Notes under the pieces: model-generated
The model's input: the letters and a program-made list of their open reading frames with translations, nothing else
What the model was told of the DNA's origin: nothing
Database searches by the model: none
Program-made: the position numbers and the translations under genes
Shown: in pieces, positions 1 to 36,224 of the stretch
How the letters are laid out: each line of letters begins with the position of its first letter
How positions within the stretch are numbered: position 1 is the first letter of the stretch
From: Gluconacetobacter sacchari
Lineage (GTDB): Bacteria; Pseudomonadota; Alphaproteobacteria; Acetobacterales; Acetobacteraceae
Length of the DNA stretch: 36,224 bases
Reading direction: 5' to 3'
Assembly: GCF_014174255.1 (NCBI RefSeq)
Contig: NZ_JABEQJ010000040.1
Coordinates: 1-36,224, forward strand

Positions 1-1
1 C

Positions 2-85
2 AACGACCACAAGGTCAACCGTCTCCATGAATTGTTGCCGTGGAATTGGCATCCCATGGCAGAACTTCAAAAACAGGCCGCGTGA
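2..85 (+). pseudogene. IS66-family TnpC transposase, C-terminal end only
   Basis: The frame open from the window edge encodes 27 residues ending in TGA, including RLHELLPWNW, which matches the conserved C-terminal tail of IS66 TnpC (DDE) transposases. The rest lies left of the window, so it could be the end of an intact gene. Within about 15 bases of its stop, sequence belonging to an ISL3 transposase begins, so no IS66 terminal repeat is recognisable here. I infer an IS-on-IS junction. Confidence 0.6.
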
Positions 86-156
86 TCATGCGGTCTTGAG
101 CGGCCGGTTACACGAAATCCCGTTGTCATGGAGCAGCCTGTCCCGATTGTGGGACA

Positions 157-1641
157 GTGTCGCATCGACGTCACAGCCATTATGTTCGCAAGCTTGCTGA
201 CATGCCGGCGCATGGACGCCGTGTTTCCCTGTCGATGACGGTGCGACGTTTTCGTTGCACCGACAAAGGATGTCAGCGCCGAACCTTCGTCGAACCATTG
301 GGGGAATTCGCGACTCCCTACGCGCGGCAGACGTGTCGGCTGGCGGACCTCCACACCTACGTAGCCCACGCGCTGGGCGGGAGTGCAGGTGCCCGTATGG
401 CGGCGCGCCTGTGCTGTCCCATCAGCGCCGACACGCTGATACGGCGCATCGTCAGGATGGCAGCGGTCGCCGGCCGGCCTGAAACGCCCCGCGTGCTCGG
501 TGTCGACGACTGGGCCTGGCGGCGTGGCCGACACTATGGCACCATTCTCGTGGACCTCGAACGAAACAGGGTGGTCGATCTTCTGGCCGACCGGCAGGGG
601 GACACTCTCGCGGCGTGGCTCCGCGATCATCCCGGTATCGAGATTGTCGCCCGTGATCGCGCAGGGGCTTATGCCGACGGCATTCGGCAGGGCGCCCCGG
701 CCGCCATTCAGGTCGCAGATCGCTGGCATCTGATCCGCAATCTTCATGATGCGTTCCTGACCGTCGTCGACCGGCACGCCGCTCTGGCCAGGCGCATCAT
801 GGCCGATATCACGAATGAGGTCTCCCCGGTCGGACAGCCGGTCGACGCAGGAATGGTGAGCGATCCGGGCGAGACTGGGCCCGTTGCGTCCAGTCAGGCC
901 CGTCAGGGACAGCGTGAAGAGCAATACCGGCAGGCGGCCGCCATGCGGGCGAAGGGACAGACGATCAGCCGTATCGCACAGACAATTGGCGCGGAACGCA
1001 AGACCGTCCGGCGGTGGTTGCGACAGGGTCACCCCTCGACGTGGCAGCGTCGCATTTTTCGGCCCGGCATCATGACCCCCTACGCCACCTTTCTCGATCG
1101 ACGCCTGAAGGAAGGATGTCACAATGCCGCCCGTCTGCATCGTGAAATCACCGCCATGGGGTTCTCCGGTCGATATGGAAGCGTCCGGGACTGGGTCTTG
1201 TCGAGACGATCCACGGCAGGTGCATCTCATCCGGTGCCGATCAAACCCGTGCCCATGGGTAGAAACCTGGCTCGGATGCTCACGACCGAAACTAGCAACC
1301 GGTCAGATATGGACGTCCTGTTTATCCAGCGCCTGATGACGGCCGCGCCGGTGCTGGCGCAAGCCACGGTCTGGGTAAGAGACATGCAGGATCTCTTTAC
1401 CAGAAAATCACAGGCACCCCTGGAAACCCTTCTCGAAGCGGGGGAAAGAACGCCTCTATCCCGTTTTGTAACTGGCCTGCGGCGAGACCTTTCCGCCGTT
1501 CAGGCCGCACTGCACCACCCCTGGACCACCAGTCCCGTCGAAGGGCAGATCAGCCGCCTCAAGATGATCAAGCGCACCATGTTCGGTCGGGCAGGCTTCA
1601 AACTCCTCCGCGCCCGTGTCATGCACGCAAAGTGCGGATGA
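157..1641 (+). CDS. ISL3-family transposase, 5'-truncated
   Basis: DDE transposase of the ISL3 family. The zinc-finger region (CPDCG just upstream of the GTG at 157, then VRRFRC and KGCQRRTF) is followed by the catalytic core with GVDDWAW and ARDRAGAY and a C-terminal SPVEGQISRLK motif. The reading frame is open back to 100 but has no ATG. Family members normally carry a further 30 to 50 residues before CPxCG, so the 5' end and left terminal repeat appear lost at the junction with the IS66 tail; GTG 157 is only a formal start. At the 3' end the frame runs into the right terminal repeat and ends as HAKCG-stop. The related relic at 1857-1989 stops before its repeat, so this copy also has a small deletion. 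Probably inactive. Confidence 0.8.
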   Translation: MSHRRHSHYVRKLADMPAHGRRVSLSMTVRRFRCTDKGCQRRTFVEPLGEFATPYARQTCRLADLHTYVAHALGGSAGARMAARLCCPISADTLIRRIVRMAAVAGRPETPRVLGVDDWAWRRGRHYGTILVDLERNRVVDLLADRQGDTLAAWLRDHPGIEIVARDRAGAYADGIRQGAPAAIQVADRWHLIRNLHDAFLTVVDRHAALARRIMADITNEVSPVGQPVDAGMVSDPGETGPVASSQARQGQREEQYRQAAAMRAKGQTISRIAQTIGAERKTVRRWLRQGHPSTWQRRIFRPGIMTPYATFLDRRLKEGCHNAARLHREITAMGFSGRYGSVRDWVLSRRSTAGASHPVPIKPVPMGRNLARMLTTETSNRSDMDVLFIQRLMTAAPVLAQATVWVRDMQDLFTRKSQAPLETLLEAGERTPLSRFVTGLRRDLSAVQAALHHPWTTSPVEGQISRLKMIKRTMFGRAGFKLLRARVMHAKCG

Positions 1642-1666
1642 ACCCAGATCTCAGTGAAAATTAACA
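1630..1666 (+). repeat. Right terminal sequence of ISL3 element, copy 1
   Basis: A 37-base stretch starting AAGTGCGG and ending GAAAATTAACA is repeated at 2008-2044 with two mismatches, each time just after an ISL3 transposase C-terminus. I read it as the right end of the IS. No inverted partner is seen at the left side of the 157-1641 ORF. Confidence 0.65.
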
Positions 1667-1834
1667 AATCGTCCCCATACCGCGTTGGCTGGCGCATCAC
1701 CGATCGATCGCGTCATCGCATTGATGGATCGAACACCGCTACGCGAGGAGATCGAAGCCGCCTTTGATCCAGCAAGCGAACGAATCCGACATAGCAATTA
1801 TCGTCTCGACCAGGCTCTCGCAACAGTGAAATGA
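1667..1834 (+). pseudogene. C-terminal relic of an IS3/IS481-type integrase-core transposase
   Basis: Directly after the ISL3 right end, one frame encodes about 55 residues beginning RPHTALAGASPIDRV and ending in TGA at 1832-1834. The RPHTALGG-like motif is typical of the end of the rve integrase core of IS3 and IS481 transposases. The upstream part of the gene is absent. An ATG at 1724 lies inside but has no convincing ribosome binding site. I infer a remnant left by an insertion or deletion between two ISL3 copies. Confidence 0.5.
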
Positions 1835-1856
1835 TCTCTCCAGACCCTACAATTGA

Positions 1857-1989
1857 AGCGTCTCTCGTCACACCATGGACAACCAGCCCGGTTGAAGGAC
1901 AGATCAGCCGACTGAAAATGATCAAGCGCACCATGTTCGGAAGAGCAGGTTTCGAACTCCTCAGAGCTCGTGTCCTCCAGCCCGCATAA
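1857..1989 (+). pseudogene. C-terminal relic of a second ISL3 transposase
   Basis: 44 codons ending in TAA encode PWTTSPVEGQISRLK and MFGRAGFELLRARV, nearly identical to the C-terminus of the ISL3 ORF ending at 1641 but with different codon choices. It therefore comes from a related but distinct element, not a recent duplication. The natural C-terminus here is RVLQPA-stop, 18 bases before the right terminal sequence. Everything upstream of the last 44 codons is missing. Confidence 0.75.
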
Positions 1990-2007
1990 TCAAAATATCA
2001 TCACGAA

Positions 2008-2044
2008 AAGTGCGGAAGAACCCATATCTCAGTGAAAATTAACA
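2008..2044 (+). repeat. Right terminal sequence of ISL3 element, copy 2
   Basis: Second copy of the 37-base AAGTGCGG...AATTAACA sequence, 35 of 37 identical to 1630-1666 and in the same orientation. From here to the helicase stop codon at 2176 (about 130 bases) I see no gene or clear signal. Confidence 0.65.
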
Positions 2045-2175
2045 GGGCGGTGCCATTCGTAGGGTGAATCAAATTCCAGCACCTTCCGCAAGCCCTTCGC
2101 TGCCAACCCCGTGAGCAGTTACATTTCAGGAGTTCTATTGCTTTTCTGATGCTGTCAAACACTGCGCTGCCTGCT

Positions 2176-5100
2176 TCATCCTAGGAGAAACGCAATGTCG
2201 TCCTCACTGAGCGCGGCCGGGGTCGCGGCATTTTCGGACCACAACGCTTCCGCGAACGCCGCTTTGCGCTCTTGAAGGATCAGGATTTTCTCCTCGATCG
2301 TGTCTCGCGCGATCAGGCGATAGACGAAGACCTTTTTTGTCTGCCCTAGCCGATGCGCGCGATCGATGGCCTGGGCCTCGATCGCCGGATTCCACCATGG
2401 GTCGTAGAGGATCACGGTGTCGGCCGCCGTGAGATTGAGGCCGGTGCCCCCCGCCTTGAGGCTGACGAGGATCAGAGGTACTTCGCCCGACTGGAACCGA
2501 TTGACCGGCGTGCGGCGGTCTTTTGTCGAACCCGTCAATTCGGTCCATGCGATGTCCATGCGCGCGAGAGCAGGTTTGATGAGATCGAGCATGGTGGTGA
2601 ACTGGCTGAACACGATGATCCGGCGACCTTGCGTCAGCATGTCGCCCAGCATCTCCAAAAGCCGCGTGAGCTTCGCCGAGGGCGCCGGCTGGCCTCCTTT
2701 TCGCGTAATGGCTTTCTCGCCGAGCAGACGGGGGTCACAACAGACCTGTCGCAACCGGGTCAGCGCCGTGAGCACGACGATCTGAGCGCGCATCAATCCG
2801 ACCCGTTCGATCTCCTCCCGGACCTGTTTTTGCATGAGCAGGCGCTGGCTTTCATGCAGTGCCCTTTGCGCCGGTTCGAGTTCGATGGCGACGGACAGGA
2901 CGGATTTTCGTGGCAGATCAGGCGCCACCAGATCCTTGGTCCGGCGCAGCAGGAACGGACGAAGGGTACGCGCCAGTCGGGCACGGATTTCCGGATCGCC
3001 GTGTTTCTCGATGGGCGTGCGGAACTGTTTCCCGAACGATTTCGTCGTGCCGAGAAGGCCAGGTGCAATCAGGTCGAACAACGCCCAGGCATCCGTCAGG
3101 CGGTTCTCGATCGGCGTCCCAGTCAAGGCAAGACGGCGCTCGGCCTTGAGAGCGCGGGCGGTCGCATGGCCGTTGGTAGCCGGGTTTTTCAGCGTGTGTG
3201 CCTCGTCGAACACCACGAGGCTGAACGGTTCCGGTGTCAATGCGTCCCGGTCACGGATCAGCAGCGGATAGGTGGTGAGCACGATATCGTGGCTCGCGAT
3301 CTCGGCGTGCAGGCCGTGACGCTCCGCACCATGCAAGATGAGGATGCTCAGTGTCGGCGCAAAGCGCGCGATTTCAGCCTGCCAGTTCGGGAGAACGGAG
3401 GTCGGGGCCACGACCAGAACCGGCGGCGCGTCCGGCGTTTCGCACCGTCGTACAGCGATATGCGCGAGAGCCTGGACCGTCTTGCCAAGCCCCATATCAT
3501 CGGCCAGCAAGCCACCCAAACCGCCACGCGCAAGAGCCTCCAGCCAGTCAAGCCCGGTTTGCTGATAGGGCCGCAGGGTCGCCAAGAATCCGGGCGGCAG
3601 CGGTGTCGGCGGAAACCGCAGCGATGTGAGTTCACGTGCCAGCTTTCGGAGCATCTCCGCGCCACGGAGCGTGCCGAGTGTCTGGTCCAACGCCGCCAGA
3701 AGTCCAAGATCGTGGCTTGCCACTCCCGGTTTGCCGGCACTGTTGTCGGTGGTCGACAGCAGGAGCAGTGCACGCAGGATGGGCAGGAGCTTCGCGAGTT
3801 CGACGGGTGCGACGCGCCCGTCGTCCAGAGGGATCGGGACGATTATGTCCGGCGGCGGGTCGTCGGTTTCAAGAAATGCCATGACCTCCTCCGCGTCCAT
3901 CCGGGCCAGCATCCGGCGCAAAGCAGGAACCAGGTCGATCCGTTTGCCGTCAACATTGGCACCGAGCCGCATATCGAACCAATCGATCCCTGAGGGAACG
4001 AGATCGGCTTCGATCTTCTCTGGGGCAATCTCAGCCAGTTTGAGAGGGAAATTTCTCGCGGTCTCGACCTTCCAGCCGGCCTTTCGGAGGATGGCGATGT
4101 CGCGAATGACGAAAGAGGCGAAATCGGAGGCGGTGGCTGGAACGGCAGGTGCGAAATCCCATTGCTGCTTTTCTGAAGGCAGGGCGCCTTCGAACGTATC
4201 GAGCGGCAGGAGGCCAAACTCGAGCAGACGTTCCTCCGCCTTTTGTTCCGCGGTGTCGTCTCGCATGATGCGCAGGAACCGATCATCTTCCCGAACGAGC
4301 AGGGCATGGCCCGCCGTACGCGCGTCGACGATTGTGTCGCGATACGCGAAGGACAAACGCGAGACGGCGCAATCCACTTTCTGCGCAGATGTATGATAAT
4401 AACCCCGGCGCGCGTTCCGGAGTTTTACCTTGTCCATGGTGATCAGCACGGTCGGTACCGGGACGATATCGCGGCGCTCGTGGATCTCCGGTGGTGGCGG
4501 CGGCGGTATCATGGCCGGCGCGAGTGCATGCCATTGTCGTGCGACGTCCGCCACGTCGCCAGGCGCGATGGGCGGCAGGCGGAGAATCTGCCCGGCCAGC
4601 GCGGACGAAAGCCCGAATTCGACCGGATGTACCGCGCCGCTTGTCGGGTCGATCAGGACGGGTGGCGCGACCAGACCAGTGATTGTGTCCGCCGATAGTC
4701 CATCGGCGGCAAGGCCGATACAGGCCCGGCCCTCCCCATCGTGTTTCCAGACGGGGCGCGCCGGGACCGGTTCGAGCAGCAGCATTGTCGGTCCATGCAC
4801 CGATCCCCACCGCGCGCGCCCAGTCGCGATCAGGCGTAACAGAATAGCGTAACCGCCGGCCAACGCCAGGCCGCCATCCATGTCGACATTGAACGGACGG
4901 GTATGCATTTGCTGCACCAATGCCCGGTCCGTGGCGGTGATGCCGTCGGAAGCCGCGCGGTCTTGCGTAAGCTGATCGATCTGCCAGAGCGTCAATATCG
5001 TGCCTTCTCCCCGAGAAGGTTCGCCGTTCGGGTTCAATTGTACGAGTCGCGCCGATACGGCCAGTTTCTTCTGCCGGGCTTGGGGGGTATCGGCGGACGC

Positions 5101-5595
5101 GTTCTTGCCGGGCTTCTTTCCTCGCTCGCCGCCGAGCGGCTGGACGATGTAAAGGACGGTGGGATTTCCAGCGGTGGGTCGTTGCGGCTCCAGGAGTGGG
5201 CGCATCGTCTCGAACCAATGTGCCACGTCGGCGGGAAGGACCGTATTTTGTCGTGTCGGCACAGGAGTGGCGGACCGGAGCGCTGGAAGGGCGTTCGGAG
5301 GCCCTTCGGCCTGCGGTGCTTTCATAGCTGCGAATAGTGTCGCGGCGACGTGCTTGCATCCGGTGCCGATCGGGCAACTGCATTTCGATGTAATGGTTTC
5401 TCGGCCTGTAAAGCGGATCGACACGTCGTACGGGGTGCGCGCGCTGCCGGCGACACGCGCCGTGATCGTGCCGTCCGCCAAGTTGGCCTTCAGGGCGGAT
5501 ACCCGGCCTTGTCGGGCATAGGCTAGGCCCGCCTGCCCCATCCGTTCGGTCTGTGTCGCTGTGTCCAACGTGATGTCGGTGATCTCATGCCGCAT
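2176..5595 (-). CDS. SWIM zinc-finger SNF2-family DEAD/DEAH-box helicase
   Basis: A 1139-residue protein of the bacterial SNF2/HepA-like class, an ATP-driven translocase on double-stranded DNA or nucleoprotein. A SWIM zinc-binding motif (CSCPIGTGCKH) lies near residues 73-83. The two RecA-like lobes occupy the C-terminal 460 residues: Walker A DDMGLGKT near 700, DEAH box FDEAHTLKN near 797, SAT-like LTGTPIEN, and motif VI IDRAHRLGQ near 1080. The middle 500 residues are less conserved. Length and domain order fit the family, so the gene looks intact. The start at 5595 has no strong ribosome binding site; a Met 18 residues inside is an alternative. An IS21 relic begins about 50 bases upstream and may have replaced the native promoter. 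The cellular role of this subfamily is not established. Confidence 0.9.
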   Translation of the reverse strand: MRHEITDITLDTATQTERMGQAGLAYARQGRVSALKANLADGTITARVAGSARTPYDVSIRFTGRETITSKCSCPIGTGCKHVAATLFAAMKAPQAEGPPNALPALRSATPVPTRQNTVLPADVAHWFETMRPLLEPQRPTAGNPTVLYIVQPLGGERGKKPGKNASADTPQARQKKLAVSARLVQLNPNGEPSRGEGTILTLWQIDQLTQDRAASDGITATDRALVQQMHTRPFNVDMDGGLALAGGYAILLRLIATGRARWGSVHGPTMLLLEPVPARPVWKHDGEGRACIGLAADGLSADTITGLVAPPVLIDPTSGAVHPVEFGLSSALAGQILRLPPIAPGDVADVARQWHALAPAMIPPPPPPEIHERRDIVPVPTVLITMDKVKLRNARRGYYHTSAQKVDCAVSRLSFAYRDTIVDARTAGHALLVREDDRFLRIMRDDTAEQKAEERLLEFGLLPLDTFEGALPSEKQQWDFAPAVPATASDFASFVIRDIAILRKAGWKVETARNFPLKLAEIAPEKIEADLVPSGIDWFDMRLGANVDGKRIDLVPALRRMLARMDAEEVMAFLETDDPPPDIIVPIPLDDGRVAPVELAKLLPILRALLLLSTTDNSAGKPGVASHDLGLLAALDQTLGTLRGAEMLRKLARELTSLRFPPTPLPPGFLATLRPYQQTGLDWLEALARGGLGGLLADDMGLGKTVQALAHIAVRRCETPDAPPVLVVAPTSVLPNWQAEIARFAPTLSILILHGAERHGLHAEIASHDIVLTTYPLLIRDRDALTPEPFSLVVFDEAHTLKNPATNGHATARALKAERRLALTGTPIENRLTDAWALFDLIAPGLLGTTKSFGKQFRTPIEKHGDPEIRARLARTLRPFLLRRTKDLVAPDLPRKSVLSVAIELEPAQRALHESQRLLMQKQVREEIERVGLMRAQIVVLTALTRLRQVCCDPRLLGEKAITRKGGQPAPSAKLTRLLEMLGDMLTQGRRIIVFSQFTTMLDLIKPALARMDIAWTELTGSTKDRRTPVNRFQSGEVPLILVSLKAGGTGLNLTAADTVILYDPWWNPAIEAQAIDRAHRLGQTKKVFVYRLIARDTIEEKILILQERKAAFAEALWSENAATPAALSEDDIAFLLG

Positions 5596-5645
5596 CAGAA
5601 TACAATATCATCCGAGGACGCGAGCGTCAGCCGCCAGGGAACCCA

Positions 5646-5874
5646 GCACTACCACGATCGGCTTTTGATGTCAGGCGAAGTGAGAGGAGGGCGATCGCGT
5701 ATCGGCAGCCTGAGCGGCGGTCGGCGTTCGACGGTCTGGACGACTGGCTTCGGGAGGGGTTTTTCCGGCACGACGGCAATGCCGACGTGATCCGCCAGGA
5801 ACTGGCGAGCGAGCACGGGATCGTCATTGGGCTTCGCTCGGTCGAGTTGAAGGTCCGGCCGTGGCGGCGGGAGC
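5646..5874 (+). pseudogene. istA: IstA transposase, N-terminal fragment
   Basis: In the frame containing GTG 5787, codons from about 5685 encode AYRQPERRSAFDGLDDWL, FFRHDGNADVIRQELA and HGIVIGLRSVELKVRPWRRE. This matches the helix-turn-helix region of IS21 IstA proteins of the LDDWLRERF / GNADVVRQEL type. The match breaks off near 5871, where the sequence jumps to the IstA C-terminus in another frame. The whole DDE catalytic core, some 300 residues, is missing, so this is a dead fragment. Confidence 0.7.
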
Positions 5875-6108
5875 GTGCAGGTCGTGGTGCTGGGCGGGCG
5901 CGTCGTCGTGCGTCATGCCGGGCAGGTCGTGGCGGATCATTCGCTTTGCGCGGGACGCCGGCAGCGGATCGTCGATCGGTCCCATCTCGCCGGCCTGGTT
6001 GGCGGACCGGCCGAGGCGCGCCCGCCGCGTGCAGGATTACCGTCCCCATTGCCCGACCTGCTCCGGCCGCTGGCCGAATATGAGGCTGTCGCGGGAGGGA
6101 CCTGGTGA
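5875..6108 (+). pseudogene. istA: IstA transposase, C-terminal fragment
   Basis: 77 codons from GTG 5875 encode the IstA C-terminal beta-barrel region (VVLGGRVVVRHAG, GRRQRIVDRSHLAGLVGG, LLRPLAEYEAVAGG). The stop TGA at 6106-6108 overlaps the istB ATG in the arrangement usual for IS21 (TGATG). It is joined to the N-terminal fragment by an internal deletion with a frame change. Confidence 0.75.
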
Positions 6109-6908
6109 TGGCGGGCATGGATCATGAGGCCCTGGTCGGGATGCTGGACCGGCTCAAGCTGACGGCGATCCGCGACCAGCTGGACACGCTGCTCGACGAG
6201 GCGGCGCGCTCGGACATGACGTTACGCGAGGCACTGGCATTCCTGGTCGGGCGCGAGATCGCGCGACGCGACGAGCGCCGCATCGCCATGGCGAGCAAGA
6301 TGGCGCAGTTCCCGTTCGTGCGGGAACTCGACGGCTTTGAGTTCGACGCCCAGCCGTCCCTCGATCCCCGGCAGGTCCGCGATCTGGCCGAGTGCCGCTG
6401 GGTCGCGCACGGCGATACGATCTTGCTGCTGGGGCCGCCGGGAACGGGGAAGACGCATCTGGCCGTGGCGCTCGGGCGCGAGGCGATCCGGCGAAACTAC
6501 AGCGTGCAGTTCGTCACCGCCGCGACATTGGTCGCCATGCTGGCCAAGGCGCATGCGGACGGCGCGCTGGACAAGCAACTGGCGCTCCTATCGCGACCGA
6601 AGCTGCTGATCATCGACGAACTGGGCTATCTGCCGTTCGAAGCCAACGCCGCGCATCTGTTTTTCCAGCTCGTCTCAAGGCGCTACGAGCGCGGCTCGAT
6701 CCTGCTGACCTCCAATCGCTCGGTCGGAGAATGGGGCGAGGTCTTCGGCGACCCGGTGGTGGCCACCGCCATCCTGGACCGCCTGCTGCACCATTCCACC
6801 GTGATCACCATCCGCGGCGACAGCTACCGCCTGCGGGAGAAACGACGCTCCGGCCTTCTGCAGAAGGCCGGAGCGTCCATCAGGGAAGTCGAGACAACCA
6901 CATCATGA
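6105..6908 (+). CDS. istB: IstB, IS21 transposition helper ATPase
   Basis: A full-length (267-residue) AAA+ ATPase of the IstB/DnaC-like family that assists IstA in target selection. Visible motifs are Walker A GPPGTGKTHLA near residues 109-119, Walker B LLIIDELGYLPF near 166-177, sensor LLTSNRSVGEW near 200, and the usual C-terminal stretch REKRRSGLLQKAG. The formal start is GTG 6105 or ATG 6108; the ATG overlaps the istA stop, which suggests translational coupling. The partner IstA is destroyed, so IstB is probably non-functional here unless an intact copy exists elsewhere. Confidence 0.92.
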   Translation: MMAGMDHEALVGMLDRLKLTAIRDQLDTLLDEAARSDMTLREALAFLVGREIARRDERRIAMASKMAQFPFVRELDGFEFDAQPSLDPRQVRDLAECRWVAHGDTILLLGPPGTGKTHLAVALGREAIRRNYSVQFVTAATLVAMLAKAHADGALDKQLALLSRPKLLIIDELGYLPFEANAAHLFFQLVSRRYERGSILLTSNRSVGEWGEVFGDPVVATAILDRLLHHSTVITIRGDSYRLREKRRSGLLQKAGASIREVETTTS

Positions 6909-6910
6909 GG

Positions 6911-6952
6911 GGGGCAGTTCCTCGTTTCGCCAAAGGGGTCAGTTCTTCAATT
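6911..6952 (+). repeat. IS21 right-end subterminal direct repeats
   Basis: Two related units, GGGGCAGTTCCTC at 6911 and GGGGTCAGTTCTTC at 6935, are spaced 24 bases apart just after the istB stop. IS21 elements carry such multiple terminal repeats as transposase binding sites. From 6960 to about 7070 I see no gene. Confidence 0.5.
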
Positions 6953-7071
6953 CGTTTGACACGATGCTCGTGAAATGGGCATGGGTCCGTCTCACTCGCG
7001 AAGACGCGCAGGCAATGAAAACGCGAACGATAGAGGACGCCCAAACCTGCCTTTCTGCATTTTTGATGCCT

Positions 7072-7100
7072 CTTGACACCATGCACGGAGTTCCCAGATT
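7072..7100 (+). promoter_or_regulatory. Putative RpoH (sigma-32) promoter of hsp20
   Basis: CTTGAC at 7072-7077 matches the alphaproteobacterial RpoH -35 element exactly. The -10 region 17 bases downstream (CAGATT near 7095-7100) is only a weak match. Its position just upstream of the thermometer and a heat-shock gene supports the call. The start site would lie near 7106. Confidence 0.4.
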
Positions 7101-7106
7101 GAATTT

Positions 7107-7184
7107 GCCGGCCGCCGAAGGGGTCGGCAGACAGAACTATCAGTTTTGATCTTGTGTCCATGTTGCTCAAAGGAGGATATGGCT
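7107..7184 (+). promoter_or_regulatory. ROSE-type RNA thermometer in hsp20 leader
   Basis: Two hairpins can be drawn in the leader. The first pairs GCCGGCC (7107-7113) with GGTCGGC (7122-7128). The second pairs 7158-7168 (CCATGTTGCTC) with 7173-7182 (GAGGATATGG) around an AAAG loop, leaving one bulged G (7165) in TTGCT opposite the Shine-Dalgarno. That bulged-G TTGCT/AGGA pairing is the hallmark of ROSE elements. The helix covers most of the AGGAGG at 7171-7176 and an upstream ATG at 7179. Melting at heat-shock temperature would free the site for the start at 7185. Confidence 0.75.
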
Positions 7185-7667
7185 ATGAGAGCCACCGTTG
7201 ATTTTGCTCCCCTGTTCCGTTCGAGCGTGGGTTTTGACAGAATGCTCAATGCCCTTGATCTCGCCAGCCGGATTCCGACGGTCGATAACTGGCCGCCTTA
7301 CGATATCGTCAAGACCGGTGAGGATGATTACCGGATCGACATGGCGGTTGCCGGACTTGCCGAGAACGACCTTACGATCACACAGGAGCGCAATACTCTT
7401 GTCGTGACAGGACGAAAGGCGCCGGAGCCGCAAAGCGCCGCCGAATATCTCCATCGGGGTATTGCGGGCAGAGAATTCGAACGCCGCTTCGATCTGGCCG
7501 AGCATATGAAAGTCACCGATGCGCACTTCGAGAACGGACTTCTGTCCATTACCCTGAAACGTGAGATACCCGAAGCTATGAAGCCGCGTCGTATCGCGAT
7601 TACGTCCTCTACAACACGTGCGGAGGAAGCCGTGCCCCAGATCGAGGCGCGGAAAGAGGCAGCCTGA
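7185..7667 (+). CDS. Small heat shock protein, Hsp20/IbpA family
   Basis: A 160-residue alpha-crystallin-type holdase chaperone of the cytoplasm that binds unfolding proteins during heat stress. The N-terminal FAPLFRSSVGFDRM is typical of the bacterial class A (IbpA/HspA) group. The alpha-crystallin domain runs from about residue 38 (WPPYDIVKTGEDDYRIDMAVAG) to 138, with the conserved A-x-x-x-n-G-L motif as AHFENGLLSITLKRE. A short tail contains a PRRIAI sequence, the I-x-I type motif used in oligomer assembly. ATG 7185 is chosen over in-frame ATG 7179 because AGGAGG (7171-7176) is 8 bases from it but only 2 from 7179. Expression is probably controlled by RpoH and by the ROSE thermometer. A strong hairpin follows at 7683. 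Confidence 0.93.
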   Translation: MRATVDFAPLFRSSVGFDRMLNALDLASRIPTVDNWPPYDIVKTGEDDYRIDMAVAGLAENDLTITQERNTLVVTGRKAPEPQSAAEYLHRGIAGREFERRFDLAEHMKVTDAHFENGLLSITLKREIPEAMKPRRIAITSSTTRAEEAVPQIEARKEAA

Positions 7668-7682
7668 TGGCGTGACGAAAAC

Positions 7683-7714
7683 TCTCCCCCGGCCATTCAT
7701 CCGGCCGGGGGAGA
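7683..7714 (+). terminator. Strong hairpin after hsp20
   Basis: TCTCCCCCGGCC (7683-7694) pairs perfectly with GGCCGGGGGAGA (7703-7714) around an 8-base loop, 16 bases past the hsp20 stop. No T-run follows on the plus strand; on the minus strand GAGTTTTC follows. I read it as a transcription terminator or mRNA 3' end stabiliser. Confidence 0.6.
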
Positions 7715-7733
7715 ATCTCGAAAGGTCATGAGC

Positions 7734-8084
7734 ATGAAGAGGATGAAAATATCTCTGTCGTGCGCTGCTCTGAGCTTGTCTCTACTGAGCCAGTCGGGCG
7801 CACATGCTGGTGATATTGTCCGGACGGCTGCAACATCGTTCGATGCGAGGGCGACTGAGGGAACGTCCACAATCCCCAAAACCGGGGCTCGCACTCATTA
7901 CGAAGACGGCACAGGTGATATGCTGGTCGACAGCTTGAACGCAAGCCAGTTGGATCAGAACTACAAGGGGCCGGTCTATTATCCCGGACAACCCATTCCG
8001 CCGTTCCGGCCCATCGACACAGATCATCTGGCACCGTCAGGGCCAGAGACGGCGAAGAAGACGTCCTCATCGCACGGGACGTAG
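7734..8084 (+). CDS. Small exported protein of unknown function
   Basis: 116 residues. The N-terminus (KRMKIS, then a hydrophobic stretch LSCAALSLSLLSQSG and AHAG) is a signal peptide with likely cleavage after AHA near residue 25. The mature part is polar, rich in Ser, Thr and Pro (YYPGQPIPPF, PSGPETAKK), and has no cysteines or recognisable domain. ATG 7734 is preferred to ATG 7728 because AAAGG (7721-7725) is 8 bases from the former and only 2 from the latter. It lies between two hairpins (7683 and 8095), so it is likely transcribed alone. Function unknown. Confidence 0.7.
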   Translation: MKRMKISLSCAALSLSLLSQSGAHAGDIVRTAATSFDARATEGTSTIPKTGARTHYEDGTGDMLVDSLNASQLDQNYKGPVYYPGQPIPPFRPIDTDHLAPSGPETAKKTSSSHGT

Positions 8085-8094
8085 TGGGGATTGA

Positions 8095-8123
8095 GTAAAG
8101 GCGGCGTTATAGACCGCCTTTAC
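8095..8123. terminator. Bidirectional terminator between convergent genes
   Basis: GTAAAGGCGG (8095-8104) pairs perfectly with CCGCCTTTAC (8114-8123). It sits between the stop of the plus-strand exported protein (8084) and the stop of the minus-strand psiE-like gene (8133). A/T-rich stem ends are compatible with termination in both directions. Confidence 0.65.
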
Positions 8124-8132
8124 CTCGATTCT

Positions 8133-8690
8133 TCAGGATGAAGACCGTTCAGGCTCACAGCGGGCCGCAGGATTATCTTCGAGATGCGCCTGTGCCCTGG
8201 CATCGCGCGCGACACGCGCATCCTGCTCGCGGACCAGCCAGTAGACGATGCCCAGCGCCAGAACAGCCGCCGAGAGAGCGAACAGTTCCATGGCAGTCAC
8301 ATCATGCAGATCCAGCAGGATGAATTTGCGGGCAATCGCCAGGAGGGCGATCAGGACGATGGTCCGCACCCGGATGACGTTCTCATGCTGGGCAAGAACG
8401 ACCAGCAGGGAGTGTTTGAACTCAAGAGCGATGATAACAGTAAAGATCGCGCCAAAAATCGCCTGGAAGATCGTCTGGTTGATCGGATCGATTCCGACAT
8501 CGACGACCAGATGCCATACCGCGCCGATCAGATGAATCGTCGCGATGGCGGTGACCAGCATGATGAGCGCAATCAGGGTCAGAATGATCGCCTGTTCAAA
8601 ACGCTCGTAGAATGTCAGGCCCCTGAACAGCTTGATGAAGCGGGACCAGTCCCTGCTCTGCCAGGAACGTTTCATGGAGAGGTCTTCCAT
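8133..8690 (-). CDS. PsiE-family (phosphate-starvation-inducible) membrane protein
   Basis: An inner-membrane protein of about 185 residues. Four hydrophobic segments are visible (around AIILTLIALIMLVTAIATIH, IFQAIFGAIFTVIIALEF, IRVRTIVLIALLAIARKFIL, and ELFALSAAVLALGIVYWLV). The loop EFKHSLLVV and the motif VRTIVLIALLAIARKFI fit the PsiE family. The biochemical role of PsiE is not known; E. coli psiE responds to phosphate and cAMP-CRP. The C-terminal 35 residues are charged and cytoplasmic. ATG 8690 (GGAAAA 5 bases upstream) is chosen; ATG 8675 with GGAAGA 7 bases upstream is an equally good start. The open frame back to GTG 8729 lacks a ribosome binding site. Confidence 0.8.
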   Translation of the reverse strand: MEDLSMKRSWQSRDWSRFIKLFRGLTFYERFEQAIILTLIALIMLVTAIATIHLIGAVWHLVVDVGIDPINQTIFQAIFGAIFTVIIALEFKHSLLVVLAQHENVIRVRTIVLIALLAIARKFILLDLHDVTAMELFALSAAVLALGIVYWLVREQDARVARDARAQAHLEDNPAARCEPERSSS

Positions 8691-8771
8691 AGCCGTTTTC
8701 CAATCTATTAATTGCGTTATAGTTCCCACGTCCTGGGTCTGGTTTTTCTTTTAGCGATGGAGAATGTCCCC

Positions 8772-8960
8772 ATGCAGGACACGTTACGGATCATGGGCGC
8801 TCACCGCCCGTTCGAACCGCCTCCTCTTCCTTCTCGGGAGAAGGAACAGCGCCCGCGTCCGGCGCCTGACGAAGAGGAGCCACCAATTGATCCGGACAAG
8901 GAAGGACTGGTCGAACCGCTCGATCCCTCGGATGTGGATGCGAACTCCCATGCGGATTGA
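8772..8960 (+). CDS. Small acidic proline-rich hypothetical protein
   Basis: 62 residues, starting MQDTLRIMGAHRPFEPPPLP, then a charged Pro/Glu/Asp-rich stretch (PAPDEEEPPIDPDKEG) ending DVDANSHAD. No signal peptide or membrane segment is seen, and the composition suggests disorder. ATG 8772 is chosen because GGAGAA (8759-8764) is 7 bases upstream; the in-frame ATG 8757 has no Shine-Dalgarno. It is divergent from the psiE-like gene. Function unknown; a spurious ORF cannot be excluded. Confidence 0.55.
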   Translation: MQDTLRIMGAHRPFEPPPLPSREKEQRPRPAPDEEEPPIDPDKEGLVEPLDPSDVDANSHAD

Positions 8961-9005
8961 ATCAGTCTCCGGAAGGGCTCGTGGCCCTTCCGGCGCACAT
9001 CCGGG

Positions 9006-9383
9006 TCAGAGCCGGTGCCAGCGTGGCAGACGACAGGACAATGTTCTGGCATGGTCTCGCACGGCCTTTGGCAAGGCCGATGTCAGCTGGTTTTCGAGGT
9101 CTCCCAACGACCAGCCCAAGGCCTTGGCCATGTGCGTGCGGTCAGCGACAGGCAGGAGTTTTCGGACCACGGCGACGGTCGTCGCTTCCGGGTCTGACGC
9201 GGTTCTCCAGCGAGAAACCCGATCGTAAATCCGGTGGTCGGCCGCCCGACGCATGAGGCCGTCATATCCCTGTTTTTTTTCCTGGTCGCCGAGATAGTCG
9301 GCCAGCAGGACCGCCAGCTCTGTACCGATCTGAACGGTCGGAAGCGACATAATTCTGTTCGGCCTGTCCGTGTGAAGAGTCAT
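9006..9383 (-). CDS. Hypothetical protein coupled to STN-domain gene
   Basis: 125 residues with no family I recognise. The N-terminal half contains VQIGTELAVLLADYLGDQEKKQGYDGLMRRAADHRIYDRVSRW, likely helical; the C-terminal half has HMAKALGWSLGDLENQL, which resembles a helix-turn-helix but is not diagnostic. No signal peptide is seen, so it is probably cytoplasmic. ATG 9383 is chosen because it overlaps the stop of the preceding gene in an ATGA arrangement, indicating translational coupling; the longer frame to 9590 overlaps that gene fully. The context suggests it works with the STN protein, but this is inference. Confidence 0.65.
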   Translation of the reverse strand: MTLHTDRPNRIMSLPTVQIGTELAVLLADYLGDQEKKQGYDGLMRRAADHRIYDRVSRWRTASDPEATTVAVVRKLLPVADRTHMAKALGWSLGDLENQLTSALPKAVRDHARTLSCRLPRWHRL

Positions 9384-9847
9384 GATGTAGTCCTCAGGCC
9401 GGGGCGCGTGTCGCCCGATGTCAGAGCCGTCGCATCCAGAGGGCTGACGCTCAAGCCCGAAACAGTGGCGGTGACGTCGACATGCACGGACCCGAACAGA
9501 TGCAGGAGAGCGGCCTGAGGCGTATAAGCGCCCTTGACGGCTGCGGAGGTCCGGCCGTCCATAAGGATCGGGTCGACAAGGACCGGGCACCCTGACTGGC
9601 GGCCTAATATCTCAATGGCGCGGGCCAGTGGCATGGATGGAATGTTCACCGGCTGCTTTTCTGTCTCGCACGACAGCACATCATGCGGCGCATGAGCCGA
9701 TGCCGGCGAGGCCATTCCGACCAGCAGCGTGAGGACGAGACCGACAGCGACGTGTGGTCTCTCCCTCTGCCGAAGGCGCCGAGGTTGCTTGGCTGTCCGT
9801 TCCGCTCGCTCCGTCTCTCCCGCGGAATGCGACCAAACTGGCCGCAT
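9380..9847 (-). CDS. Free periplasmic STN-domain protein
   Basis: About 155 residues. A hydrophobic stretch VAVGLVLTLLVGMASPASAHA is a signal peptide with likely cleavage after SAHA or ASA. The mature part is a single STN (secretin/TonB short N-terminal) domain: VNIPSMPLARAIEILGRQSGCPVLVDPILMDG, then VKGAYTPQAALLHLFG. STN domains normally sit at the N-terminus of TonB-dependent transducers or secretins and contact FecR-type regulators or pilot proteins; here there is no barrel or secretin part. The start is uncertain: ATG 9847 gives an unusually long n-region, ATG 9934 (MSSFIHF) is further upstream, and the frame stays open to 10168. It ends in an ATGA overlap with the next gene. Confidence 0.65.
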   Translation of the reverse strand: MRPVWSHSAGETERAERTAKQPRRLRQRERPHVAVGLVLTLLVGMASPASAHAPHDVLSCETEKQPVNIPSMPLARAIEILGRQSGCPVLVDPILMDGRTSAAVKGAYTPQAALLHLFGSVHVDVTATVSGLSVSPLDATALTSGDTRPGLRTTS

Positions 9848-9973
9848 TGTCCCGAGTGAACGGGGCACGAGGGGATGGTTATTCCAATAGTGCTGAAGCG
9901 CCTTCAGGTTGAGAAAATGGATAAAACTCGACATCTCCCTGTTCTCGCTGCTTTTGACGTCATCTTCAGAAAC

Positions 9974-9999
9974 GCGGGACCTCCGCTGGAAGGCCCCGC
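9974..9999 (-). terminator. Possible terminator after winged-helix gene
   Basis: On the minus strand GCGGGGCC (from 9999) and GGTCCCGC (to 9974) form a GC-rich hairpin followed by GTTTCT. It lies between the winged-helix gene ending at 10089 and the STN-domain gene, suggesting these are separate transcripts or that the second is attenuated. Confidence 0.4.
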
Positions 10000-10088
10000 T
10001 CCACCCTCTCATTCCTGCGGTCGTTCCAGGGAAGATGGCATTTCCGCTCGGAGAAGGCGTTTCTGATCTACCCGGCGCGGTCGGTGCC

Positions 10089-10358
10089 TTACGCGGCGAC
10101 CGAAACTGGCGGTGCGGCTCTTGCCCGTAGGGGGAGACGGAACGCGAGATCAGACGCCAGGGGATCACACCCGGCAGGGGCGATCGCGCCCGCCTGGACC
10201 AGACGTTCCAGCGTGGCGCGAAGTCTGATCCCCGGTATACCGGTATGGGCCACCAGAGACGTCAGCGTCACGCCACGTCCGTCATGACCGAGGCGGCGGA
10301 GCACGGAGAGGACACGCGGAGCTAGCGGATCGTCTCCGAAAAGGAGGCGCGTTACCAT
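10089..10358 (-). CDS. Small winged-helix DNA-binding-like protein
   Basis: 89 residues. The segment RVLSVLRRLGHDGRGVTLTSLVAHTGIPGIRLRATLERLVQAGAI has the pattern of a winged helix (helix, LTSLVAHTGI as helix 2, RLRATLERLVQAG as recognition helix, then a turn to a wing), as in MarR/Rrf2-type or small regulator domains. No ligand domain is present. ATG 10358 is strongly supported by GGAGGGAGG about 7 bases upstream. Its start overlaps by 7 bases the stop of a 32-codon upstream ORF, so translation is probably coupled. Likely a small transcription regulator; target unknown. Confidence 0.65.
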   Translation of the reverse strand: MVTRLLFGDDPLAPRVLSVLRRLGHDGRGVTLTSLVAHTGIPGIRLRATLERLVQAGAIAPAGCDPLASDLAFRLPLRARAAPPVSVAA

Positions 10359-10450
10359 GATACGCCTCCCTCCAGTCGGTTGCGCCATCTCCGGGCGGCT
10401 GTGCGCAGGGAGCGGCGATAGCGGGAACAAAGTCCTTTCAGCGTCGACAT
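10352..10450 (-). CDS. 32-residue arginine-rich small ORF coupled to winged-helix gene
   Basis: ATG 10450 is preceded by GGAGG with 6-base spacing. The ORF runs 32 codons (MSTLKGLCSRYRRSLRTAA, then Arg/Trp-rich) and stops with TAA inside ATGGTAA, overlapping the start of the winged-helix gene. Nine Arg and one Cys; no leader-peptide amino-acid run is obvious. A good ribosome binding site and the overlap argue that it is translated. It may be a leader ORF that sets translation of the next gene, or a small basic protein. Confidence 0.5.
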   Translation of the reverse strand: MSTLKGLCSRYRRSLRTAARRWRNRLEGGVSW

Positions 10451-10757
10451 CCACATCCTCCGATTAAAGCAACATGGATTCCAGTTGTCTGGCTCACAGA
10501 GCCTATGCCGGACCCGATGGCGTCCGGCGAAAGCAAGATTGGAAGAGATGCTTGCCTCGTCAAGGGGGCACGAAATGCAGATCTTTTTTATGAATAATTT
10601 TATTATTTATATTTGTATTTATTTTTTGTGGCGGTGTTGTGGACGGAAATTACAGGGATTTTGTTGATATTCGTTAACCATCATGGCGATGATCGCAGAA
10701 AATCAATATATTTTCCTTCTATGATGGTGGCCCGGGGTTTTCCGGCCACCACCTGTT
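10451..10757. other. Intergenic region with AT-rich block and hairpin
   Basis: No convincing gene. 10585-10625 is strikingly AT-rich (runs such as TTTTATTATTTATATTTG) against a GC-rich background and is a likely promoter region for the minus-strand small ORF. At 10726-10750 GGTGGCC pairs with GGCCACC, just beyond the stop of the exported-protein gene, and may end its transcript; no T-run follows. Confidence 0.5.
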
Positions 10758-11330
10758 TTAGAGAGCGCTTCCAGTGCGTCCGTTTGTCGGGACTTCCGTC
10801 CGCGTCTCGACGGCGGGCGTCAGAGCCGTGGAACCAGTCTTTTGACCTCCGGGATCGTCAACTGCCATCGGCGCGGGGAGCGTCGCACAGGACTTGCTTC
10901 CGGTGCGTGACACATGAACGATTGGCGCCGCCTGACCGTTTGATGTGATCGTGATCGTCTGCGTACAGGCGGTGGGTCCACCGGTGCTGACCGCCTCGAA
11001 ACGCTGCCAGGACATGCTCTGTTTCGGGAGGTCATGACCAACAGCCGAAACGGCGCGCAGGACGCCGTCCAGCCGCGAGCCCAATGTCCGATCGACCGCC
11101 TCCATGAGAGCCATATTGCGTGCCATCATGCGATCAACGGCCTCGAACATGTCGATATCAGACATTGCCGCTGTCGTCGCGATGCCCTGGACCGGGACCA
11201 GGATACCGACCTGGTGTCCCCGTGCATCAACGACGCGCAACGTATCCTGAGCCTGCGCAGGCAGGGCAGCCGCGCCGCAGGCCAGTGTAGCAACATAGGC
11301 GCCAGCCTGAATCATACGAGAAAAATGCAT
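10758..11330 (-). CDS. Exported hypothetical protein
   Basis: 190 residues. The N-terminus MHFSRMIQAGAYVATLACGAAALPAQAQD is a clear signal peptide with cleavage after QAQ or AQA. The mature protein has a helical, methionine-rich middle (DMFEAVDRMMARNMALMEAVDR) and a C-terminal half with TGGPTACTQTITITSNG and SRTGSKSCA; the two cysteines could form a disulphide. No known domain is recognised. ATG 11330 has ACGGAGG about 9 bases upstream. A periplasmic role is inferred from the signal peptide only. Confidence 0.72.
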   Translation of the reverse strand: MHFSRMIQAGAYVATLACGAAALPAQAQDTLRVVDARGHQVGILVPVQGIATTAAMSDIDMFEAVDRMMARNMALMEAVDRTLGSRLDGVLRAVSAVGHDLPKQSMSWQRFEAVSTGGPTACTQTITITSNGQAAPIVHVSRTGSKSCATLPAPMAVDDPGGQKTGSTALTPAVETRTEVPTNGRTGSAL

Positions 11331-11466
11331 TTTGGAAGCCTCCGTGTCTGTTAAGCAGTGTCGGACGACGGCAGGAATATGGGCTGGGTAAATAGCGCCA
11401 GCAAGAGGTGGAGGAAGACTGCATTGATCGTCTGATCCGGGTATGAGCGTGTATCGTGAAAGGGCC

Positions 11467-12344
11467 TCAAACGGCTCCGACCGCGATCAGGCTACGCGCG
11501 CAATCGGCAATCGTCTCTTCCAGCGACCGGGCCTTCCAGCCGAGAACGGACTGTGCCTTCGCCGAGGAATAGGTATATCTGTGCCCGAGATAGCCGTTCA
11601 TCGCGCCGAGATCGCGATCGAAGAGGCCCACCAGACGCAGCACGAAATCCGGTAAGGCGCGCGTCGGAACCTTGGCTGCCTCCAGACCGAGACGGGCTTT
11701 CAGGATTCCGGCAATGTCCGCTATCCATGCGAATTCGCCCGCGCCGATGAATCTCCGCCCAGCCGCCGCCGGGCTGGTCATGGCGCGCAGATGCAGATCG
11801 GCGAGGTCGCGCACGTCGACGAAATCGAAGCCCAAGCATGGCAGTCCCGGCACCTTGCCCGCCAGCAATCGCTGGACGAGCCCGATGGACGGCGAAAAGT
11901 CGCGTCCGAGCACCGGTCCCAGAATGACCGACGGATTAACGACGGCCAGCGTGGTCGCCCCGCCCTCCGCGCCGATGATCTCCCATGCCGTGCGCTCGGC
12001 GATCGTCTTCGAGCGCGTATAGGCGTCCACACCGGGGGCATCAGGATCGGTCCACACGGTCTCGTCGCATTCGCAGTCCGGGCCGCCGACCCTGCGGCTT
12101 GCCGCCGCCACGGAGGACGTCATCACCACACGTTCCGCGCCCGCGCGGATCGCGGCCCGCATCACGCGCGCCGCGCCGTCGCGGGCCGGTCCGATCAGCT
12201 CGTCCGGGTCTTTCGGCGCCCGCACCAGCACCGGCGAGGCGACATGAAGGACATAGCGCACACCCTCTGCTGCCGCGTCCCAGCCTGCGTCGGCGGTCAG
12301 GTCGGCGGGAACGACGTTCAGGCGGTCGCCGGGGCGGCACGGAC
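11467..12344 (-). pseudogene. NAD-dependent epimerase/dihydroflavonol reductase-like gene, 5' end lost
   Basis: From about PGDRLNVVPADLTADAGWDAA to the stop, the frame matches extended short-chain dehydrogenases of the dihydroflavonol-4-reductase/aldehyde reductase type. It retains LHVASP, the Ser in VVMTSSVAAA and the YTRSK catalytic pair, and ends GWKARSLEETIADCARSL. The N-terminal Rossmann motif (GGxGxxG) and roughly the first 60 residues are absent; the frame upstream of 12344 encodes unrelated sequence because a different gene, the start of an aldo/keto reductase, is joined there. Without the NAD-binding loop it should be inactive. Confidence 0.8.
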
Positions 12345-12476
12345 CAGACCATCCGCGCTCTCCTGCGCGAGGCCGCCGATCTGTTTCCAGATGCCATCCT
12401 GACCGCCGAAGGTCATGGTGCCGAGGCAGAGTTCCGAGACCAGGAGGCCGGTGCGGCCGAGCGGATTGTATTGCAT
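12318..12476 (-). pseudogene. Aldo/keto reductase, N-terminal 48 residues only
   Basis: ATG 12476 with GGAGG about 8 bases upstream begins MQYNPLGRTGLLVSELCLG, followed by TMTFGGQDGIWKQIGGLAQE and ADGLVRAA, the characteristic N-terminus of the aldo/keto reductase family. The match stops near 12333, and the frame ends at TGA 12318-12320 inside the epimerase-derived sequence in another frame. The catalytic Asp-Tyr-Lys-His set is entirely missing. The ribosome binding site and first codons are perfectly preserved, which suggests a recent deletion. Confidence 0.8.
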
Positions 12477-12664
12477 GGGACGAGCCTCCGCGAAAAAAGA
12501 CGGGCCGCGTGACGTGGCGCGGCGGCATGGTGCCGCCCGGGAGGGATATCGCGGTAGGAAACTCCCATCGCTTTCTTGCCCGATACGATCAGAAAAGGCG
12601 ACCGCGTCTCGCGCGCCCGTGATCGCTTCGCCCTGGGCCGCCCGCCGCGGCGACGGGATCGCGA

Positions 12665-13504
12665 TCAGAGCAGGAATGCCAGTGCTTTCGCGCAGGGTCG
12701 GGCAACCTTGAAGGCGAACAGTGAATCAGCCCGTGTGCGGCCCAGGGTGACGGCCCCTATGGGCTTGCCAGCCTCCGCGGCCCTCTGCACGAAGCGGTAT
12801 CCGGACGGCACCATGAGCGACGAGCCGACGACCAGCACCGCATCAGCGGCCGCCAGATGATCCAGGGCCAGTGCCTTCCGCGCCGCGGGCACATCCTCAC
12901 CAAAGAAGACGACATCGGGTTTGAGGATCCCGCCACAATGACGGCAATCCGGCACCCTGAAGGTGGAAAACGCCTCCCCGTCCAGGTCGGCATCGCCGTC
13001 CGGTGCCGCCGCCGCGTCGCGCTGCGCCCATGCCGGATTCAGCGCCGTCAGTCGGCTTTGCAAATCCAGGCGCGCGGTCTGGCGTGCGCATCGCATGCAG
13101 CGTACCTGATCGATCCGGCCATGCAGATCGATCACGCGCGTACTGCCGGCGGCCTGGTGAAGCCCGTCCACGTTCTGCGTCAGAACCAGTTCCACCGTGC
13201 CCCTGGCTTCCAGCCGGGCCAACGCGCGGTGGGCATCGTTCGGACGGGCTTGTTCAAGATGGCGCCAGCCGATCAGGCTGCGCGCCCAATAGCGTTGACG
13301 ATCGGCACCATCTCCCATGAAGGCCTGCCACGTGATCGGCCGCGCCCGCTTCCAGTCGCCATTGACGTCACGATAATCCTGTATCCCTGACTCGGTGCTG
13401 CACCCCGCGCCCGTCAGCACCAGAAGCCGTCGATGCTCATGGACGAATGTTTCCAGGATTTCATGTTCTGCCGTTGTCTGCGGTCTCGTCATGTGCAGGC
13501 TCAT
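12665..13504 (-). CDS. Sir2-family NAD-dependent protein deacylase
   Basis: About 279 residues. Sirtuins remove acyl groups from lysine using NAD. Visible motifs are the NAD-binding GAGCSTESGIQDYR near residues 34-47, TQNVDGLH, the catalytic His in DLHGRI, zinc ligands CMRC and CRHC, VVFFGEDVP, and GSSLMVPSG. The protein is complete and of normal length for this class. ATG 13504 is chosen; ATG 13492 is an alternative. The frame upstream to 13678 crosses the divergent promoter region and is not coding. It is transcribed away from the DUF883-Ku-LigD set, and its placement hints at a link to DNA-end repair; a Sir2-like protein has been reported to take part in mycobacterial end joining. Confidence 0.92.
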   Translation of the reverse strand: MSLHMTRPQTTAEHEILETFVHEHRRLLVLTGAGCSTESGIQDYRDVNGDWKRARPITWQAFMGDGADRQRYWARSLIGWRHLEQARPNDAHRALARLEARGTVELVLTQNVDGLHQAAGSTRVIDLHGRIDQVRCMRCARQTARLDLQSRLTALNPAWAQRDAAAAPDGDADLDGEAFSTFRVPDCRHCGGILKPDVVFFGEDVPAARKALALDHLAAADAVLVVGSSLMVPSGYRFVQRAAEAGKPIGAVTLGRTRADSLFAFKVARPCAKALAFLL

Positions 13505-13593
13505 GGATACGCGCCCTGTCGTTTCGCCACGCCCGAGCGTATCGCAAGATGGGGCATTGCGCGACGGGCGCGGTACTGCCCGGCGTGGAGCGA

Positions 13594-13619
13594 TGGAAAC
13601 CCGAAAACGACTATCCCGT
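13594..13619 (+). promoter_or_regulatory. Putative EcfG-type general-stress promoter
   Basis: GGAAA (13594-13598), 17 bases, CGTT (13616-13619). The consensus for alphaproteobacterial sigma-EcfG is GGAAC-N16-18-CGTT, so there is one mismatch. It lies 45 bases before the GTG of the DUF883-like gene that leads into ku and ligD. Confidence 0.4.
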
Positions 13620-13663
13620 TGAAAGGAACGATGCGGTCGCCGTTCGGAGTAGGGAGAAAGAGT

Positions 13664-14071
13664 GTGGCAACCATTCACGAGCAGGTTCAGCGGCTTCGGT
13701 CCGATCTCGAAACACTGGGGACTGATCTTCTACAGGCGGACGAGGCCCTGCGCAGCGAGTTCAAGTCATGGGGCGCGAAGAGCGGCGCGAAGGCTCTCCG
13801 CAAGACCGCCAAGCGCCTTCAGGATCTCGGTGATGTCGCCGTGACCCAGGCGAACGACCTGAACACGAAGATCCTGGAAAAAGTCGGAGATTCGAAAGAG
13901 CGCGCGCAGCAGGTCTCGACCCTTCTGGGCGAAACCGCCTCCAGACTCGAACGCGGCGACCTGATGGTGGCGTCGGGCGGGGTAAGCCGCAAGCTGGTGG
14001 GTGTGATCTGCGGGGTCGCCGCTTTCCTGACCGTGGTCACGCTCATAAAGAAAATGCGCCGCAAACGGTAG
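13664..14071 (+). CDS. DUF883 (YqjD/ElaB)-like membrane-anchored protein
   Basis: 135 residues. A long amphipathic helix (EQVQRLRSDLETLGTDLLQADEALRSEF... to about residue 100) is followed by a single C-terminal membrane segment (KLVGVICGVAAFLTVVTLI) and a basic tail KKMRRKR. This is the layout of ElaB/YqjD/DUF883 proteins, which are C-tail-anchored, stationary-phase inner-membrane proteins reported to bind ribosomes. The GTG at 13664 is chosen because AGGGAG (13651-13656) is 7 bases upstream; in-frame ATG 13631 has AAGGA only 3 bases away. A stress-type promoter lies upstream and ku follows after 28 bases, probably in the same transcript. Confidence 0.7.
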   Translation: MATIHEQVQRLRSDLETLGTDLLQADEALRSEFKSWGAKSGAKALRKTAKRLQDLGDVAVTQANDLNTKILEKVGDSKERAQQVSTLLGETASRLERGDLMVASGGVSRKLVGVICGVAAFLTVVTLIKKMRRKR

Positions 14072-14099
14072 CGTTTCCGGCCGAAGCAAGGATGCCGCC

Positions 14100-14960
14100 A
14101 TGGCCCCCCGAGCAAGCTGGAAGGGCGCCCTGACGATCGGAGCGCTGACTTGCCCGGTCGCACTTTTCGCGGCGGTTTCGACGTCCGAGCGGATTGCCCT
14201 GCACCTGATCAACCGCGCGACGGGCAATCGCGTGCATCGGCGCTATGTCGATAGCGAGACCGGTGACGAGGTCGGGCGCGACGATCTGGTCAAAGGCTAC
14301 GAGACGAAGGACGGCGCGTTCGTGCTGCTCGACCTCGAAGAGGTCGCGGCGGCCGTGCCCGACAGCGACAAGACACTCGCGGTGTCCACCTTCATCCGGT
14401 GCGGAGAGATCGACGATGTCTATCTGGACCGCCCCTATTATCTGGCCCCGGCGGGGCCGGCGGCAATACAGGCCCTTGCGTTGATCCGCGAGAGCCTCGA
14501 TCGACGGAAGGTCGCGGCGCTGGCCCGCACGGTCCTGTTTCGTCGGGTGCGGACGCTGCTCATCCGGGCCTGCGACGGCATCCTGATCGCGACGACGCTG
14601 AATTTTGATGACGAGGTCCGCTCGTCCCGAGATGCGTTCAAGGACATTCCCGGTCACGACCTGCCACGGGAAATGCACGATCTGGCGGCCCATATCATCG
14701 AGACGAGGAAAGGCCATTTCGATCCTTCGACGTTCGAAGACCGGTACGAGGCGGCCCTTGCCGCGCTGGTCGAGGCCAAACGGCAGGGAAAGAAGCCCGC
14801 GTCGCCGTCCCGCCCGGCCGAAGGCAGGATCATCAGCCTGATGGATGCCCTGCGCGAGAGCGCCGGCACGGTACGGGGCGCGACGGCCGCGCGGGTTCCG
14901 CGGGTGAAGACGTCCGGCGCGCGGGGACGCTCCGCGCATGGCCGCCGCAGGGCAAGCTGA
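14100..14960 (+). CDS. ku: Ku, non-homologous end-joining protein (first copy)
   Basis: 286 residues. Bacterial Ku forms a ring on double-strand DNA ends and recruits LigD. The sequence shows the conserved start WKGALTIGALTCPVALFAAV, HRRYVDSETGDEV, LVKGYETKDGAFVLLDLEEV, a middle VYLDRPYYLAP segment and a C-terminal basic extension (PRVKTSGARGRSAHGRRRAS) typical of Ku tails that contact DNA and LigD. ATG 14100 has AAGGA about 7 bases upstream. The stop is 3 bases before the ligD start, so the two are co-translated. A second, diverged ku lies convergently after ligD. Confidence 0.96.
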   Translation: MAPRASWKGALTIGALTCPVALFAAVSTSERIALHLINRATGNRVHRRYVDSETGDEVGRDDLVKGYETKDGAFVLLDLEEVAAAVPDSDKTLAVSTFIRCGEIDDVYLDRPYYLAPAGPAAIQALALIRESLDRRKVAALARTVLFRRVRTLLIRACDGILIATTLNFDDEVRSSRDAFKDIPGHDLPREMHDLAAHIIETRKGHFDPSTFEDRYEAALAALVEAKRQGKKPASPSRPAEGRIISLMDALRESAGTVRGATAARVPRVKTSGARGRSAHGRRRAS

Positions 14961-14963
14961 TCC

Positions 14964-17429
14964 ATGGTACTGGAGGCCTACCGCCGGAAGCGTGATTTCA
15001 CGCGGACCCACGAGCCACCGGGCAAAGCCGCGCCGGTCGCGGGCCATCGCTTCGTCGTCCAGAAGCATGACGCACGGCGCCTGCATTACGATTTTCGTCT
15101 GGAACTGCACGGCGTCCTGAAAAGCTGGGCGGTGACCAGGGGGCCCAGTCTGGTAGCGGGCGAGAAGCGCCTGGCGGTTCATGTCGAGGACCACCCGTTG
15201 GATTATGGTGATTTCGAAGGCACGATCCCCCAGGGCCAATATGGCGGCGGGACGGTGGCCGTGTGGGACCGAGGGACCTGGACGCCGCTGGGGGATGCCG
15301 AGACAGGCCTGGCCAAGGGGCATCTCGATTTCGAACTGCACGGGGAGAAACTCGCCGGACGCTGGCATCTGGTACGGATGAAAACGAGGGCGAACGACAG
15401 GCGCGACAACTGGCTGCTGATCAAAGGCGACGATGACGCAGCCCGTGGCGCCGCCGACCCCGACATCCTCGTGGCGCGGCCGGAATCGGTCAAGACGGGT
15501 CGGACGATCGCGGAAATCGCGGACGGCGCCTCGGGCAAGGCGCCCGACGCGCCGGCGGAACGGGTCAGGGGCGCAAAGCCCGGCGATCTGCCCGCCTTCG
15601 TCGCGCCCGCATTGGCTACCCTGGTGACCAGTCCGCCGACGGGCCGGCGCTGGATTCATGAAATCAAGTTCGACGGCTATCGGCTGGAGGCCAGAATCGC
15701 GCAGGGCGCGGTCAAGCTCCTGACGCGCGGCGGCCTGGACTGGACCGCGAAATTCGGCGATGCCGTCCGCGACGCGCTGGCGGCGCTGCCGGTCGGGACG
15801 GCCCTGATCGACGGCGAACTGGTGGTCGAAATCCACTCGGGCGGCAGCGATTTCTCGGCATTGCAGGCCGATCTCAGCGATGGCCGGGCAGACCGCTTCA
15901 TCTTCTACGCCTTTGACCTGCTGTACCTGGACGGGGAAGATCTTCGCGCGGCGCGCTTGTCCGACCGCAAGGCGGCTCTTCGCCGCATCATGCCGCGGGC
16001 GCCCGGCCGCCTGCGGTTCAGCGAGCATTTTGATGAGGACGGTCCACTGGTCCTGCGGCATGCCTGCGGCCTCGGGCTGGAAGGCGTCATCTCCAAACAG
16101 GCGGATGCCCCCTATCGCTCGGGCCGGGGCAGGATCTGGCTCAAATCGAAATGCGCCATGCGGCAGGAATTCGTCATTGGCGGCTATGTGCCGTCGACCT
16201 CGGGCGGCGCGCGTGTGGGCGCGCTGGTGCTCGGCGTGCATGACACGCAGGGGCTTCGCTATGTCGGGCGCGTCGGCACCGGGTTTTCGACCCGGATGGC
16301 CGAAGACCTGTTTCGTGCGCTCGCCTCCATCGGCACAACCGTCAGCCCCTTCGCGGACCGGCTTGCCGCCAGGGAGGCGCGCGGTATCCGCTATGTGCGT
16401 CCCGAATGCGTGGCAGAGGTGGCGTTCCGGGCCTGGACGGCGGATGGCAGGCTTCGCCATGCATCCTTTCGGGGAATCCGCGACGACAAGCCAGCGACGG
16501 AGATCGTGCGAGAAATGCCTGTTCCTCAAACGCCTCCACCCGCCCGATCGGCGACGGAGCGCAAGCGCACCGTCGCGCTGACCCATCCGGACCGCGTTTA
16601 CTGGCCGGATGCCGGGGTCACCAAGGAAGGATTGGCCGATTATTACGCCGCCCTGTGGCCACGGATGGCGCCGTTCATCGTCGATCGGCCGCTGGCGCTG
16701 CTGCGCTGCCCGGAAGGCATGACGGGGCCGCGATTCTTCCAGAAGAATGTCTGGAAGGGCATGAATGCCCACATCCGGGCATTGGACGACCCGGCCGATG
16801 AGGCGGGCGATCATCTGATCGGTATCCACGATCTCGATGGCCTGATGGGGCTGGTGCAATCGGCGGCGCTGGAGATTCACCCCTGGGGCGCGTCTTGCCG
16901 GGATTGGGAGAGACCGGACCAGTTGGTCATGGACCTCGATCCCGGTGACGGCGTGCCGTGGGAGCAGGTGATCGACGCGGCGCAGGCAGTACGCGCGCGC
17001 CTGCAAACCTCCGGCCTGACGGCATTCGTCAAGACCTCCGGCGGCAAGGGGCTGCATGTCGTGGCACCCTTGAAGCCCGTGGCGGAGTGGGAGGCGGTCA
17101 AGGCCTTCTCAAAAAATCTGGCGCAAACCTTGGCCGCCGACCGCCCGGATCGCTTTATCGCGACCATCACCAAATCGAAGCGTCGGGGGAAAATCCTGCT
17201 CGATTACCTGCGTAATCAACGGGGCGCGACCTCGGTGGCGCCCTACTCGACGCGCGCGCGCGCCGGCGCCCCCGTGTCGATGCCGCTGGCCTGGGACGAG
17301 TTGGGGGCGATCACCGGGTCGGCACAGTTCACGGTCGGCAATGCCGCCGCCCGCATCGCGTCGCTCCGCACCGACCCATGGGAGGAATTTCATGCGGCCC
17401 GCCATCCGCTCGCATCCGCGACAGGCTAG
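14964..17429 (+). CDS. ligD: DNA ligase D (phosphoesterase-ligase-polymerase)
   Basis: 821 residues with all three LigD activities. The 3'-phosphoesterase domain comes first (QKHDARRLHYDFRLELHG near 33-50, TIPQGQYGGG near 90). The ATP-dependent ligase domain follows, with the adenylation motif EIKFDGYR near 232-239. The archaeo-eukaryotic primase-like polymerase domain is at the C-terminus from about 530 (LTHPDRVYWPDAG, metal-binding MDLDPGDG near 655, KTSGGKGLHV). The protein processes, fills and seals broken ends held by Ku. The start follows the ku stop by 3 bases. Its TAG overlaps the TAG of the convergent second ku through a shared CTAG, so the genes meet tail to tail with no room for a terminator. 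Confidence 0.96.
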   Translation: MVLEAYRRKRDFTRTHEPPGKAAPVAGHRFVVQKHDARRLHYDFRLELHGVLKSWAVTRGPSLVAGEKRLAVHVEDHPLDYGDFEGTIPQGQYGGGTVAVWDRGTWTPLGDAETGLAKGHLDFELHGEKLAGRWHLVRMKTRANDRRDNWLLIKGDDDAARGAADPDILVARPESVKTGRTIAEIADGASGKAPDAPAERVRGAKPGDLPAFVAPALATLVTSPPTGRRWIHEIKFDGYRLEARIAQGAVKLLTRGGLDWTAKFGDAVRDALAALPVGTALIDGELVVEIHSGGSDFSALQADLSDGRADRFIFYAFDLLYLDGEDLRAARLSDRKAALRRIMPRAPGRLRFSEHFDEDGPLVLRHACGLGLEGVISKQADAPYRSGRGRIWLKSKCAMRQEFVIGGYVPSTSGGARVGALVLGVHDTQGLRYVGRVGTGFSTRMAEDLFRALASIGTTVSPFADRLAAREARGIRYVRPECVAEVAFRAWTADGRLRHASFRGIRDDKPATEIVREMPVPQTPPPARSATERKRTVALTHPDRVYWPDAGVTKEGLADYYAALWPRMAPFIVDRPLALLRCPEGMTGPRFFQKNVWKGMNAHIRALDDPADEAGDHLIGIHDLDGLMGLVQSAALEIHPWGASCRDWERPDQLVMDLDPGDGVPWEQVIDAAQAVRARLQTSGLTAFVKTSGGKGLHVVAPLKPVAEWEAVKAFSKNLAQTLAADRPDRFIATITKSKRRGKILLDYLRNQRGATSVAPYSTRARAGAPVSMPLAWDELGAITGSAQFTVGNAAARIASLRTDPWEEFHAARHPLASATG

Positions 17430-18226
17430 GATTTCAGGTCTTTCGCCGATGATTTCAGGCTGGCCTTCAGCGCGTCCATGATATTTACGACAGGCTGGTC
17501 CGGCGCCGGCGGGGTCGATTTGGCCGGCTTTTTCCGCGCGCGTTTTTTGGCATCGATAATCGCCTGAAGGTGCGCCTCTACGGGGTCCTGGATCATCTCC
17601 GGGCTCCAAGGCCGGAGACGTTCGCTTATCAGCGTATCGAGCGGGACGAGATCCGGCCGCTGCGGTTCGGGCGCTTTTTCCGTCGGCGGATAATCCGGCG
17701 GATCGCGCACCTCATCCCCATAGCGGAGCGTCCAGACCACGATTCCCTTGCCGCGCGGCTCCAGCAGAACGGCATGTTCCCGCCGATACAGCACCAGTCT
17801 GGCGATGCCGACGGTGCCCGTATCGTGCATGGCGTCACGTATGACGGCGAATGCTTCCTCGCCCACCGCCTCGTCCGGCACCAGGTAATGGGGGGTATCG
17901 TACCAGAGCCAGCCAATGTCCCCGATATCAACGAAGCGCTCGATATCGATGGTGCGGGTGCTCTCAAGGGCGACGGCATCCAGTTCGTCATCTTCCAGCA
18001 GGACGAACCGATCGCCGCCGCGCGGAAAGCCTTTCACGAGATCGTCGTCCGCGACCGCCCGGCCGGTCACGGCATCAACATATTGAACCACCACGCGATG
18101 GCCGGTCTTCCGGTTCATCATATGGAAGTGGATGCGATCCGTCTCGGTCGTGGCTGGTGTCATCGACACGGCACAGGTCACGAGGGAAAGTTTCAGATGC
18201 CCCGTCCAGAACGGCCTGGGTGCCAT
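17426..18226 (-). CDS. ku: Ku, non-homologous end-joining protein (second copy)
   Basis: 266 residues, clearly diverged from the first Ku: FWTGHLKLSLVTCAVSMTPAT, HVVVQYVDAVTGR-type segment (HRVVVQYVDAVTGRAV), LVKGFPRGGDRFVLLEDDEL and YDTPHYLVPDEAVGEEAFAVIR. The C-terminus ends in a lysine-rich tail with KKRARKKPAKS and VVNIMDALKASLK. ATG 18226 is preceded by GGAGGA about 8 bases upstream. It converges on ligD with overlapping stop codons. In Sinorhizobium, paired Ku proteins can work together as a heterodimer with one LigD; the same is plausible here but is inferred from arrangement only. Confidence 0.95.
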   Translation of the reverse strand: MAPRPFWTGHLKLSLVTCAVSMTPATTETDRIHFHMMNRKTGHRVVVQYVDAVTGRAVADDDLVKGFPRGGDRFVLLEDDELDAVALESTRTIDIERFVDIGDIGWLWYDTPHYLVPDEAVGEEAFAVIRDAMHDTGTVGIARLVLYRREHAVLLEPRGKGIVVWTLRYGDEVRDPPDYPPTEKAPEPQRPDLVPLDTLISERLRPWSPEMIQDPVEAHLQAIIDAKKRARKKPAKSTPPAPDQPVVNIMDALKASLKSSAKDLKS

Positions 18227-18303
18227 TGATCCGTCCTCCGCACGTCACATGTCCAGAACGGCCACCGACAATGCCCCATCTCCACTCACGGAAGGAGCCG
18301 TTC

Positions 18304-18612
18304 ATGACCGGCATGAAGACCGTCCGCGATCGCGCGAGGACGAAACGCTGGTCGGGAGAGGTCACCCGCCATAGCGACGCCCTCGATATCGAGCCCGATC
18401 TCTTCAAATCCGCAGATCCACACCATATAGCGGAGTCCCTGAAACATTCGGCCGAGACCAGCACACGGCGCAAGACCACGCCGTTTCGCTCGGCCATGTC
18501 GATGCTGGTGTTCTACATCAACCGTGCCGGGCGCTCGCTGTCTCCCGAAAGGCGCGACGTTCTCGGTCGGGCCAAGCAGGAACTCCGCCGGGTGTTCGGG
18601 CGCCCGGGCTGA
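18304..18612 (+). CDS. DUF3175 domain protein
   Basis: 102 residues matching DUF3175: KRWSGEVTRHSDALDIEPDLFKSADP, IAESLKHSAE, and PFRSAMSMLVFYINRAGRSLSPERRDVLGRAKQELRRVFG. Family members are small, basic, cytoplasmic and of unknown function, and in my recollection often sit near DNA-repair or stress genes. ATG 18304 has GAAGGAG 6 bases upstream. It is divergent from the second ku across a 77-base gap and convergent with the KGG-type gene after a 27-base gap. Confidence 0.88.
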   Translation: MTGMKTVRDRARTKRWSGEVTRHSDALDIEPDLFKSADPHHIAESLKHSAETSTRRKTTPFRSAMSMLVFYINRAGRSLSPERRDVLGRAKQELRRVFGRPG

Positions 18613-18639
18613 GCCAACATGTTCACGGATGCGCGTATC

Positions 18640-18945
18640 CTACGCTTTCGCGCTCTTTCGCCGGGTTTCCGCGGCCTTCTTTGCCGATGCCGAGCGTTCC
18701 TCGGCCGGGCGATGGGCGGAGGCCGCGCCACCCAGATGGCCGCCCTTGCGCGACGGCTCATGCGTGACGTCATGCCCTCGGCCGGAACCGCTTTTCTTGC
18801 CGCCACCGGTCTCCTTGTTGACGGTGGCCCAGGCCCTGCGCTCGGCTTCCTCCTCGCCCACGCCGCGCTGGGCATAGCTTTGCTCGATATGTTCGGCCTG
18901 TCTTTTCTGCTTGTCCGTATAGGCGGATTTATCTCCACGCGGCAT
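18640..18945 (-). CDS. KGG-type stress protein (often labelled plasmid stabilisation protein)
   Basis: 101 residues, highly hydrophilic: KSAYTDKQKRQAEHIEQSYAQRG, EEEAERRAWATVNKETGGGKKSGSG, HEPSRKGGHLGG and AEERSASAKKAAETRRKS. This pattern is common in proteobacterial stress-response genes and is usually annotated as plasmid stabilisation protein, a label with little experimental basis. It is probably disordered, with short helices. The start is supported by AAGGAG 7 bases upstream. Its place between DUF3175 and katE fits the stress island. Confidence 0.8.
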   Translation of the reverse strand: MPRGDKSAYTDKQKRQAEHIEQSYAQRGVGEEEAERRAWATVNKETGGGKKSGSGRGHDVTHEPSRKGGHLGGAASAHRPAEERSASAKKAAETRRKSAKA

Positions 18946-19421
18946 GGTTCCGCTCCTTCGCCGTCAGTCTCGCGCCCGAAGGGCGCGGGCGTTCGCTTCC
19001 GATGACAAGATGGAGCAGCGCAGAAGGTTTTCCAGTGCATATCACAAAGATGACAGACGATCGATCGCATTGCCGATCCCAGCTTCGCTATGCATGGAAA
19101 CAGGGTGGGGGCCGCGACCCGGCATGTTCAACTCAGCCCGGATCCCGCCGGAATATGAAAATCAACCGCGTTTGATCTCGATTTTTATCATACATTTACT
19201 TTGTATTTTCATCAGTGAATTGACATGGATATTAATTAAATTCTAACAATTATTGTATTTTTGAAATAAATATTGCAAAGATAAAATTTTTTGTCTGATA
19301 TAATTTCGGAACCTCTCCTCGTGCCGTGCGTAGCAGGAAGATGGTGTCGGGCGCGGACGATCGATCTCCCGAACGGGCGCTCCCGATGCCCCGTCTGCAA
19401 TCGCGGCGAGGAAAAGAAAAC
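18946..19421 (+). promoter_or_regulatory. katE upstream region with AT-rich block and possible EcfG promoter
   Basis: This 476-base gap holds no convincing gene. 19165-19300 is unusually AT-rich for this genome and may be a regulatory or curved-DNA region. At 19308-19312 GGAAC is followed after 16 bases by CGTA (19329-19332), one mismatch from the EcfG consensus GGAAC-N16-18-CGTT. A start site near 19340 would leave an 80-base katE leader. Confidence 0.4.
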
Positions 19422-21550
<2,129 letters not shown>

Positions 21551-21554
<4 letters not shown>

Positions 21555-22651
21555 CGACGGTGCGGCCCGCCTACGCCATTGCCATTCCGGCGCGTGATGA
21601 GGAGGCGCGTGTCGTCGCCTGCCTGGAAGCGTGCCGGATCGCCATGGCGCGCTGGCCCCGGCCGGGGGTTATCGCGCTTCTGGTCAATAACAGCCGCGAC
21701 CACACCGTTGCCCGCGCCATGGCATGGGCCAGGACAACGGGCGGCGCGCTCCGGCTGGCGGAGCGGCATTTTCCCGACGAGGCCGCTCATGCCGGTACCG
21801 CGCGTCGCGCGTCCTTCGATTTTGCGCGTGCCCAGCTCGGGTCTCATGGTTTCCTGCTGACGACGGACGCGGATTCCCGGCCCGACCCGGAGTGGATCGG
21901 CGCCAGCCTGGCCCCGCTGGAGGCCGGCCGGGCGGCGATGGTGTGCGGTGCCATGGAACTCGACCCGGCGGAATTCGCGCGCCTGCCGTCATGGGCGACC
22001 GATCGGGGCGCGGTCGAGGATCGCTATCGCCGCACGGCGCTGGAACTCGCCAGCCTGCTGGATCCGGATCCGCTCAATCCATGGCCCTTTCACGGCACGA
22101 TATCGGGCGCCAACCTCGCAATGTCGGCGGCCGCCTACGATCGGATCGGGGGGGCCCCCATCTTGCCCCATGGCGAGGATCGCGCGCTGGTCCGCCGCTT
22201 TCTGGACCATGACCTGCCTGTCTTCTACAGCGATGCCTCGCGCGTCGTGACCTCGTGCCGGCTGGAGGGACGGGCGCCGGGCGGCATGGCGGACACGATC
22301 GCCTCCCGGCTCGCCGGCGGGCCGCATTGGTGCGACGAGGCCCTGGAGCCCGCGCGGCAGACAGAATTCCGGGCGCGTGCGCGTGCGCGGCTTCGCCAGG
22401 CGTTTCGGGAGCCCCGGCAACGGGACGAGGCTCTGGCGCTGGCGGGACTGTCCGTCGAACAGCGCCGGCAGGCGCCCTTTTTCACCGGCTTCGGCGCTTT
22501 ATGGGCATTTGTCGAAACCATCAGCCCGCGTCTCGCCCGGCACCGGATGTCGTGGGACGAAATGGCGGCGGAACTGCCGCGTCTGGAAAGGCTGCGCGAC
22601 GACGCGGCCGCCGCGCGCACGCGGGCCAGGCCGGCCGGGGAAATCGCATGA
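21551..22651 (+). CDS. Family 2 glycosyltransferase
   Basis: 366 residues. The N-terminal GT-A fold starts with [21 protein letters not shown], has VNNSRDHT, and shows the DxD metal motif in [15 protein letters not shown] near residues 100-114. A later segment with [18 protein letters not shown] and [12 protein letters not shown] supplies the acceptor/ED motif region. No membrane helices are seen, so it is likely cytosolic. Start codon and katE stop overlap in ATGA; its own stop overlaps the acyl-CoA dehydrogenase start the same way. The sugar donor and acceptor cannot be told from sequence. Confidence 0.88.
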
Positions 22652-23790
22652 CCCCCACTCGCGCCGCCGCCACGCAAGCCGCATCGTGCCATGAGCCAGC
22701 CGGACGGGACGCGCTGATGCGGTGGCTGGCGGAGCGCGCCGACGGCATCGAGACCGATCCCGCGTCCCTCGCGCCCGAGATCGCGGCGATAGGGCGGGCC
22801 GGCCTGCTGGCCGCCTGCCTGTCCATCGCCGAAGGCGGGCAGGATCTGGGGCTGCGCGCGGAAACCGCGATCGACGCGTTCGACTGGTTGCGGCGGATGG
22901 GCCGGGCGAATCTATCGGTCGCCCGGCTGTTCGAGGGCCATATGAACGCGGCGAAGCTGCTGCATCTCTACGGGGGCCAGGCCCAGCGAACGCGTGTCGC
23001 GCAGGCGGTCCGGCAGGGTGCCCTGCTTGGCGTGTGGGGGGCCGACGGCGCGCGTCCGCTTCGATGCGCCACCATCGACGGCCGCCACCGGCTGGATGGC
23101 GAGAAGATCTTCGCGTCGGGCCTGGGGCTGGTACGGTTCGCCGTCGTGACCCTGCGCGACGACGATGACGACGGGTCCTCCCGGCTGGCCCTGGTCGATG
23201 TGTCCGATCCCGGGCGCCAGGATCCGTCGGCATGGAAGGCGTCGGGGATGCGGGCCACATGCTCGGGCCGTTTCGATTTCACCGGGCTGGAGATCGATGC
23301 CGGCCACCATGTTGGCCAGCCGGGAGCATATGCGTGCGAGCCGCATTTCGAGGGCGGAACCTGGCGCTATTGCGCGGCCCAACTGGGGGGCGCCGAGGCA
23401 TTGGTCGATCTGTGGCGCGCGCGCCTCGCCGATATGGGCCGGCTGGAGGATCCGATGCAATCGATGCGGTACGCGCGCGCGGTCTCGCTGTGCCGTGCGA
23501 TGGCCAGCCTGCTGCGCGAGACCTGCCAGATGGTCGAAACAGCCGCGTCCGGCCGCGCGGCGGCTATCGACGAAGCGGTCGCCGCCGCCCTGCTGGCCCG
23601 CGAGTTCGTCGAGGAAAGCTGTGCCGAGATCCTGCATCTGGCCGAGAAATCGCTGGGCACCGCCGCCTATGTCTCGGGCACGGCGATCGAGCGCGTCAGG
23701 CGCGATCTGTCGCTCTTTCTGCGCCAGGCAAACCCGGACGGCAAACTGCTCAAGGCAGGCCGGCTGCTGGCCGCGATACCGCCATGGTGA
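22648..23790 (+). CDS. Acyl-CoA dehydrogenase-family flavoprotein
   Basis: 380 residues, arranged like the acyl-CoA dehydrogenase fold: N-terminal helical part (IAAIGRAGLLAACLSIAEGGQDLG), middle beta domain (LDGEKIFASGLGLVRFAVV, RLALVDVSDP, KASGMRATCSGRFDFTGLEI) and C-terminal helical part (WRYCAAQLGGAEALVDLWR, ARAVSLCRAM, AEILHLAEKSLGTAAYVSG). The divergence is high and I cannot assign the catalytic base, so the substrate may not be an ordinary fatty acyl-CoA. ATG 22648 overlaps the glycosyltransferase stop (ATGA); the upstream open frame from 22255 is a shadow. Its own stop overlaps the PIG-L start by 7 bases. Confidence 0.85.
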   Translation: MTPTRAAATQAASCHEPAGRDALMRWLAERADGIETDPASLAPEIAAIGRAGLLAACLSIAEGGQDLGLRAETAIDAFDWLRRMGRANLSVARLFEGHMNAAKLLHLYGGQAQRTRVAQAVRQGALLGVWGADGARPLRCATIDGRHRLDGEKIFASGLGLVRFAVVTLRDDDDDGSSRLALVDVSDPGRQDPSAWKASGMRATCSGRFDFTGLEIDAGHHVGQPGAYACEPHFEGGTWRYCAAQLGGAEALVDLWRARLADMGRLEDPMQSMRYARAVSLCRAMASLLRETCQMVETAASGRAAAIDEAVAAALLAREFVEESCAEILHLAEKSLGTAAYVSGTAIERVRRDLSLFLRQANPDGKLLKAGRLLAAIPPW

Positions 23791-24533
23791 CGCCTTTTGC
23801 CGAGGGCGCGATCGTCCGGGCCGGAAAGCGGGCCCGGTCCATCGATATCGCCACCCTGGCCGGCCCGGGCAACGTGCTGGTGCTGACACCGCATCCCGAC
23901 GACGAATCGCTGGGCTGCGGCGCCGCCATCGCGGCGGCCAGCCGCGCCGGCAGGGACGTCCTGGTGGTCGCCCTGACCGATGGCGGCCTGTCGCACCCCC
24001 ATTCGCGGCTCTTCCCGCATGACAGGCTGGTCGCGCTGCGCCGGGCGGAACTGATCGAGGCGACGGGCATTCTGACCCGGGGCACCGGCGACACCATCAT
24101 GCTCGGCTTTCCCGACCAGGGTGCGCCCGACTCCCCGGCCGATCGCGCGGCGGTGCGGAACCGGCTGCTGCACCTGATCGAGGAACGGAACGTCAGCGCC
24201 CTGTGGACGACATGGGAGAAGGACCCGCATCCCGATCATCGGCGCGCCGCCCGGATCGCCCGCCAGGTCGCCTCCGCCAGGCCCGCGCTCAGGCTCTGGC
24301 GCTACCCGGTCTGGGGCCGGTTCATCGAGGACGCGCCGGGTGCCGGCGATGCCCTGTACCGCTTCGATGGCGCAGCCTACCGGTCCGAAAAGCGCGCGGC
24401 CATCGGCGCGCATCGTTCGCAGATGACGGCGCTGATCCCCGACGACCCCGACGGGTTCGTCATGGATGCGCGCGCGCGCCGCCATTTCATCGACAGTCCG
24501 GAATTGTTCATCGGTCATGGCGCGCATGTCTGA
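23784..24533 (+). CDS. PIG-L (LmbE-like) zinc-dependent N-deacetylase
   Basis: 249 residues. The family removes N-acetyl groups from GlcNAc-containing glycoconjugates using a metal ion. The metal motif HPDDESLGCG is near residues 38-47, TDGGLSHPHS follows, and the second HPDH motif is near 150. The C-terminal half contains the usual RAEKR-like segment (YRSEKRAAIGAHRSQM). No signal peptide is seen, so it is likely cytosolic. It overlaps the preceding gene by 7 bases and the following methyltransferase by 8 bases, indicating strict coupling. By analogy, a GlcNAc-type sugar placed by the glycosyltransferase could be its substrate. Confidence 0.92.
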   Translation: MVTPFAEGAIVRAGKRARSIDIATLAGPGNVLVLTPHPDDESLGCGAAIAAASRAGRDVLVVALTDGGLSHPHSRLFPHDRLVALRRAELIEATGILTRGTGDTIMLGFPDQGAPDSPADRAAVRNRLLHLIEERNVSALWTTWEKDPHPDHRRAARIARQVASARPALRLWRYPVWGRFIEDAPGAGDALYRFDGAAYRSEKRAAIGAHRSQMTALIPDDPDGFVMDARARRHFIDSPELFIGHGAHV

Positions 24534-25107
24534 GCGCGCCGCGCGGTTCGACAGGCTCTATGCGGGCGACATCGACCCATGGAATTTCCGCGTGTCGGCA
24601 TATGAGAAGGAAAAATATCGCGCGACCGTCGCGGTCCTGCCGCGATCGCGCTACGCCGTCGCGATCGAGGCCGGCTGTTCGATCGGCGAGCTGACCCGCC
24701 TTCTTTCCCATCGCTGCGACCGTGTGATCGGCATCGACGTCTCCTCGGTCGCGCTGGCGGAAGCGGCGCGACGCAACGCCGATCGGCCCAACATCGCATT
24801 TCATCGCGGCGAACTGCCGGACGCATGGCCCGCCGACCATCCTGTCGACCTGCTCGTCCTCTCGGAAGTCCTGTATTTCCTGTCACCGGAGGAAATCGAT
24901 GGCCTCGCGGAACGTGTCGCGGCGAGCTGGCGCCGGGGCGGGCACTGCGTGCTGGTCAATTACCTCGGTCCGACGGCGGAAAGGCTGCAAGGCGATGAAG
25001 CCGCCGATCTTTTCATCGGGTCGATGGCAGCGCGGGCCGGGCTTCGATGCTATGTCGGGCTCGTGAAAGGCCTCTACCGGCTCGATCTCCTGACCCGTTA
25101 CCCATAG
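24526..25107 (+). CDS. NodS-like SAM-dependent methyltransferase
   Basis: 193 residues matching the NodS family of class I methyltransferases: RFDRLYAGDIDPWNFRVSAYEKEKYRATV at the N-terminus, SAM motif I AIEAGCSIGELTRLL, motif II GIDVSSVALAEAARRN, and LLVLSEVLYFLSPEEI. NodS N-methylates the deacetylated glucosamine of Nod factors in rhizobia. Here the neighbour is a PIG-L deacetylase, so N-methylation of a freed amino group is a reasonable guess. ATG 24526 overlaps the deacetylase stop by 8 bases; ATG 24517 is also possible. It is the last gene of the overlapping set; a 35-base gap separates it from a convergent gene. Confidence 0.9.
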   Translation: MSERAARFDRLYAGDIDPWNFRVSAYEKEKYRATVAVLPRSRYAVAIEAGCSIGELTRLLSHRCDRVIGIDVSSVALAEAARRNADRPNIAFHRGELPDAWPADHPVDLLVLSEVLYFLSPEEIDGLAERVAASWRRGGHCVLVNYLGPTAERLQGDEAADLFIGSMAARAGLRCYVGLVKGLYRLDLLTRYP

Positions 25108-25142
25108 GCCGGCGGCAAGGCCCGGCGAGGCCGTTCGAGGGG

Positions 25143-25379
25143 TCACGTCAGCCGGGGCACAGCGCGACGGGCGGCATGCATCGCCCGGTCGCGCGTGAGG
25201 TAGCTGATGGCGGAGTGGTCGCTGACGGCCGTCCAACGCCCCGCATCCTCCGGGTCGCGCCGAAACGCCTCGAAGCCGAAGGTGCCGCCGGGCCGGGCAA
25301 AGAGATCCACGCAGCGATCATGCTGTTCGTTCTCGATGCTGGCCAGGACAATCCAGCTCTCGTCGATCCGGAGCGACAT
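25143..25379 (-). CDS. Small hypothetical protein
   Basis: 78 residues starting MSLRIDESWIVLASIENEQHDRC and containing GGTFGFEAFRRDPEDAGRW. No recognised domain, signal peptide or membrane segment. The start lies 8 bases after the stop of the minus-strand methyltransferase, so it is probably expressed with it; no clear Shine-Dalgarno is seen. The longer frame to 25613 overlaps the methyltransferase and is not used. Confidence 0.6.
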   Translation of the reverse strand: MSLRIDESWIVLASIENEQHDRCVDLFARPGGTFGFEAFRRDPEDAGRWTAVSDHSAISYLTRDRAMHAARRAVPRLT

Positions 25380-25387
25380 CGGCCGGG

Positions 25388-26146
25388 TCAGGACACGCGG
25401 ATACAGACGGTATCGAGCGTGAAACTGCCGTCCTCCTCGATTTCGAAATGCGCGCGCACCTCGTCCGGGGCCGCGTCTTGCAGGGAGCGGATCGCCAGGA
25501 TGCGCTCGGGCGGGGTGCGCGTTCGCGCGACCCAGGGCGCAAAATCCATGCGCAGCCGACGGGGCGTGATGCCCTGCATGGCGAAGCCGGCCCGGCCAAG
25601 CGCCGACACCCATTCGGATACGGTGAAATCCCGCACATGCGAAATGTCGCGCAGCAATTCCAGGCTCTGGAGCCAGCTATCGCACAGGGCCTGCCCCGGG
25701 GCGGCGACATCGGCGAACACGGCCAGGCCGCCCGGCTTCAGCACGCGCCGGGCTTCACGCAGGCCCCGTTCCATATCCTGCCAGTGATGGGCGGTGAAGC
25801 GGCAGAGAACCGCGCAGAAACCGGCATCGGCGAACGGCAGGGCCTCGGCGGCGGCCTGCCGCGTCGTGACGTTGGCCAGTCCGCGCTCCCGCGCGGTCCG
25901 GCTGACGGCCTCGAGCATGTCGGGCGTGACATCGCAGGCAACGACCTCGCCGACATGCGGCGCGACGCGATAGCCGACATGGCCACCGCCGCATCCCAGA
26001 TCCAGAACGCGCTTGAACCCCTTGCCGGCGACCGCCTGTTCGATCTCGTCCAGGTCGGCTCCGGCATGATGCACCGCGCTGGATACGTAATCCGCCGCGC
26101 GCTCCCCGTAGTGGCGTGCGGCGAAACTGTTCGATGCGTCTGTCAT
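25388..26146 (-). CDS. Class I SAM-dependent methyltransferase (UbiE-like)
   Basis: 252 residues. Motif I VLDLGCGGGHVGYRV near residues 47-61, ACDVTPDMLEAV, EALPFADAGFCAVLCRFTAHHW and ARRVLKPGGLAVFADV form a typical Methyltransf_11 domain; the C-terminal 70 residues carry a small extra domain (APWVARTRTPPERILAI). The HHW after motif IV resembles small-molecule methyltransferases of the YcgJ/UbiE type; the substrate is unknown. ATG 26146 has GGGAAAGAG upstream. It is divergent from an MmyB-type regulator across 90 bases and is likely controlled by it. Confidence 0.88.
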   Translation of the reverse strand: MTDASNSFAARHYGERAADYVSSAVHHAGADLDEIEQAVAGKGFKRVLDLGCGGGHVGYRVAPHVGEVVACDVTPDMLEAVSRTARERGLANVTTRQAAAEALPFADAGFCAVLCRFTAHHWQDMERGLREARRVLKPGGLAVFADVAAPGQALCDSWLQSLELLRDISHVRDFTVSEWVSALGRAGFAMQGITPRRLRMDFAPWVARTRTPPERILAIRSLQDAAPDEVRAHFEIEEDGSFTLDTVCIRVS

Positions 26147-26196
26147 GATCGTCTCTTTCCCATTGACGCGCGCAGTATCGGTGGTTCACGAAACAG

Positions 26197-26225
26197 GTAT
26201 AAGGTCTATTGTTATACGGGTATAA
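26197..26225. promoter_or_regulatory. Likely operator/promoter between methyltransferase and regulator
   Basis: GTATAA (26197-26202) and TTATAC (26212-26217) form a perfect inverted repeat with a 9-base spacer, and GTATAA occurs again at 26220-26225. The cluster lies in the 90-base divergent gap in an AT-rich patch, so it may be both -10 elements and a binding site for the adjacent regulator. Confidence 0.45.
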
Positions 26226-26236
26226 AAACTGCCACC

Positions 26237-27028
26237 ATGATGTCGGAATCCGAGCGGCGCCGAACCGTCGGCGCATTCCTGCGCGCACGGCGCGCGGCGA
26301 TGTCTCCAGAACAGGCGGGCATTTTTCCGATGCCGGGGCGCCGCCGCACGCCGGGATTGCGAAGAGAGGAGGCCGCGCAGCTCTGTGGCATCAGCACGAC
26401 ATGGTATACGTGGCTGGAACAGGGGCGTGACGTCGCCTGTTCGGGCGCGGTGCTGGCGCGGCTGGCCGAGGCGCTGCTCCTGTCGCCGGCCGAGCGGACC
26501 TATCTGTTCGAACTGGCGCGCCGGAACGATCCACGGCCGCCTGGCGCCGCGCCGTCGGGTGCCGTCCCGCCCGGCCTGCTGTGCATGCCGGGCCTGGTCG
26601 CCGCGCCGACCTACCTGCTGGACGCGCTCTGGACCGTGCGCGCCGCCAATGACGGGGCGCGGCATCTTTTCGCCGGATGGATCGGCGGGGACGAGCCCAA
26701 TCTGCTGCGCTATGTCTTCCTGGATCCCCAGGCCCGTTTCTTTCTCGACGACTGGCCCGATCGCGCGCGGCGCATTCTCGCCGAATTCCGCGCCGACACC
26801 GCCCGCCGGCCGAACGACGCGGCCATGCGGGCGCTGGTCGATCGGCTATGCGGGGAAAGTGCCGATTTCGCGCGGGTCTGGAACAGCCACGCCGTGCTGT
26901 CCCGCGAGGGCGGGCGCCGGCGCTTCACCCACCCCCGGGACGGCCTGCTCCAGTACGAGCAGGTGACGCTGATCCCGGCCGCGCACCCCGACTACAAGCT
27001 GGTGACGCTCGTCCCGGTGGCTGCCTGA
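26237..27028 (+). CDS. XRE-type regulator with MmyB-like ligand-binding domain
   Basis: 263 residues. The helix-turn-helix lies in the first 90 residues (GAFLRARRAAMSPEQAGI, RRTPGLRREEAAQLCGISTTWYTWLEQGRDV). The rest is the MmyB-like (MltR_LBD) domain, PAS-like, including YLLDALWTVRAANDGARHLFAGW and NLLRYVFLDPQARFFLDDW. Family members are common in actinobacteria and proteobacteria and often regulate a divergent oxidoreductase or methyltransferase gene; the domain has been suggested to bind small hydrophobic ligands. ATG 26237 or 26240 starts the gene. The stop is 4 bases from the convergent phosphohexomutase stop. Confidence 0.9.
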   Translation: MMSESERRRTVGAFLRARRAAMSPEQAGIFPMPGRRRTPGLRREEAAQLCGISTTWYTWLEQGRDVACSGAVLARLAEALLLSPAERTYLFELARRNDPRPPGAAPSGAVPPGLLCMPGLVAAPTYLLDALWTVRAANDGARHLFAGWIGGDEPNLLRYVFLDPQARFFLDDWPDRARRILAEFRADTARRPNDAAMRALVDRLCGESADFARVWNSHAVLSREGGRRRFTHPRDGLLQYEQVTLIPAAHPDYKLVTLVPVAA

Positions 27029-27032
27029 TCGA

Positions 27033-28505
27033 TCAACGCGTTTTCCAGACGCTGACGGCGTCGAAGCCGGTCTTCAGCAGCGCCGCCGCCCGTTCGGGCG
27101 TATCGGCCTCGACATAGATGCGCAGTTCGGGCGCGTTGCCCGACGGGCGCAGATGGATCACCTCGCCATTGGCGAACGTCATGCGCAGCCCGTCCGTCTG
27201 GTCGACATGGGCCAGATCCTCGGGTTGGTGGATGAAACCCAGCGCCCTGGCGCCTTCGGCGGGATGCCGGGCGAGTTTTTCGATCTCCGCCTGGCTTTGC
27301 GCGGTCGGCATGTTCATCAGGCGGTCGCTGAGCGTGAAGCGCGGCGGCAAGGTGGCGACCAGTCCGGCCAGGTCGGTGTTCTGCCGACGGGCCAGGACCA
27401 GCGCGCACAGCATCGGCAGCACCGCATCGCGCGTCGGCAGCGCATGCAGCACCCGGTCGCCCTGCGCGATGTCGGTCGCCAGCAGGAAGCCGCCATTGGC
27501 CTCGTAGCCGACGGAGGGGGTGATTCCGGCCTCGGCGGCCTCGGTCATCGCCGAGACGACGAAGGGCGAGCCGATGCGGGTGCGCCGGACCTCCTGCGCG
27601 AAGCCGCTTTTCTCCAGGGCCGTATTGCTGCTGACCGGGGTGGCGACGGCGGCGGCGCCGAGAAAGCGCGCGGCCAGAATGCCCAGCACGTCGCCGCGCA
27701 ACCAGTTGCCATGGGCATCGGCCAGCAGGGGGCGGTCGGAATCGCCATCGGTGGTCAATATGGCGTCCAGCCCGCCGGTCGCGGCCCATTCACGGGCCAG
27801 CGCGGCATCCTCGGCGCGCACCGCCTCGGTATCGACCGGGATGAAACTGTCCGCGCGCCCCAGCGGCACGGCCGTGCCGCCCAGGGCCTCGACGACCAGC
27901 ATCAGCACGTCGCGCCCCACCGCGGAATGCTGATAGACCCCAAGTCGCAGGCCGGACAGCGCATCCGGGCCGAAGAACGCGCGATAGCGCGCGACATAGA
28001 CGGGAACGACGTCGGTCGGTTCGGGCAGCGTGCCGGCCGCGATCAGGGCACCATCGGCATCGAACCAGCCCTCGGGCAGCGCCACGTCCAGCGTGCGCAT
28101 GGCCGCCTCGTCGGATTTCATGAACTCGCCGCGCGCGCGGTTGAACTTGATGCCGTTGCGGTCGGCGGGGATATGGCTGCCGGTCACCATCAGCGACGGG
28201 CAACCCCGCGCGAACGCATGCAGGCACAGGGCCGGGGTCGGCACGTAGCCGCAGAAGACAGGCTCGCCCCCCATATGCCGGATGGCCGCCACGCAGGCGC
28301 GAAGAATGCGCGGCGTGCTGGGGCGCAGATCGCCCGCGACCGCGACCGGCGCGCCGGGGGCGAACTCGCCCAGCGCGGCAAGGTGGCGCAGATAGCCGAC
28401 CGTATAGGCGAAGCAGACCGCGTCCGTCATCGCCGTGACCAGGCCCCGGGCGCCGCTGGTGCCGAAGGCGACCCCGGACTGCTCCATCCATTCGGCTATT
28501 TTCAT
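27033..28505 (-). CDS. Phosphohexomutase (phosphomannomutase/phosphoglucomutase family)
   Basis: 490 residues of the alpha-D-phosphohexomutase superfamily, interconverting hexose 1- and 6-phosphates for nucleotide-sugar synthesis. All four signature loops are present: VTGSHIPADRNGIK with the phosphoserine, TTDGDSDRPL for magnesium, VGYEANGGF for sugar choice, and RPSGNAPELR for phosphate binding. GYEANGG in place of GEMSGH points to a phosphomannomutase-like subgroup distinct from ManB/AlgC, so the substrate is uncertain. ATG 28505 has GAGAG upstream; the frame to 28559 extends into the VOC gene. It is 43 bases after the VOC stop and may belong to the fluoride-riboswitch operon. Confidence 0.88.
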   Translation of the reverse strand: MKIAEWMEQSGVAFGTSGARGLVTAMTDAVCFAYTVGYLRHLAALGEFAPGAPVAVAGDLRPSTPRILRACVAAIRHMGGEPVFCGYVPTPALCLHAFARGCPSLMVTGSHIPADRNGIKFNRARGEFMKSDEAAMRTLDVALPEGWFDADGALIAAGTLPEPTDVVPVYVARYRAFFGPDALSGLRLGVYQHSAVGRDVLMLVVEALGGTAVPLGRADSFIPVDTEAVRAEDAALAREWAATGGLDAILTTDGDSDRPLLADAHGNWLRGDVLGILAARFLGAAAVATPVSSNTALEKSGFAQEVRRTRIGSPFVVSAMTEAAEAGITPSVGYEANGGFLLATDIAQGDRVLHALPTRDAVLPMLCALVLARRQNTDLAGLVATLPPRFTLSDRLMNMPTAQSQAEIEKLARHPAEGARALGFIHQPEDLAHVDQTDGLRMTFANGEVIHLRPSGNAPELRIYVEADTPERAAALLKTGFDAVSVWKTR

Positions 28506-28548
28506 GCGGCGCTCTCTCGAAAAAAGACCCAGACATATCCGTGTACCA

Positions 28549-28956
28549 TCAGGGCGCAACGGCGTCCATTTCCGACGCCCGGATCAGCCGGCTCGGCCAG
28601 CCGATGCGGATCAGCAGGTCGTCGGGGCCATTGAGGGCGAATTCGTACATGCCCCATTCGGTATGGCGCGGTGCCTTCACCGGGCCGAGGATGGCGTCCC
28701 CCGCGGTTGCGGCGAGCCGGTCGACATGCGGGGTGGACAGATAGATGCCGAACGGGTTGCGCCCCGGCACCACCCATCCCGGCACGGCGGGCTGGAGGTG
28801 AATCGTCGCGCCGTCCTGGTCCGACAGGATACGGTAATCCGCCGTCCCGTCATCCGTCGGGCCGAAAAACCCGAGGCCGTTCCACCATCGCCCGGCCTGC
28901 TCCATGTCATTGCAGGGAATGATCGCGCAGGCGCGACAGTCGGCGGCCATGGTCAT
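28549..28956 (-). CDS. VOC-superfamily (glyoxalase/bleomycin-resistance-like) protein
   Basis: 135 residues, a single VOC domain: IPCNDMEQAGRWWNGLGF at the N-terminus, TADYRILSDQDGATIHLQPAV, FGIYLSTPHVDRLAA and WGMYEFALNGPDDLLIRIGWP at the C-terminus. Members are metal-dependent lyases, isomerases or drug-binding proteins; the reaction here is unknown. ATG 28956 overlaps the crcB stop (ATGA), so it is coupled to the fluoride channel gene. Confidence 0.85.
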   Translation of the reverse strand: MTMAADCRACAIIPCNDMEQAGRWWNGLGFFGPTDDGTADYRILSDQDGATIHLQPAVPGWVVPGRNPFGIYLSTPHVDRLAATAGDAILGPVKAPRHTEWGMYEFALNGPDDLLIRIGWPSRLIRASEMDAVAP

Positions 28957-29381
28957 GAGGACTTTCCCGCATCGGGTATGGGACGGGGAGGGGCGAGGGC
29001 CTGGGCGGCGAGGTAGCCGGCGGTCACGCCGGCCATGCCGAGCGTGACGGACAGGACGATATTCAGCAGCGCGCGCCCCGGCGCCCCGCCGCGCAGCAGG
29101 TCCAGCGTCTGGAGCATGAAGGAGGAAAAGGTCGTGTATCCCCCGCATATGCCGACCATGAACATCAGCCGGGCGGTATCCGATACCTGAAAGCGCCCGT
29201 TATCCAGCGTCAGCGTGCCGAAGAAGGCGATGGCGAACGAGCCGGAGATATTGATCAGGATCGTGCCCCACGGCAGGCTCTGGCTGATCCGCGCGGTCGC
29301 CAGACCGACCCAGTAGCGCATCAGGGTGCCGCAGGCACCGGCCAGGGCGATGCCCAGCGTGGTCGACAGGTTTGGGGTCAT
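28953..29381 (-). CDS. crcB: CrcB/Fluc fluoride channel
   Basis: 142 residues with four membrane segments. GACGTLMRYWVGL, the conserved GTILINISGSFAIAFFGT with the pore Asn, and GICGGYTTFSSFMLQTLDL with the TTFSTF-like motif are all present, and the length is normal for this dimeric channel. It exports fluoride and so protects cytoplasmic enzymes. ATG 29381 overlaps the universal stress protein stop (ATGA), and its own stop overlaps the VOC start. A fluoride riboswitch sits at the head of the same operon, which supports the function independently. Confidence 0.96.
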   Translation of the reverse strand: MTPNLSTTLGIALAGACGTLMRYWVGLATARISQSLPWGTILINISGSFAIAFFGTLTLDNGRFQVSDTARLMFMVGICGGYTTFSSFMLQTLDLLRGGAPGRALLNIVLSVTLGMAGVTAGYLAAQALAPPRPIPDAGKSS

Positions 29382-30238
29382 GCGGCAGGGTCTTCGATAC
29401 CATGGTGACAGGTCAGGATGGGCAGGGTGCCGTGCGCCAGCAGGTCGCGCGTCGGGCCGCCGAACAGCCATTCGACGAAACGCGCATGCGTATAGGCCCC
29501 CATGATCAGCAGGTCGCCCCCCGCCGCCAGCGCGCGGGCGCGGATCTCCTCGCCCAGCCGGCCGCGCGGCGCGCTGAAACGCGCGATCGTGACCGCGGCC
29601 CCGCGCGCCGTCAGCTCCCGGGCCCGTTCCGGGGGCGGCTGCTCCGCATCGTCGTCGGCACCGATCAGGAAGGTGACATGCCCGGCCGCGTCCAGCAGCG
29701 GCCCGGCGGCGGCCACGGCCCGATCGAGGGCGGGCGAGGGATGCCACGCGATGATCGGCCGCGCCCCCACGGTGGCACAGGAGTGTAGGGGGGCGATCAG
29801 GACCAGTGCCCGGGCATCGTACAGCGCCCCGGCCAGAGCCTGTTCGACATCCTCGCGCTCGCGCTCGTCGTCGGCGGCGCGCGGGCGGCTGACGACCACC
29901 AGATCGGCCATGGCGGCCTCCCGGGCCACGATTGCGCGCACATCGCCGGCCATCTCGGCCCAATGCGCGGTGGCCACCCCTTTCTCGCCGGCCGGCCCGA
30001 TCCAGGCCTGGGCCGACGCGCGCAGCCGTTCCGCGCGCAGGGCACCCCGCCGGGCGAAGGCCGCGCGCCGCGCCGGCGTGGGAATCCCCTCGTCGGGCGC
30101 CTGGAAAGCCGGGTCGGCCGCGCGTCGGGGATGCAGCAGCCGGATGTCCCGCGCAGGCAGCCGCCGGACAAGCTCGCCGACTGCCTGAAGCGTGAACAGG
30201 GCGGTCTCCGGCCGATCCAGAATGGCAAGGATGCGCAT
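29378..30238 (-). CDS. Universal stress protein (UspA family, tandem-type)
   Basis: 286 residues, about twice one Usp domain. The start MRILAILDRPETALFTLQA resembles the first strand of UspA; the C-terminal half ends GGDLLIMGAYTHARFVEWLFGGPTRDLLAHGTLPIL, the Usp ATP-binding-type signature in degenerate form. The middle also fits (ADLVVVSRP, IAWHPSPALDRAV). ATG 30238 has AGGGAGGGG about 5 bases upstream, just after the stop of a leader ORF. The stop overlaps the crcB start. Being first in a fluoride-controlled operon suggests a role in fluoride or acid stress; this is inference. Confidence 0.88.
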   Translation of the reverse strand: MRILAILDRPETALFTLQAVGELVRRLPARDIRLLHPRRAADPAFQAPDEGIPTPARRAAFARRGALRAERLRASAQAWIGPAGEKGVATAHWAEMAGDVRAIVAREAAMADLVVVSRPRAADDEREREDVEQALAGALYDARALVLIAPLHSCATVGARPIIAWHPSPALDRAVAAAGPLLDAAGHVTFLIGADDDAEQPPPERARELTARGAAVTIARFSAPRGRLGEEIRARALAAGGDLLIMGAYTHARFVEWLFGGPTRDLLAHGTLPILTCHHGIEDPAA

Positions 30239-30252
30239 CGCGGTCCCCTCCC

Positions 30253-30339
30253 TCAGCGTTGCCCGATCGGGGCGGCATGCACCCCAGGGCGACCGATGGC
30301 GCGAAACGCGGGTAATCTGCAAGGACGCAGGGGCGACAT
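30253..30339 (-). CDS. 28-residue leader ORF after fluoride riboswitch
   Basis: ATG 30339 is preceded by GGGAGGAATCCGTCC, a good Shine-Dalgarno with 9-base spacing. The ORF encodes MSPLRPCRLPAFRAIGRPGV and 8 more residues, ending TGA. The ribosome binding site of the universal stress gene begins directly after this stop, so translation could be coupled. Its Shine-Dalgarno is the one that pairs with the riboswitch 3' strand. No known peptide family; it may exist only as a translational switch. Confidence 0.45.
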   Translation of the reverse strand: MSPLRPCRLPAFRAIGRPGVHAAPIGQR

Positions 30340-30375
30340 GGACGGATTCCTCCCTTCATGCCCAGTTCGGGCCGG

Positions 30376-30445
30376 GTAGGAATCATCAGCCCCAAGGCCG
30401 GGGCGGTTCGACCCGGGGCGGGTCAGGCAGAAATCCATTGCCTGA
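30376..30445 (-). promoter_or_regulatory. Fluoride riboswitch (crcB motif)
   Basis: On the minus strand, stem P1 is TCAGGCA/TGCCTGA with loop ATGGATTTC (30423-30445). It is followed by GACCCGCCCC and a second stem GCCCC/GGGGC, then GGCTGATGATTCCTAC (30376-30391), which differs by one base from the crcB-motif consensus GGCUGAUGAUGCCUAC. That base change (G to T) is matched by loop GGA in place of the usual GGC, so the pseudoknot becomes GGA/TCC: a compensated change that supports the fold. The 3' strand can instead pair with the downstream Shine-Dalgarno (30345-30354), giving a plausible translational off state. Downstream are the universal stress protein and crcB genes. Confidence 0.88.
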
Positions 30446-30449
30446 TCCG

Positions 30450-30478
30450 ATCAGGGCACGGGGCCGGCCGCCTGTCAA
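30450..30478 (-). promoter_or_regulatory. Putative sigma-70 promoter of riboswitch transcript
   Basis: TTGACA (minus strand, 30473-30478) is a perfect -35 element. The -10 region 17 bases on (CCTGAT) is weak. The predicted start near 30446 falls at the first base of riboswitch stem P1, as expected. Confidence 0.45.
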
Positions 30479-30498
30479 GCCGGCCGCCCATGCGGGCG

Positions 30499-32814
30499 TC
30501 AGAAACGCTGGTCGATGCCGGTCAGGATGGTCCGGCGCAACCCGTATTGCGGCGCGCCGACGCCGATGCCGGTGCCGCTGCGCAATTCGTAGCGCTTGTC
30601 GAACAGGTTGATCACGTCCAGCCGCAACTGGGTACGCTTCAGGAACGGGATATGGAACAGGTCCCTGAACGACTGCACGGCGGAGAGGTTGAAGGTCTCG
30701 TATTGCGGGACGACGCCGCCATTGGGAATGTCGCTGTCCTGGCGCAGGCCGCTGCCATAGACCATGGTCGCCGACAGGCGCAGCGGGTGGCCGGTGCGGT
30801 AGAACGCCGTGTAGCTGGCGCCCGCCGACGCCGTCCAGCGCTGGTCGTGGTCCAGGTGGATCCATCGGTGCTGGATATAGGCCAGGTCGTCCGGATCGAA
30901 ATTCCACTGGGCCGTGGTGATGTCCTTGCCGATCGCGCGCGACCACGCGAAATTGCCGTAGACGGAGAAAGGACCGCGCGTGTAGTCGGTGGCGAATTCA
31001 TAGCCATGCACCTGGCCGCGCCGATAATTGAAGGCGGACAGGATGATCGGCGAGCCGAACTGCCCTTCGTCGATCAGGTTCTTGGCCAGTTTCACATAGG
31101 CGTCGACCGACGCATGCCAGCCGGGCAGGATTTCCTGGGCGAAGCCGGCATCGAAATAATGATCGCGTTCCGCCTTGACGGTGGTGTCCTGCAACGTGCC
31201 CGGCGCGGCCGACGTATTGGCGAATTTGTTCAGCGACGTGCCGCCCACCAGTTCGAACGGCGGCGGGGTGTAATAGCGCGAATAGCCGGCATGGAACGTG
31301 CCGCCATGCCAGGGCTGGTAGACGATGTTGATCCGGGGGCTGACCTGCTTGGAATGGGTATATTCGTCCACCCCGTCGAAACGCAGCCCGTAATTGATGG
31401 TCAGGTTGCGGATCGGCTGCCATTCGTCCTGGGCATAGAGGCCGTAGAGCCAGCCGGTCCGCCCGTTGCCGTCATGGATCGAGATCGTCCGGTCGTCATA
31501 GATCGCGTTGCCGTCGTCATCGGTCCCGGTCTGCGGATAGACGGTCGAATCCGTCTTGGACACGACGCGCTCGACATAGACCTGGTAGCCGAAGCGGACC
31601 GTGTGATGGGGGTTGGCATGCCAGGTGACGTCGGTCTGCGAGCCGGACGAGAAGACGGATCGCTGGGCGCGCTGGGCATTGCCGTTATAGACGAGGTCGC
31701 CCAGCATGTCCGGCGAATAGCCCAGCGAACTGTAGCGGACCACGGCCGAACTTTGCAGGCTGATCGTGCCGATGTCCTTCTGGAGGGACAGGATGCCGAA
31801 ATCGGTGATTTCCTTCTGGCGCTCGTTCAGGCTGGCGCTGTCGACGCTGCCATAGAGATTTTGCGACAGCGCGCTGCCCAGGAAGGACGGGTTGGCAAAC
31901 TGCCTCTGCTGTCCGGGATTGTTCGGCAACTGGTATTCGGCGTTCGACACGCCGGCCGTCAGGCTGATACGCGTGTTCTCGTCGGCGGTGTAGCGCAGAT
32001 GGCCGAGGAAATGGTACTGGTTCGTCAGGTCGTGCAGGGCATTGAAATCCGGCGTCGGATTCTCGATCCCGACCCGGTCATGCACGAAATCGGCGGTCGC
32101 GAAATAATCCCATTTTCCCGCATGGCCGCCATATTGCAGGGACGGGAAGAAATAATCGCGCGCGCCGCCATAGATCGACACGTCGCCGCCCGGATCGGCG
32201 CTGCCGGTCTTGGTCGTGATGTCGATGACGCCGGCTTGCAGGAAGCCATATTCGCTGGGCAGCGCGCCGGTCGTCAGCGACATCGAATGGGCGAAGCGCG
32301 TCATCAGCGCCTGGCCGAAGACATTCATGCCCTCCGGCAGTTCGACGCCGTCCAGGCGGAACTGCACCTCGTTATGGTCGCCGCGGATATGGATCTGGCC
32401 ATAGCTGTCCTGTGCGACGCCGGGGGCCTGCAACAGCACGGAATTCAGCGGGGCGTTGTCGCCGCCGGGGATGGTTTCGAGGTCGCGCCGCGTGAAACGA
32501 TAGATGGTGGCGCCGGTCGCGGGCTGAAGCGTCGCGCGCATCAGGTCGAGATGCGCGTTGACCACGATATGTTCCTCATTGGCGGCGGTCGCCTCCACGC
32601 TGCCATCGGGCAGGACGCGGTCGGTGGCGGCCGTCGTGCTGAAACTCGTCCGCGACGCGGCGGCCTGTGGCGTGTCTCCGTCCGTCGTCGGGCCCGACGC
32701 CTTGGCCGGCGGGGACTGGTCGGTCGTCGCCGCGCGCACGGCCTGCGGAAGGGCGAATGCGGTTCCCGCAAGCAGAATGGCGGTCATGCGTAGCGCAGGT
32801 CGAGGCGAACTCAT
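30499..32814 (-). CDS. TonB-dependent outer-membrane receptor
   Basis: 771 residues. A signal peptide (MTAILLAGTAFALPQAVRAA) is followed by a TonB-box-like EEHIVVNA near residue 80. The plug domain (TGATIYRFTRRDLETIPGGDN, APGVAQDSYGQIHIRGDHNEVQFRLDGVELPEG) precedes a long beta-barrel ending RRTILTGIDQRF, with the terminal aromatic residue required for outer-membrane insertion. INLFDKRYELRSGTGIGVGAPQYG is the usual C-terminal motif. No STN extension is present. The ligand is unknown; the plug is closer to carboxypeptidase-regulated/sucrose-type transporters than to classical siderophore receptors, but I am not sure. ATG 32814 has CAGGA about 8 bases upstream. Confidence 0.92.
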   Translation of the reverse strand: MSSPRPALRMTAILLAGTAFALPQAVRAATTDQSPPAKASGPTTDGDTPQAAASRTSFSTTAATDRVLPDGSVEATAANEEHIVVNAHLDLMRATLQPATGATIYRFTRRDLETIPGGDNAPLNSVLLQAPGVAQDSYGQIHIRGDHNEVQFRLDGVELPEGMNVFGQALMTRFAHSMSLTTGALPSEYGFLQAGVIDITTKTGSADPGGDVSIYGGARDYFFPSLQYGGHAGKWDYFATADFVHDRVGIENPTPDFNALHDLTNQYHFLGHLRYTADENTRISLTAGVSNAEYQLPNNPGQQRQFANPSFLGSALSQNLYGSVDSASLNERQKEITDFGILSLQKDIGTISLQSSAVVRYSSLGYSPDMLGDLVYNGNAQRAQRSVFSSGSQTDVTWHANPHHTVRFGYQVYVERVVSKTDSTVYPQTGTDDDGNAIYDDRTISIHDGNGRTGWLYGLYAQDEWQPIRNLTINYGLRFDGVDEYTHSKQVSPRINIVYQPWHGGTFHAGYSRYYTPPPFELVGGTSLNKFANTSAAPGTLQDTTVKAERDHYFDAGFAQEILPGWHASVDAYVKLAKNLIDEGQFGSPIILSAFNYRRGQVHGYEFATDYTRGPFSVYGNFAWSRAIGKDITTAQWNFDPDDLAYIQHRWIHLDHDQRWTASAGASYTAFYRTGHPLRLSATMVYGSGLRQDSDIPNGGVVPQYETFNLSAVQSFRDLFHIPFLKRTQLRLDVINLFDKRYELRSGTGIGVGAPQYGLRRTILTGIDQRF

Positions 32815-32911
32815 CAAGGCGATCCTGTTTGTGTGAGAGGATCCGACCCTACATGGTATGTTATAATGTTTCAATCGGCGGCGGCGGAACGAGTCAAGGC
32901 TGGCACGCTCA

Positions 32912-32929
32912 TGTTGTAGATCTGCAACA
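32912..32929. promoter_or_regulatory. Palindrome upstream of TonB-dependent receptor
   Basis: TGTTGTAGATCTGCAACA is an 18-base inverted repeat with a single mismatched pair, centred about 107 bases upstream of the receptor start. Length and symmetry suit a dimeric regulator site. No regulator gene is adjacent. Confidence 0.35.
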
Positions 32930-32940
32930 GAACGGCGGTT

Positions 32941-33063
32941 CTAGTGTCCCGGATCTGAAATCCCTTCAGATTTCAGATCCTTGGTGGACACTAGATAAAT
33001 CAATATTTTAGTGGCCTGCTGATCTCCGAAATTCACCTATGAATTTCGGAGGCAGGACACTAG
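32941..33063. repeat. CTAG-bounded tandem double-hairpin element (MITE/REP-like)
   Basis: Two adjacent palindromes share the same ends. The first (32941-32994) has CTAGTGTCC/GGACACTAG as a 9-bp outer stem and GGATCTGAAATC/GATTTCAGATCC as a 12-bp inner stem. The second (33009-33063) has TAGTG/CACTA and CCTGC/GCAGG outside and CTCCGAAATTCA/TGAATTTCGGAG as a perfect 12-bp inner stem. CTAG occurs at both element ends and at the join. The right-hand CTAG supplies the stop codon of hldE. It may be a non-autonomous mobile element inserted at CTAG, and probably acts as a terminator for hldE. Confidence 0.7.
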
Positions 33064-34493
33064 CCCGGCTGCATTTTCCGGACGATCGACGAGGTCGATC
33101 GTCCTTCGATCAGGTCGACGAGCACGACGGACCCGCCATAGGATGTCACGACATCCCGCCCGACGACCTCGTGTTCCTGGTAGTCGCTGCCTTTGACGAT
33201 GATATCGGGGCGCAGCGCCTGGATCGTTTCCAGGGGCGTGTCCTCGTCGAAGATGACGACCAGGTCCACATCGCGCAGCGCCCCCATGACGGTCGCCCGG
33301 GCCAGTTCGTCCTGCAACGGCCGCGACGGGCCTTTCAGGCGCCGGACGGAGGCGTCGCTGTTCAGCGCGACCACCAGCTTGTCCCCATGCCGCGCCGCGC
33401 CGCGGATGAGCGCGATGTGACCGGGATGGATCAGGTCGAAACAGCCATTGGTCAAGACGATCCGCGCGCCATGCTGCCGCCATCCTTCGACCAGGGCGCA
33501 GGCCTGTTCGAGCGGGACGAGCGTGCCGTCCTCCTTCATCTCGGCACGCAGCGCGGCACTCAGCTCGTGACGGGTCACGGTGGCCGTGCCGAGCTTGCTG
33601 ACGGCGATGGCGGCGGCGCTGGTCGCGATCACGATCGCGGTTTCCAGATCCTGCCCGGCCGACAGCACGCTCGCGATCGTCGCGACCACGGTATCGCCGG
33701 CACCGGAGACGTCATAGACCTCGGACTTGCGGGCATGGGCATGGGTCACGCGCCCGTCCCGCCGGACCAGGGTCATGCCTTCTTCCGACCGCGTGACCAG
33801 CACGTCGCCGCCGAACTGGTCGGAGACGATCCGCGCCGCGCGTTCGATTTCGGCGTCACTGCCCAGGGTCAGCCCGGTCGCCAGGGCGATTTCGCCGCGA
33901 TTGGGCGTCACCAGCGAGGCGCCGCGATAGGCGGCGAAATCCCTGCGCTTGGGGTCGACGATGACGGGAACGTTCCGCTGCCGGGCGTAGCCGATCACCG
34001 CTTCCAGCACGTCGTCGGACAGCAGGCCCTTGGCGTAATCGGAGCAGATCAGCACGTCGGCGCGCGTGATCGCCCGGCACGCGGCGTCGATCAGCCGGGC
34101 CCTGGTTTCGCGCGAGACGGGGGCGATGCGCTCCTCGTCGATCCGCACGATCTGTTGCCGGCCGCTGACGACCCGGGTCTTGGTGATCGTGACCCACGCG
34201 GCATCCGCCACGACGCCGGCCAGGTCGATCGTCCCGTCATGGAGCAGGGCGGTCTTCAGGGTATCGGCCGGCGCGTCGCATCCCACCAGGCCGATCAGTT
34301 CGACCGCGCATCCCAGGGTCGCGGCATTCATCGCGACATTGGCCGCGCCTCCGGGAACGGCGGTGTGCTGGGCGCTCAGCAGGACCGGCACCGGCGCCTC
34401 CGGCGAAATCCTTCCGACGGAGCCGCTGATATAGCAGTCGAGAAGCAGGTCACCCAGAACGGCCACCCGGCCAAATTTGAAATTTTCGATCAT
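33060..34493 (-). CDS. hldE: Bifunctional heptose 7-phosphate kinase / heptose 1-phosphate adenylyltransferase
   Basis: 477 residues with both HldE activities, which make ADP-heptose for the lipopolysaccharide inner core. The N-terminal PfkB-type kinase shows VLGDLLLDCYISG, GGAANVAMNAATLG and the catalytic DVSGAGDTVVA near residue 270. The C-terminal cytidylyltransferase-like domain from about 345 shows TNGCFDLIHPGHI with the HxGH motif, and ends EGRSTSSIVRKM. The length is normal for the family. The stop TAG lies in the CTAG end of the adjacent double-hairpin repeat, three codons past the conserved end, so the insertion did not cut into the enzyme. It is separated from rfbD by 107 bases and may have its own promoter. 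Confidence 0.96.
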   Translation of the reverse strand: MIENFKFGRVAVLGDLLLDCYISGSVGRISPEAPVPVLLSAQHTAVPGGAANVAMNAATLGCAVELIGLVGCDAPADTLKTALLHDGTIDLAGVVADAAWVTITKTRVVSGRQQIVRIDEERIAPVSRETRARLIDAACRAITRADVLICSDYAKGLLSDDVLEAVIGYARQRNVPVIVDPKRRDFAAYRGASLVTPNRGEIALATGLTLGSDAEIERAARIVSDQFGGDVLVTRSEEGMTLVRRDGRVTHAHARKSEVYDVSGAGDTVVATIASVLSAGQDLETAIVIATSAAAIAVSKLGTATVTRHELSAALRAEMKEDGTLVPLEQACALVEGWRQHGARIVLTNGCFDLIHPGHIALIRGAARHGDKLVVALNSDASVRRLKGPSRPLQDELARATVMGALRDVDLVVIFDEDTPLETIQALRPDIIVKGSDYQEHEVVGRDVVTSYGGSVVLVDLIEGRSTSSIVRKMQPG

Positions 34494-34600
34494 GACATGC
34501 CAGACTCTCGTAGCCGAACGCGCCGCCTCTCAAGGCGGTGTCGGGGCCGATTGTTAAGGCATAATCACCGCCGCCGCCATAACCGGCCATGGCGGCCGTG

Positions 34601-35494
34601 TCAGGCCGCTCCCGGAGCGATCGATCGGGCCACGGCGCGCGCGACGCCGTCGCGCCAGTGCGGCAGGAGAATGCCGAACACATCATGCAGACGGGTGCAG
34701 TCCAGGCGGGAATCCCGTGGCCGCGCGGCGGGGGTCGGCCAGTCGGCGGTGGTGATGGCCAGAATCTCCGGCATTGGCCGGCCAGCCTTCGCGGCCTCCT
34801 GCAAGGTTGCGACCGCCAGGCCGTGCCAGGTCGTCTTCCCGCTGCCGGCGGCGTGGAACAGGCCGCCATGGGCCGCGCGCCAGCCGTCGCGCCCGATCCT
34901 GTCGACGATCGCCAGGATGGCGCTTGCCAGGTCGTCGGCGCTGGTCGGGTTGCCGTGCTGGTCGCCCACCACGCGCAGGACCGGGTTCTTCGCCCCGGCA
35001 TCCAGCATGGTACGCACGAAATTCCGGCCATAGGGCGAATAGACCCAGGCGGTGCGCAGGATGATCGCACGATCATGCGCGGCCAGGATCGCGGTTTCCC
35101 CATCCGCCTTGCTGCGCCCGTACACCGTGCGGGGGCAGATCGGGTCGGTCTCGACATACGGCGCGCCCTTGCGGCCGTCGAACACATAGTCGGTCGAGAC
35201 ATGGATCAGCGGAATACCGCGTTCGGCACAGAGCCGGGCCAGCAGGGCAGGGCCGTCGCGGTTGGCGCGGGCGGCCCCCTCCGGGTCGCTTTCCGCCGCG
35301 TCCACCGCCGTCCAGGCGGCAGCGTTCACGACCAGGGCGGGGGAGGTCGCCGCAAAGGCCGCCACCAGCGTCTCCGGCCGGTCGAAATCGAGTTCCGGCC
35401 GGCCGAGACAGCGCAGGTCCGGGCGGCCGGAGCGCGCCAGCGCGGTGGCAAGCTGTCCGGACCGGCCGATCACCAGGATCGGGGCCGCACGCAT
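34601..35494 (-). CDS. rfbD: dTDP-4-dehydrorhamnose reductase
   Basis: 297 residues. Last step of dTDP-L-rhamnose synthesis. The nucleotide-binding motif VIGRSGQLATALA, VVNAAAWTAVDAAE, the STDYVFDG segment, the catalytic YGRSKADGE (YxxxK) and RTAWVYSPYGRNF are all present. ATG 35494 shares one base with the rfbC stop (TGATG), so translation is coupled. The frame to 35647 is an overlap with rfbC. Confidence 0.95.
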   Translation of the reverse strand: MRAAPILVIGRSGQLATALARSGRPDLRCLGRPELDFDRPETLVAAFAATSPALVVNAAAWTAVDAAESDPEGAARANRDGPALLARLCAERGIPLIHVSTDYVFDGRKGAPYVETDPICPRTVYGRSKADGETAILAAHDRAIILRTAWVYSPYGRNFVRTMLDAGAKNPVLRVVGDQHGNPTSADDLASAILAIVDRIGRDGWRAAHGGLFHAAGSGKTTWHGLAVATLQEAAKAGRPMPEILAITTADWPTPAARPRDSRLDCTRLHDVFGILLPHWRDGVARAVARSIAPGAA

Positions 35495-36045
35495 CAAAAC
35501 CAGTTCCGTACCGTGGAGAATCCGGGCGCCTCGGCATCCTTGCCGGAGAGGACCGCCGCGCCGGGGGCCACCGGCCAGGCGATGGCCAGTTCCGGCGCAT
35601 CCCATCGCACCGCGCGCTCGCAGTCGCGGTCCCACAGGTCGGTGCATTTATACTGCACCTCGGCGTTTTCGGTCAGCGTGCAGAAACCATGCAGGAAACC
35701 CGGCGGGATCCATAATTGCGATCCGTTTTCCGCGCTCAGTTCCGCCGCGGTCCATTGGCCGAAGGTAGGCGAATCCTGCCGCGCATCGACCGCCACGTCC
35801 CAGATCGCGCCCCGGCTGCAACGAACCAGCTTGCCTTGGGGATGGGGGGCGAGCTGGCAGTGCAGCCCGCGAACCACGCCGCGCTCGCGGGACAGGCTGT
35901 GATTGTCCTGCACGAAGGGCTGCGTGATTCCAGCCTCGGCCATCGCGCGGATATTGTAGGTTTCACTGAAGAACCCGCGTGCATCCTCGAAACGGCGTGG
36001 CGTCAGCAGCAGGATGTCGGGAATGGCCAGGCGTTCGATCTGCAT
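35494..36045 (-). CDS. rfbC: dTDP-4-dehydrorhamnose 3,5-epimerase
   Basis: 183 residues, normal length for this cupin-fold enzyme of the dTDP-L-rhamnose pathway. Visible motifs are RFEDARGFFSETYN, DNHSLSRERGVVRGLHCQ with the catalytic His, GAIWDVAVDAR, LWIPPGFLHGF, and VQYKCTDLWD with the conserved Tyr. It lies 8 bases after the rfbA stop and is coupled to rfbD. Confidence 0.96.
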   Translation of the reverse strand: MQIERLAIPDILLLTPRRFEDARGFFSETYNIRAMAEAGITQPFVQDNHSLSRERGVVRGLHCQLAPHPQGKLVRCSRGAIWDVAVDARQDSPTFGQWTAAELSAENGSQLWIPPGFLHGFCTLTENAEVQYKCTDLWDRDCERAVRWDAPELAIAWPVAPGAAVLSGKDAEAPGFSTVRNWF

Positions 36046-36053
36046 GGGCTGCT

Positions 36054-36224
36054 CTATACTCCGTCGGCGATGTCGCGCAGCACGCGACCCAGTTCGGTTT
36101 TAGGGACTGTACTGGCGATGGCCCGCAACTGGTCGCGATCGATGAAGCCCATGCGGAAGGCGACCTCGGCGGGCGATCCGACGAGCATGCCCTGTCGGGA
36201 CTGGATGGTCTGGACGAACATGCC
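36054..36224 (-). CDS. rfbA: Glucose-1-phosphate thymidylyltransferase, C-terminal part (cut by window edge)
   Basis: The last 56 codons of a minus-strand gene that continues beyond the window. GMFVQTIQSRQGMLVGSPAE, VAFRMGFIDRDQL and GRVLRDIADG match the C-terminal helices of RmlA/RfbA. Order rfbA-rfbC-rfbD fits the rhamnose pathway; rfbB is not in the window and may lie further upstream. Confidence 0.85.
   Translation of the reverse strand, partial: GMFVQTIQSRQGMLVGSPAEVAFRMGFIDRDQLRAIASTVPKTELGRVLRDIADGV

Follow-up and report, generated by a model that had tools for sequence, protein, structure and literature searches.

We analyzed a 36,224-nucleotide stretch of Gluconacetobacter sacchari DNA (contig NZ_JABEQJ010000040.1, hereafter the window), in which a fluoride riboswitch aptamer, a putative leader reading frame, a universal stress protein gene (usp) and the fluoride exporter gene crcB follow one another on the minus strand. 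A sequence-only reading of this DNA had called a fluoride riboswitch here and had proposed a covariance search as a check. That search confirmed the call: cmscan matched the minus strand at 30451-30370 to RF01734 with 49.2 bits (E 7.1e-11, gathering score 34), and this was the sole match at E <= 0.001 within its own genome. Judged from its sequence, 30451-30370 (minus) is a genuine fluoride (crcB) aptamer ahead of a stress-protein and fluoride-exporter operon. The features of the locus are as follows.

30370 to 30451, minus strand: fluoride (crcB) aptamer, RF01734, from the cmscan match above.
30426 to 30442, minus strand: hairpin P1, GGCA/TGCC with loop AUGGAUUUC, placed by the cmscan alignment; its four pairs are present in 26/26 aligned copies.
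30436-30434 (G8 G9 A10), 30433 (U11) and 30432 (U12), minus strand: bases of the P1 loop, placed by the cmscan alignment.
30410 to 30424, minus strand: insert hairpin P2, GACCC/GGGTC, between P1 and AACCG; covarying in the RNAalifold consensus of 26 copies.
30389 to 30404, minus strand: hairpin P3, GCCC/GGGC, from the cmscan structure; covarying.
30374 to 30387, minus strand: 3' pseudoknot strand GATGATTCCTACCC, common to the ligand-bound and off states, with base 44 (U) at 30382.
30360 to 30372, minus strand: small hairpin GCCC/GGGC within the off-state helix, from the minimum-energy fold.
30341 to 30354, minus strand: off-state partner strand GGGAGGAATC-c-GTC, with the leader Shine-Dalgarno GGAGG; from pair probabilities and the RNAalifold consensus.
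30253 to 30339, minus strand: putative 28-codon leader ORF MSPLRPCRLPAFRAIGRPGVHAAPIGQR, ATG 30339 to TGA 30253, its stop 14 nt before the usp start.
29378 to 30238, minus strand: usp, tandem universal stress protein of 286 aa, with its own Shine-Dalgarno-like GGGAGGGG after the leader stop.
28953 to 29381, minus strand: crcB, fluoride exporter, its start overlapping the usp stop (ATGA); PF02537 at 2.2e-25, TIGR00494 at 84.8 bits against a cut-off of 80.45.

The window aptamer shares with the RF01734 family P1, P3, the AUGG loop, the AACCG junction, the UGAUGA..CCUAC 3' strand and a downstream crcB, which is here the third reading frame after the aptamer and overlaps usp. It differs from the family at pair 11:44, which is G-C in the consensus and U.U in the window, and in carrying the P2 insert. 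P2 is an optional element in the fluoride riboswitch family; in the single-sequence fold, part of the P2 stretch pairs instead with extensions of P1 and P3. The A40-U48 bases, whose role as a linchpin is described in the available part of PMC8752731, both lie in GAUGAUUCCUAC, where the placement of the numbers on the window sequence is our own. A consensus scan found no promoter, although by eye a TTGACA is seen at about 30481.

The sequence-only reading was also right about the downstream genes, a universal stress protein and crcB; the stress protein has a tandem Usp fold. Taken alone, the window usp protein fell under the PF00582 cut-off (0.0013, 19.7 against a cut-off of 24) and had no NCBIfam match. 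PF00582 was matched by 11/11 members of alignment A2 at E up to 0.01 (best 2.2e-10), and the top fold matches of the window protein's structure model (mean pLDDT 82) were 3loq and 3ab8, both tandem universal stress proteins. Universal stress protein is also the annotation of its relatives in Gluconobacter oxydans, G. thailandicus and Kozakia, and the gene is carried by plasmids of Kozakia baliensis and Acetobacter ascendens. A usp orthologue (E<1e-80) was present in 10/14 genomes of the genus, and 10/10 of these have the riboswitch somewhere in the genome. The three genus genomes without a riboswitch match are also without a usp orthologue (one of them, G013, is only 87% complete), while G011 has the riboswitch and no usp orthologue. 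In G004 and G012 (L010, L011, upstream of 1790) a usp orthologue is present with no aptamer found directly upstream, and a divergent canonical riboswitch adjoins it. We note that the protein encoded at 28552-28956 (minus), which overlaps the end of crcB, has no Pfam or NCBIfam match. Elsewhere in the window, a ROSE RNA thermometer (7108-7191, plus strand; 64.8 bits, cut-off 45) precedes an ORF (7146-7667 frame) that by eye resembles a small heat-shock protein.

The pseudoknot between the P1 loop and the 3' strand had been described as compensated, the one unusual base of the 3' strand being matched by a change in the loop. This was half right. Measured against the reference strand of that reading, GATGATGCCTAC, C10-G45 has become A10-U45 and is compensated, while A11-U44 has become U11.U44 and is not. 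In the window the loop GGAUU meets the 3' strand AUUCC as G-C, G-C, A-U, U.U and U-A, so that the two strands lie at the positions expected for the family and their pairing is incomplete at 11:44. The reference GATGATGCCTAC is a real type, carried together with loop GGCAU by copies in other classes of the phylum; the Rfam consensus in the cmscan output has GAUGACUCCUAC as its 3' strand, with loop GGaGU.

The mismatch at 11:44 recurs in relatives. With MAFFT we aligned 26 of the 44 distinct mismatch-type copies, namely those in which the linker is short and the partner clear; the window is among them. Pair 11:44 was standard in 0/26, being always U.U, C.U or C.C, and the other five pseudoknot pairs and P1 were invariant in 26/26. 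Base 44 was pairable with the ribosome-site strand in every one of the 26 (UA 12, UG 9, CG 5), and the triplets of base 11, base 44 and partner base were UUA in 8, CUG in 6, CCG in 5, CUA in 4 and UUG in 3. Base 44, the T in the window, thus matches the ribosome-site strand and has lost its match to the loop. A change on both sides is seen in just one off-helix pair, and column shuffles matched the observed pairing and covariation score in 42/500 cases, so that covariation at this helix is suggestive and by itself not strong. A tally of 11:44 over 156 hits, which includes overlapping-locus repeats and a few misparses, gave GC 101, UU 33, CU 10, CC 6, AU 4 and GU 2; the repeats and misparses (e.g. 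L060 minus) are also within the helix shuffle and held-out tests described below. Two accounts of the mismatch were set aside. That it offsets a C-G pair at pseudoknot position 1 was weakened when loops ending in C were found in 53/53 mismatch copies and also in 37/66 canonical 8-nt loops. A shifted pseudoknot register, reasoned through on the sequences, could pair the U11 members and not the C11 members.

We found that the mismatch travels with P2. Among 159 distinct strictly parsed cores (loci L001-L366), pair 11:44 was G-C in 106 and pyrimidine-pyrimidine in 53, and an insert of at least 10 nt between P1 and AACCG was present in 51/53 of the latter vs 1/106 of the former. The two exceptions among the mismatch cores, L025 and L173, are parse artefacts in which P2 is visible, and the canonical exception, L006, has an insert without a predicted fold. 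Since 7/53 mismatch cores came from a pattern that demanded an insert of at least 8 nt, the fair P2 count is 46/46, P2 being present in all Rfam-found mismatch copies, in 44 by rule and in two by eye. The pair tally, the helix shuffle and the held-out test cover loci with a good strict parse, which 32/174 did not give. A laxer parse resolved 13 of these 32: L169 and twelve others whose 11:44 is standard and whose insert measures 3-6 nt. In all it added L169 and L188 as mismatch copies, both U.U with P2. A further three (L076, L088, L108) are canonical by eye, and 16 loci remain unparsed. The family sample holds 40 genomes, drawn from the matches listed plus added loci, and its counts are therefore to be read as at least the numbers given; the core set is mostly the window's family plus a class sample and hence not an unbiased census.

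Beyond the family, mismatch copies were found, among the matches listed, in Sphingomonas, Rhizobium sp. LC145, Lacunisphaera and an Opitutaceae genome, and also in f70 and f40, two more families of the class. A pattern scan of genome contigs, in itself too loose, gave among the matches listed at least eight in which a script found the 3' aptamer strand (L178, L182, L188, L189 twice, L211, L212, L287) and one, L233, in which it was seen by eye; a like pattern run on 385 class genomes matched in 84, mostly by chance. The converse rule, that P2 means mismatch, fails outside the class. Ten phylum copies combine a P2-like insert with a standard 11:44, namely L389, L402, L404-L407, L415, L416, L418 and L423, of which L404, L405 and L407 have inserts that fold weakly (-2.9). 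No pyrimidine-pyrimidine pair at 11:44 was found in about 48 credible parses of 50 phylum loci, in which L392 was misparsed, L411 doubtful, and G000, G102 and G676 not recounted, nor in three of the last ten loci (the other seven being unparsed). In these data the mismatch goes with P2, and P2 does not imply the mismatch. On this comparison of sequences, the window aptamer is a member of a structural subtype, defined by P2 and the mismatch together, that is also present in Sphingomonas, other Alphaproteobacteria and Opitutaceae. Among the titles and abstracts listed by the literature searches, in which most subscription papers were out of reach, none dealt with a subtype of this kind.

The survey of loci also yielded several separate observations. 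A further pseudoknot type combines loop AUGAUAUC with GAUAUC, and L353 has GGCUAUC/GAUACC with a possible bulge (L138, L140, L142, L146, L152, L353). Divergent fluoride riboswitch pairs, one facing each way and 113-177 nt apart, occur at L023/L030 (G008), L022/L028 (G035) and L007/L029 (G034). Among the matches listed, at least nine to twelve fluoride riboswitches per genome were counted in the same-family genomes G217, G130, G285 and G254. Beside the L006 riboswitch, just after 1570 on the plus strand, about fifteen head-to-tail 7-base GTAATGC units are seen by eye.

The alternative pairing of the 3' strand lies exactly where the sequence-only reading had placed it, with GATTCCTACCC (30384-30374) joined to GGGAGGAATC (30354-30345) by ten pairs and one bulged A. 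All ten pairs are present in the minimum-energy fold of the leader, extended by GAU/GUC across a bulged C; in the fold model these pairs (30354-30345) have probabilities of 0.56-0.99, with the leader GGAGG unpaired at 5%. On the window sequence alone the helix is not significant. It has a computed energy of -15.5 kcal/mol, which 7% of 200 shuffles of the downstream 110 nt equalled, and whole-leader folds gave z scores of -0.80 and -1.72, likewise not significant. Its support comes from relatives. The helix reached p <= 0.05 in shuffles of 33/44 distinct mismatch-type copies (mean z -2.35) and 57/96 canonical-type rows (mean z -2.26). In the MAFFT alignment of 26 mismatch-type copies, 93.5% of off-helix cells were paired vs 37-64% when the strands were slid, and RNAalifold recovered 11/13 off-helix pairs unprompted. 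In a held-out test, only bases 42-48 served as anchor, and the pairing of bases 49-54 was compared with permutations. The 97 canonical-type copies showed 3.69 of 6 pairs vs 3.23 permuted, a value reached in 0/2000 permutations, and those with a good anchor gave 0/2000 both as 67 copies and when collapsed to 41. For the mismatch type the corresponding results were 9/2000 (44 copies), 4/2000 (40 with a good anchor) and 680/2000 (collapsed to 12). Taken together, the shuffle and held-out results indicated that the alternative helix extends throughout the family, with good support in canonical copies and moderate support in the mismatch subtype. An aptamer strand complementary to the Shine-Dalgarno is thus conserved in relatives, more weakly for the mismatch type after collapsing.

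The suggestion that the T had been gained to extend this helix was not borne out. Canonical copies have a C44-G pair at the same place (83/96 rows, a count from a program that seeks pairing), and C44-G computes as the stronger pair. Bare-strand energies were -13.3 kcal/mol for U44 with partner A, -9.4 kcal/mol for C44 with partner A and -15.6 kcal/mol for C44 with partner G. The T is needed because the partner is A; compared with the canonical pairing, it makes the helix neither longer nor stronger.

The 28-codon leader ORF that had been described is present, from ATG 30339 to TGA 30253. Its coupling to usp fared less evenly. The stop lies 10-14 nt before usp in 6/8 of the distinct usp-linked leaders of the genus (L001, L013-L017, L019, L023), while in one, L014 (G001), the leader runs in frame into usp, and in another, L023 (G008), there is no ATG right after the masked site. 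The six have their ATG just after the masked site and span 28 (L001), 29 (L013 and L015), 33 (L016 and L017) and 30 codons (L019). Five of these six were tested, with 4 different lengths and 2 frames among them; in shuffled bodies a stop between -16 and -8 arose with a probability of 0.026-0.040 for each, and these probabilities do not multiply, since the copies are related. Outside the genus, the ORFs of the usp-linked mismatch copy L133 end at -27 or -2, and there is no stop at the leader-stop place. The distance from GGAGG to the leader ATG is 9 nt in the window, a spacing that is not kept across all relatives; in many more distant ones the ATG lies about 15 nt from the masked GGAGG or is missing, which indicates that the strand can be kept for pairing alone. 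Within the genus, the spacing and the ORF fit a coupling of leader and usp translation.

We consider it likely that the locus is a fluoride riboswitch of the P2-bearing subtype with a translational expression platform, which would mask the Shine-Dalgarno of a leader coupled to usp and then to crcB. Without fluoride, the 3' strand GAUGAUUCCUaCCC would pair with GGGAGGAAUCcGUC and hide the ribosome binding site of the leader ORF in the cell. With fluoride, the aptamer pseudoknot would retain the 3' strand, leaving the site free. The switch thus probably turns translation on with fluoride, a direction that we infer from the known class. Ribosomes finishing the leader would terminate 14 nt upstream of the usp start, where they may reinitiate, and after usp they could pass to crcB through the ATGA overlap. 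When the 3' strand was made unavailable in the fold model, which has no pseudoknot, the unpaired share of the leader GGAGG rose from 5% to 22%, i.e. it was still 78% paired, while openness of the leader AUG went from 0.82 to 0.42 and that of the usp AUG from 0.11 to 0.32.

These model values bear on an alternative that we regard as unlikely, in which the aptamer and off helix are the same and the leader is not the target: masking of GGAGG would act on mRNA stability or on transcription (Rho access), with translation of usp starting from its own GGGAGGGG. Three observations would suit this alternative: in the model there is no opening of the leader AUG, the usp site is nearly equally accessible in the two states (0.34 and 0.36), and relatives whose ATG is about 15 nt away or missing keep the G-rich strand. 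Against it, the position of the leader stop is kept despite different lengths and frames, and in L014 (G001), L022 and L058, the last two behind canonical aptamers, the frame that begins at an ATG immediately downstream of the masked site continues into usp. A decayed switch, in which the mismatch subtype no longer responds to fluoride and the off helix is a leftover, would account for the one pseudoknot pair lost in every aligned member (0/26 pair), and we hold it to be very improbable: decay would not keep five pseudoknot pairs invariant in 26/26 copies and base 44 pairable in the off helix in 26/26, nor would the type recur in several alphaproteobacterial families and Opitutaceae. A transcriptional switch with the off helix as part of a terminator, as described for B. 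cereus and T. petrophila in the available part of PMC11077080 and hinted at by a hairpin plus T-run seen by eye downstream of some family and class copies (L002, L341, L344), was rejected as highly implausible here, as there is no T-run after the helix and no intrinsic terminator was found in 30200-30560 or between the aptamer and usp.

Translational control by masking of the leader site remains our preferred reading. The locus is an ordinary riboswitch, of which the off state had been soundly observed and the pseudoknot misread; what is worth following is the conserved pyrimidine mismatch with P2. The mismatch at 11:44 may mean that base 44 takes its identity from the off-state partner and not from the loop. 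We propose, tentatively and as a possibility we rate somewhat below even, that in P2-bearing fluoride aptamers of Alphaproteobacteria and Opitutaceae the conserved pyrimidine-pyrimidine pair at pseudoknot position 3 is a weak point that permits strand exchange and for which P2 compensates, and that the off-state helix, not the ligand-bound fold, dictates base 44. If true, it would add a second natural solution to a switching problem for which, in B. cereus, a position-1 wobble was found essential. It would suggest that an off state can hold in place a change inside a ligand-binding RNA, which an aptamer model alone would score as a defect. How strong a pseudoknot can be before the switch jams is an active question for this riboswitch in the available part of PMC11077080, and a natural subtype with one pseudoknot pair broken in every parsed copy and an extra hairpin provides ready-made test variants.

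Parts of this picture are in print. Covariation of the full riboswitch and translational members are covered in the available part of PMC13273304, and strand exchange in the portion of PMC11077080 at hand, which also reports the position-1 wobble of the pseudoknot as critical and keeps its variants within the natural Rfam pattern. The word 'mismatch' is absent from the text of PMC11077080 and appears once in that of PMC13273304, on terminator stems. The translational fluoride riboswitches of P. syringae and B. pseudomallei (PMC13273304, in part) resemble the window in having no intrinsic terminator and in that regulation is expected at translation; the window differs in that its masked site precedes a short leader ORF ahead of usp. 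The transcriptional switches of B. cereus and T. petrophila (available parts of PMC11077080 and PMC8752731) likewise exchange the 3' strand of the pseudoknot into a downstream helix, but have a six-base-pair pseudoknot with a critical position-1 wobble, whereas the window is without a terminator.

With respect to gene content, the fluoride operon of Enterobacter cloacae FRM, ppaC-uspA-eno-gpmA-crcB-orf5249, also places uspA and crcB under one fluoride riboswitch, and its uspA transcript is raised 120-fold by fluoride, according to the available part of PMC5533749; it differs from the window in its gene set and in that the stress gene is not first. In G. oxydans 621H, an RF01734 leader before crcB has read coverage similar to that of the ORF and is without a mapped start (PMC5756330, in part). 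In Gluconobacter and Kozakia the usp/crcB fluoride block is plasmid-borne (NC_006672.1, NZ_CP014675.1), and the plasmids are typed conjugative and mobilizable. On Gluconobacter oxydans pGOX1 and Kozakia baliensis pKB14400_1, as in the window, an orthologous universal stress protein gene stands beside crcB, but there the two genes diverge, and each of them in Kozakia faces a canonical-type riboswitch.
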